NCBI RefSeq assembly: GCF_030294945.1
Contig: NZ_AP018448.1
Location: forward strand, 11,318,501 to 11,382,500
Reading direction: 5' to 3'
DNA length: 64,000 nucleotides
Source: Streptomyces graminofaciens
GTDB taxonomy: Bacteria; Actinomycetota; Actinomycetes; Streptomycetales; Streptomycetaceae
In this document: positions 1-64,000 of the stretch, piece by piece
Numbering within the stretch: position 1 is the first letter of the stretch
Layout of the letters: each line of letters starts with the position of its first letter
The notes under the pieces: model-generated
Told to the model about the DNA's origin: nothing
Seen by the model: the letters and a program-made list of their open reading frames with translations, nothing else
The model's database searches: none
Position numbers and translations under genes: made by a program

Positions 1-1
1 C

Positions 2-1342
2 TACCCCGACGAGTACTGCGGGATCTGCCCGTTCTGGGGGCAGAACATCACCTCGAACGCGGCCGTGACGAAGTCGACGTACGACTTCTGGCACAACACC
101 TACGGTGTCCAGGACTCCTTCCTGGACACCGCGCAGAAGACGATGACGTATCTCAAGTCGAACCTCACCGCCGCCCAGTTCCAGGGCCTCGTCGGCTTCG
201 ACCCGTGGAACGAGCCGCATTTCGGGACCCTCGACTCGGGGCAGACCAGCCGGACCTGGGAGAAGAACGTTCTCTGGCCGTTCTATACGAAGTTCCGCGC
301 CCGGATGGACGCGGCGGGCTGGCAGTCCAAGCCCGCCTTCGTCGAGCCGAACCTCTTCTGGAACGCCAACATCGACTTCCAGAAACAGGAGGGCGGACTG
401 CTCGACGCGGGCACGATCGGACCGCGCTACGTCTTCAACACCCACTTCTACGACCAGAAGGCGATCTCCGGCGTCTTCATGTGGGGCAAGGCGGAGAACG
501 GCCAGTACGTGAACGACTTCGGTACCGTCCGCGACCGGGCGACGGCGGGCGGCACCACCGCGATCGTCAGCGAGTTCGGGCACCCGCTCTCCGGGTCGGT
601 CTCCGACAAGGCGCCCACGGTCTACAAGGCCATGTACCAGGCGCTCGACTCCCGGGTGAAGGGCGTGAACTGGTGGTCGGACCCGGCGTCCTCCGGCCCG
701 GTCCTCTCCGGCTCCCAGTGGCAGTGGGACATCTACAACGGCCGCCATCACGAGCTGATGAACGACAACCCCGACGAGGTGCAGGTCGCGGGTGACGGCT
801 GGAACGACGAGGACCTCTCGGCGGTACGCCTCGACGACTCCGGTACGGCCGTGCTCCGCCAGGACGCCCGGATGCTGGACCGGATCTACCCGAGCGCCAC
901 CGCGGGCAGCGCCCTCGCCTTCACCTACGAGGACCGTTCGCGCGACGGCTCCACGACACTGACGTGGAACCCGGTGCCCAGCTCACTGCCGGGCGTCTCC
1001 TCGCTCGTCGGCTCCGGGCAGTACGCCCTGCTGGTCTGGCGCTCCGACGGCAGCACCGAGCCGACGGAACTGCATCTGCCGGCGTCCTTCCCCACCGCCT
1101 CCACGACGGTGGTGTCCGACCTCGGGGTCTCGTCCTCCCCGCCGGCGTACACGACGTCGACGCCGATCGCCGCGGCCAAGGAGCCGGGCGGCACCGGCAG
1201 CCGCCGGCTGCTGCTCACCTCCGCCGACTCGGGCAAGCTGCACTACGCCCTGGTCACCAACGGCGCGACAGCCCCGACCGCGGCGCAGTTGAACGCGGCG
1301 CGGACGGAGCTGTCGGGGTGGCTGGCCTCGGAGTTCAGCTAG
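2..1342 (+). CDS. Endoglycosylceramidase-like GH5 glycoside hydrolase (5' end missing)
   Basis: The frame is open from the window edge to a TAG stop, so the signal peptide and the first part of the catalytic domain are missing. The visible part has the two GH5 catalytic glutamates in their usual context: the acid/base Glu in DPWNEP (nt 200-217) and the nucleophile Glu in VSEFG (about nt 566-580). The spacing and a beta-rich C-terminal domain of roughly 150 residues fit bacterial endoglycosylceramidases, which release the intact glycan from glycosphingolipids and are normally secreted. A generic secreted GH5 glucanase is the alternative. It converges on the next gene with only 4 bp between the stops. 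Confidence 0.8.
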   Translation, partial: YPDEYCGICPFWGQNITSNAAVTKSTYDFWHNTYGVQDSFLDTAQKTMTYLKSNLTAAQFQGLVGFDPWNEPHFGTLDSGQTSRTWEKNVLWPFYTKFRARMDAAGWQSKPAFVEPNLFWNANIDFQKQEGGLLDAGTIGPRYVFNTHFYDQKAISGVFMWGKAENGQYVNDFGTVRDRATAGGTTAIVSEFGHPLSGSVSDKAPTVYKAMYQALDSRVKGVNWWSDPASSGPVLSGSQWQWDIYNGRHHELMNDNPDEVQVAGDGWNDEDLSAVRLDDSGTAVLRQDARMLDRIYPSATAGSALAFTYEDRSRDGSTTLTWNPVPSSLPGVSSLVGSGQYALLVWRSDGSTEPTELHLPASFPTASTTVVSDLGVSSSPPAYTTSTPIAAAKEPGGTGSRRLLLTSADSGKLHYALVTNGATAPTAAQLNAARTELSGWLASEFS

Positions 1343-1346
1343 CGGT

Positions 1347-2609
1347 TCAGCTGCCGGAGGGTCCGGTCCAGTTGGCGGGCACGTGCGCGAGACGCACTCG
1401 CTGCGGGTGGTCGCCGACTGGGACGGACACCGTCTTCTTGCCGGTGGCGAAGTCGATCGCGGTGACCTGGTCGGCGCCGCTCTCGGAGATCACGCAGGAC
1501 TTGCCGTCACCGCTGACGGTCGCCCAGTACGGCTTGGAGGCGGTGACGAGCGGGCCCTCCTGGAGGGTCGCCCGGTCCACGACGGTCGCGTAGTCGTCCA
1601 TCGTGCCCGCGACGCACAGCTTGGTGCCGTCGGGCTTCATCGAGAGGCCGTGGTGGCGCGAGTCGTTGACGTAGGTGGTGCGGTCGTCGCTCGTCGCCGA
1701 GTTCTTCGGCAGGGTCTTGGTGCGGGTGATCTTGTCGGTGGCGATGTCGTACTCGAAGAAGCCGTTGAAGAACGACACCTGGAAGTACAGCTTCGTCTCG
1801 TCGGGCGAGAAGGCGGCCGGGCGGACCGCGTCCGAGTAGTCGGTCAGCCCGATCGCGTTGAGCCGGTCCCGCATGTCGATGACCTTGACCTGCTTGTACG
1901 TGGTCGCGTCGACGACCGTGATCTTGCGGTCGCCCTTCGTCCAGTCCAGCCACGGGGCGTCGGTCGAGGTGTTCACATCACCGATGGCCATGTTCCAGAT
2001 GTACTTGCCGTCGCTGGTGAAGATGTTCTCGTGCGGCTTGTCGCCGGTGCTGAACGAGCCGAGCTGCTTGCCGGTGACGATGTCCAGCACATGCACGGTG
2101 TTGGAGATCGAGGCCGAGACGGCGACGCGCTTGCCGTCGGGGGAGACCGCCATGTGGTCGGAGCGGTAACCCGACACGGGGAAGCGCCAGTTGATGGCGC
2201 CGGTGGTGAGGTTGATGGAGACCACGTCGGCGAAGCTCGGCCGGGAGACGACCATCGAGGAGCCGTCCGGGGTCGAGTACATGTCGTCGACGAACTGGTC
2301 GTTGCCCTCGCCCACGCCGTTGCGGATCGCCATGAAGTAGATCCACTTGATCGGGTCGGCGTTGATCTCCGCCATCCGCGCTGCCTTGTCCGGGATGACA
2401 TTGATCCGGCCGATCTTCGAGAAGTCGCCGGTGGACTTGATGACGTCCGCGGTGCCCTCCCAGTTGTTGCCCACGAACATCACCTCCCGCAGATCGGCCG
2501 CGGCTGCCGGGGTGGCGGTCGCGGCGGCGGACGCGGTCAGCGCGAGAGCGGCGCCGACGGCGAACAGGTGGCGGGTTCTGCGACGGCGGCGGGTGGGGGA
2601 GACGGTCAT
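1347..2609 (-). CDS. Secreted YncE/YVTN-type beta-propeller protein
   Basis: This is a 420-residue exported protein. The N-terminus is an arginine-rich stretch (RRRRRTRHLF) followed by an Ala-rich hydrophobic helix ending near ATPAAAA, a typical signal peptide. The mature part has repeated beta-propeller blades of the YncE class, with phrases such as VSPDGKRVAVSAS, VLDIVTGKQLGSF and ISESGADQVTAIDFATG. Such proteins bind ligands or partners outside the cell; no catalytic residues are evident. The start is the ATG at 2609, not the upstream in-frame codon, because AGGAGG lies just before it. It is divergent from the TetR-type gene at 2824, which probably controls it. Confidence 0.75.
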   Translation of the reverse strand: MTVSPTRRRRRTRHLFAVGAALALTASAAATATPAAAADLREVMFVGNNWEGTADVIKSTGDFSKIGRINVIPDKAARMAEINADPIKWIYFMAIRNGVGEGNDQFVDDMYSTPDGSSMVVSRPSFADVVSINLTTGAINWRFPVSGYRSDHMAVSPDGKRVAVSASISNTVHVLDIVTGKQLGSFSTGDKPHENIFTSDGKYIWNMAIGDVNTSTDAPWLDWTKGDRKITVVDATTYKQVKVIDMRDRLNAIGLTDYSDAVRPAAFSPDETKLYFQVSFFNGFFEYDIATDKITRTKTLPKNSATSDDRTTYVNDSRHHGLSMKPDGTKLCVAGTMDDYATVVDRATLQEGPLVTASKPYWATVSGDGKSCVISESGADQVTAIDFATGKKTVSVPVGDHPQRVRLAHVPANWTGPSGS

Positions 2610-2713
2610 GAGAGGTTCCTCCTGCTTGCTGGGGGCATGACAAGGCGGCTCAGGGAAGGGGAAAAGAGGCAACGGAAAGATGTCAATCTGAATACAACGG
2701 CGTTCAGAGTGGA

Positions 2714-2729
2714 CTTACTGGAAAGTAAG
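2714..2729. promoter_or_regulatory. Inverted repeat between divergent propeller and TetR genes
   Basis: The 16-bp sequence CTTACTGGAAAGTAAG has two 6-bp arms (CTTACT/AGTAAG) around GGAA. It sits in the 214-bp gap between the secreted propeller gene and the divergent TetR-family gene, in an unusually AT-rich stretch. Size and position suit a TetR operator controlling both promoters. This is inferred from sequence only. Confidence 0.5.
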
Positions 2730-2823
2730 GAAGGGGTGTGGTTTTCCACAACCCCACGGACACGACAAAATCGACCGACGGCCGAACTGGTCGTCGAACG
2801 GGTGAGGTTTTGGGAGGACAAGC

Positions 2824-3483
2824 GTGGCGGGCAGGCTCAAACAGCCCACCGGCCGTTACGGGGGCAGGTCCGCCGAGGAGCGTCGGGCCGAGCGCCGCAG
2901 CCGTTTCCTCGACGCCGCCCTCCAGCTCTTCGGCGACAGCCCCGGCTTCCGGGCGACGACGGTCGCGGGGCTGAGTGAGGCGGCGGGCCTGTCGACCCGC
3001 CAGTTCTACGAGGAGTTCCACACCCTGGAGGACGTGCTGGCCGCGCTCCATCTCCAGGTCAACGACTGGGCCGAGGAGGCCGCCCTCGTCGGGCTCGCCT
3101 CGGTGGAGGGCCGGCCGGTCGACGAGCGGGTCACCGCCGCGTTCCGCGCCTACGCCGCGAACGTCACCGGTGACCCGCGCCGCCTGCGCATCACCTTCAC
3201 CGAGATCATCGGCGTCAGCCCCCGCCTGGAGCGCCAGCGACTCGAACGCCGCTCCCGCTGGATCGACTTCATCTGCGCCGAGGCCGCGGCGGCCGCCGCC
3301 CGGGGAGAGGCCGCCGACCGTGACTACCGCATTGCCGCCGCCGCGTTCATCGGCAGCGTGAACGGGCTTCTCCACGACTGGCAGGCGGGCTGGGTGGACG
3401 CGGGTCTCGACGAGGTGGTGGACGAACTGGTGGGGCTGTTGCTGGGGATATTGCGGCCGGTGGGGTGGGGGCCGGAGGCGTGA
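2824..3483 (+). CDS. TetR-family transcriptional regulator
   Basis: This 219-residue protein has the N-terminal TetR helix-turn-helix at residues 20-66 (FLDAALQLFGD, then TTVAGLSEAAGLSTRQFYEEF) followed by an all-helical ligand domain. The length is normal for the family. The GTG start follows GGGAGGA at 2811-2817. Only 213 bp separate it from the divergent secreted propeller gene, and an inverted repeat lies between them, so it probably represses that gene and itself. The ligand cannot be told from sequence. Confidence 0.85.
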   Translation: MAGRLKQPTGRYGGRSAEERRAERRSRFLDAALQLFGDSPGFRATTVAGLSEAAGLSTRQFYEEFHTLEDVLAALHLQVNDWAEEAALVGLASVEGRPVDERVTAAFRAYAANVTGDPRRLRITFTEIIGVSPRLERQRLERRSRWIDFICAEAAAAAARGEAADRDYRIAAAAFIGSVNGLLHDWQAGWVDAGLDEVVDELVGLLLGILRPVGWGPEA

Positions 3484-3591
3484 CGGGCGCGGCGGCCTTC
3501 AGACGGGCGTTCGGCGCGTCAGGGGGCGGGGCGTCCGATGAGCGGCGGCTGCGGGGCGAGGGGCGCCGGTCGCGCCAGTTTCCACACCCCT

Positions 3592-3637
3592 AAGGGCACG
3601 GCCCGTCGTCCGTTCCAAGGGCACGGCCCGTCGTCCG
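3592..3637. repeat. Two 21-bp direct repeats
   Basis: A 21-bp sequence beginning AAGGGCACGGCCC occurs at 3592-3612 and again at 3617-3637, four bases apart, directly after the stop codon of the minus-strand glycosyltransferase. Nothing else is seen in the 155-bp gap. It is probably a small local duplication. Confidence 0.6.
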
Positions 3638-3638
3638 C

Positions 3639-4877
3639 TCACCCCGCCAACCGGTTCACCGCCTCAAGTACCGGACCCACCCCGTCCTCCGCCCGCAGTT
3701 CCTCGGCGACCTGCCGCGCCCGGCGCCCGTACGACGGAGTGCCGGTCGCCCGGCGCAGCGCCGTCTCCAGCCCGGCGGCGGTGAGCCCCCGCAGCGGGAC
3801 AGCGCCCGGTGACACCCCGAGGGCGGTGAGGCGGGAGGCCCAGAAGGCGCCGTCGAACTGGATCGGTACCGGCACCGCCGGGACCCCGGCGCGCAGGCCC
3901 GCCGCGGTGGTGCCCGCGCCCGCGTGGTGGACGACCGCGGCCGTCCTCGGGAAGAGCAGGGAGTGCGGCACCTCGCCCACCGTGAACATGTCGCCGCCGC
4001 CGCCCCGCAGCTCGCTCCAGCCCCGCTGGATCACCCCGCGCAGCCCGGCCGCCCGCAGCGCCCGTACGACCTCGGAGCTGAGCCGTTCCGGGTCGGGCAC
4101 GGTGGCGCTGCCCAGTCCCACGAAGACCGGGGGCGGCCCGGCGTCCAGGAAGTCCAGGAGATCGGGCGGGAGTCGGTCCTCGCGGTCGTACGGCCACCAG
4201 TACCCGGTGATGTCGAGTCCGTCCCGCCAGTCACCGGGACGGGGGACCACGCGGGGGCTGAACCCGTGGAACACCGGCCAGCCCCGGCGCTCCCGGGTGC
4301 GCGGTCCGGTGGCCGTGCGCGGAACGCCGTGGGCGGCGGGCAGTCTCCGGATCTCCCCGGCGAAGATCGACTCCACGGCCAGGTTGACGGCGTGCCCGGC
4401 CGCGCGGTTGCCGACCGGCCCCCAGGAGCGGACCCCGGTCATCGGCGGCGCGAACTCCCTTGTAGGGGCCAGGGGTTGGAGGTTCACCCCCATGCTCGGG
4501 AGGCGCAGCCCCTCGGCGACGGCGTGCCCGAGCGGGGCCATGGTCGGTGAGAGCAGCAGTACGTCACTGGCCCGGGCGGCGGCCACCACGTCGCCGACCA
4601 TCCGGCCGACCACGTCCCGCGCCATCCGTACCGCCCGGAACAGCTTTCCCGCCCCGCTGCCGCTTAGGTGCAGACCCTGTCCGCGCGGGGATTCCAGCAC
4701 GGCCCTCGGATCCACGGGCAGGGCATGGAAGCCGACCCCCGATCCCGCCACCAGCGGCTCGAAGCGCCCGTGCGTCACAAGGGTGACCTCGTGCCCCGCC
4801 CGCGCCAGCCCGTGCCCCAGACCCGTGTACGGGGCCACATCGCCCCGGGAACCCGCCGTCATGATCGCCACACGCAC
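3639..4877 (-). CDS. MGT-family glycosyltransferase (GT1-like)
   Basis: This 412-residue protein is a GT-B fold sugar transferase of the UDP-glucuronosyltransferase/macrolide glycosyltransferase type. The N-terminus VRVAIMTAGSRGDVAPYTGLG is the acceptor-domain start. The C-terminal half has the nucleotide-sugar motif HHAGAGTTAAGLRAGVP followed by PIQFDGAFWA. It probably transfers a sugar from a nucleotide donor to a small hydrophobic molecule such as a macrolide or sterol. The open frame extends upstream to 5009, but the extra residues look non-coding and family proteins begin at VRVAIM, so I chose the GTG at 4877. No clear ribosome binding site precedes it. It has no obvious biosynthetic neighbours. 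Confidence 0.75.
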   Translation of the reverse strand: MRVAIMTAGSRGDVAPYTGLGHGLARAGHEVTLVTHGRFEPLVAGSGVGFHALPVDPRAVLESPRGQGLHLSGSGAGKLFRAVRMARDVVGRMVGDVVAAARASDVLLLSPTMAPLGHAVAEGLRLPSMGVNLQPLAPTREFAPPMTGVRSWGPVGNRAAGHAVNLAVESIFAGEIRRLPAAHGVPRTATGPRTRERRGWPVFHGFSPRVVPRPGDWRDGLDITGYWWPYDREDRLPPDLLDFLDAGPPPVFVGLGSATVPDPERLSSEVVRALRAAGLRGVIQRGWSELRGGGGDMFTVGEVPHSLLFPRTAAVVHHAGAGTTAAGLRAGVPAVPVPIQFDGAFWASRLTALGVSPGAVPLRGLTAAGLETALRRATGTPSYGRRARQVAEELRAEDGVGPVLEAVNRLAG

Positions 4878-5033
4878 GTGGGCCAGTATGGCGGCGGACG
4901 CCCGCCGCGCACCCGTACCGTACGGCGAACGTCCGAAAGAGGCCGCCGGGGCGTCGGAGCCCGGTGTCCGAACCCCGGCCGAGCGCACGCCGCATGGCAC
5001 GGCACGCACGCACCCTCGCCGCGTCGCAGGCTC

Positions 5034-5915
5034 TCAGAGCCCCAGCTGCCGTTCCGCGCCCGTGACGGTCTGCTCCATCAGCGTGGCGATCGTCATGGGG
5101 CCGACTCCGCCCGGCACCGGCGTGATCAGCCCGGCCCGCTCGACGGCCGACGCGAAGTGGACGTCACCCACGTTGCCCGGGTTGTACCCGGCGTCGATCA
5201 CGACCGCCCCCGGCTTGATGTCCTCGCCGCGGATCAGCTCGGGCCGCCCCACGGCCGCCACCACGATGTCCGCCTCCCGCACCACCGCCCCGAGGTCCTT
5301 CGTCCGCGAGTGGCAGTACGTCACCGTGGCGTCCCGGGCGAGCAGCAGCATCCCGACCGGCTTGCCGAGAATCGCGCTGCGGCCGACGACCACGGCCCGT
5401 GACCCGGCCGGGTCCACGTCGTACGCGTCGAGCAGCCGCATGATCCCGCCTGGCGTGCAGGACTGGAAGCCCGGCAGGCCGAAGCTCATCGCCGCGTACG
5501 AGCTGAGGGTCACCCCGTCGACGTCCTTCTCCGGCGCGATCGCCTCGAACGCGGCCCGCTCGTCGATGTGTTCGCCCATGGGGTGCTGGAGCAGGATGCC
5601 GTGCACGGCCGGGTCGGTGGACAGGGCGGTGAGGGTGTGCACGAGTTCCGCGGTGGTGGTCTCGGCGGGCAGCGCCACGTGCCGCGACACGATGCCGGCC
5701 TTGCGACAGCGGTTCTGCTTCATGCGTACATAGGTGACGGAGGCCGGGTCCTCGCCGACGAGCACGGTCGCCAGACAAGGGGACGTACCCGTACGCGCGG
5801 TGAACGCGGCGGCGCGCTCGGCCGTCGTCTCGACGATCCGCCGGGCGAGAGCCGTGCCGTCCATGAGGCGGGCCGGGGACGTGGTGGGTGTGGTCGTGGA
5901 TGCTGACTGGGGCAT
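5034..5915 (-). CDS. folD: FolD: methylenetetrahydrofolate dehydrogenase/cyclohydrolase
   Basis: This 293-residue cytoplasmic enzyme interconverts 5,10-methylene-, 5,10-methenyl- and 10-formyl-tetrahydrofolate using NADP. The catalytic lysine is in YVRMKQNRCRKAGI, the Rossmann region is VVVGRSAILGKPVGMLL, and the C-terminal family signature is PVPGGVGPMTIATLMEQT. The usual substrate-loop sequence QLPLP is replaced by QHPMG in GILLQHPMGEHID, so this may be a second, divergent FolD paralogue. The ATG follows AGGAGCGGCTC. No folate genes adjoin it, although an aminobenzoate cluster lies 14 kb away. Confidence 0.88.
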   Translation of the reverse strand: MPQSASTTTPTTSPARLMDGTALARRIVETTAERAAAFTARTGTSPCLATVLVGEDPASVTYVRMKQNRCRKAGIVSRHVALPAETTTAELVHTLTALSTDPAVHGILLQHPMGEHIDERAAFEAIAPEKDVDGVTLSSYAAMSFGLPGFQSCTPGGIMRLLDAYDVDPAGSRAVVVGRSAILGKPVGMLLLARDATVTYCHSRTKDLGAVVREADIVVAAVGRPELIRGEDIKPGAVVIDAGYNPGNVGDVHFASAVERAGLITPVPGGVGPMTIATLMEQTVTGAERQLGL

Positions 5916-6082
5916 GAGCCGCTCCTGGGCGTCCGGGAAACCGTCGACAATCGCCCAGGCGCGCGGCAGGAACTCAAACCTCGGGCCGCTCCCCGGTGGT
6001 ACTCCACCTCAGCGCCAGTCACGGCTCGCCGCCCACAGTAACTCGTAGGATGAGCGGCCGGTGCGACGGGGGGAGCCGGTCG

Positions 6083-7471
6083 ATGACGTACGCGCGCGAA
6101 GAGGTTCTGCGGGGGCTGGCCCGGAACGAGGCCGCGAGCAGCGACGTCCTGCTCCGGCTGCTGCGGCCCGAGGCCAAGGCCGCCTGGGACTACCTGCTCA
6201 ACCGGTCCGGGCTGCCCGCCGACGTCGTCGACGCGCTCGTCACCCACGAGAACTGGCGGGTGCGCGGCGTGTTCGCCCAGAGCTCGGGGGCGGCGCCCGC
6301 CGACCGGGCGCGGCTCGTGGACGACCCCGAACGCAGGGTGCGTCTGGAGCTGGCCGACGGCCCGCGCCCGTACCACCGTACGGTCGAACCCCTGCCCGAC
6401 GAGACGTACGCGCGGCTGCTGTCCGCTCCCGACCGCGTCGTACGCGAGATGGCGGCCTGCTCGTCGAGCATCCCCGACCGCATCCTGGCCGCGAACGCGG
6501 GGCACGACGACCCCTGGGTCCGCAAAGCGGTGTGCCGGGCCTGGGACCTGCTGGCCCCGGATGTCCACGCGGCGCTGCTCGCCGACCCCGACGCCGGCGT
6601 GCGCCGCGCCGCCGCCCGGCAGGCCTGCCGCACCGACGAGGCCCACACCGACGAAGTGCTCGCAGGTGTGGAGAGACACGAGCGCCGAGGCGTCCTGGAA
6701 GAGGCCCGGCTGCCCCGCGCCACCGCCGAGCGACTCCTGGACCTCGACGACCCGTACGACAGGGAGGCGCTCGCCGCCAACCCGTCGCTGCCGCCCGACC
6801 TGGTGGCCCGGCTCGCCACGGACCCCGAGCACGACGTACGACGGGCGGTCTCGGCACGCCCCGAACTCACCGAGGAACAGCGGGCGGCGATCGACTACAA
6901 GGTCGAGAGCAAGGACAGCCTGGGCCGGCTCGGCTGGGTCCTGGCCCTCGACGGCGACTCCGACGCCCTGCGCGCCTGCGCGAACTCCGCCCACCCCTGG
7001 CTGCGCCGCACCGCCGCCGTCCATCCGGCGCTCCCGGCCGACCTCGTCGAACTCCTCGCCGGGGACGAGCAGTTCGTGGTCCGGCTGTTCATCTGCGAGT
7101 ACCAGCCCGACGCCCCGGCCGAGGTACTGCTGCGGACCGTCCTTGAATGGAGCGGCTACACCACCTACGACATGCTGAGGCTGCCGCAGTTCCCGCGGAA
7201 GGGCCTCGCCCGGTACGCGGATCATCCCGACCCCGCCCGGCGACGCCTCGCCGTGCACGACCCGGACGCGACACCGGAGCAGATCGAGCGCCTCAGCCGC
7301 GACGAGTCCGACTGGGTGTGCCGACAGACGGCTGCGGATCCCCGGCTCCCGGCGGCCAGGATCGAGGAGTTTTTGCGCGACCAGTGGACCGCGTTCCAGG
7401 CGGCCTCCAATCCCGCGCTCACCGTGGCTCGGATGCACCGGCTGCTGGACGAACTGGGCGTACCCGCCTGA
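6083..7471 (+). CDS. Leucine-rich-repeat-variant/HEAT-like repeat protein
   Basis: This 462-residue protein is made of about 24-residue alpha-helical units of the form AANPSLPPDLVARLATDPEHDVRRAVSA, the pattern of LRV or HEAT-like repeats, along its whole length. There is no signal peptide, membrane segment or catalytic motif. Such solenoids usually serve as protein-binding scaffolds. The ATG at 6083 follows GGGGGGAG and I prefer it to a further upstream start that would add 29 improbable residues. No neighbour suggests a partner. Confidence 0.7.
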   Translation: MTYAREEVLRGLARNEAASSDVLLRLLRPEAKAAWDYLLNRSGLPADVVDALVTHENWRVRGVFAQSSGAAPADRARLVDDPERRVRLELADGPRPYHRTVEPLPDETYARLLSAPDRVVREMAACSSSIPDRILAANAGHDDPWVRKAVCRAWDLLAPDVHAALLADPDAGVRRAAARQACRTDEAHTDEVLAGVERHERRGVLEEARLPRATAERLLDLDDPYDREALAANPSLPPDLVARLATDPEHDVRRAVSARPELTEEQRAAIDYKVESKDSLGRLGWVLALDGDSDALRACANSAHPWLRRTAAVHPALPADLVELLAGDEQFVVRLFICEYQPDAPAEVLLRTVLEWSGYTTYDMLRLPQFPRKGLARYADHPDPARRRLAVHDPDATPEQIERLSRDESDWVCRQTAADPRLPAARIEEFLRDQWTAFQAASNPALTVARMHRLLDELGVPA

Positions 7472-7697
7472 GCGTCGGGTCCCGATCACCGACGGTGGAG
7501 TCTTCGTGGGGCGCGTGCCGCCGCCGGACGGAGCCGGCGCGGGCGGGCCGCGCGCACGGCCGTACGGACGAGCGCGGCCGACAGCCACCGGCCCGTCTCG
7601 GTCACCGGCCCCGGCCGCCGCGTGCGGAACCGGTGGCCGCCCAGCGTGGCCCGGCCCGAGAAGTTCCAGGTCAGACGGACCGCCATCGGATGTCCGC
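7472..7697. other. Gap between convergent genes
   Basis: The 226-bp gap holds a small inverted repeat (CGTCGG at 7473-7478, CCGACG at 7489-7494) that may be a weak terminator. A short minus-strand frame, 7486-7686 (66 codons, starting MAVRLTWNFSG), has no ribosome binding site and an arginine-rich tail, and I do not call it a gene. Confidence 0.4.
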
Positions 7698-8063
7698 CTA
7701 CTCGTCCCACGCCTGGATCACGGTCTGGTCGACGATCTTGCCGTCCTTGAGGGACATCATCGACGTGGCCAGGACCCGTACCCCGTCCGGGTAGAGACAG
7801 GATTCGGTGAAGGCGACCTGGTCGCCCTGGATGACGCACTGCTCCAGCTTGTGGGTCATGTCGCGGCCGTAGACGTCGGTCAGCAACTCGCTGATCTCGC
7901 CGCGCCCGTGCTTGACCAAGGGGTGGCTGGGCTGGGTGTTGCGGTCCACGACACGCATTTCCGCGTCGTCCGCGTACAACGACAACAGCGTCGTCGCGTT
8001 GTGTTCCTCGATGCCCCGGCGCAGCGTTTCGGTGTCGAACGCGGGGCCTGCCGCAGTGCCCAT
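7698..8063 (-). CDS. SnoaL-like / NTF2-family protein
   Basis: This 121-residue protein shows the NTF2-like cone fold pattern: an N-terminal helix (FDTETLRRGIEEHNATTLLSLYADDAEMRVVD) then strands ending in SMMSLKDGKIVDQTVIQAWDE. SnoaL-like proteins include small isomerases and cyclases as well as many proteins of unknown role, and no catalytic residue can be assigned here. The start is certain: AAGGAGGTCACC directly precedes the ATG. It stands alone. Confidence 0.75.
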   Translation of the reverse strand: MGTAAGPAFDTETLRRGIEEHNATTLLSLYADDAEMRVVDRNTQPSHPLVKHGRGEISELLTDVYGRDMTHKLEQCVIQGDQVAFTESCLYPDGVRVLATSMMSLKDGKIVDQTVIQAWDE

Positions 8064-8442
8064 GGTGACCTCCTTCGAAGGCCGCGGCCCGGCGGAGGGC
8101 GGGCCTTGAGGGCCTCACCTACGAGGCTCCTCCGCCGGGCCGGACGCGGCAAGCGCAGCCCGACGGACCTGACGGGTGGGCGGCCGGCCGGTATCACAGG
8201 ACTCGCCGCACCGATGGCCGGCGCGGGCACCGCCGAGGCCCTGGACCCGGGCATCAGCCCGACGGCGACGCTCGACTCGCTCATCGGCGTACGCCATCCC
8301 CGAGGAGCACAAGGCCGCCATGCCGCGCCCCTCCGCCCGGCTCGCCGACCTCAAGCAGGTCCACGACCTGAACCAGCTGCAACGACTGCACCGGGTCGCG
8401 GACATGGCCGCGCCCGTCCCGCACCCCCCGTCGCGACCCGCG
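8064..8442 (+). pseudogene. Possible decayed gene between SnoaL-like gene and ABC exporter
   Basis: This 379-bp stretch has no intact gene. On the plus strand, codons from about 8213 read MAGAGTAEALDPGISP and then TATLDSLI. The protein-like reading continues after a frame change near 8285 as AYAIPEEHKAAMPRP and LADLKQVHDLNQLQRLHRV, ending near 8405. This looks like a frameshifted remnant of an unrecognised gene rather than random sequence. I cannot name the family, and a chance run of plausible codons remains possible. Confidence 0.3.
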
Positions 8443-10197
8443 TCAGCCGGCCGCCGCGAGGAACTGCGTGGCCGCCAGCTCCGCGTACAGCGGGTCGCCC
8501 GCCACCAGCTCCCGGTGCGTGCCGACGGCTCGTACCCGGCCCGCGTCCATCACCACGATCCGGTCGGCCATCGTCACCGTCGACAGCCGGTGCGCGACGA
8601 CCAGCACCGTGGTCGTACGGGCCACATCGGCGACCGTGTCGCGCAGCGCCGCCTCGTTCACCGCGTCCAGCTGACTGGTCGCCTCGTCGAGCAGCAGCAG
8701 CCGTGGCCGGCGCAGCAGGGCACGGGCGATGGCCACGCGCTGGCGTTCGCCGCCGGAGAGCTTGGTGCCCCGGTGGCCGACCAGGGTCTCCAGACCCTGG
8801 GGGAGCTTCGCGACCAGGCCGTCGAGCCGGGTCGTCTTCAGCACCCGAGTGAGCTCGTCCTCGTCGGCGTCCGGGTTGCCCAGCAGCAGGTTGTCGCGCA
8901 GGGAGCCCGACAGCACGGGCGCGTCCTGCTCGACGTAACCGATCGCGGCGCGCAGCCGGGGCAGTTCCCACTCGGTGACCTCGCGGCCGTCGACCGTGAT
9001 GACGCCCGCCTCGGGGTCGTAGAACCGCTCGATGAGCGAGAACACCGTGGTCTTGCCCGCGCCGGAGGGGCCGACGAACGCGGTCATGCCGCGCGCGGGG
9101 ACCGTGAAGGTCACGCCGTGGTGGACGTACGGCAGGTCGTCGGCGTACCGGAAGCGGACCTCGTCGAAGGAGAGCGAGGCCGGTGCCTCGTCGGGGGCGG
9201 GCAGCGGGGCGGGGCGGGCGGCCGGTTCGGCGGGCAGGTGCAGCGCCTCCTGGATGCGGGAGAGCGCGGCGGCGCCGGTCTGGTACTGGGTGATCGCGCC
9301 CACGACCTGCTGGATCGGCGACATCAGATAGAAGACGTACAGCAGGAACGCGACCAGCGTGCCCACGTCGATGGCCTCCGTCGCGACCCGGGCGCCGCCC
9401 ACCGCGAGCACGGTGATGAAGGCGATCTGCATGGCGAGCCCGGCCGTGTTGCCCGCGGCCGCCGACCACTTGGCCGCCCGTACGCTCTGCCGCCACGACT
9501 CCTTCGCCGCCGCGTGGATCGTCTCCTCCTCGCGGTGCTCGGCGCCGGACGCCTTGACCGTGCGCAGCGCGCCGAGGATCCGCTCCAGCGAGGCACCCAT
9601 CGCCCCGACCGCGTTCTGCGCCGCCCGGCTCGCCCGGTTGATGCGCGGCACGATCACCCCGAGCACCACGCCCGCGCCCGCGATCACGCCGAGGGTGACC
9701 GCCAGCAGCACCGGGTCGACCAGACCCATCATCACGACCGTCGCGACGAGCGTGAGACCGCCGGTGCCGAGGCCCACCAGCGAGTCGGTGGTGACCTCGC
9801 GCAGCAGGGTCGTGTCGGAGGTGATCCGCGCCATCAGATCGCCCGGCTCGCTGCGGTCCACCGCCGTGATCTTCAGCCGCAGCAGATACGACGACAGGGC
9901 GCGCCGCGCGCCGAGCACCACCGACTCGGCCGTGCGGCGCAGCACGTACGAACCCAGGGCGCCCACCGACGCGTTGGCGACGACCAGCACGGACATCAGC
10001 AGCAGCGCCCAGGTGACCGTCCGGTCGTGCGACAGGTCGTCGATCAGCTCCCGGGCCACCAGCGGCAGGGCGAGCCCCGCGGCACCGGTGACGAGCGACA
10101 ACACCGCGCCCAGCAGCAACGCCCACCGGTGGGGCCGTACATAGCCCAACAGCAGCCGCCACGTGGGCTGTTCGGCTCTTGCTTCAAGGGTGCTCAC
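8443..10197 (-). CDS. ABC exporter (fused permease and ATPase)
   Basis: This 584-residue half-transporter has six predicted membrane helices in the first 320 residues ([43 protein letters not shown] and others) followed by an ATPase domain. The ATPase has Walker [10 protein letters not shown], signature [15 protein letters not shown], Walker [10 protein letters not shown] and the switch His in VVAHRLSTV. It should work as a homodimer exporting a drug, lipid or peptide. I chose the GTG at 10197 because AGGAG precedes it; the frame is open further upstream. Debris lies on both sides, so substrate cannot be inferred from context. Confidence 0.88.
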
Positions 10198-10287
10198 GAG
10201 GCTCCTCGCGACAGTGGGGGAGTGGGGACCGGGGGCGGAATCCACAGCCTACGTCTGCGGCGAGGAGCACCGGGAACGCGTTCTCTG

Positions 10288-10606
10288 TCAGCCGACCAGC
10301 GACCTCCGGTCCCGGGCCGTGCGAGGACCTGCGCGGTGCCGTCGCCCCGGCTGGCACTCGTCGAGCATCAGGGCCGGCACGTCGCCGGGGCCCGGCTCCA
10401 GATACGTGCCCACCCCGTCCTGCCCCAGCAGTTCGACGCCCGTCCGGGCCTCGCAACTCCAGCTCGCTGAGCCCGTCGTGGGTGATCTCGCACGGCAGCA
10501 TGCGGCGCGGTGTCACGCCGGTCGCCTCGCCCCCGCCGGCCAGGGCGGCGTCCGCGACCGCGCCCATGAGGCCGACGTGCGCACCGAACGCCGCTCCATC
10601 CTCCAC
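10288..10606 (-). pseudogene. Decayed LOG-family (lysine-decarboxylase-like) gene remnant
   Basis: The minus strand from 10606 to about 10457 encodes FGAHVGLMGAVADAALAGGG and ATGVTPRRMLPCEITHDGL. This matches the central block of LOG-family phosphoribohydrolases, where (Y)GG.VGLMG..ADAAL..GG...GVIPR is conserved. The essential PGG.GT..E motif that should follow is absent. After about 10450 the protein-like reading continues in another frame as ELLGQDGVGTYLEPGPGDVP and stops at 10288, which is not LOG sequence. I read this as a truncated LOG gene joined to another gene fragment. Confidence 0.6.
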
Positions 10607-10626
10607 GGAGGTCCATCAGAAGGGCA

Positions 10627-11211
10627 CTACCGTGCCCGGAGCGCCGTGAGTGTCGCGTCCAGGTCGGCCGGGCGCGGACGGTTGTGCGGCAGCTTCCCCA
10701 GGGCCACGGCCATGCCGCACGTGTCGGTGACCGCGGAGAAGACCAGACCGCCCGCGATGCCCGCGGCGAGCAACTGCCAGGCGGGGTGCAGCAGTCCGAG
10801 GGCGAGCCCGGCGATGACGAGCGTGCCGGCGGTGAAGCGGACCTGGCGCTCCATCGCCCAGCCGGCCCGCGCGGTCGTGGCCGGCCGGTGCAGTTCGTGC
10901 CCCCGGGAGGCCCAGCCGCTCGTACCGCCCGAGAGCGTGGCGGCCGTGACGCCGTGTTTCGCGAGCAGCGCGCACGCCTTCTCGGAGCGGGCCCCCGACG
11001 CGCAGACCATCAGCAGAGCGGCGTTCGACTCCTTCAGGGCGGGCAGCGCGCGCTCCAACTGGTCGAGCGGGAGGTTCAGGGCGCCGGGCAGATGCCCCGA
11101 GGCGTACTCGCCGGGGGTGCGGACGTCGAGGACGGTCAGCTCGGGCAGCCGCTCGCGGGCCTGGTCGGCGTCGAGGGAGCCGGCGGCGTCGGGGGTACGG
11201 GGAGTGGGCAT
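10627..11211 (-). CDS. Rhodanese with C-terminal membrane domain (DUF2892-like)
   Basis: This 194-residue protein begins with a rhodanese domain (LTVLDVRTPGEYASGHLPGALNLP; active-site Cys in VCASGARSE) that should carry a persulfide. It is followed at residues 120-165 by two hydrophobic helices of the DUF2892 type (FTAGTLVIAGLALGLLHPAW, LLAAGIAGGLVF). It would present sulfurtransferase activity at the membrane. It is divergent from the CsoR/CstR-type repressor, whose operator and a set of 11-bp repeats lie in the gap, so it is probably part of that regulator's sulfide/persulfide response. Confidence 0.85.
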   Translation of the reverse strand: MPTPRTPDAAGSLDADQARERLPELTVLDVRTPGEYASGHLPGALNLPLDQLERALPALKESNAALLMVCASGARSEKACALLAKHGVTAATLSGGTSGWASRGHELHRPATTARAGWAMERQVRFTAGTLVIAGLALGLLHPAWQLLAAGIAGGLVFSAVTDTCGMAVALGKLPHNRPRPADLDATLTALRAR

Positions 11212-11242
11212 GGTGTGCTGCGATCCTTTCGGGAGGGGAAAC

Positions 11243-11642
<400 letters not shown>

Positions 11643-11703
11643 CGGGCTCCGTCGGCGTTGGCGCATGCTGAGCCCAGACGTGTGGCGGTCGGCGGCCCGT
11701 GGT

Positions 11704-12450
11704 TCACACGAGGACGTCGGCCAGCATGAACGCGGCCACCGCCAGCAGCACCCAGGCGAAGATCCGCCGGAGGGTGTCCCCGGAGACCTTGGCCGCGAGC
11801 CGTTTGCCGTCCCAGGCGCCGAGCACCGCCGCCGCGACGAACGGCCCGACGACCGCCCAGTCGAGACTCTCGGCGGCACCCCTCCGGGCCGCGAGCGCGG
11901 CCAGCGAGTTCACCGTGATGACCAGCAGGCTGGTGCCGACGGCGTTGCGCATGCGCAGGCCCACGACGTTCACCAGGGCCGGTACGGCGAGGAAACCCCC
12001 GCCCACCCCGAGGATCCCGGTGACCCCGCCGAGCCCGGCACCGGACAGGGCGACCCGGCTCGTCCGTACGGTCGACTCCTCGCGCCGGGTCGCGGAGGGC
12101 CGCAGCATCCGGTACGAGGCGAGGCCCGCGACCAGGGCGAACGCCCCGGTCAGCACGGTCGTCGGCAGCCGCGCGGAGAGCGCGCCGCCGAGTGCAGCGG
12201 GCACCAGACCGGCCGCCGCGAACAGCGCCCCGCCGCGCCAGCGGACGGTGCCCTCCCGGGTGTGCGCGGCCAGCGCGGTGGCCGAGGTGACCGTGACGAT
12301 CACCAGGCTCGCGGTGGTGGCCGCGGCCGGGCTGAAGCCGAGCAGGTAGATCAGCGCGGGAACGGCCAGCACACTGCCGCCACCGCCCAGCGCCCCGAGC
12401 GAGAGCCCGATCACGCCCCCGGCGACCAGGGCGAGAACGAGTGTGCTCAC
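11704..12450 (-). CDS. TauE/SafE-family sulfite exporter
   Basis: This 248-residue integral membrane protein has about eight hydrophobic helices and the repeated family motif GGGGSVLAVPALIYLLG near the N-terminus and GILGVGGGFLAVPALV in the second half. TauE/SafE proteins are thought to export sulfite or organosulfonates. The GTG start overlaps the stop of the upstream MBL-rhodanese gene by four bases (GTGA), so the two are translationally coupled. Exporting sulfite made by persulfide oxidation is the obvious shared task. Confidence 0.88.
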   Translation of the reverse strand: MSTLVLALVAGGVIGLSLGALGGGGSVLAVPALIYLLGFSPAAATTASLVIVTVTSATALAAHTREGTVRWRGGALFAAAGLVPAALGGALSARLPTTVLTGAFALVAGLASYRMLRPSATRREESTVRTSRVALSGAGLGGVTGILGVGGGFLAVPALVNVVGLRMRNAVGTSLLVITVNSLAALAARRGAAESLDWAVVGPFVAAAVLGAWDGKRLAAKVSGDTLRRIFAWVLLAVAAFMLADVLV

Positions 12451-14381
12451 GCCGTCGGCTCACCGTGCGCGAAGGCGGCGCCGAGTGCCTCGCTCGCTGC
12501 CGCATGCGGGGTTTTCGACACCCCGCCGATCAGTGGGGCATCGGCCCTCGCCGCGCCGGCTGCCTGAAGCTCGGTCTTCGGTGCTTCGGTCTTCGCCTTG
12601 CCGGCCGTCTGAAGCTCGGTCTTCGGTGCTTCGGTCTTCGCCTTGCCGGCCGTCTGAAGCTCGGTCTTCGGTGCTTCGGTCCTCGCCTTGCCGGCTGCCT
12701 GAAGCTCGGTCTTCGGTGCTTCGGTCACCACCGGCAGCCCGGCCTCCGCCCATGCCCGCATCCCGCCGAGGACATCCACCACGTCGGCGCCTCGCGCCCT
12801 GAGCAGCGCGGCCGCCTGCTGCGACCGCCGCCCGGAGCGGCAGATCACGACCACCGGGCGACCGTGCGCCGGCCCTGGCAGCGGTGCCCCGGCCGCCAGC
12901 GCGGACAGCGGCGCGTGCACCGCGACCGGCGCGTGCCCGGCGGCCCACTCCTCGGCCTCACGCACATCGAGGAGTACGGCGTCACCCTCGGCGCCCGTGC
13001 GGGCGTGGGCCCGCGCCGGGGTGATCCGTGACAGGGGGAGCCCGGCGTCGGCCGCGGCGGCGAAACCGTCGTCGACGGCCACGACGTCCCGCCCGGCCGC
13101 GTCCAGCAGCGAGGCGGCGATACCCGCCCGCATGCCTCCGGCGCAGTGCACCCACACCGTGCCCTCGGGTATCTCCCCGAGCCGGTCGCGCAGCCGGTGG
13201 ACCGGGATGTGAAGCGACCCGGCGATGTGTCCGCCCGCCCGCTCGGAGTCGCGCCGGACGTCGAGGACCACCGTCCCGTCGGCGTCATGGACCTTGGCCA
13301 GCTCGGCGAAGGTGCCACGCGGGAACGAGCGCGGCCGTTCGCCCGCGCGCAGCCACTCGGCAGGCGAGCCGGTGGCGGCAGCGGCGGGCCGGTCGATGCC
13401 GACCCGGACCAGCTCGCGCTGGGCGTCGGCGAGCTGAGCGGGCGACTCGGACAGCAAGGTCACCGGTTTGCCCCACGGCAGCAACCAGGCCAGATAGGTG
13501 GCCAGCTGCCCCTCCGCCTCGAAGTTCACCGCCCCCGCCACATGCCCCTCGGCGAACGCGACCCGGTTGCGCAGATCCACCACCCACTCGCCGGCCGCCA
13601 GCCGCGCCGCGATCTCCGCCGCGTCGGCCGGGGCCGGCGGCGTGAGGTCGACGGGAGCGGGGCCCTCGGCGTTGGCTGGACCCATGTGCGCGTAGTACGC
13701 CGGGACGTCGTCGAGCCCGGCGAGCAGGTCGGCGACGAACGTGTCCGCGTCCTTGACCAGGGCCTCGTTGGTGACCCGCTCGCGCCCGATGGTCGTGGCC
13801 TCGCCCGTGGCCTGCGCGGCGGAACAGAAACTGCCGAAGCCGTGCGTCGGCAGCACCCGCGTCTCGTCCGGCAGCCCCTCGGCCAGCCGGTGCGCGGAGG
13901 CGTGCTGCGCCCGTGCCAGGTCACCGGTCAGGCGGGGCTCCACCAGGTCCGGCCGCCCGACCGTGCCGATGAGCAGGGAACCGCCGGTGAACGCGACCAC
14001 CGCCCGGCCCGCCTCCTCCAGGACGTACGCGGTGTGGTGCGGGGTGTGGCCGGGCGTGGCCACGGCACGCAGGGTCAGACCGGCGTCGACCTCCACCGTG
14101 TCGCCGTCCCGCACCGGCATCCGCTCGAAGGCGACGCGCGCCCCGGCGGGCACCAGGTAGGCGGCACCGGTCAGCCGGGCGAGTTCGAGGCCGCCGGTCA
14201 CATAGTCGTTGTGGACATGCGTCTCGACGACGTACGCGATCCGCACGCCCCGCCGGGCCGCGGCCGCGATCATCCGGTCGATGTCACGCGGCGGATCGAC
14301 CGCCACGGCGCCCGCGGGGCCACCCGCCAGATAGCTGCGGTTGCCCAGGCCAGGCACCTCGATGGTGTCGACGAAGTACAC
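12447..14381 (-). CDS. Metallo-beta-lactamase/triple-rhodanese fusion (persulfide dioxygenase-like)
   Basis: This 644-residue cytoplasmic protein starts with an MBL domain of the persulfide dioxygenase (ETHE1-like) type: FVDTIEVPGLGNRSYLAGG, metal motif THVHNDYVTGG, PGHTPHH, and THGFGSFC. Three rhodanese domains follow. The first has no active-site Cys (LLSESPAQ); the second (VHCAGGMRA) and third (VICRSGRRS) keep it. It should oxidise persulfide to sulfite and move sulfane sulfur. The C-terminal 80 residues are four 15-residue repeats and a tail unlike any domain. I chose the GTG at 14381 because GGAGAGGAG precedes it and the family begins at YFVDT; the frame runs on to 14423. Confidence 0.85.
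   Translation of the reverse strand: MYFVDTIEVPGLGNRSYLAGGPAGAVAVDPPRDIDRMIAAAARRGVRIAYVVETHVHNDYVTGGLELARLTGAAYLVPAGARVAFERMPVRDGDTVEVDAGLTLRAVATPGHTPHHTAYVLEEAGRAVVAFTGGSLLIGTVGRPDLVEPRLTGDLARAQHASAHRLAEGLPDETRVLPTHGFGSFCSAAQATGEATTIGRERVTNEALVKDADTFVADLLAGLDDVPAYYAHMGPANAEGPAPVDLTPPAPADAAEIAARLAAGEWVVDLRNRVAFAEGHVAGAVNFEAEGQLATYLAWLLPWGKPVTLLSESPAQLADAQRELVRVGIDRPAAAATGSPAEWLRAGERPRSFPRGTFAELAKVHDADGTVVLDVRRDSERAGGHIAGSLHIPVHRLRDRLGEIPEGTVWVHCAGGMRAGIAASLLDAAGRDVVAVDDGFAAAADAGLPLSRITPARAHARTGAEGDAVLLDVREAEEWAAGHAPVAVHAPLSALAAGAPLPGPAHGRPVVVICRSGRRSQQAAALLRARGADVVDVLGGMRAWAEAGLPVVTEAPKTELQAAGKARTEAPKTELQTAGKAKTEAPKTELQTAGKAKTEAPKTELQAAGAARADAPLIGGVSKTPHAAASEALGAAFAHGEPTA
12546..12725. repeat. 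Four tandem 45-bp in-frame repeats
   Basis: Four 45-bp units encode TEAPKTELQAAGKAR, TEAPKTELQTAGKAK, TEAPKTELQTAGKAK and TEAPKTELQAAGAAR at the C-terminal end of the MBL-rhodanese fusion. The two middle units encode the same peptide and the DNA units are nearly identical, which suggests recent expansion. The encoded peptide is hydrophilic and probably disordered. Confidence 0.9.
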
Positions 14382-14434
14382 GGCAGCGCTCCTCTCCTCG
14401 TTGTCCATTGCTCGCTCAAGCACCGGGGAGTGAG

Positions 14435-14448
14435 TACCCCCGGGGGTA
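14435..14448. promoter_or_regulatory. CsoR/CstR operator 1 (perfect palindrome)
   Basis: TACCCCCGGGGGTA is a perfect 14-bp palindrome 54 bp upstream of the chosen start of the MBL-rhodanese gene. It matches the interrupted palindrome in front of the CsoR/CstR-type gene. A second identical copy lies 34 bp away. Confidence 0.8.
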
Positions 14449-14468
14449 TGTGACCACCGTAGCAGAGG

Positions 14469-14482
14469 TACCCCCGGGGGTA
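14469..14482. promoter_or_regulatory. CsoR/CstR operator 2 (perfect palindrome)
   Basis: This is a second exact copy of TACCCCCGGGGGTA, centred 34 bp (just over three helical turns) from the first. It lies between the divergent MBL-rhodanese and mycothiol-dependent dehydrogenase genes. Two tetramers could bind side by side. The rest of the 253-bp gap holds a TAGGGT box at 14582 that may serve the dehydrogenase. Confidence 0.8.
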
Positions 14483-14634
14483 TTTATGGAAGTGGTGCGA
14501 AGGGCTAGGCGCATATGCCGAAGGCGTCGTTTTCGGCCAGCGATCCGCCTCGCCCGGGGCCTGTACCAGCCGGTCACTCCGTAGGGTGACCATGGGCGGA
14601 GATCGCCTGCCATTGATCGACGGAAGGGTTCACC

Positions 14635-15723
14635 ATGGCGCAGGAAGTACGCGGCGTGATCGCACCGGGGAAGAACGAGCCGGTGCGGGTGGAGACGATC
14701 CTGGTGCCGGATCCCGGCCCCGGTGAGGCCGTGGTGAAGATCCAGGCCTGCGGGGTGTGTCACACCGATCTGCACTACAAGCAGGGCGGGATCAGCGACG
14801 ATTTTCCGTTCCTGCTCGGGCACGAGGCCGCGGGTGTGGTGGAGTCGGTGGGCGAGGGTGTCACGGATGTCGCTCCCGGTGACTTCGTGATCCTCAACTG
14901 GCGTGCCGTGTGCGGGAACTGCCGCGCGTGTCGGCGGGGGCGGCCCCAGTACTGCTTCAACACCCACAACGCCAAGCAGAAGATGACGCTCGCCGCCACA
15001 GGCCAGGAGCTGTCGCCGGCGCTGGGGATCGGGGCGTTCGCGGAGAAGACGCTGGTCGCGGCCGGGCAGTGCACGAAGGTCGACCCCGCCGCGTCCCCGG
15101 CTGTGGCCGGGCTGCTGGGCTGCGGTGTGATGGCGGGCATCGGTGCCGCGATCAACACCGGCAACGTGGGCCGTGGGGACAGTGTCGCGGTGATCGGGTG
15201 TGGTGGTGTCGGGGACGCGGCGATCGCGGGGTCCCGGCTCGCGGGCGCGGAGAAGATCATCGCGGTGGACATCGACGACCGGAAACTCTCCACCGCCAAG
15301 AACATCGGTGCCACGCACACGGTCAACTCCCGTGAGACGGATGCGGTGGAGGCGATCCGTGAGCTGACCGGAGGGTTCGGCGCGGACGTGGTGATCGAGG
15401 CGGTGGGCCGCCCGGAGACGTACAAGCAGGCCTTCTACGCCCGTGACCTGGCCGGCACCGTCGTCCTCGTCGGGGTGCCGACGCCGGAGATGAAGCTGGA
15501 GCTGCCCCTGCTGGACGTCTTCGGACGCGGCGGGGCACTGAAGTCCAGCTGGTACGGCGACTGCCTCCCGGACCGGGACTTCCCCATGCTCATCAACCTC
15601 TACCTCCAGGGCCGGCTCGACCTCGAAGCCTTCGTCACCGAGACCATCGGCCTCGACGACATCGAGAAGGCCTTCGAGCGCATGCACACCGGCGACGTCC
15701 TCCGCTCGGTGGTGACGTTCTGA
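14635..15723 (+). CDS. mscR: S-(hydroxymethyl)mycothiol dehydrogenase
   Basis: This 362-residue zinc-dependent medium-chain dehydrogenase oxidises the adduct of formaldehyde and mycothiol, or reduces S-nitrosomycothiol, using NAD. The catalytic zinc ligands are in GVCHTDLHY and LLGHEAAG, the structural-zinc cysteines in [15 protein letters not shown], and the Rossmann glycines in [20 protein letters not shown]. Length and N-terminus ([16 protein letters not shown]) match the mycothiol enzyme rather than ordinary alcohol dehydrogenases. GGAAGG precedes the ATG. It overlaps the next gene by one base, so they form an operon. Confidence 0.92.
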
Positions 15724-16352
15724 TGGCGGCGCGTATCGAACACCTCGTCACCTCGGGCCAGTTCACGCTCGACGGCGGCACCTGGGACGTCGACAACAAC
15801 GTGTGGATCGTGGGTGACGACCGCGAGGTGATCGTCATCGACGCGGCTCACGACGCCGAGGCGATCGCGGCGGCGGTGGGCGACCGCAGACTGTCGGCCA
15901 TCGTGTGCACCCACGCCCACAACGACCACATCGACGCCGCGCCCGCCCTCGCGGAGCTCACCGGCGCCAAGATCTGGCTCCACCCGGACGACCTGCCGCT
16001 GTGGAAGCAGACCCACCCCGACCGGCAGCCCGACAACTGGCTCGCCGACGGCCAGATCATCGAGGCCGCGGGCGCCGACCTGACCGTGATGCACACGCCG
16101 GGGCACGCGCCGGGCGCGGTCTGCCTGTACGACCCGGCCCTGGGCACCGTCTTCACCGGCGACACGCTCTTCCACGGCGGCCCGGGCGCCACCGGCCGCT
16201 CGTACTCCCACTTCCCGACGATCATCGACTCGATCCGGGACCGTCTGCTCGCCCTACCGCCCGAGACGGTCGTCCGTACGGGCCACGGCGACAGCACCAC
16301 GATCGGTGCCGAGGCGCCGCACCTCCAGGAGTGGATCGCCCGCGGTCACTGA
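15723..16352 (+). CDS. MBL-fold hydrolase, partner of mycothiol-dependent dehydrogenase
   Basis: This 209-residue metallo-beta-lactamase-fold hydrolase has a complete two-metal motif: THAHNDHIDAAP, HTPGHAPGAVC, FTGDTLF and RTGHGDSTT. Its ATG shares a base with the TGA stop of mscR. In actinobacteria this gene pair is widely conserved, and the hydrolase probably cleaves S-formylmycothiol to formate and mycothiol, completing formaldehyde detoxification. That assignment rests on context and analogy with glyoxalase II-like enzymes. Confidence 0.85.
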   Translation: MAARIEHLVTSGQFTLDGGTWDVDNNVWIVGDDREVIVIDAAHDAEAIAAAVGDRRLSAIVCTHAHNDHIDAAPALAELTGAKIWLHPDDLPLWKQTHPDRQPDNWLADGQIIEAAGADLTVMHTPGHAPGAVCLYDPALGTVFTGDTLFHGGPGATGRSYSHFPTIIDSIRDRLLALPPETVVRTGHGDSTTIGAEAPHLQEWIARGH

Positions 16353-16380
16353 CCGCTGACGCGTCCCAGGTGCGTGCGTT

Positions 16381-16422
16381 CCGGGGCCGGATTGCCAAGA
16401 AGGCGTGGCAGTCCGGCCCCGG
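16381..16422. terminator. Bidirectional terminator hairpin
   Basis: CCGGGGCCGGA at 16381-16391 pairs perfectly with TCCGGCCCCGG at 16412-16422, and the stem extends inward through TTGCCA/TGGCA with one mismatch. It lies between the convergent MBL hydrolase and PP2C genes and probably stops transcription from both sides. There is no U-tract, as is usual in Streptomyces. Confidence 0.8.
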
Positions 16423-16425
16423 GCC

Positions 16426-17253
16426 TCACCCGGCGACGGGGACGACGAGCACGGTGATGTTGTCGTGCCCGCCGGCTTCGAGGGCGTACGCGACCAGGTC
16501 CCGCGCCTGTGCCAACGGGCCCTCGCCGTCCGGTCTCGGGCGCCGTGCGATCGCGCTCAGTTCCTCGACGTGGGGCAGGTGGCGCCACAGGCCGTCGGTG
16601 CACAGCAGCAGACGGCCGGGGCACGGCGGCCGGTAGCTGCGGATGTGCGGGACGGGCTCGTCGGCGTCGGCGCCCAGCCAGGCGGTGAGGGTGTCGAGGT
16701 CGCCCGTGTCGTCCTCGGTGAGGGCCATGCCGGGGCCCTCCTCCGGCAGCCAGTAGGCACGGCTGTCACCGACCGAGGCGGCCCAGATGCCCTGCGGGCC
16801 CGCGACACCGGCGACGTAGGTACAGGCCGGGGAGACGGTGACCTCCGCACCGCTCCGGGCCGCCCGCTCAGGCCCCGCGAGGGCCGTGACCGCTCGTCCG
16901 GCGCGGGCAGCCGACTCGGCGAGGGCGGCTTCCGGAAGAGTCCCCGAACTCAACCTCTCCACCAGCGAGTTGAGCCCCCCCTCGGCCGCCACCCGCGCGG
17001 CCCGCTCCGCCCGGGGCGCCATGGACACACCGTCGCAGACGACACCGATCGTCCACGTACCGGCCGTCGTGAGCGCCATCGCGTCCGCGTTCACACCACG
17101 TCGCAGACCTCGGTCGCTGACGCCGGCCGCGCCGCCGTCCGCCGTCGTCTCCACATGCGCGCGGAACGCCGGCTGACTCTCCCCGCAGTCCCAGCAGTGC
17201 CCGTCAGGGGCGACCGTTCCACCGCACACCACACAGCTCGTGTTCTCGTCCAT
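16426..17253 (-). CDS. PP2C-family protein phosphatase with N-terminal zinc ribbon
   Basis: This 275-residue protein begins with a small zinc ribbon (CVVCGG then CWDCG) and continues as a PP2C domain. Recognisable motifs are VSDRGLRRGVNADAMAL, VVCDGVS, ASVGDSRAYW, LLLCTDGLW and GGHDNITVLVV, so the metal-binding aspartates are kept. The usual NED of motif 1 reads NAD, and the DGxG glycine is Ser. It should dephosphorylate Ser/Thr-phosphorylated proteins in the cytoplasm. The usual kinase, FHA and vWA neighbours are absent. The ATG at 17253 is favoured over an upstream start because the ribbon follows it at once. Confidence 0.82.
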   Translation of the reverse strand: MDENTSCVVCGGTVAPDGHCWDCGESQPAFRAHVETTADGGAAGVSDRGLRRGVNADAMALTTAGTWTIGVVCDGVSMAPRAERAARVAAEGGLNSLVERLSSGTLPEAALAESAARAGRAVTALAGPERAARSGAEVTVSPACTYVAGVAGPQGIWAASVGDSRAYWLPEEGPGMALTEDDTGDLDTLTAWLGADADEPVPHIRSYRPPCPGRLLLCTDGLWRHLPHVEELSAIARRPRPDGEGPLAQARDLVAYALEAGGHDNITVLVVPVAG

Positions 17254-17389
17254 CGCCGACGCATCCTGGCAGAGAGCGTGCGAAAAACACGACAGAAGAT
17301 GTCCGGCTTCCACGCCATCCTCGTGTCCGAGACACCGGGACGCACCCGGTGTCCGTCAAGGTGACAGTGGTACGCACAGGAGGTCGGAG

Positions 17390-18304
17390 ATGTCAGGTCC
17401 GCTGGAGGGCAAGGTCGCGCTGGTGGCCGGGGCGACGCGCGGGGCGGGGCGCGGGATCGCCGTCGAGCTGGGGGTCGCCGGGGCCACGGTGTACGTCACC
17501 GGGCGCAGCACGCGCGAGCGACGCTCGGAGTACGACCGGCCGGAGACCCTTGAGGACACCGCAGACCTGGTCACGGCGGCGGGCGGCCACGGCATCGCCG
17601 TACCCACCGACCATCTCGACCCGGCGCGGGTCCGGGCGCTCGTGGACCGTATCGCCGAGGAGCAGGGCCGGCTCGACGTCCTGGTCAACGACATCTGGGG
17701 CGGCGAGAAGCTCTTCGCATGGGACGCGCCGGTCTGGGAGCACGACCTCGACGACGGCCTGCGGCTGCTGCGGCTGGCCGTCGAGACCCACGCGATCACC
17801 AGCCACCACGCGCTGCCCCTGCTGCTGCGCCGTCCCGGCGGCCTGGTCGTCGAGATGACCGACGGCACCGCCGACTACAACCGTGCCACCTACCGCAACT
17901 CCTTCTTCTACGACCTCGCCAAGTCGTCCGTCCTGCGCATGGCCTTCTCCCTCGGCCACGAACTGGGCCCGCGCGGTGCCACCGCCGTCGCGCTCACCCC
18001 CGGCTGGATGCGCTCGGAGATCATGCTCGACGCCTTCGGCGTCACCGAGGCCAACTGGCGGGACGCCCTGGAAAGCGTCCCGCACTTCGCCATCTCCGAG
18101 ACCCCGCGCTATGTCGGCCGGGCCGTCGCCGCCCTCGCCGCCGACCCCGAAGTGGCCCGCTGGAACGGCGAGTCGCTCTCCAGCGGCGGCCTCGCCCGGG
18201 TCTACGGCTTCACCGACCTCGACGGCAGCCGCCCCGACGCCTGGCGCTACATCGTCGAGGTCCAGGACACGGACAAACCGGCCGACACGACGGGATACCG
18301 GTGA
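17390..18304 (+). CDS. SDR-family oxidoreductase
   Basis: This 304-residue short-chain dehydrogenase has the cofactor motif VAGATRGAGRGIA near the N-terminus, with TGRS after strand 2 suggesting NADP(H). The catalytic YxxxK is in FFYDLAKSS. It is longer than the classical 250 residues because of an extended C-terminal part with GESLSSGGLARVYGFTD. The family includes many proteins annotated only as SDR oxidoreductases, and no substrate is evident. AGGAGG sits six bases before the ATG. It is divergent from the PP2C gene. Confidence 0.85.
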   Translation: MSGPLEGKVALVAGATRGAGRGIAVELGVAGATVYVTGRSTRERRSEYDRPETLEDTADLVTAAGGHGIAVPTDHLDPARVRALVDRIAEEQGRLDVLVNDIWGGEKLFAWDAPVWEHDLDDGLRLLRLAVETHAITSHHALPLLLRRPGGLVVEMTDGTADYNRATYRNSFFYDLAKSSVLRMAFSLGHELGPRGATAVALTPGWMRSEIMLDAFGVTEANWRDALESVPHFAISETPRYVGRAVAALAADPEVARWNGESLSSGGLARVYGFTDLDGSRPDAWRYIVEVQDTDKPADTTGYR

Positions 18305-18308
18305 GGGC

Positions 18309-18375
18309 GTCAGACGTGCGTGCGGGGTGACGGGGCCGGACATGGCCGAGTCAGACGTGCGTACGGGGTGACGGG
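18309..18375. repeat. Two 26-bp direct repeats
   Basis: A 26-bp sequence beginning GTCAGACGTGCGTGCGGGG is repeated with one mismatch at 18309-18334 and 18350-18375. The second copy includes the stop codon of the minus-strand gene at 18351. This is a small duplication between convergent genes; no stem-loop terminator is evident. Confidence 0.6.
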
Positions 18376-18896
18376 AGGGCCCAGCGTGCCGCGTGGCCGG
18401 GCGGGAGTGCGAGATCGGTGCGTACGGCCGCGTAGTACTGCTCGCGCGCGGCACGCTGGCGGTCGAGGAGTGCCTGCCAGGCCCGCGGGTCGCGGGTCCC
18501 CGCGTCCAGGAACCGTTCCATCTCGATGACCAGTACCACCCAGGCACGCGCCTTCTCCACCACCTCGGTCGTGCCCAGCATCAGCAGTGCCTCACCCGCC
18601 GGGTCACGGGCCACGGCCGCCTCCGCCAGCAGCGGGGCGGCCTCGTCCGGGGACAGCGGGTGCGGGTGCGGGTCGTTCCCGAAGTGGGAGGCGACCCGGT
18701 AGGTCAGGGTGATCGTCTGCTTCAGGGCGCGCGCGTACTCCGCGTACACCGTGAGCCGTCGTTCCTCCCACCGGGCGTCCTGCTCACGACGGAACCTGAC
18801 CTGCTCGCCCCGCATGACGACCAGATACGAGCCGAGCGCGCCGATGACCACGCCGATCAGCGCCGGGAGCTGCTGGATGAAGGCTGACATGGGCAC
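18351..18896 (-). CDS. Hypothetical membrane-anchored protein
   Basis: This 181-residue protein of unknown function has one N-terminal membrane helix (FIQQLPALIGVVIGALGSYLVVM) followed by a charged, helical cytoplasmic part rich in Arg and Glu (RRLTVYAEYARALKQTITLTYRVAS). Proteins with this layout are common in actinobacteria and have no assigned role. The start is a GTG two codons before an internal ATG. No ribosome binding site is visible and a TACGTT box lies just upstream, so the message may be leaderless. Confidence 0.65.
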   Translation of the reverse strand: MPMSAFIQQLPALIGVVIGALGSYLVVMRGEQVRFRREQDARWEERRLTVYAEYARALKQTITLTYRVASHFGNDPHPHPLSPDEAAPLLAEAAVARDPAGEALLMLGTTEVVEKARAWVVLVIEMERFLDAGTRDPRAWQALLDRQRAAREQYYAAVRTDLALPPGHAARWALPSPRTHV

Positions 18897-18961
18897 ATAA
18901 CGTAGCCGTACGAAGATCGCGTGGCACCTGTCCCCTTGATCGCGGGCGCACTACGTTCTGC

Positions 18962-19837
18962 ATACGCCTGCCCGCCCGTCTCACCGAGCGCACCACCCCC
19001 TGGTCACAGGACCGGGGCGGTGCCGGGGACGCCGACCTCGACCTCGACCTCACCCTCGCGGTGACGGCGGCACCGCACGCCGCCTACCTCGCGGCACTCG
19101 ACCGGGCGGCCGGCCGCAGCGCCGCCCTGCTCGTCGACTCGGGTGTGGCGAGCGCGGGCCTGCCCCGGCTGCGCGAACTGCTCGCCGAGCGCTACACCCG
19201 CGCGGGCCTCGCCACCCGGCCCGAGCAGATCCTCGTCACCTCCGGCGCCCAGTCCGCACTCACTCTCCTCACCGACCAGCTGCACACCGACCGCGGGGCA
19301 CCGGTCCTGATCGAGAGCCCCACCTACCCGGGCGCCCTGTCCGTCCTGCGCCACCGCCGGGCCCGTCTGCTGCCGGTCCAGATCCTCTGGAGCGGCCTGC
19401 GCGTCGGCTGGATCAGGGCCACCGCGGAGGTGGTACGGGCCCTGCGGCGTAACCCACTCCAGGCGCAGCTCTCACCGCTGCCCCTGGAACAGCTCATCGC
19501 CGCCGAGCTGTTGGGGGAGGGCCTGGACGAGATCCTCGTCGACCGCCGGACACGTCTGCGCGCACAACGCGACCACCTGGCCTCCCTGCTCGCCGACAGC
19601 GGTTGGACGTACACCGTGCCGGAGGGCGGCTTGTCGCTGTGGATCCGCCTGGACGACCCTACGACGGCCGCGGAACTGGAAAGGAGGGCGGCAGCGCAGG
19701 GATTGGTGGTGACGCCGGGACCCCTGTTCGCGTCGGACCGCACCACGCTGAGCCGGCACTTGAGGCTCCCGTTCACGGCGACGCAAGAGACGCTGACCAG
19801 AGCAGTGGATATTCTGCGGCGCCTTGAACCCCGGTGA
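18962..19837 (+). pseudogene. Broken MocR-type (GntR-aminotransferase) regulator
   Basis: Reading from about 18962, the frame gives the linker RLPARLTERTTPWSQDRGG and then an aminotransferase-like domain (GLPRLRELLAERYTRAGL, PEQILVTSGAQSALTLL). MocR proteins have an N-terminal winged helix followed by a PLP-binding domain. Here the winged helix is missing. The text also jumps from HRRARLLPV straight to ILWSGLRVGWIRA, where about 80-90 residues with the PLP lysine (normally just before ILW.GLRVGW) should be. The deletion kept the frame. The product cannot bind DNA or PLP normally. A GTG at 19061 could still start a 258-residue remnant. Confidence 0.75.
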
Positions 19838-19848
19838 ACCGGCGCCCC

Positions 19849-20643
19849 TCAAGGGGTGCGGGGTTGACCCATCGCCCCCACGATCCCGTCCCACAACCGA
19901 GACCTCGCCTCCAGCGCGACCACCGCCGTCTCCACCGCCTCCTCCCACCGCCGTTCCTCATCCCCGCACAGATCCGCCACCATCTGCATGGCCATCGGTG
20001 TGTGCTCCTCCCCGTCCACCTCGATGTGGCGCGCGAGATAGTCGCAGAACAACGGGAACCGCTCCGTCCCCTCCTTCTTGATCACCTGATCGAACATGTC
20101 GGGGATCAGATCCTCACGGGAGAACGCGAACGCGGCGGCCCGGCAGTGCAACGGCCGCTCCGCGATGATCCCGAAGGTCGTACGGACGAACTCGGCGGCG
20201 GGCTGCGGCACTTGGGCGACCCGAAGCGCCGCAGACACGTCGTGCCCCTCCCCGATCAGCCCGAGGAACGTGTCGAGCCGCCCGGTGTCCGCGCCGGCCT
20301 CGCCCATGCCGGCCCGGTACAGCTCGAAGTGACTGGTGAAGCCGCCGTTCAACTCGTCGCTCTCCTCGACCAGCACGATGTCGTTGACGAGCCGTCGGCC
20401 GACCGCGGATCCGCGCGGCACCCACGGCACGTCGACACACGTCAGATCGCGCTGAAGGGACTTGAGGAGCGACATGAAGTCCCACACCGCGAAAACGTGG
20501 TGCTCCATGAATACCGCCATGTCCGCGCGGTCGTCGATCCGCTCGTAGATCGGATGCGCGGTGACTTCCTTCCGCACGGGCTCGATCGCGGCCCGCGCCC
20601 GGTCGATTCCCTCGTGCCGCATGTCCCAGTCGTACCTGGACAT
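19849..20643 (-). CDS. DUF3050 protein, heme-oxygenase-like fold (possible diiron oxidase)
   Basis: This 264-residue protein matches DUF3050, an all-helical family that I place with the heme-oxygenase-like proteins. Several members of that fold are non-heme diiron oxidases or oxygenases. Possible metal ligands are Glu47 and His48/His49 ([12 protein letters not shown]), Glu107 (SHFELY), and His206, Asp210 and His214 ([13 protein letters not shown]), which is the spacing expected for such enzymes. AAGGAGG precedes the ATG. It is divergent from the aminobenzoate operon across an AT-rich gap, so it may be the tailoring oxidase of that pathway. Function is inferred, and a structural role cannot be excluded. 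Confidence 0.7.
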
Positions 20644-20864
20644 AGCCCTCCTTCGCTTTCTCGGCGGAGCCCTTGTCGGGATGGTGCGCCTTTACCTGTT
20701 CGCCGGACAAGCGACTTCCGAGGATTAGTGAAAATTACCTATTCGCCATGCCTCACAGAAGACGCCAAGCTGGCTGAAAGGTAGTCATATTTGAACGATC
20801 TGGACACTTGAAAAAGTTCGTTGAAGATTTGAACGGGGCGGCACTTCTTCGCGTATTCGTCGGC
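20644..20864. promoter_or_regulatory. AT-rich divergent promoter region of the aminobenzoate cluster
   Basis: This 221-bp gap between the DUF3050 gene and the ABM gene is far lower in GC than its surroundings (stretches such as GATTAGTGAAAATTACC and AGTCATATTTGAACG). Both outward promoters should lie here. TTGAAC occurs at 20791 and again at 20834. I found no clear palindrome and no regulator gene inside the cluster. Confidence 0.5.
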
Positions 20865-21452
20865 GTGAGCAGGAATCCCGTTACCGTCACCATCGCGTAC
20901 CACGTGGTGCCGGGGCGCGAGGCCGACTTCCACTCGTGGGGGTGGGCCGTGCTGCGCGCGAGTGCGCAGCAACCGGGTTTTCTGGGGGGTGGCGTGCTCG
21001 TCGACGGAGAGGCGGAGTGGCATGTTGTCTACCGTTTCGACGGCGACGATACGGCTCGGGCCTGGGAGAACTCCCTTGTCTGGGCACAGTGGGCGGCCCG
21101 CGCCGAAGGGCTGGCCCGGGAGACCGGGCGGCGCAGCATCGCGGGTTCCAAGGCCTGGTTCGACCTCCAGACCTCCCGGGCCCCCGCGCCCGCGCCACCA
21201 GGCCCGCCCCCCAAATGGAAACTGTGGTTGGTGAATATGAGCGCGGTCTTCCCACCCGTGCTGTTATTCAATCTCCTGATACTTCCTTACCTCAGCGAGC
21301 TCAATCCACTTTTCCGTACGCTGTTGCTTTGTCTGGCCGTTACGGCCATCGTCACCTGGATCCTCATGCCGAGGCTCCAGCGATTCCTCAAGAAATGGCT
21401 GTATCCGCCGCTTCAGGCGCTCCGTGGCCGGCACAAACGACGGACCGCCTAG
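20865..21452 (+). CDS. Antibiotic-biosynthesis-monooxygenase (ABM) domain protein with two membrane helices
   Basis: This 195-residue protein has an N-terminal ABM-type dimeric alpha-beta barrel (VTVTIAYHVVPGREADFHSW, then GFLGGGVLVDGEAEWHVVYRF). A Pro-rich linker leads to two C-terminal membrane helices (VFPPVLLFNLLILPYL and LLLCLAVTAIVTWILM) and a basic tail. ABM proteins include cofactor-free quinone-forming monooxygenases, but many have other roles. The start is uncertain: the GTG at 20865 fits the domain, and TTG codons further upstream are possible. Codon 134 is TTA (21264-21266), predicting dependence on the bldA tRNA. Confidence 0.7.
   Translation: MSRNPVTVTIAYHVVPGREADFHSWGWAVLRASAQQPGFLGGGVLVDGEAEWHVVYRFDGDDTARAWENSLVWAQWAARAEGLARETGRRSIAGSKAWFDLQTSRAPAPAPPGPPPKWKLWLVNMSAVFPPVLLFNLLILPYLSELNPLFRTLLLCLAVTAIVTWILMPRLQRFLKKWLYPPLQALRGRHKRRTA
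21264..21266 (+). other. TTA (bldA) codon in the ABM gene
   Basis: In-frame Leu codon TTA within VLLFNLL. In Streptomyces this codon is read by the developmentally controlled bldA tRNA. Confidence 0.8.
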
Positions 21453-21483
21453 GTCCGAGAACGATCAGAGGGAGGTGGGCGGG

Positions 21484-23601
21484 TTGAAGACCTTGCTCAT
21501 CGACAATTATGACTCGTACACCTACAACCTGTTCCAGCTGATCGCCGAGGTCAACGGCGAGGAACCGGTTGTGGTGCTCAATGACGCCGCCGTGGATGAC
21601 ATTCCGGATCTGCGGGAATTCGACAATGTGGTGGTGTCGCCGGGTCCCGGCCACCCCGCCGAACCCCGCGACTTCGGCATCGCCGCGCGCCTGATCGCGG
21701 AGGCCACGATCCCCGTCCTGGGCGTCTGCCTCGGCCATCAGGGCATCGCGGCGGGAGAGCGGGCCGACGTCGAGCCGGCGCCATGGCCCCGCCACGGGCA
21801 CATCTCGACCGTCCGGCACGACGGCCGCGACCTGTTCCGGGGGCTGCCGCAGAACTTCAGCGTGGTCCGCTACCACTCGCTGTCCGTGCGCGAGCCGCTG
21901 CCGCCGACCCTGGAGGCGACCGCCTGGGCCGAGGACGGCGTCCTGATGGGGCTGCGCCACCGCACCCGGCCGCTGTGGGGCGTGCAGTTCCACCCCGAGT
22001 CGATCCTCACCGACCACGGCCACCGGCTGCTGGTCAACTTCCGCAACCTCACGGCGGAACGGGCCGGCAGCCCCCGTACGAAGAACACGGCCGTCACCCC
22101 GCTCGGCGCCGGGATCCCCCGCCCGCGCCGGGCCCCCGGCCCCATGTACAAGCTGCACACCCGCCGAATCGCCTCCGCCGTCGACACCGAGGCAGCCTTC
22201 ACCCGGATGTGTGCCGACGCGCCGCGCGCGTTCTGGCTGGACAGCTCGCGGGTCGAGGAGGGCCTGTCGCGGTTCTCGTTCTTCGGCGACGGCACCGGCC
22301 CGCTCGCCGAGTTCGTCCGCTACGACGTCGCCACCGGCCTCTGCGAGATCGAGCGGGCCGGGCGGCCCACCCGCAAGGTCAAGGCGAGCGTCTTCGACTA
22401 TCTGAAGCGGCAGCTGGCGAGCCGCCGGGTGGACGCGAGCGGCCTGCCCTTCGACTTCACCGGCGGCTACGTCGGCTACTTCGGGTACGAGCTGAAGGCG
22501 GACTGCGGTTCCCCGAACCAGCACGAGGCCGACACCCCGGACGCCTGCTGGCTCTTCGCCGACCGGCTGATCGCGGTGGACCACGAGGAGGGCGACACCT
22601 ACGCCGTCTGCCTCGCCGAGGACACCCCGCAGGCCGCCCGGGAGGCCGGCGACTGGCTCGACGCCGCGATCGCCCAGCTCACCTTCGTGTCCACGGAAAC
22701 CCCGGCCGCGGCCCCGTCGGGCACGCCGTACCCGCGCGCCGCCGAGCCCTGGCTCGTCCGCGACCGCGCCACCTACCTCGCCGACATCGAGGCCTGCAAG
22801 ACGGAGCTCAACGCGGGCACCAGCTACGAGGTCTGTCTCACCAACGCGGTCCGTTTACCCGCCCCGTACGACCCCTACGACTTCTACCGGGTGCTGCGCC
22901 GCACCAACCCGGCCCCGTACGCGGCCTTCCTCCGCTTCGGTGACCTCGACGTGGCGGGCTCGTCGCCCGAACGGTTCCTGCGGATCACCCCGGACGGCAT
23001 CGCCGAGGCCAAGCCCATCAAGGGCACCGCGCCGCGCGGCGGCACCCCGGAGGAGGACGACCGGCTGCGCGACGAGCTGGCCGCGGACGCCAAGACCCGC
23101 GCCGAGAACCTGATGATCGTCGACCTGCTCCGCAACGACCTGGGCCGAGTCTCGAAGACCGGGTCCGTCCGGGTCTCCCGCCTCATGGCGACGGAGTCGT
23201 ACGCCACCGTGCACCAGCTGGTGTCGACGGTCGAGGGCAGGCTCCGCGAGGGCACCGACGCGGTGGACTGCGTACGCGCCTGCTTCCCCGGCGGATCGAT
23301 GACCGGGGCGCCCAAGCTCCGCACGATGGAGATCATCGACGAGCTGGAGACCGAGGCCCGGGGCGTGTACTCCGGGGCGCTCGGCTACCTCGGCTGCGGC
23401 GGCGGCGCCGACCTCAACATCGTCATCCGTACGGCCGTGTTCCAGGCGGGCCGGATGCACCTCGGCGCGGGCGGCGCCATCGTCCTCGACTCGGACCCCG
23501 CCGCCGAGTACGACGAGATGCTCCTGAAGACCGCGGCCCTCATGCGCGCCCACCGCGACCACGCCTCCGCCCCGTCCGTCACGGAGGAGCCGACACGATG
23601 A
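21484..23601 (+). CDS. pabAB: Aminodeoxychorismate synthase, fused PabA-PabB
   Basis: This 705-residue bifunctional enzyme makes 4-amino-4-deoxychorismate from chorismate and glutamine, the first step to 4-aminobenzoate. Residues 1-190 are the glutamine amidotransferase (TLLIDNYDSYTYNL; Cys82 in GVCLGHQG; His170 and Glu172 in FHPES). The rest is the chorismate-binding half (AGSSPERFL, PIKGTAPRG, FPGGSMTGAPKLRTMEIID). Anthranilate synthase is the alternative, but a PabC-type lyase in the same operon favours aminodeoxychorismate. The TTG at 21484 is preceded by GGGAGG; the frame extends upstream to 21424. Codon 458 is TTA. Its stop overlaps the next start (ATGA). Confidence 0.9.
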   Translation: MKTLLIDNYDSYTYNLFQLIAEVNGEEPVVVLNDAAVDDIPDLREFDNVVVSPGPGHPAEPRDFGIAARLIAEATIPVLGVCLGHQGIAAGERADVEPAPWPRHGHISTVRHDGRDLFRGLPQNFSVVRYHSLSVREPLPPTLEATAWAEDGVLMGLRHRTRPLWGVQFHPESILTDHGHRLLVNFRNLTAERAGSPRTKNTAVTPLGAGIPRPRRAPGPMYKLHTRRIASAVDTEAAFTRMCADAPRAFWLDSSRVEEGLSRFSFFGDGTGPLAEFVRYDVATGLCEIERAGRPTRKVKASVFDYLKRQLASRRVDASGLPFDFTGGYVGYFGYELKADCGSPNQHEADTPDACWLFADRLIAVDHEEGDTYAVCLAEDTPQAAREAGDWLDAAIAQLTFVSTETPAAAPSGTPYPRAAEPWLVRDRATYLADIEACKTELNAGTSYEVCLTNAVRLPAPYDPYDFYRVLRRTNPAPYAAFLRFGDLDVAGSSPERFLRITPDGIAEAKPIKGTAPRGGTPEEDDRLRDELAADAKTRAENLMIVDLLRNDLGRVSKTGSVRVSRLMATESYATVHQLVSTVEGRLREGTDAVDCVRACFPGGSMTGAPKLRTMEIIDELETEARGVYSGALGYLGCGGGADLNIVIRTAVFQAGRMHLGAGGAIVLDSDPAAEYDEMLLKTAALMRAHRDHASAPSVTEEPTR
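22855..22857 (+). other. TTA (bldA) codon in pabAB
   Basis: In-frame Leu codon TTA within AVRLPAPYDP, residue 458 of the fused synthase. Confidence 0.85.
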
Positions 23602-25226
23602 CCACGACACCGCAACGCACGCTGCTCCCGGCCGCCCTGATCGGCGTCGGCGGCGAGCCCGGCGACTCCGTCGGCCTCCCGCTCGACGGCGTCGGCCCGG
23701 AAGACCCCGCGGCCGAACCGGCCCTCACCGCCGAAGCCACCGCCCCCGGCAACCTCGCCGCGCACCTCGCCGCCCTCGCCGAGCGGCGCGGATGGAACGA
23801 CCGGCCCGCCTTCCACCAGGGCCACCGCGCCTACTCCCACGGCGAGGTGCACGACCTGGCGGCCCGCGCCGCGACCGTGCTGGCCGACCACGGGGTCCGC
23901 CCCGGCGACCGGGTCGTGCTCGCGCTGCCGGACTCCGTCACATGGGCGGCCGCGTTCCTCGCCATCGCCCGACTGGGCGCCGTCGCGGTGCTGGTCAACC
24001 CCGAACTCACGCCGCCGGAGCACCAGTTCATGGCGGAGGACACCGACGCCACGCTCTGTGTCACCGGCCCCGGCCTCGACGACCACTTCGCCCGCCGCAC
24101 CCGCCTCGGCGCCGACCAGCTCGTCGCCCTCACCCGCACGGCCGCGCCCACGACCGACGCCCACCCGGTCGACGCGCACACCCCGCTCTACATCCAGTAC
24201 ACCTCCGGAACCACCGGCCGCCCCAAGGGAGTCGTGCACGTCCACGGCGACCCGAAGACCTACCACGACCTCATCGGCCGACGCCTGCTGCGCATCACCC
24301 CCGACGACGTCACCTTCTCGGTCTCCCGGCTCTACTTCGCCTACGGCTTCGGCAACGCCTTCGTCTTCCCCCTCTTCTCCGGGTCCAGCGCCGTCCTCAC
24401 CGACCGCCGGCCCACCCCGGCCGCCGTGGACGAACTCGTCGCCCGGCACCGCGTCACCCTGCTCTACTCGGTGCCGTCGGCGTACGCGGCCCTGGTGGCC
24501 GACCGGTCAGGCGGACACGAGCACTGCTTCGCCTCCGTACGTGCGGCCGTGTCGGCCGGCGAGGGCATGCCCGGCGTACTCGGCAAACAGGTCACCGAAC
24601 TGCTCAACGCCCCCGTACTGGAGCAGATCGGCTCGACGGAGGCCGGACACGCCTTCTGCGCCAACGGCTTCGACCACAACCACCCCGGTACGGTCGGCCG
24701 TCCCGTCCCCGGCTTCGAGGTCGAGCTGCGCGACCGCGCCGGCACCCCTGTGGAGGACGGCGAGGAAGGCGAACTCTGGGTGCGCGGCCCGACGGTGACC
24801 CCCGGCTACCTCAACCGGCCCGAGGAGACCGAGCACGCCTTGGTCGGCGGCTGGCTCGCCACCCGGGACCGGGCCCGCCGCGAACCGGACGGCACCTTCC
24901 GGCATCTGGGCCGCGCCGACGACATGGAGATGGTCGGCGGTATCACCGTCTCCCCGCTGGAGGTGGAGGCCCTGCTGCGCGGCCACCCGTCGGTCCGGGA
25001 CGTCGCCGTGGTCGCCGTCACCGACGAACGCGGCGCCAACAAACTGCGGGCCTTCGTCATCCCCGTCCCGCCCATCGCGGTGGGCCTGGAAGCCGAACTG
25101 ATCTGCCTGGCCCGCGAGAACCTCGCCGCCTTCAAGGTGCCCCGCAGCGTGAGCTTCGTACCGTCACTGCCGCGCACCGCGACCGGCAAGTTACGGCGTC
25201 ACCTCGTCCGGAAAGGGGCGTGGTGA
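23598..25226 (+). CDS. Benzoate-CoA ligase-family enzyme (probable aminobenzoate-activating)
   Basis: This 542-residue AMP-forming ligase activates a carboxylic acid as acyl-AMP and then normally forms a CoA thioester. Motifs are YTSGTTGRPKGVVHVHGD (P-loop), the benzoate-ligase stretch RLYFAYGFGNAFVFPLFSG, IGSTEAGHAF and the C-terminal catalytic lysine region RTATGKLRRH. The middle region is typical of benzoate- and 4-hydroxybenzoate-CoA ligases, so 4-aminobenzoate or its hydroxylated form is the likely substrate here. It overlaps pabAB by four bases. Codon 532 is TTA, eleven codons before the stop, an odd place for regulation. Confidence 0.85.
   Translation: MTTTPQRTLLPAALIGVGGEPGDSVGLPLDGVGPEDPAAEPALTAEATAPGNLAAHLAALAERRGWNDRPAFHQGHRAYSHGEVHDLAARAATVLADHGVRPGDRVVLALPDSVTWAAAFLAIARLGAVAVLVNPELTPPEHQFMAEDTDATLCVTGPGLDDHFARRTRLGADQLVALTRTAAPTTDAHPVDAHTPLYIQYTSGTTGRPKGVVHVHGDPKTYHDLIGRRLLRITPDDVTFSVSRLYFAYGFGNAFVFPLFSGSSAVLTDRRPTPAAVDELVARHRVTLLYSVPSAYAALVADRSGGHEHCFASVRAAVSAGEGMPGVLGKQVTELLNAPVLEQIGSTEAGHAFCANGFDHNHPGTVGRPVPGFEVELRDRAGTPVEDGEEGELWVRGPTVTPGYLNRPEETEHALVGGWLATRDRARREPDGTFRHLGRADDMEMVGGITVSPLEVEALLRGHPSVRDVAVVAVTDERGANKLRAFVIPVPPIAVGLEAELICLARENLAAFKVPRSVSFVPSLPRTATGKLRRHLVRKGAW
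25191..25193 (+). other. TTA (bldA) codon in the first ligase gene
   Basis: In-frame Leu codon TTA within TGKLRRHL, directly after the catalytic lysine codon. Confidence 0.85.
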
Positions 25227-25229
25227 GCC

Positions 25230-26858
25230 ATGACCGGCACCAGCCCCGTCGTCGTCGCCACCGCAGAAAGGACTCGCCCCATGCGAGACCAGCAACCCCA
25301 GGCCCTGCTCTCCGGTCGCGGCTTCTACCTGGGCTCGATGTTCAGGGAGGCGGCCGACCGCCACGGAGCCGTCTTCGTCACCCTGGACCGGCCCCTCGAC
25401 GTCCTCCCCGGCCTCGGGCGCGACCTCAGTTACACGACCCTCGCGGACGTGGTCGACGAACTCTCCGGCCGCCTGTGGGAGGCGGGCGTACGCCCCTCCG
25501 AGGAGGTGGTCGTCCACAAGACGGACAACGTCGACATCGTGTTGCTGACCTGCGCGCTCTCCCGTATCGGCGCCGTCCCCGTCCTCCTCTCGCCCGGCCT
25601 CGCGGGCCCGGTCGTCGGCCAGCTCCTCGGACGCCTCCACCGGCCCTGGCTGATCACCGACCGGGCCAAGCTCGAAGGTCCGCTGAGCGACGTCGAACTC
25701 ACCGGCCTCGTCCGCCGCACGCTCTCCGTCGACGACGCCCCCGGCGCCGAACCCCTGGAGAAGTACGCCGGCGCCGCCACCCCGGCCGCCGTGCGACTGC
25801 ACCCCCGCGACCCCTCCCTCATCACCCACAGCTCCGGCACCACCGGCTTGCCCAAGCTGGCCGTGCACTGCCCGAACACCATGTGGAACCGGCTCGTCCC
25901 GCAGAAGGCGATGGGCTGGCCCACCCGGGGCGAGACCGCCGCGCTGCACATGTCGTTCGTGCACTCGCGCTTCTATCACCTGCTCGGCGTCCTGCTGCAC
26001 TTCGGCAGCCCGCTCGTCCTCATCATCGACCCGGAACCGTCGAACGTCGGCCCACTGCTGGCCCGCCACCGCCCCGGCATCGTCGAGACCCACCCCAACA
26101 CCTTCGTCCTGTGGGAGGAGCTGGCCGACGCGCCCGGCGCCCCGCTGTCCCGCGTCCGCTCGTACGGCTCCACCTTCGACGCCATCCACCCGCGTACCGT
26201 GCAGCGGCTCCTCGACGCCTCGAAGCGGCGCTCGCCCTGGCTGATCCAGCTGTACGGGCAGAGCGAGACGGGCCCGGTCGCCTTCCAGTGGTTCACCCGT
26301 CGCAGCGCCGCCCGCGCGGACGGCCGCCGGGTCGGCATCGGCATCCCCGGCTTCACCCGCGTACGCGTCGCCGACGACTCCGGCCGCAAGGTCGGCCCCG
26401 GCACGGCCGGCCGGATCGAGGCCCGCACCCGCGGCCGTATCCTCACCTACCTCGGTGCCCGCGACCGCTATCTGCGCCAACTCAGCGACGGCTGGTGGGA
26501 GATGGGCGACATGGGCTACCAGAGCCGCTGGGGCGCCCTGTACCTCATCGACCGCGAGATCGACCAGATCGACTCCGTGCACAGCAACCTCGAGATCGAG
26601 GACACCCTCATGTCCCGCCTGGAGGAGCTGCGCGAGGTCGTCATCGTGCCCGGCGTCGACCGCGAACCCGTGCCCGTGGTGTGCGTCCGCGGCGAACGCC
26701 CGCTGGACCCGGCGCGCTGGCGCGAGGCCACGGCAGACCTGCCGACCATGGCCGAGCCCAGGCAGTGGCGGTTCGAGGAGCTGCCGATGACCTCCACCTG
26801 GAAGGTGAAGCGCGTGGAGATCACCCGCATGCTGACCGAGAGCGCCCGCGCGTCATGA
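25230..26858 (+). CDS. Second AMP-forming acyl ligase
   Basis: This 542-residue member of the ANL superfamily has the P-loop ITHSSGTTGLPKLAVH, LYGQSETGPVAF, a degenerate hinge region (YLIDREIDQIDSVHSN) and a C-terminal lysine in TSTWKVKR. It is only distantly like the first ligase. It keeps the residues for adenylation, and may form a CoA thioester or directly an amide or ester. No carrier protein or condensation domain is nearby. It starts 3 bp after the previous stop if the ATG at 25230 is used. The ATG at 25281, preceded by AAAGGA, is an equally good start. Confidence 0.8.
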   Translation: MTGTSPVVVATAERTRPMRDQQPQALLSGRGFYLGSMFREAADRHGAVFVTLDRPLDVLPGLGRDLSYTTLADVVDELSGRLWEAGVRPSEEVVVHKTDNVDIVLLTCALSRIGAVPVLLSPGLAGPVVGQLLGRLHRPWLITDRAKLEGPLSDVELTGLVRRTLSVDDAPGAEPLEKYAGAATPAAVRLHPRDPSLITHSSGTTGLPKLAVHCPNTMWNRLVPQKAMGWPTRGETAALHMSFVHSRFYHLLGVLLHFGSPLVLIIDPEPSNVGPLLARHRPGIVETHPNTFVLWEELADAPGAPLSRVRSYGSTFDAIHPRTVQRLLDASKRRSPWLIQLYGQSETGPVAFQWFTRRSAARADGRRVGIGIPGFTRVRVADDSGRKVGPGTAGRIEARTRGRILTYLGARDRYLRQLSDGWWEMGDMGYQSRWGALYLIDREIDQIDSVHSNLEIEDTLMSRLEELREVVIVPGVDREPVPVVCVRGERPLDPARWREATADLPTMAEPRQWRFEELPMTSTWKVKRVEITRMLTESARAS

Positions 26859-28036
26859 CGACCCCCGTCCTGGTCGTGGGCGCGGGCCCCGTCGGTCTCT
26901 CGGCGGCCCTCGCCCTGCGCGCCCACGGACTGCCCGTGGTCCTGCTGGAGGCGGACCCCGAGGGCCGCGAACGCCCCGGCAGCCGCGCCCTGTTCGTCCA
27001 CCGCGAGACCCTCGAACTCCTCGACGGCATGAGCCCGGGACTCGCGCTGGAGATCACCGAGTACGGCAGCACCTGGCACACCAAGCGGACCCTGTACCGG
27101 GGCCGTGAGGTGTACGCCCGCACCTTCCCGCCGCCCACGGGAACCCCGCCCTTCACCAGCCTCCGCCAGGTCGACACCGAGCGTTTCCTGCTCACCGCCT
27201 GCCGGGACGCGGGTGTTCGGTTCGTGTGGGACGCCAAGGTGACCGGCGTACGCGTCGACCCGGCCGGGGTGACGCTGACCGACGAGAGCGGGCGCACCTG
27301 GACCGGCACCCACGCCGTCGCCGCCGACGGCGCCCGCTCCGCCGTACGCCGTGAACTCGGCATCCCCCTGGAGGGCACCCACGGCGACGGCTTCCACGTC
27401 GTCGCGGACATCGCCGACATCCCGGGCGCCGAACTGCCCCTGGAGCGCGTCTTCCACTACGAACACCCGGGCCTCGGCGGCCGCAGCGTGATGCGCGTGC
27501 CGTTCACCGGCGGCTTCCAGCTCGACCTCCAGTGCCGCGACGACGACGCGCCGGAGGAGTACGGCAGCGAGGACGCCGTGCGCCGCTGGCTGCCGGCGGT
27601 CGTCGGGGACGGGTACGGCGAGCGCGTCCTGTGGGTGTCGACGTACCGCTTCCTGCGGAAGGTCGCCGCCTCCTTCACCGACCCGCGGCACCGGGTGCTG
27701 CTCGTCGGCGAGGCGGCCCATCTCTTTCCGCCGTTCGGGGCGCGCGGCATGAACAGCGGCATCGCCGACGCCGCCGCCGCGGCCCGGGCGATCGCCGACG
27801 GCACGCCGGACGCGGTGGCCTCCTTCGCCGAACTCCGCCGCTCGGCGGGCCTGTTCAACAGCGCCGCCGCCGGAACCGCCCTGGAGCACCTGCGGCCCAC
27901 ACGCAGTATCGTCCGCGTCAAACAACGCGCGGCGGCGGCCCTCGCCCCGGTCCTGCCGCGCTGCGGCGCGTGGCTGGAGCACGCGCCCTACGGACCCCGG
28001 CACGGCTCACCGGCCGCCGCCGGCCGCAAGTACTGA
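26855..28036 (+). CDS. Class A FAD-dependent aromatic monooxygenase
   Basis: This 393-residue flavoprotein has the FAD dinucleotide motif VLVVGAGPVGLSAALALRAHG at the start, the DG motif VAADGARSAVRRELGI, and the second FAD motif LLVGEAAHLFPPFGARGMNSG. It belongs with 4-hydroxybenzoate 3-hydroxylase and phenol-type hydroxylases. In this cluster the likely substrate is 4-aminobenzoate or a ligated form. Ring hydroxylation is one option and decarboxylative hydroxylation to 4-aminophenol, known for a fungal 4-aminobenzoate hydroxylase, is another. It overlaps the preceding gene (ATGA). I saw no TTA codon in it. Confidence 0.85.
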   Translation: MTTPVLVVGAGPVGLSAALALRAHGLPVVLLEADPEGRERPGSRALFVHRETLELLDGMSPGLALEITEYGSTWHTKRTLYRGREVYARTFPPPTGTPPFTSLRQVDTERFLLTACRDAGVRFVWDAKVTGVRVDPAGVTLTDESGRTWTGTHAVAADGARSAVRRELGIPLEGTHGDGFHVVADIADIPGAELPLERVFHYEHPGLGGRSVMRVPFTGGFQLDLQCRDDDAPEEYGSEDAVRRWLPAVVGDGYGERVLWVSTYRFLRKVAASFTDPRHRVLLVGEAAHLFPPFGARGMNSGIADAAAAARAIADGTPDAVASFAELRRSAGLFNSAAAGTALEHLRPTRSIVRVKQRAAAALAPVLPRCGAWLEHAPYGPRHGSPAAAGRKY

Positions 28037-28047
28037 GAGGAATCCCA

Positions 28048-28842
28048 TTGACTCAACCTGCCATCGCGGAGGAACTGCTGGCATGGTCGCCCGATCGCGG
28101 CCTCACCCCATGCCCGGCGGAGAGCGGACGGCTGCTGGTCGCGGACTCCTGGTTACTGCGCGACGGCCGGGTGCGCGGCTTCGACCGCCACCGCGAACGG
28201 TTCCTCCGGGCCTGCGGCGACTGCGGCGCGCCCGAGCCACGGCGGCTGGTCGAGTTCTGGCAGGACATGACCGCCGCGCTGCCGCGCACGGGTGAGTGGT
28301 TCCCGCGCGTGGAACTCGCCCGGGGCTCGTTGGAGCTGAGGCTCCTGCTGCGGCACGCCCCGCCCCTCGGCACCGACATACGGGTCTGGGCGGCCGGCCA
28401 GCCCGACCCGCGTACCGTGCCCCGCCGCAAGGGACCGGACCTCGACGCCCTGGCCCGGGTGCGCGGCCGGGCGTCCGGCGTGGGCGCCGACGAGGCCGTG
28501 CTGATCGCCCCCTCCGGGGTGGTGCTGGAGGCCCCCACCGCCAGCATCGTGTGGTGGGAGGACGACACCCTCTGTATGCCGCCGCCCCGGCTGCCCGTGC
28601 TCGCCGGAGTCACCGTGGGGCTCGTCCAGGAGCACGCGGCACACACCGGTGTCCGGGTCGCCCACCGGGAACGCTCCCTCGCGGAGCTGGACGGTCGCGA
28701 GGTCTGGCTCGTCAACGCCCTCCACGGGATCCGCCCCGTGAGCGCCTGGACCGGCCGCCCGATGACCGCGGGCCCGGCCGTACACGCCCCGGAGTGGCGG
28801 AAATGGCTGGACGGCATCCTGGAACCACTGCCGGAGAAGTGA
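28048..28842 (+). CDS. pabC: Class IV aminotransferase-fold, PabC-type aminodeoxychorismate lyase
   Basis: This 264-residue PLP enzyme should release pyruvate from aminodeoxychorismate to give 4-aminobenzoate. The PLP lysine is in PRRKGPDLDAL and the glutamate region is EAPTASIVWW, both in class IV positions; the tail EVWLVNALHGIRPVSAW is typical of PabC. A D-amino-acid or branched-chain aminotransferase is the alternative, made unlikely by the pabAB gene in the same operon. The TTG start follows GAGAGGA. Codon 36 is TTA (28153-28155). Confidence 0.85.
   Translation: MTQPAIAEELLAWSPDRGLTPCPAESGRLLVADSWLLRDGRVRGFDRHRERFLRACGDCGAPEPRRLVEFWQDMTAALPRTGEWFPRVELARGSLELRLLLRHAPPLGTDIRVWAAGQPDPRTVPRRKGPDLDALARVRGRASGVGADEAVLIAPSGVVLEAPTASIVWWEDDTLCMPPPRLPVLAGVTVGLVQEHAAHTGVRVAHRERSLAELDGREVWLVNALHGIRPVSAWTGRPMTAGPAVHAPEWRKWLDGILEPLPEK
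28153..28155 (+). other. TTA (bldA) codon in pabC
   Basis: In-frame Leu codon TTA within DSWLLRDG, residue 36, early in the gene where bldA control is usually effective. Confidence 0.85.
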
Positions 28843-28870
28843 AGGGAAAGAGACAAAAAGACATGGGAAA

Positions 28871-28901
28871 GCGCCGGGCCGAATGTTGAACGGCCCGGCG
28901 C
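28871..28901. terminator. Terminator at the end of the aminobenzoate operon
   Basis: GCGCCGGGCCG (28871-28881) and CGGCCCGGCGC (28891-28901) form a perfect 11-bp stem with a 9-base loop between the convergent pabC and AhpD-like genes. It should stop transcription in both directions. Confidence 0.88.
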
Positions 28902-28929
28902 GATATGACGTTTTCGGATATCGGCGAAT

Positions 28930-29415
28930 TTACTTCTGGACGGGCTGGTAAGCCCCCGGAACCATCCGCGTCGCTATGGCGATCCGGTTGTACGCGTTGA
29001 TGACGGTGGCCGCCCAGATCAGCGCCGCGACCTGCTCGTCGTCGAAGACCTCCGCGGCCTGCGCGTAGACCTCGTCGGGCACATGCCCGTCGTGGACCAG
29101 CGTCACTGCCTCGGTCAACGCCAGCGCGGCCCGCTCACGGGCGTTGAAGAAGGGCGTCTCGCGCCAGGCGCTCAGGGCGTAGATCCGCTGCTCGGTCTCG
29201 CCCGCCGCGCGGGCGTCCTTGGTGTGCATGTCCAGGCAGAACGCGCAGCCGTTGATCTGGGACGCGCGAATCCTGATCAGTTCGAGGATTTCCGGTTCGA
29301 CCTTCGCGTCCCGCGCGGCGGAAACGGCCGCGCCGTGCAGGGAGCCCATCGCCCCGGACACGTCGGGGGTGATTTTCTTCAGGGGCACGCGAGATATGGA
29401 ATCGCTGTTGCTCAT
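28930..29415 (-). CDS. Carboxymuconolactone decarboxylase/AhpD-like protein
   Basis: This 161-residue protein has the AhpD core: EILELIRIRASQINGCAFCLDMHTKDAR, with the redox CxxC (CAFC) and following His, then the helical tail VINAYNRIAIATRM. Such proteins are peroxidase-like thiol reductants, though many are of unknown role. No ribosome binding site precedes the ATG. It instead has a good promoter ending seven bases before the start, so it is probably leaderless. It converges on the aminobenzoate operon and is separated by a strong terminator, so I do not count it in that pathway. Confidence 0.85.
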   Translation of the reverse strand: MSNSDSISRVPLKKITPDVSGAMGSLHGAAVSAARDAKVEPEILELIRIRASQINGCAFCLDMHTKDARAAGETEQRIYALSAWRETPFFNARERAALALTEAVTLVHDGHVPDEVYAQAAEVFDDEQVAALIWAATVINAYNRIAIATRMVPGAYQPVQK

Positions 29416-29422
29416 GGGAAGA

Positions 29423-29451
29423 ACTGTATATCTTCAATTCTCGTCGTGTAA
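29423..29451 (-). promoter_or_regulatory. Promoter of the AhpD-like gene, leaderless
   Basis: On the minus strand TTACAC (29451-29446) and TACAGT (29428-29423) are 17 bp apart, and TACAGT ends seven bases before the ATG. Spacing fits a housekeeping-type promoter with transcription starting at or near the start codon. Confidence 0.6.
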
Positions 29452-29549
29452 CTGTTTCGTCTCGACCGGGCGCACCCCACAACCACCGCGCCCCGTGGCC
29501 TGTCTACGGAGACGGAACCCGCAAATCGCATGAAAGGGAAAGGCCCGCC

Positions 29550-30245
29550 ATGGGGGACATAGGCAGAAGAAGCGCGATCGCACTCGCCGTCACCGGCCTG
29601 CTGACGCCGCTCACGCTCGCGCTGGGCGCCGCGCCCGCGCAGTCGGCGAGTTGCACGACGCAGACCGGGCCGTACCAGAAGCAGGTGGAGAAGTTCCTCG
29701 GCCGCCCGGTCGACGGCAAGCAGTCCGCCGCCGACTGCAAGGCGATCCAGGCCTTCCAGACCAAGCACGGCATCACCCCGAACGCCGGCTTCGCCGGCGC
29801 CGTCACCTGGGGCGTGATGGACCTGATGAACAAGCAGAAGGCCGTCGGCGACAACCCGAACGCGGACGGCAAGTGCCCGGTGAACAAGGGTCGCATCGCC
29901 TGTGTGAACCTCACCCTCCAACTGAGCTGGATCCAGGACGGCAAGAAGCTCGTGTACGGCCCGGTCCCGGTCCGCACCGGCCGCGACGGCTACGAGACCC
30001 GCACGGGCCTGAAGAAGATCTACTGGCGGCACATCGACCACGTCTCGTCGATCTACCACGTGCCCATGCCCTACAGCCAGTTCTTCGACGGCGGCCAGGC
30101 CTTCCACTCCGTCGGCGTCAGCATGTGGAACCCGCCCGGCTCCCACGGCTGCGCCAACATGACCAAGACCGACGCCAAGAAGTACTGGTCGCTGCTGAAG
30201 AACGGCGACGACGTCTTCGTGTACGGCCGCAAGCCGGGCACCTGA
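29550..30245 (+). CDS. Secreted L,D-transpeptidase with peptidoglycan-binding domain
   Basis: This 231-residue exported protein has a signal peptide (RRSAIALAVTGLLTPLTLALGAAPAQS), a peptidoglycan-binding segment around residues 35-95 (VEKFLGRPVDGKQSAADCKAI, AFQTKHGI), and a YkuD domain. The catalytic Cys is in SHGCANM, close to the family HXX14-17[S/T]HGCXN pattern, with the upstream His in AFHSVGVSMWNPPG. It should make 3-3 cross-links in peptidoglycan or act as a related peptidase. AAAGG precedes the ATG. Confidence 0.88.
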   Translation: MGDIGRRSAIALAVTGLLTPLTLALGAAPAQSASCTTQTGPYQKQVEKFLGRPVDGKQSAADCKAIQAFQTKHGITPNAGFAGAVTWGVMDLMNKQKAVGDNPNADGKCPVNKGRIACVNLTLQLSWIQDGKKLVYGPVPVRTGRDGYETRTGLKKIYWRHIDHVSSIYHVPMPYSQFFDGGQAFHSVGVSMWNPPGSHGCANMTKTDAKKYWSLLKNGDDVFVYGRKPGT

Positions 30246-30253
30246 CGAAACGC

Positions 30254-30292
30254 CCGCGTCCCGCCCCGCCGTGGGGGCGGAACGGGACGCGG
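30254..30292. terminator. Terminator after the L,D-transpeptidase gene
   Basis: CCGCGTCCCG (30254-30263) pairs with CGGGACGCGG (30283-30292). After a 2x2 internal loop an inner stem CCGCC/GGCGG (30266-30270, 30276-30280) closes on a five-base loop. It lies between convergent genes. Confidence 0.85.
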
Positions 30293-30388
30293 ACTCTCCC
30301 CCGACGGCAACCCGGCCGACGCGGTCGTCAAGGGCACGCCGGTCACCGTGCCGGGCGCCACACCGGCACCGGCACCGGCCTCGCCCCG

Positions 30389-31591
30389 TCACGCCCCGGG
30401 CGCGTCCCCGAAGTCCGGGATCTCCAGCCTGGCCCCGCCCTGCCGCGCCGACTCGTGCGCGATGATGCCCGGCAGGGTGTAGCGGGCCGCGACCCACGCG
30501 TTCACCGACGGCAGGGTCCGTGTGTTGACCGCGGTCACGAAGTCGTCCACCAGGAAGTGGTGGCTGCCCTCGTGCCCGTTGTGCAGCTGGTCGAACTCGC
30601 GCGGGAGCCGCGCCCGGTCGTGCACCGGCGCCGAGCCGGAGGTGAACGCGGCCCGCAGCTCCGGCGCGATGTGCTGGAGCGAGGGGTCGTCGGGGGACAT
30701 GGTGGGCTTGGGCTCAAGCAGCTCGCTGATGTCCTTCACCCCGTTCTTGTCCTGCCACAGCGCGAACGTGGCGAGCTGCTCCATGCTCGCCTCCGTGCCG
30801 AAGAACCGGAAACGCGACTCCCGGATGTGCGAGGGGTAGCCCACCCGCCGGAACTCGTTCGTACGGAACGACCCACCGCCCGCGACCTCGAACAGCGCGG
30901 TCGCGTTGGAGAAGTCGTTGCCGAACTGGCTGACCTCCTTGTCGAACACCCCGTCCCCGCGCTCGTCCACGACCCCGATCGCGGACACGCTCACCGCATG
31001 CGTCCGCCAGGCGCCGAGCACCCCGCCCACCGAGTGCGTCGGGTACAGCAGCGGGGGATAGCTGGCGGTCGCCTTCCAGTTCTCGCCGCCGCTGTACTGG
31101 TACGCGTCGTAGAACCCCAGATCCATGTCGTGGACGTAGTCGCCCTCGGCGTAGAAGAGCCGCCCGAACGCGCCCTCCGCGATCTGGTTGCGGGCGTGCA
31201 CGGTCGCCGGGTTGTACTGACTCGTCTCACCCATCATGTACGTCAGCCCGGTCGCCCGGACCGCGTCGATGATCGAGGCTATCTCCTCGGTGGTGATCGC
31301 CATGGGCACGGCCGAGTACACGTGCTTGCCGGCGCCCAGCCCCTGGAGCACCAGCGGCCCGTGGGTCCAGCGCTGGGTGAAGATCGCGACCGCGTCGACC
31401 GCTGTCGACTCCAGCATCGCCTCGTACGAGGGGAAGGTCCCGGCCAGCCCCTGGGCGGCGGCCAGTTGCTCGGCCCGCTCGGGCAGCAGATCGGTGACGT
31501 AGACGTCGCCGACACCGGGGTGGGCCTGGAACAGCGTGGCGAACTGGCCGGAGAACTGGCCGGCGCCGACGATGCCTAGGGAGAACGTCAT
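30389..31591 (-). CDS. Gfo/Idh/MocA-family oxidoreductase
   Basis: This 400-residue NAD(P)-dependent enzyme starts with a Rossmann fold (FSLGIVGAGQFSGQFATLF), followed by the family stretch GKHVYSAVPMAITTEEIASI, where the usual EKP is AVP. It then has a C-terminal alpha/beta domain with GETSQYNPATVHARNQIAEG and HSVGGVLGAWRTH. Such enzymes oxidise or reduce sugars and inositols. It is divergent from a ROK-family gene, which probably represses it in response to a sugar. The ATG at 31591 is preferred over an upstream TTG because AAGGG is suitably placed. Confidence 0.85.
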   Translation of the reverse strand: MTFSLGIVGAGQFSGQFATLFQAHPGVGDVYVTDLLPERAEQLAAAQGLAGTFPSYEAMLESTAVDAVAIFTQRWTHGPLVLQGLGAGKHVYSAVPMAITTEEIASIIDAVRATGLTYMMGETSQYNPATVHARNQIAEGAFGRLFYAEGDYVHDMDLGFYDAYQYSGGENWKATASYPPLLYPTHSVGGVLGAWRTHAVSVSAIGVVDERGDGVFDKEVSQFGNDFSNATALFEVAGGGSFRTNEFRRVGYPSHIRESRFRFFGTEASMEQLATFALWQDKNGVKDISELLEPKPTMSPDDPSLQHIAPELRAAFTSGSAPVHDRARLPREFDQLHNGHEGSHHFLVDDFVTAVNTRTLPSVNAWVAARYTLPGIIAHESARQGGARLEIPDFGDAPGA

Positions 31592-31756
31592 GTAAGGGGT
31601 GCCCTTCAAGGATCGAGTGACGACCGCTTACTTTTGCTCCGAAAGAATAGTCGCGTCAAGGGGTGGGTGAGCATCTGTGAAAGTCGGTCGGAATGGCATA
31701 GAGTGAGTCACGTTACTTCTGTAGTGAAACAAATGATGTGTGGGAGCCTGACCCTC

Positions 31757-32923
31757 ATGACCGCACTGGCCGACAGCTGGCTGCCGCTCAGCCCCGGAGA
31801 ACGGGCCGTGGCGATCGAGGTACTCGTGCACGGCCCGCTCTCGCGCACCGAACTCGCCCGGCGCCTCGGCCTGTCCGCAGGCAGCCTGACCCGCCTGACG
31901 AAACCGCTGATCGAGTCCGGACTGCTGATCGAGGCCCCGGAAGGCCAAGGCCCCGCACTCCCCGAAGCCCGCCAGGGGCGCCCCTCGCAACCGCTGGACA
32001 TCGTCGCCGACTCCCGCTCCTTCATCGGCTTCAAGATCACCGACGACATGGTGTACGGCGTCGTCACCACCCTCAGGAGTGAGATCGTCACCCGGTACGA
32101 CCGCCCGCTCACCACGCACGAGCCGGAGCGGGTCGCCGACCAGCTGGCGGAGATGGCCGCCGAACTCGGCCGTACGCACCCGGGGCCGGCCGGCATCGGC
32201 ATCGGAGTGGGCGGACTCGTCCGGCGCCACGCGACGGTCGGCGAGTCCCCCTTCCTGCTCTGGCGCGACGTCCCGCTGGCCGAACTCGTCGAGGAGCGCA
32301 CCGGACTCCCCGTCGTCGTCGAGAACGACGTGGCCGCACTCGTCGAGGCCGAGACCTGGTTCGGCGCCGGCCGCGGACTCGACCGGTTCGTCGTCCTGAC
32401 CATCGGCGCAGGCATCGGCTACGGGCTGGTCCTGGGCGGCAAGCGGGTGCCCGGCGCCGAGGAGGACCGGGGCTTCGGCCGCCACTGGATCGTCGACCCC
32501 GGCGGTCCGCTCACCCCCGACGGCGAACGCGGCAGCGCCGTCTCGCTCTTGGCCATCCCCAGCATCCGCTACCAGATCCAGGCCGCCACCGGCCGCGATC
32601 TGACATACGAGGAGATCCTCGCCGGTGCCGCCGCCGGGGAGCCGATGTCGGCCCGTGTCATCGCCGAGGCCGCGCGCGCCCTCGGCACGCTGGTGGCGCA
32701 GATCTCCAACTTCGTGATGCCGCAGAAGATCCTGCTCGCGGGAGAAGGGGTCGGGCTGATGGATGTCGCGGGAAAGGCGGTGCGGGAGACGATCCGTGGC
32801 CACCGTCATCCCCTCGCCGCGCCGGTCCCGCTGGAGACCAAGGTGTCCGACTTCCACGACTGGGCGAGGGGTGCCGCCGTACTGGCCATTCAGGTGCTCG
32901 TGCTCGGGACCGCCGAGTCCTAA
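31757..32923 (+). CDS. ROK-family transcriptional regulator
   Basis: This 388-residue protein has an N-terminal winged helix (LSRTELARRLGLSAGSLTRLTKPLIESGLL) and a sugar-kinase-like ROK domain (GIGIGVGGLV; VVENDVAALVEAETWFGAG; VLTIGAGIGYGLVLGG). The cysteine-rich zinc motif of classical ROK proteins is not seen. It probably represses the divergent Gfo/Idh/MocA gene until a sugar binds. The ATG at 31757 was chosen by domain start; GGGAG is 11 bases upstream. The 165-bp gap before it is AT-richer and holds only an imperfect repeat, ACTTT-TGCTCCG-AAAG. Confidence 0.85.
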   Translation: MTALADSWLPLSPGERAVAIEVLVHGPLSRTELARRLGLSAGSLTRLTKPLIESGLLIEAPEGQGPALPEARQGRPSQPLDIVADSRSFIGFKITDDMVYGVVTTLRSEIVTRYDRPLTTHEPERVADQLAEMAAELGRTHPGPAGIGIGVGGLVRRHATVGESPFLLWRDVPLAELVEERTGLPVVVENDVAALVEAETWFGAGRGLDRFVVLTIGAGIGYGLVLGGKRVPGAEEDRGFGRHWIVDPGGPLTPDGERGSAVSLLAIPSIRYQIQAATGRDLTYEEILAGAAAGEPMSARVIAEAARALGTLVAQISNFVMPQKILLAGEGVGLMDVAGKAVRETIRGHRHPLAAPVPLETKVSDFHDWARGAAVLAIQVLVLGTAES

Positions 32924-33013
32924 ACGGAGAGTGATCAGCTTCACGGTCCGTAATGTCTGAAGTGGGACCTTTACTCACAACGGCTTCACGTCCAGGACCA
33001 TAGGCTTTGCATC

Positions 33014-33184
33014 ATGTCCACCACTCATGAAGTCGTCCTGGAAAGAGCGGAAAGATCCGAGAGAACGGCCGCCGAGGTCAATGAGGAGATCCGCGCGCTG
33101 TGGTTCTCCAGTGGGGGGACGTTGAACATGGAGCAGCGGCGCGTGTACGAGCGGCTCGTCCTGGAGTGGGCGGCGGCCTCCTAG
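33014..33184 (+). CDS. Small 56-residue hypothetical protein
   Basis: An ATG at 33014 opens a 57-codon frame encoding MSTTHEVVLERAERSERTA and later EEIRALWFSSGGTLNMEQR, ending EWAAAS. It is charged, helical and amphipathic, with no membrane segment. I recall similar small actinobacterial proteins with the EVNEEIRALW and GTL..EQRR.YE.L pattern, which suggests a real gene. It lacks a good ribosome binding site. Function unknown. Confidence 0.6.
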   Translation: MSTTHEVVLERAERSERTAAEVNEEIRALWFSSGGTLNMEQRRVYERLVLEWAAAS

Positions 33185-33264
33185 AGGCCGGCCCCCCTCA
33201 GCTGCTCACCTCGACCACTCCAAGATCCCCGACAGAGCCGAACCCGGCCCCGGCCCCCCCGAAC

Positions 33265-34635
33265 TCAGCCCCAACTCTGCGAATACTGCCGCCGATACGC
33301 GTTCCGGTCGTTCTCCGTGCGGATGAACCTCGTCGCCGCCAGCGCCACCAGGCTTCCCGCGACGACCAGCAGCCCGGGCCCCACGTTCCGCGGATCGGCC
33401 AGCCGCTCCAGGAGCGTCGATCCGGCCCCGTCGTTCTCCACCGGCTGCACCGCGCCCGGCTCGGCGGCCCCCGGCGCCGCGGCACCCTGGTCAGACGGAT
33501 CGTCGGCCCCGGCGGTCGGAGTGCCGGCCGCCTCCGGCAGACCCGCCAACCGCACGTTCAGCGCGTCGAGCGCCTTCGTCAGCGGCTGGAAGAACGTCGT
33601 ACCGCCCTGCTCGCAGTCGCCGTTGCCGCCCGAGGTCACGCCCAGGGCGACCCCCTCCGAGAACAACGGGCCGCCGCTGTCGCCCGGTTCGGCGCACACC
33701 GTGGTCTCGATGAGCCCCGTCACCGTGCCCTCGGGGTAGTTCACCGTCGCGTCGAGCCCGGTCACCTCGCCGTCCGCGAGGCCGCTGGTGCTGCCGCTGC
33801 GGAACACCCGCTGGCCCACCGTCGCCTCGCCGACCGAGGTGATCTGCACGCCCTCGTCGTCGCCGACCTCCACGACGTTGGTCTTGTTGCTGGGCTGGTC
33901 CTGGAGGTACTGCACGAGGGAGTAGTCGGCGCCGGGGAAGTCCGACGTGATCGTCCGGCCGATCTCCCGCTGCCCCTGGTTGTCCGCGAACCACACGGAA
34001 CCACCCGGACCGCAGTGCCCGGCGGTGAGCATGAAGTCGTTCTCGCCGTTGGTCACGTTGAAGCCGATGGAACAGCGGCCGCCGGTCCCGAAGATCGGCT
34101 GGGCGCCGTTCAGTCGCATGGTGTACGTGCCCTCGGTGCGCTCCATCCGCACCGAACCGCCGATGCCCTCGGCGAGATCCGTCAGCTTGGACCAGTCCGA
34201 CTTGGAGACCGTGCTGTCGGCCCGCACCACGACCTCGTTGGAGGCCGGGTCGATGGCCCAGGAGGTGCCCGAGACCCGGGGCGCCGAACGCAGCGCGGCC
34301 GTCGCGGACCTCAGGTCCTTGGCGCTGTACTCGACCATCTTGGGGCGCGCACCGGCCTGCTTGACCTCGGCGGCGGCCTTCTCGTCGGTGACCGCGACGA
34401 CCGGGCGCCCGTCCTTGGCGAGCCAGGTGCCCGCCGTACGGGAGGTGCCCAGCTCGCTCACCAGGCCGACGCCGGTGCCGGCCGCGGCGAAGGTCGAGCT
34501 CTGTGTCACCGGCGGCGTATCGGCGGGCTCGGTCGCCATCGCCGCCTGTGTGACCATCAGGCCTCCGCAGAGCACCCCACCGACGGCCACCAGCCGTGCC
34601 ACTCGCTTCACGACTCGTCGTCGTGCGTGCCTCAT
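33265..34635 (-). CDS. Streptogrisin-like serine protease with C-terminal membrane anchor
   Basis: This 456-residue exported protease has a signal peptide, a pro-region (residues 40-180) of the alpha-lytic type, and a chymotrypsin-fold domain. The catalytic triad is visible as TAGHC, DYSLVQY and GDSGGPL, with a chymotrypsin-like pocket. An Ala/Pro/Gly-rich linker (about 365-405) leads to a C-terminal membrane helix (VGPGLLVVAGSLVALAATRFI) and a short basic cytoplasmic tail. Classical streptogrisins are fully secreted, so this one is probably tethered to the cell surface. Substrate unknown. Confidence 0.88.
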   Translation of the reverse strand: MRHARRRVVKRVARLVAVGGVLCGGLMVTQAAMATEPADTPPVTQSSTFAAAGTGVGLVSELGTSRTAGTWLAKDGRPVVAVTDEKAAAEVKQAGARPKMVEYSAKDLRSATAALRSAPRVSGTSWAIDPASNEVVVRADSTVSKSDWSKLTDLAEGIGGSVRMERTEGTYTMRLNGAQPIFGTGGRCSIGFNVTNGENDFMLTAGHCGPGGSVWFADNQGQREIGRTITSDFPGADYSLVQYLQDQPSNKTNVVEVGDDEGVQITSVGEATVGQRVFRSGSTSGLADGEVTGLDATVNYPEGTVTGLIETTVCAEPGDSGGPLFSEGVALGVTSGGNGDCEQGGTTFFQPLTKALDALNVRLAGLPEAAGTPTAGADDPSDQGAAAPGAAEPGAVQPVENDGAGSTLLERLADPRNVGPGLLVVAGSLVALAATRFIRTENDRNAYRRQYSQSWG

Positions 34636-34735
34636 TACATGGCTCCCGAACCCCGTACGTCACGGCCTCGAAAGCCGCGAGGGCCTCCGGTCCTTGAGTG
34701 CCCTTCAGTTCATACGCGCGCGGGTGCCCGCGCGT

Positions 34736-35257
34736 TCACCAGTCGGCGTCGACGTATCCCAAGGTCCGGTTCATGGCGATCGCGGGCGTGTTGGCCGGGT
34801 GGTGGAGCGTACGGATCGTGCTCACCCCGCACAACCCGGCGAACCCGATGCCGAACGTCTTCATCGCGATCGAGACACCCCGCCCCCGATGGCCGGCCCG
34901 GACCCCCGTCATCTCGTTGAACACATACCCCGACCCGCGGTGGTCCGAGGTCGCCGCCATCCCGATCCACTCCTCGCCGTCCAACGCCAGCACGACACCG
35001 CGCGGGTCGTAGGAGGGCACGTCGATGCGGAGCCGGTGGTACTCGTCGAAGGTGTGGAACTCGCCGCGCTCCGGGATGTCCGCCGAGCACTCCTTGTTGA
35101 GTTCATACAGCGCCCTACGGTTTTCCGGGGTGTCGCCCAGTTCGGAGAGCGTCGTCAGACGGATCCCGGAGGTACGGCACTTGTCGACATACGGCCGGAA
35201 ACGCGCCAGGTCGAAGTCGGTGGAGTCCAGTTGCAGCCGGATCCATTCGATCGCCAT
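34736..35257 (-). CDS. GNAT-family N-acetyltransferase
   Basis: This 173-residue protein shows the GNAT acetyl-CoA motif GVRAGHRGRGVSIAMKTFGI, preceded by strands GVVLALDGEEWIGMAAT and FNEMTGV, and ends TIRTLHHPANTPAIAMNRTLGYV as expected for the C-terminal strand-helix. The substrate is unknown. The ATG overlaps the stop of the upstream methyltransferase gene by one base, so the two are co-translated. The open frame upstream of 35257 is only a shadow of that gene. Confidence 0.85.
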   Translation of the reverse strand: MAIEWIRLQLDSTDFDLARFRPYVDKCRTSGIRLTTLSELGDTPENRRALYELNKECSADIPERGEFHTFDEYHRLRIDVPSYDPRGVVLALDGEEWIGMAATSDHRGSGYVFNEMTGVRAGHRGRGVSIAMKTFGIGFAGLCGVSTIRTLHHPANTPAIAMNRTLGYVDADW

Positions 35258-36087
35258 CAGCGCTTGCGCCCCACTCCGCAGTACATGGCCACTTCCTCCT
35301 GATCGGAGCCGTCCGGGTCGTCCGGGCGCCAGCGGGAGCAGGAGACGACTCCCGGGTCGAGGACGTCCAGCCCGTCGAAGAACCGGGCCACCGTCTGAGG
35401 TGTGCGCTGGGTCAGCCTCGGCGTGCCGTGCGCGTTCCACCACGCGACCGCCGTGTCGACCTCGTACAGGTCGGGGCGGGTGATCGTGTGCGAGAGCATC
35501 AGATGGCTGCCCGGGGCCAGCGCGTCGAGGAACCGGCGCACGATGCCGGACGGGTCCTCGTCGTCGCCGATGAAGGCCATCACGTCGAGCAGCATCAGCG
35601 CGACCGGCCGGCCCAGGTCCAGGGTGCTCGCGGCCTGTTCGAGGATCGAGTCGACGTCGCGCACGTCCGCGTCGATGTGGTCCGTACGGCCCTCGGGCGC
35701 GCTCGTCAGCAGGGCGCGGGCGTGTACCAGCACCAGCGGGTCGTTGTCGACGTAGACGATCCGCGAGTCCGGGGCGATGCGCTGGGCGACCTCGTGGGTG
35801 TTCTCCGCGGTCGGCAGTCCGGCGCCGATGTCCAGGAACTGCCGGACCCCCACGTCGGCGGCCAGATGACGCACGGCCCGCCGCAGGAACTGCCGGTCCG
35901 CGCGGGCGTAGTCGAGGATGCTCGGATGCAGTCGGCGTATCTCGTCCCCGGCCTTCCGGTCGACCTCGTAGTAGTCCCTGCCGCCGAGCCAGTAGTTCCA
36001 GATCCGCGCCGCGACCGGCCGCGTGGTCACGATGCGACTGTTCAGCGCCGAGAAGGGGACGCCCGAGGCTGCCGGGTTCTCTGTCAC
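35257..36087 (-). CDS. SAM-dependent methyltransferase of the PF04672 type
   Basis: This 276-residue protein is typical of the actinobacterial methyltransferase family PF04672: PVAARIWNYWLGGRDYYEVDR near the N-terminus, then RQFLDIGAGLPTAENTHEVAQ as the SAM site and VYVDNDPLVLVHARALL. Streptomycetes carry many copies and substrates are mostly unknown. I chose the GTG at 36087, which follows AGGAG at good spacing; the frame reaches 36129 by a TTG without such a site. It forms an operon with the acetyltransferase. Confidence 0.85.
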   Translation of the reverse strand: MTENPAASGVPFSALNSRIVTTRPVAARIWNYWLGGRDYYEVDRKAGDEIRRLHPSILDYARADRQFLRRAVRHLAADVGVRQFLDIGAGLPTAENTHEVAQRIAPDSRIVYVDNDPLVLVHARALLTSAPEGRTDHIDADVRDVDSILEQAASTLDLGRPVALMLLDVMAFIGDDEDPSGIVRRFLDALAPGSHLMLSHTITRPDLYEVDTAVAWWNAHGTPRLTQRTPQTVARFFDGLDVLDPGVVSCSRWRPDDPDGSDQEEVAMYCGVGRKR

Positions 36088-36178
36088 GGCATCAGCTCCT
36101 GGATCTCCTGTGAAGGTGCTTTGATTCAACGGGCAATGTAGACCCGCGAGTTGTCTGCTGCCGAGAGTTCGGCGATCT

Positions 36179-37183
36179 TCATGGACTTCTGTTGCCGGAG
36201 TGACATGTGTGAGGGCTCAGGGCGGCCCAGCTGCGTTCGTCGCCCCAGATCGAGGAGGCGCCGACGTACGGCCGCAGTAGCGTGGTCAGTTCCGCGTCGC
36301 CCCGGCCGCCCAGCTCGTCCGAGGCGATCTTGCGGGCGGCACCGGCCAGGAAGTCGGCGAGCAGGACGCGTGGGTCCGAGCGCGCGGCGACGAGCCGGAG
36401 ACCGGCCAGCCGGGCCTCCTGTTCGATCCGGGCGATGCGCTCGTCGGTGAGCATGTTCTGCCGGTCGTGCACCAGCGTGACGGGCAGCCCCGAGCGGCGC
36501 CAGTACGCCGCGGTGTGGCCGATGGCCGGGATCAGCGGATCGAGCACGGGAAACAGCTCGGGACTGTCGTCGATCCTCGCCCGATGGGCGTCGGCGCGGG
36601 GCCGGGCCCGGGCGAGCAGGTCCAGGATGCCGGCGACCGGCTCGACGGCGGGCGCGCCGCGCAACGCGTCCACCGTGCGGAAGAAGGCGTCGACGGGGGA
36701 GTCGGTCTCCTCGTTCCTCCGGGTGCGCAGCACTTCGTTGGAGGACTCGAGGAACTCCCGCCACGGCTCGGCCCCGAAGAGGGTCCGGCCCTGCCGATGG
36801 AGGGCGAGGGCGGCTGCGGGGTCCTCGTCGGTGAGGAGGGCCATCACACGGTCCACCACGAAGAAGGGTTTCTCGGTGAGGTGCACATGGGCGGTGCCGT
36901 GGATCGGCCCGGCGGTGCCGAGGAACCACACCAACACCGACCGGTGCTTCTCGCGCAGCAGATGGTTCGCCTTGTACTCCTCGGCGGGGGAGCGGATGCG
37001 GCTGCGTATCTCCCGCATGTGTCCGGAGGCGGACTCCACCGACAGATGGACACTCGCGTGCGCGAACACATCGGTGTTCCCGGTGGTGAGGTTCTCGCCG
37101 TCCGACCCCGACTCGTCGCAGACCACCTCCAGGGTCCGGCCGCCCGCCACCGCTCCCGTCAGGTCCGTACGACTCCAGGTCAC
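36179..37183 (-). CDS. DUF3800-like protein
   Basis: This 334-residue protein opens with LEVVCDESGSDGENL, the acidic DESG motif of DUF3800, and ends with ARSDPRVLLADFLAGAARKIASDEL, the second conserved acidic stretch (QLADLLAG-like). DUF3800 proteins have an RNase H-like fold and are often found near mobile or defence genes, but no activity is proven from sequence. GTG start. It is divergent from the HAD phosphatase. Confidence in the family is moderate because only the two end motifs are clear. Confidence 0.65.
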   Translation of the reverse strand: MTWSRTDLTGAVAGGRTLEVVCDESGSDGENLTTGNTDVFAHASVHLSVESASGHMREIRSRIRSPAEEYKANHLLREKHRSVLVWFLGTAGPIHGTAHVHLTEKPFFVVDRVMALLTDEDPAAALALHRQGRTLFGAEPWREFLESSNEVLRTRRNEETDSPVDAFFRTVDALRGAPAVEPVAGILDLLARARPRADAHRARIDDSPELFPVLDPLIPAIGHTAAYWRRSGLPVTLVHDRQNMLTDERIARIEQEARLAGLRLVAARSDPRVLLADFLAGAARKIASDELGGRGDAELTTLLRPYVGASSIWGDERSWAALSPHTCHSGNRSP

Positions 37184-37308
37184 CGCGCTGCCCCCTGCTT
37201 CGTTGTCCCATGCACATCATCGCGCACGGGGGTTTGCCGGAGTCGGTGAATTTGATCGTCGCGACCCCTCTACCAATCGGTAACTTTCATGTAGTCTCCC
37301 GGCCACTG

Positions 37309-37362
37309 ATGAGCATGAACATGACGCACGCGGCGAAGGGTGGTCCACCCTCGCCGCTTTGA
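37309..37362 (+). CDS. Possible 17-residue leader peptide
   Basis: ATG at 37309 opens a 17-codon frame, MSMNMTHAAKGGPPSPL, that stops 18 bases before the acid phosphatase start. Its distal half spans the hairpin at 37330-37357, so translation of the frame would melt the stem. That arrangement fits a leader-peptide attenuator. It has no ribosome binding site, and three ATGs occur in its first five codons. Speculative. Confidence 0.35.
   Translation: MSMNMTHAAKGGPPSPL
37330..37357 (+). promoter_or_regulatory. Hairpin in the 5' region of the acid phosphatase gene
   Basis: GCGGCGA at 37330-37336 and GGGTG at 37338-37342 pair with CACCC and TCGCCGC ending at 37357. The 12-bp stem has one bulged A and a three-base loop, and TTT follows. 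It lies 24 bp before the ATG and could terminate transcription or block initiation. Confidence 0.7.
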
Positions 37363-37380
37363 CCTGTGAAGGGGACGAGC

Positions 37381-38013
37381 ATGATGGCAAGCGGTGCGGG
37401 ACGCCGGATCACGACGATCGCCGCGGTGGTGGCCCTGGGGCTCGGCGGGACGGTGACCGCCGCCGCACCGGCGATCGCGGCGCCCGCGCAGGCGGCGAGC
37501 ACGGCGGCGGCCGCCGAGGTCGACTACGCGACCTGGCAGAAGGACGTCAAGGCCGTCATCGACACGGCCACGCCGTACATCACGACGCGCACCGCGAACG
37601 CCTCCGGGAAGAAGCTGGCGATCGTCTTCGACATCGACAACACCACGCTCGAGTCGCACTACACGCCCTGGTACCAATTGCCCACCCCGGCGCTGAAGCC
37701 CTCCCTGGAGCTGGCCACGTACGCCAAGTCCCGCGGTGTCTCCGTCTTCTTCGTGACCGCCCGCCCCGGCATCATCGAGAGCGTCACCAAGTGGAACCTG
37801 AAGACCGTCGGCTACCCCGTCGACGGCCTCTACGTCCGCGACCTGCCCGACCTGTTCGCCGAGGTCGCCGCCTACAAGACCGCCTCCCGCGCGGACATCG
37901 AGTCGGACGGCTACACGATCATCGCCAACGTCGGCAACAACACCACCGACCTGGTCGGCGGCCACGCCGAGCGCACCTTCAAGCTGCCCGACTACGACGG
38001 CCTGCTCGACTGA
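37381..38013 (+). CDS. Secreted HAD-superfamily acid phosphatase
   Basis: This 210-residue exported phosphatase has a signal peptide (RRITTIAAVVALGLGGTVTA to AIAAPAQAAS) and HAD motifs VFDIDNTTLESHY (motif I, DxDxT), FFVTARPG (motif II) and a later IIANVGNNTTDLVGG. The layout matches the acid phosphatase family related to class B and plant VSP-like proteins. It probably removes phosphate from nucleotides or sugars outside the membrane. AAGGGG precedes the ATG at 37381. Confidence 0.82.
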   Translation: MMASGAGRRITTIAAVVALGLGGTVTAAAPAIAAPAQAASTAAAAEVDYATWQKDVKAVIDTATPYITTRTANASGKKLAIVFDIDNTTLESHYTPWYQLPTPALKPSLELATYAKSRGVSVFFVTARPGIIESVTKWNLKTVGYPVDGLYVRDLPDLFAEVAAYKTASRADIESDGYTIIANVGNNTTDLVGGHAERTFKLPDYDGLLD

Positions 38014-38031
38014 CACCCGCGCTCTTCGTCC

Positions 38032-38076
38032 AGGCGTACGGCCCCCGGTGGCAACCGGCGGCCGTACGCCTAGACT
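38032..38076 (+). terminator. Terminator hairpin abutting a leaderless promoter
   Basis: AGGCGTACGGCC (38032-38043) pairs perfectly with GGCCGTACGCCT (38060-38071). The last T starts TAGACT (38071-38076), a -10 box seven bases before the ATG at 38084. Termination of the phosphatase message and leaderless initiation of the next gene thus share sequence. Confidence 0.7.
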
Positions 38077-38083
38077 CGCGCCC

Positions 38084-38470
38084 ATGGCCGAGACCACGCT
38101 CGACGCGCTCGCCGCGGGCAAATACCTGCTGATCACCACCTACCGCAAGAACGGCACCGCCGTCGCGACCCCGGTGTGGGTGGTGCGGGACGGTGACGCG
38201 CTGGGGATCTGGACGGTCGCGGACTCCTGGAAGGTCAAGCGGATCCGCAACCGCGCCGATGTCCTCGTCGGCCCCTGCGATCTGCGCGGCAACCCCACCG
38301 GCGACTCCGTCCCCGCCCGCGCCGAGATCCTCGACGCGAGCGGCGTCTCCCACTACCGTCGGCTGCTCGCCCGCAAGTACGGCGTCCTCGGCCGCCTCAC
38401 CCTCCTCGGCAGCCGGCTGCGCCGGGGCACGGACGGCACGGTCGGCATCCGCGTCACCCTCACCGACTGA
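38084..38470 (+). CDS. PPOX-class F420/FMN-dependent oxidoreductase
   Basis: This 128-residue split-barrel protein has the family pattern GKYLLITTYRKNGTAVATPVWVV, IWTVADSWKVKRIRNRADVLVGPCD and VPARAEIL. Such proteins bind F420 or FMN; many act on unknown small substrates. It has no ribosome binding site and a TAGACT box seven bases upstream, which suggests a leaderless message. Confidence 0.82.
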   Translation: MAETTLDALAAGKYLLITTYRKNGTAVATPVWVVRDGDALGIWTVADSWKVKRIRNRADVLVGPCDLRGNPTGDSVPARAEILDASGVSHYRRLLARKYGVLGRLTLLGSRLRRGTDGTVGIRVTLTD

Positions 38471-38497
38471 GGGGCGCCCGCCGGGCGCGTCGCCCGG

Positions 38498-39196
38498 TCA
38501 GGAACCGTCGCGCGCGTGGCCGGTACGCCAGGCCCAGGCCGCGATCTCGACCCGGTTCCGGGCGGCGAGCTTGAGCTGAATGCTCGCCAGGTGCGTCTTG
38601 ACCGTGGACAGCGAGACGAACATCGACGCGGCGATCTCGGCGTTCGTATTCCCGAGGGCCACCAGACGTACGACATCCAGCTCGCGGTCGGTCAGCGGTT
38701 CCTGAGGGCGCGACGGCGCGGCCGGAACCGCCCCCCGCTCCTGGCCCCGTGCCGGTTCGGCCGTGAGGTGCTTCAGCAGTCGGATCGTGACGGACGGCGA
38801 CACCAGCGAGTCGCCCACCGCGGCCGCCCGCACGGCCTCGGCCAGCAGGGTCGGTCCCGAGTCCTTGAGCAGGAAGCCGCAGGCGCCGCCGCGCAGCGCC
38901 CCGTACACGTACTCGTCGAGGTCGAAGGTGGTCACCACGACCACCCGCAGCGGATCGGCGACCTCCGGCCCGGCCAGCAGCCGGGTGGCCTCCAGGCCGT
39001 CCAGCTTGGGCATACGGATGTCCAACAGGCAGACGTCGGGCCGCAGTTCGCGGGCCAGCCGCACGGCCGCCTCGCCGTCGGCGGCCTCGGCGACCACGGT
39101 CATGTCCGGCTGCGCGTCGAGGAAGAAACGGAAGCCGGTGCGGACCATGTCCTGGTCGTCGGCGATCAGCACACGGATCGGGCTGCGGTCGGTCAT
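38498..39196 (-). CDS. NarL/FixJ-family response regulator
   Basis: This 232-residue regulator has a receiver domain (VLIADDQDMVRTGFR, phospho-acceptor Asp in CLLDIRMPKLDGLEA, Lys in FLLKDSG) and a LuxR-type helix-turn-helix (LTDRELDVVRLVALGNTNAEIA, VSLSTVKTHLASI). It should be phosphorylated by the NarX-like histidine kinase at 42703, although a three-gene ABC module lies between them. No ribosome binding site is seen; CATGAT ends six bases before the ATG. Confidence 0.9.
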   Translation of the reverse strand: MTDRSPIRVLIADDQDMVRTGFRFFLDAQPDMTVVAEAADGEAAVRLARELRPDVCLLDIRMPKLDGLEATRLLAGPEVADPLRVVVVTTFDLDEYVYGALRGGACGFLLKDSGPTLLAEAVRAAAVGDSLVSPSVTIRLLKHLTAEPARGQERGAVPAAPSRPQEPLTDRELDVVRLVALGNTNAEIAASMFVSLSTVKTHLASIQLKLAARNRVEIAAWAWRTGHARDGS

Positions 39197-39310
39197 GGGC
39201 GCATCATGCCTGAGGGAGGAGGGGAACAGCGGAGAGGGGGCGCGGAGTACAGCGGGGGACAGCAGTGGGGCCGGGGCCGTCGTGGCGGCCCCGGCCTCTG
39301 GCCCTTCGGG

Positions 39311-41314
39311 TCAGTCGGGATCCTGTGCCCGCTCGGCGGTGACGCGGCGCAGCAGCGGCCTGCTCCCGGCGAGGGCCGCGAACATCGTCACCGTGCCGAG
39401 GCCGACGCAGATCGCGAGGCGTACCGCGCCCGAGGAGCCGGGCGAGAGGTGGAACATGTCGTTGACCTTCAGCCCGGCGTAGATACCGGTCGCCGTCGTA
39501 CCCCCGGCGAGCACCACCAGGGGCAGCGCGGTCTCCCGGATCCGCGCCCGGTCGAGGACCTTCAGCGGGGTACCGGCGAGCCGCAGCAGACCGTACACCC
39601 GGCGCCGGTCGAGCACCGTGGCCGCCGCGGTGAGCCCGGCGGAGGCGGCGGCGACCAGGAACCCCAGGGCCAGGACCGCGAGCCCCATCTCGCCGATGAG
39701 CCGGGTCGTGACGTCTCCCTCGGCGTTGACGTGGTCCTGTGTGAACGGCTGGTTCCCCGGCGAGATCGAGGACAGCGCGGTCGTGGCGGCGTCCAGCTGG
39801 GCCCGGCCGCCCTCGACGTGGGCCACGACACCCTTCGACCCGTTCAGGAGGCCGTCCCAGTCGTCGGCGCTCGCCGTCTTCACGGTCGCCTTCACTCCGG
39901 CCCCGGCGAGCAGTTCGCGCGCCTGTCCTGCGAGTTCGCGCGGGCTTGCGTGTTCCGCCCGCACCGCGACCTGACCCGGATAGTCCATGCCGACGATGCC
40001 GACCTGGCCCACGGTGAAGAACCCGGCGACCAGACCCGCCAGCACCAGCCCGCTGACCGTGCGCCAGGCCCCGCGCGGATCGTCGCTGAGGCGGCGCGCC
40101 GCGAGCAGTGTCGCCGGGCGGCGCGCGAAGCGGCTCAGCACCCTGCCCAGCATGTCGACGACCCACGGACCGAGCATCCAGAACGCCCCGTACACCAGGA
40201 CGACCAGCGCGATCGACTGGCCCGCGGTCAGCGAGCCACCGTGGGCGGTGACCACCACGTACAGCCCGACGGCGGCGAACAGCACCAGCCGGATCAGCCG
40301 CGTCCGGCGCGGATCGGCCTGCTGCGCGACCCCCAGCGGCGAACGGGCCACCCCGCGCAGCGTCGTCATCGCGCTGACCGAGGTGAGCACGGCGACGACC
40401 GCGACCACGGCCCCCAGCCACGGCACGCCCACCCACAACTGCCCCGCGAACCAGGTCCCGATGCCGTAGGGCACCTGAGCCAGCACCGGCAGCAGCAGTA
40501 CGTACGCCAACGCGCCGACCAGGCCTCCGGCGAGCCCCACCGCGGCCGACTCGGCGCCCGTCATGGCGAGGATCTGCCTCGGCGTCGCCCCGGCCAGCCG
40601 CAGCGCCGCCAGCCGCTGCTCGCGCCGCGCGGCACCGAGCCGCCCGGCCGCCGACGCCAGCACGATCACGGGGACGACGAGGAGGGCTCCGCCGAGCACC
40701 GCGGCCTGCTGGTCGAAGGCGGTGAACATGCTCGCCTTCGTGCCGTCGAAGCCGGCGACCCGACCGCGAGCCGTCTGGGTGTCGAAGTCGCCGCCCTCCG
40801 GTGCGCGCGTGATCGCCGGGTCGGCGGGAGCGCGGCCCATCACGGCGACCAGTTCCTCGGGCGCCGCGAGACCGGCCTCGCCGATCGTGCCGTAGCCGTT
40901 CTTCGTGGGGAAGCGGTTCGCGAGCCGCTTCGCGGGCAGCTCGTCCATCAGCTTCGCCAGGGCGGGGGAGAGGTAGACCTGCCCGGGGGCGGGGAAGCGT
41001 ATCAGGCCGGGTGGGGCGGGGGTCGTCGGTCGGTTCGGCAGCTGGGCGAGGGACACGACGGTCACGGGGCGGTGGCCCACGTAGGTGGTGCCCGTCGTCT
41101 GGACGGCCGTCGCCTCCTTGGCGGGTACGGCGTCCGGCAGGCGCCAGGCCGTGCGGTCGGCGCGGGTGCCGGAGCCGAGGTACGAGGCGAGGAGCAGCAG
41201 CAGGACGAGGGCACCGGCGGCTGCCGCCGCGGCGGAGAGCAGGTGGCTCTGGAGGCCTCGGCGGCCGGAGGCGCGGGTCAGGTGCCAAGCCAACGGCAGT
41301 ACGGGGGAGGGCAT
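39311..41314 (-). CDS. FtsX/MacB-like ABC transporter permease
   Basis: This 667-residue membrane protein has an N-terminal helix, a large extracytoplasmic domain, and two FtsX blocks of membrane helices (around residues 195-355 and 510-650), with helices such as AVLGGALLVVPVIVLASAAG and MGLAVLALGFLVAAASAGLTAAA. This is the duplicated FtsX layout of bacitracin- and antimicrobial-peptide-type transporters. With the ATPase at 41460 it probably forms an export or resistance complex controlled by the flanking two-component system. GGAG precedes the ATG at 41314. Confidence 0.85.
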   Translation of the reverse strand: MPSPVLPLAWHLTRASGRRGLQSHLLSAAAAAAGALVLLLLLASYLGSGTRADRTAWRLPDAVPAKEATAVQTTGTTYVGHRPVTVVSLAQLPNRPTTPAPPGLIRFPAPGQVYLSPALAKLMDELPAKRLANRFPTKNGYGTIGEAGLAAPEELVAVMGRAPADPAITRAPEGGDFDTQTARGRVAGFDGTKASMFTAFDQQAAVLGGALLVVPVIVLASAAGRLGAARREQRLAALRLAGATPRQILAMTGAESAAVGLAGGLVGALAYVLLLPVLAQVPYGIGTWFAGQLWVGVPWLGAVVAVVAVLTSVSAMTTLRGVARSPLGVAQQADPRRTRLIRLVLFAAVGLYVVVTAHGGSLTAGQSIALVVLVYGAFWMLGPWVVDMLGRVLSRFARRPATLLAARRLSDDPRGAWRTVSGLVLAGLVAGFFTVGQVGIVGMDYPGQVAVRAEHASPRELAGQARELLAGAGVKATVKTASADDWDGLLNGSKGVVAHVEGGRAQLDAATTALSSISPGNQPFTQDHVNAEGDVTTRLIGEMGLAVLALGFLVAAASAGLTAAATVLDRRRVYGLLRLAGTPLKVLDRARIRETALPLVVLAGGTTATGIYAGLKVNDMFHLSPGSSGAVRLAICVGLGTVTMFAALAGSRPLLRRVTAERAQDPD

Positions 41315-41372
41315 GAGGGGGCTCCGGGAAGGGGCGTGAAAGAGCCTGAGAGCTCGATGGGCTGTGACGGAC

Positions 41373-41458
41373 GGCGGCTGCGGGTCGCTTCGTGGCTGGT
41401 CGCGCCCACGCGGCGGAGCCGCACATGGGGACAGTCCCGCGCCCCTGACGGGGTGCGG
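41373..41458. repeat. Probable dispersed streptomycete intergenic repeat
   Basis: The gap between the ATPase and permease genes holds the hairpins GCGGC-GGA-GCCGC (41410-41422) and GCGCCCC-TGAC-GGGGTGC (41439-41456). They lie in a sequence (GTGGCTGGTCGCGCCCACG, GCCGCACATGGGGACAG) that I recognise as a recurrent intergenic element of Streptomyces genomes. It may act as a weak terminator inside the operon. That it is repeated elsewhere is from memory, not shown in this window. Confidence 0.5.
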
Positions 41459-41459
41459 C

Positions 41460-42143
41460 TCAAGCCACCGTGTACTGGCTGTGTCCGCTGATCCGGCCGT
41501 CCCGCACCTGGAGGACACGGTCGCAGTGGGCCGCGACCTCCGCGTCGTGCGTGACCATCACCAGGGAGGCGCCCTGGTCGCGGGTGACCGACGTGAGCAG
41601 GCGGATGACCTCCTCGCCGGTGGCCTGGTCGAGGGCTCCGGTGGGCTCGTCCGCGAAGACCACGTCCGGTTCCACCGCCAGGGCGCGGGCGATCGCCACC
41701 CGCTGGGCCTGGCCGCCGGACAGCTGGCCCGGCCGGCGCTGCTCCAGACCGGCGAGGCCCAGCGGCGCGAACCAGCGGCGGGCCTGCTTGACCGCCTGTC
41801 GGCGTGGGACGCCCTCCAGCATCAGCGGCAGCGCCACGTTCTCCTCGGCGGGCAGTTCGGGCAGCAGCTGGCCGAACTGGAAGACGAAGCCGAACCGCTT
41901 GCGGCGCAGGGCGCTGAGCCGGTTCTCGCCCCAGTGGTCGATACGTTCGCCGCGCAGCAGGACCTGACCGCCGTCGGGCCGGATGATGCCCGCGAGGGTG
42001 TGCAGGAGGGTGGACTTGCCGGAGCCCGAGGGGCCCATGATCGCGAGGGACTCGCGTGCGCCGACCTCCACGTCGACCCCGGCGAGGGCGTTGGTGGAGC
42101 CGTACTTCTTGATGAGGCCGTGACCGGCCAGGACGGTGCTCAT
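41460..42143 (-). CDS. LolD/MacB-type ABC transporter ATPase
   Basis: This 227-residue ATPase has Walker A MGPSGSGKSTLLHTLAG, signature [16 protein letters not shown], Walker B DVVFADEPTGALD and the switch His in LVMVTHDAEVA. The DEPTGALD sequence and length are those of MacB/LolD/FtsE-type ATPases that partner FtsX permeases. It lies between a DUF4333 gene and the permease on the same strand, probably one operon. Confidence 0.9.
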   Translation of the reverse strand: MSTVLAGHGLIKKYGSTNALAGVDVEVGARESLAIMGPSGSGKSTLLHTLAGIIRPDGGQVLLRGERIDHWGENRLSALRRKRFGFVFQFGQLLPELPAEENVALPLMLEGVPRRQAVKQARRWFAPLGLAGLEQRRPGQLSGGQAQRVAIARALAVEPDVVFADEPTGALDQATGEEVIRLLTSVTRDQGASLVMVTHDAEVAAHCDRVLQVRDGRISGHSQYTVA

Positions 42144-42173
42144 GAGGGGTGCGGGGGTCCTTGTCGGTCGGGG

Positions 42174-42542
42174 TTACTTGCGCTCGAACTTCCAGGTGAC
42201 GCTGGAGGCGTCGGCCTTGACGACGGTCACCGGGATCGAGAAGTCCTTGCCGTCGTCGCCCTCAGCCGTGCACGTCACCTTCGCTCCGGCCACCGCCTTG
42301 AGACCGGGGCACGTCGTGCCCGACAGGTCGCGGCCGATCCACGGCAGCGGGCTGTACTTCGACTCGATGCGACCGGCGAGGATGTTCCCGCTCAGCCCCG
42401 GGGCACCGCCCACGGACACGGAGCTGAACCTGTCGAGCCCGGTCGTCGACTCGGTGCCGCTCATCGCGTAGGTGAGGGCGCCGCCGCCGACGGCCACTGC
42501 GGCCACCGCGACACCGGTGATGATCAGAGGCCTGCGTTCCAT
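42174..42542 (-). CDS. DUF4333-type membrane-anchored protein
   Basis: This 122-residue protein has an N-terminal membrane helix (PLIITGVAVAAVAVGGGALTYAM) and an extracytoplasmic domain with the paired-cysteine pattern of DUF4333 (TTCPGLKAVAGAKVTCTAEGDDGKDFSIPVTVV). It heads the minus-strand ABC operon, with AGGAG eight bases before the ATG, and may be an accessory or sensor subunit. Function unknown. Confidence 0.72.
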   Translation of the reverse strand: MERRPLIITGVAVAAVAVGGGALTYAMSGTESTTGLDRFSSVSVGGAPGLSGNILAGRIESKYSPLPWIGRDLSGTTCPGLKAVAGAKVTCTAEGDDGKDFSIPVTVVKADASSVTWKFERK

Positions 42543-42689
42543 CGGGTGCTCCTGTCGTGGAGGGAAGGTTGCGAGTCACAACCTCTCCCGGCGGCAGGGG
42601 CCCGCACCTCGGCCGAACGGCCAGGCTTCACGGCCCGCCCGGCACACCTCCTCAGCCGTACGGCCGATCCGGGGCACACCCGGGCTGCC

Positions 42690-42695
42690 TACTGT
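42690..42695 (+). promoter_or_regulatory. -10 box of the histidine kinase gene
   Basis: TACTGT ends seven bases before the GTG at 42703, with no ribosome binding site between, so the kinase message is probably leaderless. The 160-bp divergent gap also serves the DUF4333 gene. Confidence 0.5.
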
Positions 42696-42702
42696 GATCT
42701 GC

Positions 42703-43950
42703 GTGAACCTCGCGCTCGACACCAAGGAATCCGCAGTCGGCACCGAACGGCCGAGGCGCCCCGCGAAGGCGGGCTGCGTACGCGTCGGCGGCGTCGTGGC
42801 CCTGTTCCTGCTCTGCGGGACCGACTTCCTCATGCTGGGGACGGAGGAGGACACCGCCTATCTGTGGCTGCATCTGTTCGCCCAGGTGATCGGCCTCGTC
42901 GCGCTGCTGTGGCCCGAGCGCCGCCGACCCGCCTGGCTCACCCCGCAGCTGCGGACCGGCGTGCCCGCCCTCGCCGCCGCCGCCAACATCGTGACCTTGC
43001 TCGTGGCCGGGCAGAAGGGCGGCTTCGGACCCGGCCAGGCGGCCGTTCTGCTGAGCCTGCTGATGGTCGCCGTCCGCACCTGTCCGCCCGGCTGGGCGCT
43101 GGCCTGCGGGCTGCTCGACGGCATCGTCCTGCTGGCGCTCCCGCTGCCGTACTACGCCGTCCAGCCGGACGGCAGCTTCTACGGCGTGCTCGCCCTGCTC
43201 CTGCTGTTCACCGGTGTCACGGCGGGCCTCGCCGCCTATCTGCGCACCCTCGACCACCGCCGGAATCAGGCCGTCACCGAGACCCGGCGCGCCGAACGGC
43301 TCGCCATGGCCGCCGACCTGCACGACTTCGTGGCCCACCACGTCACCGGGATCCTGGTGCAGACGCAGGTCGCGCGGATGATGACCACCACCCAGCCCGA
43401 GCGCTTGGACCCCGTGCTCGCGGGCATCGAGCGGGCCGCCACCGAGGCGCTGGCCTCGATGCGCCGCACGGTCGGGGTGCTCCGGGACCACGACGACGAA
43501 CCGGAGACCGCCGACCGGCGCCCGGCCGGCGACCTGGCCGGCATCGACGAACTGGTCCGTGGCTTCGACGGTGTCGGCGGAGTCGACGGACACACGGCCG
43601 TTCTGCACCTCGCCCCCGGCGTCCCCGACGACCTGCCGCACGAGGTCCAGGCCGCCGCCTTCCGCGTGGTCCAGGAGGCCCTGACCAACGTCCGTCGGCA
43701 CGCCGCCGACGCCACCGAGGTCACGGTCGGCCTCCACTACGACGGCGGTGCCCTGCGGGTCGCGGTACGCGACGACGGCCGTGGCGGCGCCCGCCTCCCG
43801 GAGGCGGCCCGGGGCGGCGGCTTCGGCCTCGTCGGCCTCAACGAACGCGTCACCGCGCTCGGCGGCCGCATCCAGGCCCGCCGCCGCGCGGACGGTCCCG
43901 GCTGGGAGGTCGTCGCGGCGCTCCCGGTGACCGGCACCCGGACGCGCTGA
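42703..43950 (+). CDS. NarX-type sensor histidine kinase
   Basis: This 415-residue kinase has about five N-terminal membrane helices, then a HisKA_3 domain with the phospho-acceptor His in AADLHDFVAHHVTGILVQTQ. A HATPase domain follows (EALTNVRRHA, VRDDGRGG, GFGLVGLNERV). It belongs to the family that pairs with NarL-type regulators, so the response regulator at 38498 is its probable partner, with the ABC module as likely target. GTG start, leaderless. Confidence 0.88.
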   Translation: MNLALDTKESAVGTERPRRPAKAGCVRVGGVVALFLLCGTDFLMLGTEEDTAYLWLHLFAQVIGLVALLWPERRRPAWLTPQLRTGVPALAAAANIVTLLVAGQKGGFGPGQAAVLLSLLMVAVRTCPPGWALACGLLDGIVLLALPLPYYAVQPDGSFYGVLALLLLFTGVTAGLAAYLRTLDHRRNQAVTETRRAERLAMAADLHDFVAHHVTGILVQTQVARMMTTTQPERLDPVLAGIERAATEALASMRRTVGVLRDHDDEPETADRRPAGDLAGIDELVRGFDGVGGVDGHTAVLHLAPGVPDDLPHEVQAAAFRVVQEALTNVRRHAADATEVTVGLHYDGGALRVAVRDDGRGGARLPEAARGGGFGLVGLNERVTALGGRIQARRRADGPGWEVVAALPVTGTRTR

Positions 43951-44021
43951 ACTTCCCGGCCGCTCCCGCCGTATCTCCTCACGGGGATGGCGGGAGACCG
44001 CGTGCACGGAAGGAGACGAGC

Positions 44022-44810
44022 GTGTCTGTACCGCCCGAACCCGGGCAGAGGGTCAAGCGCACCACGATCGAGCCCACCTATGTGATCCGGCGCCGCCGCA
44101 CCGAGGCCCTGGCCGAGCTGCTGCGCGAGATGGAGCTGTACAAGGGGACGACCCTCCCGGACGACGAGTACGAGACCGTCGCCGTACCACCCGTGGCGGA
44201 CCAGGAACAGGACCCGGACACGGAGGCGGCCCGCATCCGGTCGCAGGCCCGGTCCCGGGAGCAGTTCCTGGCCGAACCGGAGGAAGAGGAACCCGAGACC
44301 GAGGAGCTTCCCCCGGTCGTCGTCGGCGAGGACTTCACCGGCGACAGCGTCCCGCGCGGCAGACGCCGCAGTGCCGAGCCCCGCCGTGGCCCGGGCCTCA
44401 AGCGCGCCGCGGCGGTCGTGGCCGTCGGCGCGGCCGCCCTGATCGGCTTCGGCGCCGCACTGCTCGTACCCGGCGGCGAGAAGAACGAGGAGGCCCGCAC
44501 CCCCACGCCCACCCCCACCCCGACCGCGTCGGCCCCCGCCCCCGCCCCCTCGGCCCCGGCCGACGACAACGACCCGGACGGCCCAGGCACCCTTCGCGAG
44601 GGCGACAGCGGCCCGGCGGTGTCCGAACTGCAGCAGCGCCTGCGACGCATCCCGAACGTGTACGACCAGGGAGCCACCTCCGGCACGTACGACACCGTAC
44701 TGAAGGAGGCGGTGGCGCGTTTCCAGCTCTGGTACGGCATCCGGGGCGACGAAACGGGCGTCTACGGCAACGACACCCGCCAGGACCTGGAATCCCGCAC
44801 CGACCTCTAG
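44022..44810 (+). CDS. Single-pass membrane protein with extracellular peptidoglycan-binding domain
   Basis: This 262-residue protein has an acidic cytoplasmic N-terminal region of about 125 residues, one membrane helix (AAAVVAVGAAALIGFGAALLV), a Thr/Pro/Ala-rich wall-spanning linker, and a C-terminal peptidoglycan-binding domain (LREGDSGPAVSELQQRLRRI, TYDTVLKEAVARFQLWYGI). It probably links a cytoplasmic partner to the cell wall. AAGGAG sits six bases before the GTG. Confidence 0.82.
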   Translation: MSVPPEPGQRVKRTTIEPTYVIRRRRTEALAELLREMELYKGTTLPDDEYETVAVPPVADQEQDPDTEAARIRSQARSREQFLAEPEEEEPETEELPPVVVGEDFTGDSVPRGRRRSAEPRRGPGLKRAAAVVAVGAAALIGFGAALLVPGGEKNEEARTPTPTPTPTASAPAPAPSAPADDNDPDGPGTLREGDSGPAVSELQQRLRRIPNVYDQGATSGTYDTVLKEAVARFQLWYGIRGDETGVYGNDTRQDLESRTDL

Positions 44811-44814
44811 CTAT

Positions 44815-44866
44815 GGGGTGTTTCGAAAGTCCTGTGTGGTGCTGTGCGGGACTTTCGGAACACCCC
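44815..44866. terminator. Large stem-loop 1 between the wall-binding and SpoIIE genes
   Basis: GGGGTGTTTCGAAAGTCC (44815-44832) and GGACTTTCGGAACACCCC (44849-44866) pair over 18 bp with one mismatch around a 16-base loop. It begins four bases after the stop of the upstream gene. It is larger than a normal terminator. Confidence 0.75.
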
Positions 44867-44868
44867 CG

Positions 44869-44917
44869 AGGGCCCTTCTGATGGACATCGGCGGCGGAGA
44901 TCCGTCGGAAGGGCCCT
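44869..44917. repeat. Large stem-loop 2 next to stem-loop 1
   Basis: AGGGCCCTTCTGATGGA (44869-44885) and TCCGTCGGAAGGGCCCT (44901-44917) pair over 17 positions, two of them G-U in RNA, around a 15-base loop. Only two bases separate it from stem-loop 1. The pair may be a double terminator, a processed RNA or a mobile-element scar. Confidence 0.7.
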
Positions 44918-44999
44918 GGCCCCCTGCGGGATCTCGCCCCGGTGGCGCACGGCCGTATCCGGGTTGTTGCCCCGCCCTGATCGGACCATCCTTGGCCAT

Positions 45000-47384
45000 A
45001 TGGTGACGAAGGGGTCCGTCGCGTCGCGGGCAGCCACCGGTGATGAGCCGATGGCGTTGGTCGACGCACGCGGCCTCGTCACCGGCTGGAGCGAGGGCGC
45101 CCGGCGGCTCACCGGGTACCCGGCCGAGGAGGTCACCGGGCGGCCGGCGGCGGAGCTGGTCGCCGGGGACGCCGCGGCCGCCCGGCGGGAACTGGTGACG
45201 CACGGGGGCGCGGTGGTGACCGTGCGGTACCGGGACGGGCGGCGGCAGGAGCTGGCGCTGCGGCTGTGCCCGCTCCTGGGCGGGCCGGGCGCCCCCCGCG
45301 GGTTCGTCGTCTCGGCGACACCCGACCCGGCCGAGCGGGCTCTGGGCGAGCTGGCCTTCCAGCAGGCCTCCATGTCCATGTCGGTCTTCGACACCGGGCA
45401 GCACTATCTGCGGATGAACGCATGGGCGTGCCAGGTCATGGGGCAGCCCGAGGAGGAGTTCCGGCACCGCCACTTCCCCGACACCGTGGAGGACGCCGAA
45501 CACAGCCGCGGCTTCCTGCGCCATCTGGAGATCGTGGCGGAGACCGGGCGGCCGGTCCGCTACGAAAGCTGGACCCGCTCACCGTCCGGCCGCCGCATGC
45601 ACGCCTGGACCTCAGAGATGTGGCCGGTGCGGAACCACTCCGGAGAGCTCATCGGCACCGCGCTCGCCGCGTTCGACAGCAGCGAGCAGTACGCGGCGCG
45701 CCAGCGCCTGGCCCTGCTGAACGAGGCCGCCGGGTCCATCGGCACCAAGCTCAACGTCGTCCAGACCGCGCGCGAACTCGCCGAACTGGTCGTCCCCCGC
45801 CTCGCCGACTTCGCCAGCGTCGACCTGCTGGACTCGGTGCTCCAGGGCGAAGAACCCGAGCCGGTCCCGACGGACGGCGAAGTGATGCTGCGCAGGGCCG
45901 CCCACCACTCCTGTACACCCGGTGCCCCCGAGGCCGCGATCGGCCTGGGCGCCGCCGACGACTACCCGCTCTTCTCCCCGCCCGCCCGCGCCCTGACCAC
46001 CGGCGCACCGGTGCTCACCCGGACCGGCGACAAGGACCTCGACGCCTGGTTCGCCGAGCACGGCGCGCGCTCCGCCAAGCTGCGGGATGCCGAGGAGCAC
46101 GACCTGTCCCTGATGGCCGTACCGCTGACGGCGCGCGGCACGACCCTCGGCGTGGCCGTCTTCGTACGGCTCCTGACACCCGAACACCCCGACGCCTTCG
46201 ACCAGGACGATGTGTCGCTCGCCCAGGAACTGGCCAGCCGGGCCGCCGTCTGCGTCGACAACGCCCGCCGGTACACGAAGGAACGCACCACCGCGCTCGC
46301 CCTCCAGCGCAGCCTGCTGCCCAAGACCGTGGCGGGCCAGGCCGCCGTCGAGTTCGCCTCCCGCTACCTGCCGGCGCTGTCGCAGGCCGGGGTGGGCGGC
46401 GACTGGTTCGACGTGATCCCGCTGTCCGGGACCCGGGTCGCGCTGGTCGTCGGCGACGTCGTCGGGCACGGCATCCACGCCTCCGTCACCATGGGCCGGT
46501 TGCGTACGGCCGTGTGGGCGCTCGCCGACGTCGACCTGCCGCCCGACGAACTCCTCACCCACCTCGACGACCTCGTCGAACACCTCGCCGCCGGCGACGG
46601 CACCACCGAGATCGGCGCGACCTGCCTGTACGCGGTGTACGACCCGGTGGCCCGCACCTGCTCCATCGCCGCCGCCGGACATCCGCCGCCCGTCCTCGTC
46701 CGCCCGGACGGCCCGGTCGAGGTCATCGAGGTCGCCGCCGGCCCGATGCTCGGCGTCGGCGGACTCCCCTTCGAGGCGACCGAGCTGGAACTGCCCGAGG
46801 GCTCGGTCCTCGCCTTCTACACCGACGGCCTGGTCGAGGCCCGCGACCGCGACGTCGACACGGGCACCGCAGCCCTGTGCGCCGCGCTGGAGGGGCAGGT
46901 GGCGAGTCTGGAGATCGCCTGCGACAACGTCCTCAGGGCCCTGCTGCCCGACACCCCGGCCGACGACGTGGCCCTGCTGCTCGCCCGCACCCGCGCCCTC
47001 GACGCCGACCAGGTCGCCGTCTGGGACCTGCCGGACGACCCGGCGCTGGTCGCCACCGCCCGCAAACTCGCCACCGAGCAGCTCGTCGTCTGGGATCTGG
47101 AGGACGCCGTCTTCGTCACCGAACTCGTCGTCAGCGAACTGGTCACCAACGCCATCCGCTACGGCGGCGCCCCCATCCAGCTCCGCCTCATCCGCGACCG
47201 CACCCTCATCTGCGAGGTCTCCGACGCCAGCAGCACCTCCCCCCATCTGCGCCGGGCCCGCACCTACGACGAGGGCGGCCGGGGCCTGCTGCTGGTCGCC
47301 CAGCTCACCGACCGCTGGGGCAGCCGCCCGAGCGGTGAGGGAAAGACCATCTGGGCCGAGCAGTCGCTGCCGCCCAACCCGTGA
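45000..47384 (+). CDS. PAS-GAF-SpoIIE phosphatase with C-terminal anti-sigma-type kinase domain
   Basis: This 794-residue regulator has two PAS-like domains (about 20-115 and 120-240), a GAF domain (about 245-425; NVVQTARELAELVVPRLADFASVDLL), a PP2C-type SpoIIE domain (AGVGGDWFDVIPL, VALVVGDVVGHG, LAFYTDGLVEARD) and a C-terminal HATPase_c_2 domain (ELVVSELVTNAIRYGG, GGRGLLLVAQLTDRWG). It should dephosphorylate an anti-anti-sigma factor and may also phosphorylate one, tuning a stress sigma factor. ATG at 45000 by domain start. Confidence 0.88.
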   Translation: MVTKGSVASRAATGDEPMALVDARGLVTGWSEGARRLTGYPAEEVTGRPAAELVAGDAAAARRELVTHGGAVVTVRYRDGRRQELALRLCPLLGGPGAPRGFVVSATPDPAERALGELAFQQASMSMSVFDTGQHYLRMNAWACQVMGQPEEEFRHRHFPDTVEDAEHSRGFLRHLEIVAETGRPVRYESWTRSPSGRRMHAWTSEMWPVRNHSGELIGTALAAFDSSEQYAARQRLALLNEAAGSIGTKLNVVQTARELAELVVPRLADFASVDLLDSVLQGEEPEPVPTDGEVMLRRAAHHSCTPGAPEAAIGLGAADDYPLFSPPARALTTGAPVLTRTGDKDLDAWFAEHGARSAKLRDAEEHDLSLMAVPLTARGTTLGVAVFVRLLTPEHPDAFDQDDVSLAQELASRAAVCVDNARRYTKERTTALALQRSLLPKTVAGQAAVEFASRYLPALSQAGVGGDWFDVIPLSGTRVALVVGDVVGHGIHASVTMGRLRTAVWALADVDLPPDELLTHLDDLVEHLAAGDGTTEIGATCLYAVYDPVARTCSIAAAGHPPPVLVRPDGPVEVIEVAAGPMLGVGGLPFEATELELPEGSVLAFYTDGLVEARDRDVDTGTAALCAALEGQVASLEIACDNVLRALLPDTPADDVALLLARTRALDADQVAVWDLPDDPALVATARKLATEQLVVWDLEDAVFVTELVVSELVTNAIRYGGAPIQLRLIRDRTLICEVSDASSTSPHLRRARTYDEGGRGLLLVAQLTDRWGSRPSGEGKTIWAEQSLPPNP

Positions 47385-47390
47385 AAAGGC

Positions 47391-47420
47391 TGTCGGGGGC
47401 GGCGCACGCCACCCCCGACA
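47391..47420. terminator. Bidirectional terminator between SpoIIE-type and PAP2 genes
   Basis: TGTCGGGGGCGGCG (47391-47404) and CGCCACCCCCGACA (47407-47420) pair over 14 positions with one G-U type mismatch between convergent genes. Confidence 0.8.
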
Positions 47421-47438
47421 ACCCACGGATCAAGCGGG

Positions 47439-49349
47439 TTACTTCTTCAGCAGTCGCACCGACACCCCGTGCGCCGTGAAGATCTGCTGGGCCGTCCAGC
47501 CCTCCTCGGCGACGGTGATTTCGGCGAACCGGCCCTGGAGGGACCGCGCACCGATGACCGCCACCGTGCTGCCGGAGCGCGGCGGCTGCTCGGCGTCGAA
47601 GCGGACGACCAGCTTGCTGCCCCGCTCCAGGACCGCGCGCCCGTCCACCACGAGTGCGGGGTCGGCGCCCCGGTCCAGCGTGACGTCGAGAACGCCGGCC
47701 TGCGCGTACCCGCCGCGCACCCGGACGGAACGGTCGCCCGTGCTCAGCGTGCCGCCCTTCACCCGGACGTCACCGCGGCCGAGAGCCTCCTTCGAGCCCG
47801 CCACGAGCACACCGGCCTCCACGGTGGTGCCGCCCGTGTACCGGTTGGCGCCGGTCAGCGTCAGCGAACCGGTGCCCAGCTTGACGAGACCACCCGTGCC
47901 GCAGATGTCGTTGCGCCAGGTGTCGGCGGCACCGAAACCACCGTCGGCCGCGTTCAGCGTGACCGTCACCTCGGAGTCGAAGGCGCCGTAGCCGTCCGCC
48001 GCCGCGAACAGGTTGAGCCGCCCCCACTGCTCCCAGCCGTCCAGCAGGACGTACCCGGACGGCAGCGCGGTCGTGCGCAGCACCTCGCGCCGCTGCGCCG
48101 CGTCGAGGTAGGGCTGCCGCGTCTCCAGCAGCACCTCGGCGCCCTTGGGCACGGTCAGCTCCTCGGAGCGGCCCTGCCGGGTGAGGACGTACGTCAGCTT
48201 CGGCTCGACCAGGCGGGCGTTGGCCTTGCGGTCGGCGTACGGGTCGGAGTCCCGGTCCGCCGAGTGCGCGTGGGCGAACAGCGTGTCGGCCGTCGTGCCC
48301 GTCCTGGCCTGGAAGTACTCGGCGGCCTGCTTGCGCGCGGCGGCCTTCAGCGTGGCGTTCTTCGGGTCGGCGAGCGCGGCGGCGGCGAGCGCCGTCGCCA
48401 TGACCCGGCCACCGAGGACGTCGACCGTGGAGTGCATGCCCGACATGATCCGGGTGTGGCTCAGCTCGAAGGCACGGGTCACGATCTCCTGGAACCGCTC
48501 CGGTACCGCGTACGCGAACGCCAGCGCCGCCAGGTGGAAGGCGTTGGTGTGCCCGCTGGGGAAGCCGCCGTCCTCCGCCGGGTCGGTACCGCGCTGCCGC
48601 AGCAACTGCGTCACGACGACCACCTCGGAGTCGTACACCGGGAAGCCGAGCGCGTCCGTCGTACCGGTGTCGACGACCTCGCTCTCCTCGTTCATCCGCC
48701 ATGGACGCGGGTACTGGAAGGCGAACTTGGCCGGGTTGCCCGACGCGAACGGCCCGCGCACGGTGTCGACGAGCTTCGCGACCTGGCCGAGGTCGGAGTC
48801 GTACGAGCCGGCGCCCAGCGCGGACCCGGCGGGCGCGTCGGCCGGGACGGCGTCGTTGATCTTCGTCGCCGGGATGCCGTCCGGGGCGGAGGTGATCGAC
48901 GTGACCGCCTTCGCGCCCGATCGGTACAGCTCGGCGAGCGGGCCGAGGGCGCCGATCATCGCGTAGCTCTGGTGCTGCCGGTCGTAGACGAACGCCTCGC
49001 GGGCCTGCGCCTCGGTGCGCCGCTGGGTGAGGCGGGCGCAGTAGCGCATGTTGGCGCGCAGGATCTCCGGCTTGAGCGGGATGCCGGTGTTCCAGGCGCT
49101 CCCCGTCTTCCAGATCTGCGCGAAGCCGCCGAGGGCACGGACCACCGCGTTGGTCTCGGCGGTGAGGTTCGCCGTGATGTTGGTGGTGTAGTCGTCGACG
49201 AACGCGGGGAAGGCGGTCGCGGCCTTGGACTCGGTCGCCTGCCACCAGGTCGCGAGGGTCGGAGCGGCGATCAGGCCCGCCGAGGCGCCGAGGGAGGTGC
49301 TGAGGAACGAGCGCCTGTTGAACGTGTGGTGCCCGGCTGATGACGGCAT
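47439..49349 (-). CDS. Tat-exported PAP2-family phosphatase with autotransporter-like repeat
   Basis: This 636-residue protein has a Tat signal (NRRSFLSTSLG then AGLIAAP). The PAP2 acid phosphatase domain has its motifs in order: KFAFQYPRPW, GGFPSGHTNAFH, and HTRIMSGMHSTVDVLGG. Soluble bacterial PAP2 enzymes remove phosphate from various esters and share a fold with vanadium haloperoxidases. The C-terminal 180 residues are beta-rich and include LTGANRYTGGTTVEAGVL, a repeat normally seen in autotransporter passenger domains. AAAGGAG lies upstream of the ATG at 49349. Confidence 0.82.
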   Translation of the reverse strand: MPSSAGHHTFNRRSFLSTSLGASAGLIAAPTLATWWQATESKAATAFPAFVDDYTTNITANLTAETNAVVRALGGFAQIWKTGSAWNTGIPLKPEILRANMRYCARLTQRRTEAQAREAFVYDRQHQSYAMIGALGPLAELYRSGAKAVTSITSAPDGIPATKINDAVPADAPAGSALGAGSYDSDLGQVAKLVDTVRGPFASGNPAKFAFQYPRPWRMNEESEVVDTGTTDALGFPVYDSEVVVVTQLLRQRGTDPAEDGGFPSGHTNAFHLAALAFAYAVPERFQEIVTRAFELSHTRIMSGMHSTVDVLGGRVMATALAAAALADPKNATLKAAARKQAAEYFQARTGTTADTLFAHAHSADRDSDPYADRKANARLVEPKLTYVLTRQGRSEELTVPKGAEVLLETRQPYLDAAQRREVLRTTALPSGYVLLDGWEQWGRLNLFAAADGYGAFDSEVTVTLNAADGGFGAADTWRNDICGTGGLVKLGTGSLTLTGANRYTGGTTVEAGVLVAGSKEALGRGDVRVKGGTLSTGDRSVRVRGGYAQAGVLDVTLDRGADPALVVDGRAVLERGSKLVVRFDAEQPPRSGSTVAVIGARSLQGRFAEITVAEEGWTAQQIFTAHGVSVRLLKK

Positions 49350-49459
49350 GGAGGTGCCGCTCCTTTCGCGGTGGACGGATGTCGCGGTGGATGGATCTTC
49401 GGGCTGAGCGTGGGGGTGGTGCGTGGCTGGTTCATGGCCGGTCGGCGACGCGGCGGTGA

Positions 49460-50374
49460 TCAGCCGGTGACCGGTCGGAGGAGAATACGTGCAAGCGCCA
49501 AGGCGCCCTCGACGGGGGGTAGTTGGAGGGTGCGTGGCCGCGTGGACGGCAGGGCCTCGGCGAGCGCGGTGGTGAAGGCGGAGTACAGGGCCGGCTGGGA
49601 GAGGATCGTGCCGCCCGCGAGCACCACGTCGTCGACGGGTACTCCGCGCGCGTCCAGCCGGACGACGAGCGAGGCGAGCGCACGGCCCCCGGCCGCGATC
49701 ACCTCCGCGGCGATCGCGGACCCTTGCTCGGCGGCCTCGAACAGCACCGGCGCACGGCGGCCCCACTCGGCAGACACGTCCGTGGCGCTCTCCAACGCCG
49801 CGCACAGCGCCGGTACTTCGTCCACCTCGAAGGCGTTCAGGAGCAACCGGGCCAGTATGTCGGGGGCCTCGCCCCGGTCATGGGCCGCCCATACGGCACG
49901 GGCCGCCTCACGGACCAGGCCGGCGGCACCGCCCTCGTCGCCGAGGATCGCGCCCCAGCCGCCGACCTGCACCGAGGTGCCGTCGGCACGGCGGCCGACG
50001 GCCACCGAACCGGTGCCGGCGACCAGGCCCACGCCCCGGTCCAACCCGGCGGCGGGCACGAGGAGTTCGGCGTCGCCCACGACGTGGCAGGGGATCTGGA
50101 GGCGTTCCTGGAGAAGAAGGCGTATCGCCTCGCACTGGAGGGGTGTCTCGCACGCGTGCGCGCCGACGGCCACGGCCGACGGGCGTACGTGCTCGGGCAG
50201 AGCTCCCTCGATCAGCGCCGCGAGCCATGCGGCTGCGGCCACGTGATCGTGCGGCCGCCAGCCACTGCTGGTGCGGACGTGGTCGGCGACGGACTCCGTT
50301 CCCGCGAAGGCGCGGAGATGGGTCTTGGTGCCGCCGACGTCGATACCGACGGCGACAGGGGTGGAGTGCTGCAC
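49460..50374 (-). CDS. BadF/BadG-type N-acetylglucosamine kinase-like protein
   Basis: This 304-residue ASKHA-fold kinase has the phosphate-1 loop AVGIDVGGTKTHLRAF, a phosphate-2 region GVGLVAGTGSVAVGR, GGWGAILGDEGGAAGLVREA and DVVLAGGTI. It is the family of N-acetylglucosamine kinases. It probably phosphorylates the amino sugar or sugar brought in by the nearby ABC importer. GTG start. It is divergent from the ROK regulator and the palindrome in the gap may control both. Confidence 0.82.
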   Translation of the reverse strand: MQHSTPVAVGIDVGGTKTHLRAFAGTESVADHVRTSSGWRPHDHVAAAAWLAALIEGALPEHVRPSAVAVGAHACETPLQCEAIRLLLQERLQIPCHVVGDAELLVPAAGLDRGVGLVAGTGSVAVGRRADGTSVQVGGWGAILGDEGGAAGLVREAARAVWAAHDRGEAPDILARLLLNAFEVDEVPALCAALESATDVSAEWGRRAPVLFEAAEQGSAIAAEVIAAGGRALASLVVRLDARGVPVDDVVLAGGTILSQPALYSAFTTALAEALPSTRPRTLQLPPVEGALALARILLRPVTG

Positions 50375-50683
50375 GAGTTCTCTTTCGCCGTTGCGATGAG
50401 CTGCGACGGCGGGCGAAACCGTGCTGGAGGAAAGGGGGTTGAAGAACTAGGGAAGCCCCGGGACGGGCCTCTGAGGGACCACGGCAGGCGAGTACCGTGA
50501 CGTTCGTTAGGAAGTTAACTAACGAAGTACAGTGCGTCAAGAGGAATCGCGCACTCGGCCACCGGGCGGGCCCCCACCGGGCCCTCGCGGGGCGGGAACG
50601 CGTGACGTCATGGCATCCCATCGCCGCACTCCGTGGAGCCGTCTGGACCCGGGGCGCGGCGCTCGATCTTCAGTGGGAGAACT
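50375..50683. other. Divergent regulatory gap of the carbohydrate island
   Basis: This 309-bp gap contains the ROK-type palindrome at 50503-50526 and an AT-richer core (GTTAACTAACGAAG). I see no gene in it; an open frame on the plus strand from about 50500 has no coding character. Confidence 0.6.
50503..50526. promoter_or_regulatory. Palindromic operator between sugar kinase and ROK genes
   Basis: TTCGTTAG (50503-50510) and CTAACGAA (50519-50526) are perfect inverted 8-mers around GAAGTTAA. Arms and spacing suit a dimeric winged-helix repressor. The ROK-family protein encoded 158 bp downstream is the likely binder. Confidence 0.75.
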
Positions 50684-51826
50684 GTGGAACACGACGTGGC
50701 GGAAGTCCCCCGTCTGAGCGAGAGCGCGAGCGCGGTCTTCGCCGTGCTGGCCCGGGCCGGCACGGCGACCCGCCCGCAGCTCGCGAGCCTGGCGGGCCTG
50801 TCCAAACCGACGGTGTCCTCCGCCGTCGCGGAACTCGAGAACGCCCGCCTCGCCGCCCACTCCGGCACCGCCTCCGGCGCCACCGGCCGCTCCGCCGCCG
50901 TATACGGTCTGGGACCGGCCGCCGGTGCGGTGCTCGCTGTCGACCTCGGCCCGGCCCTCACCCGGGTGCGCGGCTGCGCCCTGGACGGCACCCTGCTCGC
51001 CCAGGCCACCGGCTCCCGGGGCGAGGCCGCCGACGTTGTGCGCGAGGCCGTCTTCGCCCTGCCCGACGGCGCTCCGCTGCGTTCGATCGTCGTCGCCGTC
51101 GGTGATGTCACCGCCGAGCAGGACGGCGCGGGCGCGCGGCCCGCCACCGCCAAGGCCGGGCCCGTCTTCGACGCGATGGCCGTTGCGCTGCCCCGGGGCG
51201 TGCCGGTCCACCTGGAGAACAACGTCAACTGCGCCGCGCTCGCCGAGCTGCACGAGGGCGCCGCCCGCGGCCGCGCCTCCTTCGGCTATCTGCGGATCGG
51301 CGTCGGTATCGGTCTCGGCATCGTGGTCGGCGGCCAGGTTCTGCGCGGGGCGAACGGGGCCGCCGGTGAGCTCGCCCGGCTGCCCTACCCCTGGGACGAC
51401 GGCGTCGAGCCGCGCCAGGAGGCCCTGGAGGAGTACATCGGCGCCCGCTCGCTGGTGCGCCGGGCCGCCGAGGCCTGGCCGGACGGCGACGGGCCCTGCC
51501 CGCGCACCGCCGACGAGCTCTTCGCCCTGGCCCAGGAGGGCCGGCCCACGGCCCGCACGGTCGTGGACCGCCACGCCGCCGACATCGGCCGGCTGGCCGC
51601 CGCTGTGACCGCCGTACTGGACCCCGGACTGATCGTGCTGGGCGGCAGCACCGGCGCGGATCCGCAGCTCCTGGCGGGGGTGCGGGCGGAGATGGCGCGG
51701 CTGAGCTGGCCCACCGAGGTGGTCAGCAGCACGGTCGGGGATCTCGGTACCGTCGTGGGCGCCTCTCGGCTCGCGGTCGCCCGGGGAGTCCAAACCGTGA
51801 CCGATGTGGCGCGGGCCAAGGATTGA
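50684..51826 (+). CDS. ROK-family transcriptional regulator
   Basis: This 380-residue regulator has an N-terminal winged helix (TATRPQLASLAGLSKPTVSSAVAELENARL) and a ROK sugar-binding domain (VLAVDLGPALTRVRG; VHLENNVNCAALAELHEGAA; LRIGVGIGLGIVVGG). It probably represses the divergent kinase and the downstream ABC and lyase genes until its sugar is present. The GTG at 50684 follows GTGGGAGA; another GTG lies four codons later. Confidence 0.85.
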   Translation: MEHDVAEVPRLSESASAVFAVLARAGTATRPQLASLAGLSKPTVSSAVAELENARLAAHSGTASGATGRSAAVYGLGPAAGAVLAVDLGPALTRVRGCALDGTLLAQATGSRGEAADVVREAVFALPDGAPLRSIVVAVGDVTAEQDGAGARPATAKAGPVFDAMAVALPRGVPVHLENNVNCAALAELHEGAARGRASFGYLRIGVGIGLGIVVGGQVLRGANGAAGELARLPYPWDDGVEPRQEALEEYIGARSLVRRAAEAWPDGDGPCPRTADELFALAQEGRPTARTVVDRHAADIGRLAAAVTAVLDPGLIVLGGSTGADPQLLAGVRAEMARLSWPTEVVSSTVGDLGTVVGASRLAVARGVQTVTDVARAKD

Positions 51827-52103
51827 CGGTTTCCAGCTCGGTCTGCCAATGTCCGGACAAGCGCTTTCTGAGTCGGCCGGGACGCCGACTTGGAGCGAGC
51901 GTCCCGCCCGTACGCGACGTACGGCAACCGCACGAGGGCGTGCCCGTGCGGTGACGGCCAGAGCGGCCGGGGATCCTCGCCCGCCAGGAAGACGCGGCCG
52001 GGCGAGGCCGCGCCCCCCAGAAAGTGACTTTTCCTGCAAAATGCACCCGTGCCGCCTCGGTCGGCGCCGTGCTCCGTCCCCTGCGACGAAAAAGGGATCG
52101 AAG
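51827..52103 (+). promoter_or_regulatory. Upstream region of the sugar ABC operon
   Basis: This 277-bp gap should hold the promoter of the binding-protein gene. It contains the perfect 10-bp palindrome TGTCCGGACA (51850-51859) and a short AT-rich stretch (GACTTTTCCTGCAAAATGCA) near 52030. No copy of the 50503 operator is seen. Confidence 0.45.
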
Positions 52104-53426
52104 ATGACCAATGTAGGTGCGCGGCGCTCCAGCCGACTCGGCCGCGGCGGTATGCGCCGCCTTGTTCCCCTCGCTGCCGTGGCCACGGCAGGTGCCCTGC
52201 TGCTCTCCGCCTGCGGAGGTGGATCTGACTCGGGCGGGACCTCCAAGTCGCTGACGTTCTGGATCTCCACGGTTCCGGGGCAGGACGCGGGCTGGAAGAA
52301 GATGGTGGCGCAGTACGAGAAGGAGACCGGCGTCAAGGTCAAGCTCGTCAACATCCCCTACGACGGCTACGCGACGAAGCTGCGCAACTCCGCGCAGGCG
52401 AACTCGCTGCCCGACGTGGCGGCCGTGCCGGCGCTGGACCCGATCTGGTCGAACAAGCTGATCGACCTCAAGGACATCGCCAACAACAAGACGAACAAGA
52501 TCAACGCCAACTTCGTCGCCAAGGACTCGTCCGGGAAGGTGCTGTCCATCCCCTCGGACGTCACCGCGTCCGGCATGTTCATCAACAAGTCGCTCTTCGA
52601 GAAGGCCGGCGTCGACTACCCGACCTCGCCCGACAAGACCTGGACCTGGACCGAGTTCATCAAGGCGGCCAACAAGGTCCGGGAGAAGACCAAGGCGAAG
52701 TACTCCCTGACCTTCGACCAGTCGCCGTCCCGGCTGCGCGCCATGGTGTACGAGATGGGCGGGAAGTACGTCCACGCCGACGACTCCGGCAAGTTCTCGG
52801 TGGACGCGGCGACCAAGAAGGCCGTGAACACCTTCGTCGGATGGAACGACGACAAGACCATGCCGAAGTCGGTGTGGACCAGCGGCGCCGACCCGTCGGC
52901 CATGTTCCAGAGCGGTGACGTCGTCGCCTACTGGTCCGGTGTGTGGCAGGTCGCCGCCTACTCGGAGAGCATCACGAAGTTCGATTGGGCGAGCGTCCCG
53001 ACGCCGGCCCAGCCGGTGCAGGCCAGTGACGTCAACAGCGGTGGCATGACGGTGGGCTTCAACAACAACGCCGACGCGGCCGCCGCCGCGAAGAAGTTCC
53101 TGTCCTGGCTGTACGAGCCCGACCACTACAAGACGCTGTGCGAGACCTCCGGCTTCCTGCCGGTCGAGAGCGGTCTGAACCCGAAGTACCCCTTCAAGTC
53201 CGAGGCGGCGCAGGCGGCGTTCAAGCTCTACAACGAGTCGATCCCGCTGTACGACCCCATCTCCGGCTACTTCAACAGCGCGCAGACGAACTGGGTGCTG
53301 AAGGGCAAGAGCCTCGCCGACGACCCGACCAAGGCGGAGCTCGGCAAGGCGATCAACGGCGAGCAGTCGGCCGACAAGGCCCTGCAGAACATCGTGGACG
53401 GCTACAACCAGCAGGTCGGCGGCTGA
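52104..53426 (+). CDS. Sugar ABC transporter substrate-binding lipoprotein
   Basis: This 440-residue protein is a family 1 extracellular sugar-binding protein. It has a lipoprotein signal ending in the lipobox LLSAC (Cys lipidated) followed by a Gly/Ser spacer, then SLTFWISTVPGQDAGWKKM and the typical two-lobed fold with GDVVAYWSGVWQV. It captures an oligosaccharide for the two permeases downstream. No ATPase gene is present, so a shared MsiK-type ATPase elsewhere probably powers uptake. AAGGG precedes the ATG. Confidence 0.92.
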   Translation: MTNVGARRSSRLGRGGMRRLVPLAAVATAGALLLSACGGGSDSGGTSKSLTFWISTVPGQDAGWKKMVAQYEKETGVKVKLVNIPYDGYATKLRNSAQANSLPDVAAVPALDPIWSNKLIDLKDIANNKTNKINANFVAKDSSGKVLSIPSDVTASGMFINKSLFEKAGVDYPTSPDKTWTWTEFIKAANKVREKTKAKYSLTFDQSPSRLRAMVYEMGGKYVHADDSGKFSVDAATKKAVNTFVGWNDDKTMPKSVWTSGADPSAMFQSGDVVAYWSGVWQVAAYSESITKFDWASVPTPAQPVQASDVNSGGMTVGFNNNADAAAAAKKFLSWLYEPDHYKTLCETSGFLPVESGLNPKYPFKSEAAQAAFKLYNESIPLYDPISGYFNSAQTNWVLKGKSLADDPTKAELGKAINGEQSADKALQNIVDGYNQQVGG

Positions 53427-53439
53427 TCACAGGCCGACA

Positions 53440-53477
53440 GTCCCGGGCGGCGGGGTCCAGACACCGCCGCCCGGGAC
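53440..53477 (+). terminator. Intra-operon hairpin after the binding-protein gene
   Basis: GTCCCGGGCGGCGG (53440-53453) and CCGCCGCCCGGGAC (53464-53477) form a perfect 14-bp stem with a 10-base loop. Such hairpins after binding-protein genes reduce read-through or protect the upstream RNA, giving more binding protein than permease. Confidence 0.85.
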
Positions 53478-53554
53478 CACGGACCCCACCCACGTGATGC
53501 CGGGCTCATGGCCTGAGCCCCCAGGATCCATTCCACCAGCACGGAGTCAGGAAG

Positions 53555-54475
53555 ATGACAAAACGCGCCCCGGACGCTTCGGACGTGTCCGTGAGCCCGC
53601 CCAGGAGACGAAGCAAGTACACCCTCGCACCGCTCGTCCTCATCACGGGCAATGTCGTGCTCTTCGCGCTGTTCTTCGTCTGGCCGGCGGTGATCGGGCT
53701 CGTCTACTCCTTCACGAACTACACGGGTGTGGGGTCCTTCCAGTTCGTCGGACTGGACAACTACCAGAAGCTGCTCGGGGACTCGACCTTCTACTCCGCG
53801 ACGACCCGCACGCTGCTGTACACCGTGCTCTTCGTCCCGCTGAACTTCGTGTTGTCGCTGCTCATCGCCAACGTGCTGGTGAGCAAGCACGCCAAGGGCG
53901 CGTCGGTCGCCCGCATCTTCTTCTTCATCCCGTGGCTGCTGTCGCCCATCATCGTGGGTGTCCTGTGGCGGTGGCTGTTCGGTGAGAACTTCGGACTGGT
54001 CAACTACTTCATAGAGAAGGTCGGCGGAAGCGCCGTTCCCTGGCAGTCGAACGCGGACCTGTCACTGCTCGTGGTCGTGGTGGCGGCGGCCTGGGCCTGG
54101 ACGGGCTTCTCCATGCTGCTGTTCATCGCGGCGATCAAGAACGTACCGACGTCGTACTACGAGGCGGCGGCGCTCGACGGCGCCGGTCCGTGGCGCCAGT
54201 TCATCAGCATCACCCTGCCGAGCATCGCTCCCACGTCCTTCATCGTCATCCTGCTCAACACGATCCACGCGATGAAGGAGTACGCGGTGTTCGCCTCCCT
54301 CAACAACGGTGGACCCGGAACGTCGAACAACCTGCTTGTCCAGTACATCTACCAGACGGGGTTCAAGTCGGGCCAGATCGGCTACGCGAGCGCCGCGTCG
54401 TTCGTGCTCATGCTCATCCTGATGGTCGTCGCGGTCATCCAGATGATGGTCAACCGGCGGGTGGAGAACCGATGA
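53555..54475 (+). CDS. Sugar ABC transporter permease 1 (MalF-like)
   Basis: This 306-residue membrane protein has six hydrophobic helices (first LVLITGNVVLFALFFVWPAVIGLVYSF) and the EAA loop EAAALDGAGPWRQFISITLPSI that contacts the ATPase. It forms the pore with the next gene's product. AGGAAG lies before the ATG, and its stop overlaps the next start (ATGA). Confidence 0.92.
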   Translation: MTKRAPDASDVSVSPPRRRSKYTLAPLVLITGNVVLFALFFVWPAVIGLVYSFTNYTGVGSFQFVGLDNYQKLLGDSTFYSATTRTLLYTVLFVPLNFVLSLLIANVLVSKHAKGASVARIFFFIPWLLSPIIVGVLWRWLFGENFGLVNYFIEKVGGSAVPWQSNADLSLLVVVVAAAWAWTGFSMLLFIAAIKNVPTSYYEAAALDGAGPWRQFISITLPSIAPTSFIVILLNTIHAMKEYAVFASLNNGGPGTSNNLLVQYIYQTGFKSGQIGYASAASFVLMLILMVVAVIQMMVNRRVENR

Positions 54476-55374
54476 CAACCACAGACACACCGCGCAAGGT
54501 CGACACCGACTCCGTGCCGGCGGTCTCCAGGAAGCGGCCCCGCGGCGCGGCGAGCGGCGGCCTTCGGCGCGCGATTGCCCCGACCGCTCTGCTGTGGGTC
54601 CTGGCGGCCCTCTACGGGATTCCGGTGCTGTGGTTCGTCCTCAGCTCCTTGAAGCCGGCGGGAGACCTGTTCTCCCTTCCGCTGACGCTGTTCCCGGACG
54701 ACCCCACCGTGTCGGGTTACAAGGAAGCGTGGGCAAGCGCCAACTTCTCCGGGTACTTCATCAACACGATCATCGTGTGTGTGATCGCCACGATCCTCAC
54801 GGTGGGCGTCAGCTGCTGCACCGGATACGCGTTGGCCAAGTACGACAACAAATGGCTCAAGGCCTTCTTCGTCTGCATCCTGGCCACCACGATGCTGCCG
54901 GCCGAGGTCATGCTCGCCCCGCTGTTCCTGGTGGTCCGCGACCTCGGCCTCTACAACTCGCTCTCCGGCATCATCCTCCCGGCCCTGCTCACCGCGACCG
55001 GGTGCTTCATGTTCCGCCAGTTCTTCCTGACGGTCCCCGACGAGCTCATCGAGGCCGCCCGCATCGACGGCGCGAAAGAGCTGTCGATCTTCCTGCGGAT
55101 CATGGTGCCGCTCTCCCGGCCCATCATGCTGACGCTCGCCATCCTGTCGTTCCAGTGGAGGTGGAACGACTACATCTGGCCGCTGCTGATGCTGAACGAC
55201 CCCGAGAAGTTCACCGTGCAGATCGGCATCCAGAGCCTCGTCGGCGCGCAGAACATCAACTGGTCGGTGCTGCTCGGCGGATCGGTCATCTCCATGGTCC
55301 CGCTGATCGTCGTCTTCCTGGTGTTCCAGAAGTACGTCATGAACGCCGACATCAACGCCGGACTGAAGGACTGA
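54472..55374 (+). CDS. Sugar ABC transporter permease 2 (MalG-like)
   Basis: This 300-residue membrane protein has six helices and the EAA loop EAARIDGAKELSIFLRIMVPLSRPI, and ends with MNADINAGLKD in the MalG style. It has a longer, Arg-rich cytoplasmic N-terminus. It is co-translated with permease 1. Confidence 0.92.
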   Translation: MTTTDTPRKVDTDSVPAVSRKRPRGAASGGLRRAIAPTALLWVLAALYGIPVLWFVLSSLKPAGDLFSLPLTLFPDDPTVSGYKEAWASANFSGYFINTIIVCVIATILTVGVSCCTGYALAKYDNKWLKAFFVCILATTMLPAEVMLAPLFLVVRDLGLYNSLSGIILPALLTATGCFMFRQFFLTVPDELIEAARIDGAKELSIFLRIMVPLSRPIMLTLAILSFQWRWNDYIWPLLMLNDPEKFTVQIGIQSLVGAQNINWSVLLGGSVISMVPLIVVFLVFQKYVMNADINAGLKD

Positions 55375-55376
55375 CC

Positions 55377-57095
55377 TTGCCCACCCCGCTCGACCACGAG
55401 TTCGTCCGGTCGGCGGCCCGCGCCGCCGACCGGACGGCCGCCCCGCTGGCGGCCCGCCCCGACGAGGAACCCGCCGGCGTTCCGCACCGTGGTCTGGCGC
55501 GGCGGGTGAAGACCCTGGTCGCGGCCTACCGTTCCCCGGACTCGGCACTGCACGGCAGCGGGCAGGCCGTCGCCGCCGCGATGACCCACCTCCACGCCCT
55601 GCGGGCCACGCAGACCACCACCGGCCTCTTCGCCGGCGGCGACAACGTGCAGTCACCGCCGGACTCCGGCTTCACCGTCAACGACGTGTGCGACGCGCAC
55701 CTCCTCGCCGCCGACGCGGGCCCGGAACTGCGCGACGTCACGGCCGCGCTCGCCGAGATCGCCGGCGCCGCCACCGGCAGCCTCCTCACCGGCGGGGTGC
55801 ACACCCCGAACCACCGCTGGGAGCTGTGCGCGGCGCTGGCCCGGCTGCACCGGTCGTTCCCGGACGACCGGCTGCTCGACCGCGTCGAGCAGTGGCTCGC
55901 CGAGGGCGTCGACATCGACGCGGAGGGCCTGTACTCGGAACGGAGCGCCAACTACGCGGCCCATGTGTCCAACCCGTCGCTGCTGCTGCTGGCCGAAGTG
56001 CTCGGCCGCGCCGACCTGCTGTACGCCGTCGAACGCAATCTCGCCACGACCCTCGACCTGATCAGGCCGGACGGCACGGTGGAGACCGTCCACTCGCGAC
56101 GGCAGGACCAGAACCACCCGTTCCCGCTGGCGCCCTACCTGCCGCACTACCGGCTGCTCGCGATCCGCACCGGCCGGGGCGACTTCGCACGGGTGGCGCG
56201 GCTGGCGGCCGCCGGCGGCATCGACGACCCCGACCTGCTCGCCGAGACCCTCCTCACCCCGGACCTGTGCCGCGCCCTGCCGGCCCCGACTGCGGAGATT
56301 CTTCCGCGCGACCGGTACCTCACCACCGCACGCCTCGCCGCACGCGCCTCGATCGCCGCGCACACGGTGGTGTACGGCGGCTCCGACGTGCCCGAGCACC
56401 GGCGCATCCGCTCGGGCCTCGCCTGCAACCCCACCTTCCTGCGCCTGTTCGCCGGCGACGCCGTCCTCGACGCGGTCCGTCTCTCGCGAGGCTTCTTCGA
56501 CCTGGGCCCGTTCCGCGCCGCCGACATGGAACAGCTCGCCGACAACCGGTACCGGCTCACCGAAGCACTCACGGCCGCCTACTACCAGCCGCTCCCGACG
56601 GATCAGAGGCGGGACGACGGCGTCTACCGGCTGGTGGACGAGGGACGCTTCTCGGCCGCGATGGCCTTCCTGGACCGGCCTCAGGACGAGGTCTCACACA
56701 CGACCCGCGTCGAGGTGGACCTGCGGGAAGACGGTGCCGACCTGCGGATCGACATCAGTGGACCACGGGTGCCCTGGGCCCTCGAACTGACCTTCCGGCC
56801 GGGCGGCGTGCCGGAGGGCGCCGTACCGATCGGTGACGGACGCTGGTGCCTGACGACCGGGCCGATGACCTACCGGGTCGGCGACGACGAGATCCGGGTC
56901 GAGGCCGGCGTCGAGGCGGGCGAACCGCTCGCCGGGCCGGACCGGAGCGACGTACTGCGGTACGACCCGGGGCAGGACTACACCGTGGTGGGCGGCACCG
57001 ATGCGACGACCGGGAACCACGTCTACATCGGTGGACTCGGCCCGCACACACTGACCGTCGCGCTGCGCGCCCGCCGGCCCGCACCCGCCGTGTGA
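55377..57095 (+). CDS. Large (alpha/alpha)-toroid enzyme, heparinase II/III-like
   Basis: This 572-residue protein has an N-terminal helical region with TGGVHTPNHRWELCAALARLHR, DAEGLYSERSANYAAHVSNPSLLLLA and ETVHSRRQDQNHPFP, then a beta-rich C-terminal third. The layout and the Asn-His and Tyr-Ser/Glu-Arg-Ser motifs resemble heparinase II/III-type polysaccharide lyases, but I cannot assign a family. There is no signal peptide, so it would act in the cytoplasm on imported oligosaccharide. The TTG start, two bases after the permease stop, is preceded by AAGGA. Confidence 0.55.
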   Translation: MPTPLDHEFVRSAARAADRTAAPLAARPDEEPAGVPHRGLARRVKTLVAAYRSPDSALHGSGQAVAAAMTHLHALRATQTTTGLFAGGDNVQSPPDSGFTVNDVCDAHLLAADAGPELRDVTAALAEIAGAATGSLLTGGVHTPNHRWELCAALARLHRSFPDDRLLDRVEQWLAEGVDIDAEGLYSERSANYAAHVSNPSLLLLAEVLGRADLLYAVERNLATTLDLIRPDGTVETVHSRRQDQNHPFPLAPYLPHYRLLAIRTGRGDFARVARLAAAGGIDDPDLLAETLLTPDLCRALPAPTAEILPRDRYLTTARLAARASIAAHTVVYGGSDVPEHRRIRSGLACNPTFLRLFAGDAVLDAVRLSRGFFDLGPFRAADMEQLADNRYRLTEALTAAYYQPLPTDQRRDDGVYRLVDEGRFSAAMAFLDRPQDEVSHTTRVEVDLREDGADLRIDISGPRVPWALELTFRPGGVPEGAVPIGDGRWCLTTGPMTYRVGDDEIRVEAGVEAGEPLAGPDRSDVLRYDPGQDYTVVGGTDATTGNHVYIGGLGPHTLTVALRARRPAPAV

Positions 57096-57141
57096 CTCCC
57101 ACGAACCGCCATGGCCACCCCAGGCATGAAGGATTGATCCG

Positions 57142-59013
57142 TTGCACCTCCCACGCCAGCTCGGTTCGCTGCACGACCTGCCGGACACTCCGGAGGCGTA
57201 CGACGCCGTGCTCGCCGACGTCACCGAGCAGGCCCTCGCGCGCATCACGCCCGAGGGCAACCTCGAACACCCCGACTGCGTCGACGACATCGGCGACACC
57301 TCCCTCGGCATCACCTCGCTGCTTGCGTTCACCTGGCAGCGCACCAAGGACGACCGGCTGCCGGAGGCGGTCCGCCGCAGCCTCGCCTTCCATCTGCGCG
57401 AGCGGGTCCACACCGACGACAACCCCGGCTATCCGAACCTCAGGGTCCGCAACTCCGGTCTGCCGTACGCCCGTTACACCCTCGCGGCGGGCGCGCACCC
57501 CATCGGTGACTGGCCGAGCACGGTGTGGGCGCTGCTCCAGGCGGTCAATCTGCTGGACGCGACCGAGGGACTGGTCGACGACGGGCAGCGGGCCGAGCTG
57601 CTGGAGGTGGCGTGCGGCTACTGGCGCTGGCTCACCGAGGCGACCTTCTTCAACCCGCAGGAGGCGGGCAACCAGGCAATCGGTTGCGTGGTGGGCGGGC
57701 TGATGCTGGCGAGCCATCTGCCGCTCGATCAGGGCGAGTCGGTGCGGTCGCGGGCCATCGAGCTGTACGTCGACAAGATCCGCGCTCACCGGGTCCGTGA
57801 CCGCGGCGCCCTGCTGCCCCCCGAGCACGGCGGGGCGTACGACAACAACTACGGCCCGATCTCCCTCTCCTTCCTCGCCCAGGCCCACCGGGTCAGCGGC
57901 GAGGAGATCTTCGCGGAGGACGGCGAGGCACTGGCCCGCTACATCGACGCACGCCTGACGGTCGGCGGCTTCGACAACGGCGGCCCCCGCTACAGCGAAC
58001 AGCACTCCGGCTTCGAGTCCGTCCTCGGCCTGCGCTACTTCGGCGCGCGCATCGGCTCCGACCTGGGCCGCTACCGGGGCGACACCCTCCCCCACTGCCT
58101 AAAGGGCGTGGGAGGTACCCCCAGGGGCCGGTACGCGGTCAAGCCGGACGGCGGGATCGACGGCCACTTCGCGTGGATGCTGGTCTGGCAGATCCAGGAC
58201 CCGACGCCCTGGCACCGCACCCCGCGCACAGCGGCCTTCCGCCACCAGCTGCGCGCGGGCACGGTCTCGGTCGCCTTCGACTCGAAGATGACCCCGTCCC
58301 TGATCGAGGCCGACGGCACGTACTTCCTCCCGGCCGCCGTCAACCGCCAGCACGGCTTCGGCCCGGTGACCGACGGCTTCCTGCTGTGCCGCCCCATGGG
58401 CGAGGTCCGCGTACGCGACGTGAGCACCGACGGCCTGACGGCGAAGCTGGTCACCAAGCCGGTCGTCACCCGCGACCACGTCCTGCGCCACGTCCAGTCC
58501 CTGTACGTCACGGACGGCACACGCCTGTGGACCACGGTGACCGTCGAACGCCTGCCCGGTGACCCGTACCTGCTGGCGGGCCTGCCGTACGTCACGGACG
58601 ACGGCGAGGGCCTGCGCCGCATCGCGGAGGCCGAGGTGTCGTCGACGGGTGGCCTGCGCGTGACCCACCCCACGACCGAGGGCCCGGAGTTCTTCGACGC
58701 CCGCACGGAGACCACCCAGGAGCTGGCGGCGTTCGCGTTGGCCGCCGACCCGCGTGGCTACGGCAACCCGGACGAGGGCTGGGCCCACCTGATCGCGTCC
58801 ACGGCGATCGAGGCGAGCCCGGTGCCGGGCGCCCCGGAGGACCTGAACGTCTTCGCGGTGCGGTACGGCCCGGGCGACCGGTCCTTCGAGACCACCTTCG
58901 CGCGCGTCCCGGAGGGCCTGATGGTCCGCACCGAGGCGTTCACCGCGCTGATCGGAAACATCGCGGGTGACGAGAGGGGCGAACCGATCCTGACCGTGAG
59001 CGGCAGGGCGTGA
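57142..59013 (+). CDS. Second large toroid-type enzyme, putative glycan lyase or hydrolase
   Basis: This 623-residue protein has a long helical N-terminal half (NPQEAGNQAIGCVVGGLMLAS, GGAYDNNYGPISLSFLAQAHR, GPRYSEQHSGFESVLGLRYFG) and a beta-sandwich C-terminal half. The Asn, Tyr and Glu/His-containing motifs are what toroid-type lyases or unsaturated-sugar hydrolases show, but the family is not recognised. There is no signal peptide. TTG start after AAGGA. A short palindromic element appears inserted in frame near 58087-58126, adding LPHCLKGVGGTPRG. Confidence 0.5.
   Translation: MHLPRQLGSLHDLPDTPEAYDAVLADVTEQALARITPEGNLEHPDCVDDIGDTSLGITSLLAFTWQRTKDDRLPEAVRRSLAFHLRERVHTDDNPGYPNLRVRNSGLPYARYTLAAGAHPIGDWPSTVWALLQAVNLLDATEGLVDDGQRAELLEVACGYWRWLTEATFFNPQEAGNQAIGCVVGGLMLASHLPLDQGESVRSRAIELYVDKIRAHRVRDRGALLPPEHGGAYDNNYGPISLSFLAQAHRVSGEEIFAEDGEALARYIDARLTVGGFDNGGPRYSEQHSGFESVLGLRYFGARIGSDLGRYRGDTLPHCLKGVGGTPRGRYAVKPDGGIDGHFAWMLVWQIQDPTPWHRTPRTAAFRHQLRAGTVSVAFDSKMTPSLIEADGTYFLPAAVNRQHGFGPVTDGFLLCRPMGEVRVRDVSTDGLTAKLVTKPVVTRDHVLRHVQSLYVTDGTRLWTTVTVERLPGDPYLLAGLPYVTDDGEGLRRIAEAEVSSTGGLRVTHPTTEGPEFFDARTETTQELAAFALAADPRGYGNPDEGWAHLIASTAIEASPVPGAPEDLNVFAVRYGPGDRSFETTFARVPEGLMVRTEAFTALIGNIAGDERGEPILTVSGRA
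58087..58126. repeat. REP-like palindromic element inside a coding region
   Basis: CCTCCCCCACTGCC and GGCGTGGGAGG (58104-58114) form an imperfect stem around TAAAG, followed by TACCCCCAGGGG. The same words (CTGCCTAAAGGGCGTGGGAGG) occur, from memory, as a recurrent short element in Streptomyces intergenic DNA. Here it keeps the frame. Confidence 0.5.
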
Positions 59014-59087
59014 GCTCCTGACGCGTACGGCGCGCCGTCCGGCGGTATACCAGTCTTCACCTGGGGAGTGAAGCGGGCGGGCGGTGT

Positions 59088-61364
59088 ATGGCAGCGGACG
59101 ACGCGGTGAGGGACGGCGAGGACGACCCGACGCCATTTCATGTGCACAACACGATGCAGGGCGGGTCCGTCGGCAAGCTCTGGCAGGTCGGAAAACTCTT
59201 CCTGAACGCGGTCCCTGGGCGGGCCGCGTTCGCCGTACCGCGGACCGTCACCGTCGAGGAGGCGTTGAAGGACCCCTATGTGCTGGGCGTGCACCAGTCC
59301 ATCAAGGCGGAGGGAGGATTGCCCGCCTACGTCGCCCGAGCACACGACCGTGAACTCGTCGGCCGCCTGAGCGTGTCTCCGGAGTCCAACGTGATGGCTG
59401 TACTCGTTGGGAAGTCGTGCACCGGCAAGTCGCGAGCGGCCTTCGAGGCGGTGCGCAAGTGCTTCCCGGACTGGCAGCTCGTCGCCCCGCCGGGCGCGGA
59501 GAGCCTGGTGGCGCTGCTGGACCATGGCTCGATCGAACCGAGGACGGTCATCTGGCTGGACGACCTGCGCCTCCGTCTGCGCGGCGAGGCGGGCGAACGG
59601 GCCGCGGAGAAGCTGCGGTTGCTGTTGCAGCGGCCGGGACCCGTCGCCGTCATCGGCGCGATGTGGCCCGAGTTCTGGCACGGGATACGCTCTCCGGCCC
59701 CTGGGAGCGACGAGGACAGGCGCGGGCAGGCACGGGCGCTGCTCAACCTTGCGGCACCGGCGATCTATGTGGCGGAGGCATTCAACAGCGGGGAACTGGA
59801 CGAGGCGGAGCGCCTGGCCGCCGAGTCGCCGCCTCTCGCCGCAGCGCTCGAAACACGCTCCGCCACCGGTCGGCTCACGCAGAGCCTTGCCGCAGGTCCG
59901 GAGCTCGTCACCCGCTATCACATTGCCGATTCCGGCGCGCGAGCGGTGATGACTGCGGCTTTGGAAGCGTGGCGGCTGGGCTGGACCGCGCCTGTACCGC
60001 GCGGCATGCTGCGCGCCGCCGCCGAAGCCTATGCGTCGGACGACGAGTCGCTGCCGGAGACATGGTTCGAGGCGGGGCTCGCGTATGCCACCGAGATGGT
60101 GATGGATGCTGTGGCTCCCCTCACCCTGGTGCGGGTCAGGCCCGACGGCAAAGAGACGGACGGCTTTCTCGTGGCTGATTTCCTCGCACAGGAGATCGTG
60201 CCGGTGATGCCCGCTTGTCGGGGTCCGAAGGCGCTGTGGGAGGCCGCCCTCGCCTACACGCCTTACGCGGATTCGGCCTCGCTGCACCAACTGGCGTCCA
60301 CCGCCATGCAGCGGGGCCTGTATCGCTACGGGGCTCGTCTGTATGGGGCAGCTGCGGTGCGCGGGAACGCCCTGGCCACGTTCAGCGCGTTCTTCCTGCT
60401 GTACGACATCGGCGAGGACCAAGCGCGCTGGACGAGTCCGCGAGGCAGGTGGCTTCTACGTGCGCTCGGGGGTGCCGCCGTCCTTGCGTACGGTGTTTTC
60501 CTCGCACTGGTTTTCCGGACGAGTGACAGCGTCATAGGGGCTGCCGTGTTCATGATGATCATGGTGGTTGTCCCGGGCGGAAAATGGTTGAGAGGGCGCA
60601 GGGCCAGGCGCGTAGCAATGGAGGAAATGCATCGGGATACGGAGAAGGCCCACGTGGCTGAGCTGGTCGCGAAGATGGAGGACGGAGACGTGGCAGCCAC
60701 CTTGGCGATGGCGGCCCGCAGCGGCGAGCGCGGTGACTTCGAGTTCGCCATCCGATGTCTGCGGAGACTTTGGCGAGAGGACCTCCGCGATCAGCCGGAT
60801 GAGGACCCGCTCAGGCCACGCTCCACCTGGTACGTCACGCTGGCCGAGTGGCTGACGGTCGTCGGCGAGCACGCCGAGGCCGAACGCCTGTTGCGATCGG
60901 CACTGGATCCCGGATTCCCTCGTATCGCCGAGGACGTGACCGTGTTCCGCGCTCACTGTACGGCCGTGCTGGTGCGCGTCTGCGGGGAGCAGGGCCGCGT
61001 CGATGACATGACCGATCTCTACGAGAGCGCTGTGCGCGTGGAGTCCTGGGAATGGGCGCGGTTTCTGGCAGCCGTCGTCACTGAGCTGAGTGTGGAACCG
61101 CCGCCCTCCTCTCCAGGAGACGAGGAGGCCAGGCTTAGGGCCGCATGTGCCCGGGGGACCTGGCTGTCGATGCAGAAGCTGATGCACCACCTGAGGAAGA
61201 CCGGCTCGCGCGAGGAACTGGACCGCGTACGACGGTTCGGACTGGAGCCGGATGGGACGACGGCGGCGCCCTGGGGGCAAAGCGTACTGTCGAAGAGGGA
61301 GGCGGCGGCGGTCTCCCGGTTCAAGCAGCAGCAGAGGACCCCGCCCCGCGTTGGACGGCAGTGA
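59088..61364 (+). CDS. P-loop NTPase (STAND-like) with two internal membrane helices and helical repeats
   Basis: This 758-residue protein begins with HNTMQGGSVGKLWQVG (residues 20-35), similar to the Gly-rich HN...G..G.v.QaG motif found before NTPase domains of actinobacterial signalling proteins. Walker A is GKSCTGKS (108-115) and Walker B TVIWLDDL (153-160). Two membrane helices lie at about 457-476 and 481-497, and the C-terminal 240 residues look like TPR-type helical repeats. It may be a membrane-bound sensor NTPase, possibly for stress or phage defence. The DNA is less GC-rich than its neighbours. Confidence 0.65.
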   Translation: MAADDAVRDGEDDPTPFHVHNTMQGGSVGKLWQVGKLFLNAVPGRAAFAVPRTVTVEEALKDPYVLGVHQSIKAEGGLPAYVARAHDRELVGRLSVSPESNVMAVLVGKSCTGKSRAAFEAVRKCFPDWQLVAPPGAESLVALLDHGSIEPRTVIWLDDLRLRLRGEAGERAAEKLRLLLQRPGPVAVIGAMWPEFWHGIRSPAPGSDEDRRGQARALLNLAAPAIYVAEAFNSGELDEAERLAAESPPLAAALETRSATGRLTQSLAAGPELVTRYHIADSGARAVMTAALEAWRLGWTAPVPRGMLRAAAEAYASDDESLPETWFEAGLAYATEMVMDAVAPLTLVRVRPDGKETDGFLVADFLAQEIVPVMPACRGPKALWEAALAYTPYADSASLHQLASTAMQRGLYRYGARLYGAAAVRGNALATFSAFFLLYDIGEDQARWTSPRGRWLLRALGGAAVLAYGVFLALVFRTSDSVIGAAVFMMIMVVVPGGKWLRGRRARRVAMEEMHRDTEKAHVAELVAKMEDGDVAATLAMAARSGERGDFEFAIRCLRRLWREDLRDQPDEDPLRPRSTWYVTLAEWLTVVGEHAEAERLLRSALDPGFPRIAEDVTVFRAHCTAVLVRVCGEQGRVDDMTDLYESAVRVESWEWARFLAAVVTELSVEPPPSSPGDEEARLRAACARGTWLSMQKLMHHLRKTGSREELDRVRRFGLEPDGTTAAPWGQSVLSKREAAAVSRFKQQQRTPPRVGRQ

Positions 61365-61453
61365 CGACAGCCCAGAACGGCAACCCGCCCCTGCCGTGCC
61401 GCCGCACCCAGCACCTCGAAAACCGTGATGCCCAAGCCCATGCGCGCTGCTCA

Positions 61454-61467
61454 GGCGGGCGCCCGCC
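61454..61467. terminator. Palindrome between convergent NTPase and kinase genes
   Basis: GGCGGGCGCCCGCC is a perfect 14-bp palindrome in the 118-bp gap between convergent genes and may be a simple terminator. Confidence 0.4.
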
Positions 61468-61482
61468 ACCGGTTCCCCGGAA

Positions 61483-62181
61483 TTACTGCGCCCCCGTGTC
61501 GTCCCCCGGCATCACCGACTCCGCCACCACCAAGTCCGCCCGCCCCCGGCTCGCCGCCACCAGCTCGGCGTTGCGCTGATCAGTCCGCATCACCCACTCC
61601 ACCGCCTCCTCATGCCCCTTGCCGAACTCCTCGTGCCGGGCGACCAGGCGTCGTACGCGCTCCGTCTCGTCCAGCTCGCAGAACCAGACCTCGTCGAGGT
61701 GAGGGCGGACGCGGGACCATGCCCCGTCCTCCAGCAGCAGATAGTTCCCCTCCGTCACCACCAGGCGGGCCGTCGGCGGTACCGGGACGGCGCCGGCGAT
61801 CGGCTGCTCCAGGGTGCGCTCGAAGCCCGGCGCGTAGACGATGCCGTCCTCGTCGCCGCGCAGCCGCTGCAACAGGGCCGCGTATCCCGCCGCGTCGAAC
61901 GTGTCGGGGGCGCCCTTGCGGTGCAGACGGCCCAGCCGGGTCAGTTCGACGTCGGCCAGGTGGAAGCCGTCCATCGGGACATGGGCGACCCACGGTTCCC
62001 CGTCGCCGTTGAGCGCCCGCACCAGGTGCTCGGCCAGGGTGGACTTGCCCGCCCCGGGACTGCCGGTGATGCCGAGCAGCGCGCGGTGGCCGGGGCGGAC
62101 GAGCGAGGCGGCCCGGTCCAGGAGGGCGTCGAACGTCGTCGCCGAGGGCGCGCGCCGCTCGCTGTGTGCACCGTGGTTCAT
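61483..62181 (-). CDS. Uridine kinase-like nucleoside/nucleotide kinase
   Basis: This 232-residue P-loop kinase has Walker A ITGSPGAGKSTLAEHL, the substrate region PMDGFHLADVELTRLGRLHRKG, VVTEGNYLLLEDGAW and a lid region RRLVARHEEFGKG. It matches the uridine kinase/pantothenate kinase-like family often labelled nucleoside kinase, with fructose- or ribosyl-type substrates also possible. The ATG at 62181 was chosen by domain start. TACTAC lies nine bases upstream, so the message may be leaderless. Confidence 0.82.
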   Translation of the reverse strand: MNHGAHSERRAPSATTFDALLDRAASLVRPGHRALLGITGSPGAGKSTLAEHLVRALNGDGEPWVAHVPMDGFHLADVELTRLGRLHRKGAPDTFDAAGYAALLQRLRGDEDGIVYAPGFERTLEQPIAGAVPVPPTARLVVTEGNYLLLEDGAWSRVRPHLDEVWFCELDETERVRRLVARHEEFGKGHEEAVEWVMRTDQRNAELVAASRGRADLVVAESVMPGDDTGAQ

Positions 62182-62198
62182 GCCGAGACGGTAGTACG

Positions 62199-64000
<1,802 letters not shown>

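Follow-up and report, generated by a model that had tools for sequence, protein, structure and literature searches.

A flavin enzyme adds a hydroxyl group in the cremeomycin pathway. The arylamine diazotase clusters described so far, to the extent that they are covered by the sources cited here, use 3,4-AHBA, anthranilates or aminocinnamates as starting compounds, and most of them have nitrite genes of their own. Tri17 is described as an ATP-dependent N-nitrosylase that accepts anilines among its substrates for diazotization (PMC11705231), and a value of 48% is given for the penzonemycin protein Pzm18 against CreM (Table 3 in PMC9323291). Here we compare with these systems a locus of Streptomyces graminofaciens, contained in a 64,000 nt stretch of contig NZ_AP018448.1 (the window, as the whole stretch analyzed is called below).

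Organization and conservation of the operon

All the genes named in a preliminary description of this DNA (PabAB, a PabC-type lyase, two ligases, a flavin monooxygenase [FMO], and ABM and DUF3050 proteins) were recovered by domain or family matches (Table 1). The coupled operon that it proposed is also borne out: the gaps along the forward-strand run from ABM to PabC are 31, -4, 3, -4 and 11 bases, so that translational coupling is credible. The conserved convergent gene for a CMD/AhpD protein had been overlooked.

Table 1. Features of the operon and its immediate surroundings in the window.
Feature	Position (nt)	Strand	Matches and support
DUF3050 protein, haem-oxygenase-like family; facultative partner	19849-20643	(-)	PF11251 318 bits
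ABM-like domain, C-terminal third hydrophobic	20808-21452	(+), TTG start assumed	PF03992 20.6 bits, cut-off 23.1
PabAB, fused aminodeoxychorismate synthase	21484-23601	(+), TTG start assumed	GATase, Anth_synt_I_N, Chorismate_bind; TIGR00553
ligA, AMP-forming aryl acid ligase, benzoate-CoA ligase family	23598-25226	(+)	TIGR02262; 4eat
ligB, AMP-forming; probably an ATP-dependent diazotase of arylamines	25230-26858	(+)	Tri17 similarity, signature, clade
FMO, group A flavin monooxygenase, PHBH-like single chain	26855-28036	(+)	PF01494
PabC-type aminodeoxychorismate lyase, class IV PLP fold	28048-28842	(+), TTG start assumed	PF01063 92.8 bits
CMD/AhpD-fold protein, convergent	28930-29415	(-)	PF02627 71 bits, TIGR00778 66 bits

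An alternative start for PabAB is possible at 21424. Two other reading frames were rejected as genes on frame and codon-position GC: the ORF 27532-28842, which as drawn in the ORF list is only partly PabC, and a 1414-aa ORF at 23792-28036. Likewise, the SDR, orf181, YkuD and GFO genes, which are common mainly to the nearest clade, were rejected as cluster members. Since the outer flank genes occur mainly in the closest relatives, the unit extends over approximately 20.8-29.4 kb, plus the DUF3050 gene; it contains no PKS or NRPS genes, which agrees with the dedicated biosynthetic operon fed by 4-aminobenzoate (PABA) put forward in the preliminary description.

We fetched 80 ligB loci, 63 of which had at least 4.5 kb on either side of the ligB start. 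In 60 of these 63 loci, the genes for ABM, PabAB, ligA, FMO, PabC and CMD were all kept beside ligB (tblastn), indicating that their association is not due to chance. The DUF3050 gene was divergent and no more than 1.5 kb away in 37 of 62 loci, with no tblastn match in the remaining 25. At E <= 1e-180, ligB was found in 40 of 295 Streptomyces genomes, a sample that includes seven genomes below the bar of 90% completeness and 5% contamination, and the cassette recurs in four contexts, two of them with a DAHP synthase. The gene set is compact and widely conserved in Streptomyces.

PabAB scored 354 bits against TIGR00553 (cut-off 328.4), with GATase and chorismate-binding domains present, and is the only place in the genome above this cut-off. 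The latter would be expected if PabAB and PabC merely fed folate synthesis and the remaining genes were catabolic; however, folate cannot generally depend on an operon whose ligB occurs in so few genomes, and the recurrence of the cassette, twice with a DAHP synthase, also argues against this possibility, which we consider extremely unlikely. PabC matched the class IV PLP fold (PF01063), while it reached only 32-55 bits against the PabC equivalogs (cut-offs 177-278); we infer its role as an aminodeoxychorismate lyase from the context of the cassette. The ligA product, with a borderline score for TIGR02262 (375.8 bits, cut-off 375.25), 62.6 bits for the C-terminal ANL domain PF13193 and 300 bits against the benzoate-CoA ligase 4eat, has a sequence that fits an acid-activating ligase.

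In the ABM-like protein, whose PF03992 score is just under the cut-off, hydropathy windows above 1.4 begin at residues 141-145 and 165-173. The CMD/AhpD protein contains a CAFC..H motif, read as CAFCLDMH. Both matches of the DUF3050 protein, to PF11251 and to PF14518 (32.6 bits), exceed the cut-off; it has a solved relative (9vwb, 202 bits), and residues E93, E94, E97, H105, H166, E177, H206, D210 and H214 are invariant among 12 aligned rows. A DUF3050 gene is also found approximately 1.2 kb or nearer to relatives of ligB at loci L118, L119 and L120.

Affinities of ligB

The deduced product of ligB has the ANL fold; the P-loop, the catalytic Glu and the C-terminal Lys are all present. Its closest PDB relatives by sequence were Tri17 (9bq0/8tf7; 102.8 bits) and 9xb8 (88.6 bits), compared with 58.6 bits for the amide synthetase McbA (6sq8) and 57.0 bits for the diazotase CmaA6 (8ztz); the identities of CmaA6 and McbA are taken from PDB titles, and that of Tri17 from PDB titles and PMC11705231. 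Identity to Tri17 in a structural alignment was 23%. The ligB sequence contains a P-loop HSSGTTG and a DAxH motif, and ligB, Tri17, 9xb8, CmaA6 and the AvaA6 orthologue of the same genome all combine DAxH with a His in the P-loop (H[ST]SGTTG). This combination occurs neither in ligA nor, as aligned, in McbA, and 16 of 16 further ligases encoded by this genome lack it. The signature was derived in the present analysis rather than taken from the literature, and covers the sequences just named; the paralogue control comprised 20 regions, of which 15 yielded the 16 ORFs and five (L138, L139, L145, L152 and L153) gave no ORF under the length and P-loop filter. The score of ligB against the AvaA6 equivalog NF058622 (63.9 bits) is far under the cut-off (975), indicating that it is not an AvaA6 orthologue, and a profile search retrieved no protein named CreM among the best 120 of 1787 matches.

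A 48-row tree was built with the ligB of the window, eight of the 80 window-type loci, 33 other relatives (including the AvaA6 orthologue) and six other ligases. The window-type rows and the CreD-linked relatives formed a single 26-row clade with a support of 100/99, and 108 of the 125 columns invariant in the nine CreD-linked members, one of them linked only through a lyase fragment, were also invariant in all nine window-type rows. Among the 17 rows of the clade that are not of the window type, 11 lie near a gene for nitrosuccinate lyase or for a NasC-like nitrate reductase, and two of these 11 carry the same PabAB-ligA-ligB-FMO-PabC cassette. The lyase gene is on the contig within 25 kb in nine rows (L131, L122, L123, L132, L124, L126, L127, L134 and L135), as a sub-cut-off fragment only in L123, and the NasC-like gene occurs in two further rows (L115 and L117). 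Row L125, whose distance to the L124 lyase is 11.6 kb, was left out of the lyase count, and neither gene was found at L118, L119, L120, L121 or L133.

Of the 25 plasmid matches listed, we examined seven (H1, H3, H8, H9, H14, H16 and H25). Five of these seven have a CreE/CreD-type pair by annotation, and the lyases of four were scored, all above the NF052556 cut-off (763-808 bits). We call the FAD/NAD(P)-binding neighbors CreE on the basis of their position, their length and their similarity to one another; they matched no NCBIfam model. H1 and H3 appear to represent a single lineage. In a class sample of 29 genomes, five have an NF052556 lyase no more than 25 kb from relatives of ligB. The recurrence of the cassette in other actinobacteria, twice beside genes that might supply nitrite, had escaped the preliminary description.

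The operon itself contains no nitrite gene, and tblastn with CreE and CreD matched none of the 80 window-type loci. Lyase presence does not track that of ligB (15 of 40 genomes with ligB, 66 of 255 others; p = 0.13; two of the 81 lyases slightly under the cut-off), and in the source genome a nitrosuccinate lyase occurs in an ava-like cluster, 1.7 Mb from the operon. Both the lack of a nitrite gene in the operon and the lack of lyase co-occurrence count against diazotization and would suit an acid-activating ligB, which would join PABA, oxidized or not, to an amine, an alcohol or a second PABA in the manner of the McbA-type amide bond synthetases. Additionally, the top Foldseek matches of the ligB model were the amide bond synthetases McbA and ShABS; fold comparison (Foldseek, VIA) ranks several ANL types alike and sets ligB no further apart from amide synthetases than from other ligases. 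Conversely, sequence places Tri17 well over McbA, which as aligned lacks the P-loop His and DAxH, as do the paralogues, and many members of the clade adjoin nitrite genes; we regard an acid-activating ligB as rather unlikely. The preliminary description was read as giving both ligases an acid-activating role, coupling PABA to an amine or an alcohol; ligA, with its borderline family score, fits this, but ligB does not. As ligB groups with the ATP-dependent diazotases by signature, phylogeny and the neighborhood of its relatives, the latter half of the chemistry is likely to be N-N bond formation, and ligB probably diazotizes an amine derived from PABA, irrespective of what then becomes of the diazo group.

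A putative pathway to a diazo product

Judging from their families, PabAB and PabC would convert chorismate to PABA, and the PHBH-like flavin enzyme would convert this to an aminophenol, acting either at C3, with the carboxylate kept, or decarboxylatively at C1. ligB may then use ATP to activate nitrite and join it to the aryl amine, yielding a diazonium or a quinone diazide, as suggested by its signature, its clade and the neighbors of its relatives. Nitrite would be supplied in trans, by nitrate reduction or possibly by the nitrosuccinate lyase of the ava-like cluster, and ligA would activate the carboxylate before or after diazotization. The CMD and ABM proteins and the facultative DUF3050 protein might tailor or contain the reactive product, this being the weakest part of the scheme.

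A different fate for the diazo group would be its loss as N2 from a transient diazonium, with ligA loading the resulting nitrogen-free (hydroxy)benzoate as a CoA ester, in the manner of the avenalumate and p-coumarate pathways. The ligB step would be the same as in the preferred explanation. There is precedent in AvaA6/CmaA6, as described in PMC10777205 and PMC11705231, and ligA belongs to the benzoate-CoA-ligase family; nevertheless, no family in the operon is an obvious dediazotizing reductase (as judged by family), and building PABA merely to strip its amine seems wasteful, making this deamination distinctly improbable. An N-oxidized route, in which the flavin enzyme or DUF3050 hydroxylates the aryl amine N and ligB or DUF3050 adds a second N to give an aryl diazeniumdiolate, a cupferron-like metal chelator, is in our opinion very unlikely. 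DUF3050 is the family of MgoB (PMC3298696), and mgo has a homologous operon in ham, the source of the diazeniumdiolates fragin and valdiazen, which encodes a heme-like oxygenase, HamA (PMC5878181). However, the DUF3050 gene is lacking in 25 of 62 loci, and some mangotoxin production persisted in a mutant with an insertion in mgoB, although the authors doubt the disruption (PMC3298696).

The most far-reaching reading, to which as a whole we give somewhat less than even odds, is that of a widespread Streptomyces operon in which a CreM-type diazotase uses housekeeping nitrite to make a PABA-derived aryl diazonium or quinone diazide; ligA would conjugate this reactive product, and CMD, ABM and the facultative DUF3050 oxidase would deal with it further. 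Having neither CreE nor CreD, such an operon would be missed by genome mining based on those genes. If true, a common diazo pathway of the genus Streptomyces would have remained invisible to such searches, and with it an overlooked source of this rare chemical group; a diazotase specific for PABA would moreover be of use in biocatalysis. The operon makes testable the question of whether ordinary nitrate nutrition can feed N-N bond formation in secondary metabolism.

Comparison with described and related clusters

No described pathway with exactly this gene set was found in the literature searched, in agreement with the preliminary description. Related plasmid clusters occur in Streptomyces sp. 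Mg1 and ADI95-16, for which we found no published description; they share the PabAB-ligA-ligB-FMO-PabC order plus CMD, and add CreE/CreD-type genes, a DAHP synthase, a second FMO, and FAAL, desaturase, ACP and rubredoxin genes. The Mg1 cassette is 46-61% identical to that of the window (58% for the CMD homologue), and its cluster includes a lyase (802 bits) and a CreE-like gene; ABM had no match in the Mg1 stretch. Genome G197 has the same cassette, 44-64% identical, adjoining a NasC-like reductase. The relatives of ligB at L121-L124, with 48-49% identity, have, taken together, pzm-like neighbors (SRPBCC, PIG3-type quinone reductase, CreE and CreD).

Among described systems, as far as the cited sources detail them, the cremeomycin cluster resembles the operon in its dedicated aminobenzoate synthesis and, with CreM likened by description, in the ATP-dependent diazotization of a hydroxylated aminobenzoate (PMC11705231, PMC11429834) that is proposed for ligB, but it starts from 3-amino-4-hydroxybenzoate and has CreE/CreD, whereas the operon would start from PABA made by PabABC and has no nitrite genes. 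The penzonemycin cluster likewise combines an arylamine acid, a CreM homologue and a separate acyl-CoA ligase, although with a 3-hydroxyanthranilate precursor and an acetolactate synthase, and without PabABC. In the tasikamide aha cluster, Aha11 diazotizes a hydroxylated, carboxyl-esterified aminobenzoate (PMC11705231); this is, however, an alkyl 5-hydroxyanthranilate, which is joined to an NRPS peptide via a Japp-Klingemann reaction. The native step of Tri17 in triacsin is N-hydroxytriazene formation on a hydrazone, unlike the arylamine step proposed for ligB. A PABA-based version lacking nitrite genes of its own would set this operon apart from most of the described diazotase clusters.

Architecture and conservation of the operon

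The window (G000:C1:11318501-11382500, from a genome assembled as a single contig of 11.6 Mb) contains the gene set proposed in the preliminary description, and we located six genes on the + strand plus the divergent gene for a DUF3050 protein (see table). The intergenic distances along the + strand run, from ABM to PabC, are 31, -4, 3, -4 and 11 bases. The PabC-type gene scored far under the cut-offs of the PabC equivalog models, so its role is assigned on its fold and its place beside PabAB. Additionally, a short ORF next to the operon (window 19061-19837, + strand) resembles MocR-type regulators in their aminotransferase portion, scoring 228 bits against NF052290 (cut-off 487), and is perhaps a truncated regulator of this type.

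Coordinates and orientation, in the window, of the operon and its flanking genes
Gene	Coordinates	Orientation	Basis of assignment
DUF3050	19849-20643	divergent	
ABM	20808-21452	+	
PabAB	21484-23601	+	
ligA (benzoate-CoA ligase family)	23598-25226	+	
ligB (AMP-forming enzyme, putative diazotase)	25230-26858	+	
FMO (flavin monooxygenase)	26855-28036	+	
PabC	28048-28842	+	fold and position beside PabAB
CMD/AhpD gene	28930-29415	convergent	

The named nearest relatives suggest that this is a Streptomyces genome, with LigB of S. stelliscabiei 93% identical. When a single genome from each species was scanned, 99 stretches encoded a LigB relative, of which the best 80 were taken as loci. At least 4.5 kb on either side of the ligB start was available in 63 loci, and in 60 of these tblastn detected all of ABM, PabAB, ligA, FMO, PabC and CMD (the incomplete ones being L046, L053 and L077). 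A divergent DUF3050 gene lay within 1.5 kb in 37 of the 62 loci with enough upstream DNA, the other 25 giving no match. LigB, counted alone, was found at E ≤ 1e-180 in 40 of the 295 Streptomyces genomes sampled, and a relative at E ≤ 1e-60 in 29 of 394 genomes sampled from the class.

LigB as a putative diazotase

A sequence search against solved structures retrieved Tri17 first (9bq0/8tf7, 102.8 bits), followed by 9xb8 (88.6), McbA (6sq8, 58.6) and 8ztz (57.0); the PDB titles identify 8ztz as the diazotase CmaA6 and 6sq8 as an amide synthetase. The activities of Tri17 include diazo formation from anilines (PMC11705231). In HMMER alignments, Tri17, 9xb8 and CmaA6 carry HSSGTTG and DAxH at the LigB positions, and McbA has TSGTTG and no DAxH. 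This signature, derived in the present analysis, is largely constant in the LigB family: a multiple alignment retained the P-loop His in 41 of 41 rows (with other loop positions variable in L111 and L130) and DAxH in 38, the exceptions being L108 and L110 (DAVY) and L112 (DVLH). Both elements were absent from all 16 further AMP-forming enzymes sampled in the window's genome. Judged from its sequence, LigB is no ordinary ligase. The solved protein of 9xb8/9xbs, named only FadD, has the same P-loop His and DAxH as Tri17 and CmaA6, and may likewise form N-N bonds.

The operon had previously been read as combining 4-aminobenzoate (PABA) with two joining ligases. We now favor PABA, a putative CreM-type diazotase (LigB) and one acid-activating ligase. 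We regard the diazotisation step as fairly probable, with less confidence in any particular product. In the literature searched, where subscription papers were mostly missing, we recognised no description of a PABA-based diazo cluster.

Phylogeny of LigB and possible supply of nitrite

A 48-row tree grouped LigB and relatives linked to nitrite genes in one 26-row clade (support 100/99); on the LigB side, separate from LigA (99/97), the AvaA6 orthologue of the window's genome diverges basally and has a long branch. Of 125 columns invariant in nine clade members linked to CreD (nitrosuccinate lyase), 108 are also invariant in all nine rows of the closest, window-type LigB, and of the 17 clade rows outside the window type, 11 have a nitrite-related gene in the vicinity. 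Nitrosuccinate lyase genes (NF052556, cut-off 650) adjoin ligB relatives in Streptomyces sp. Mg1 (802 bits), NBC_00388 (763), NBC_00493 (795) and NBC_01298 (808). In the class sample, the ligB relative and an over-cut-off lyase are at most 25 kb apart in 5 of 29 genomes (G317, G243, G143, G346 and G073), and a weaker or partial lyase is close by in G293 and G362; no over-cut-off lyase was found within that distance in the five window-type genomes (G000, G018, G208, G261 and G348). NasC-like nitrate reductase genes, 66-69% identical, occur near the ligB relatives of L115, L117 and L124, and the two copies scored reached 748 and 717 bits, under the cut-off of 1100. One subclade (L134, L135, L126, L127 and L120) combines ligB with a type III PKS-like gene and one for a DegT aminotransferase; four of these five loci have a nitrosuccinate lyase at most 25 kb away, prenyl-related genes occur in three (L120, L134 and L135), and the group forms a separate, uncharacterised cluster family.

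The nitrite source is the weak point of the diazotisation reading. CreE/CreD were found in none of the 80 window-type loci, and lyase presence did not track that of ligB (15 of 40 carriers vs. 66 of 255 others; Fisher p = 0.13). Of the 25 carriers without lyase, 9 had NarG, 22 a NasC-like gene and 23 at least one of the two; NirB was present in all 25, a weak indication, as it was counted among carriers alone. In the window's genome, an ava-like cluster at 9.68 Mb includes an over-cut-off lyase, and a NasC-like gene is located at 8.73 Mb, in addition to the L115 copy. A review describes one producer with creE/creD at another locus and suggests that clusters devoid of them may rely on nitrate reduction (PMC11705231); in-trans supply therefore has precedent, and nitrite for LigB could likewise be supplied in trans.

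Two further loci of this genome deserve mention. The ava-like cluster (L116, G000:C1:9680001-9700000) contains an AvaA6 diazotase orthologue (1039 bits) and a nitrosuccinate lyase, both over cut-off, together with a CreE-like gene, a ketosynthase and a BagB/FevI-related gene of aldolase-like type. L115 (G000:C1:8238001-8258000) has a second ligB relative (9763-11331, 57-58%), ~2.3 kb from the NasC-like gene and ~6.6 kb from a 3,4-AHBA-synthase-like DHQS II gene (NF041224, 678 bits, cut-off 750), and could represent a cluster resembling that of cremeomycin or crexazone, with nitrate reductase replacing CreE/CreD.

The cassette in other contexts and its links to known systems

The order PabAB-ligA-ligB-FMO-PabC is the same in G197, there with DAHP synthase and a NasC-like gene, and in Mg1, with CMD, DAHP synthase, CreE-like and CreD genes; identities between Mg1 and the window are 58% (CMD), 61% (PabAB), 56% (LigA), 55.5% (LigB), 59% (FMO) and 46% (PabC). 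By annotation, ADI95-16 is arranged as Mg1. The near-identical G339 and G056 have PabAB-ligA-ligB-O-methyltransferase-DUF3050 plus a divergent FMO-PabC pair. Anthranilate synthase accompanies the ligB relative of NBC_00388, and DAHP synthase together with a chorismate-binding/GATase enzyme that of L125. Of these contexts and the type III PKS-like one, many would be expected to yield an aromatic or amino-bearing product.

The FAAL, desaturase, ACP and rubredoxin genes of Mg1 are reminiscent of polyyne clusters. They belong to the larger cluster in which the PABA cassette lies on the Streptomyces plasmids pSMg1-1 and pADI95-16a (L131, L137 and L158); this cluster has one fatty acyl-AMP ligase, three desaturases, an ACP, a rubredoxin and a P450, and its product is possibly a diazo-polyyne hybrid.

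We treat DUF3050 as accessory, since an mgoB insertion mutant still makes some mangotoxin (PMC3298696) and the gene is missing from 25 of 62 loci. MgoB, from the mgo operon, belongs to the DUF3050 family (PMC3298696), and this operon is a homologue of ham, the fragin and valdiazen operon (PMC5878181), which gives DUF3050 a second, if weaker, connection to N-N chemistry.
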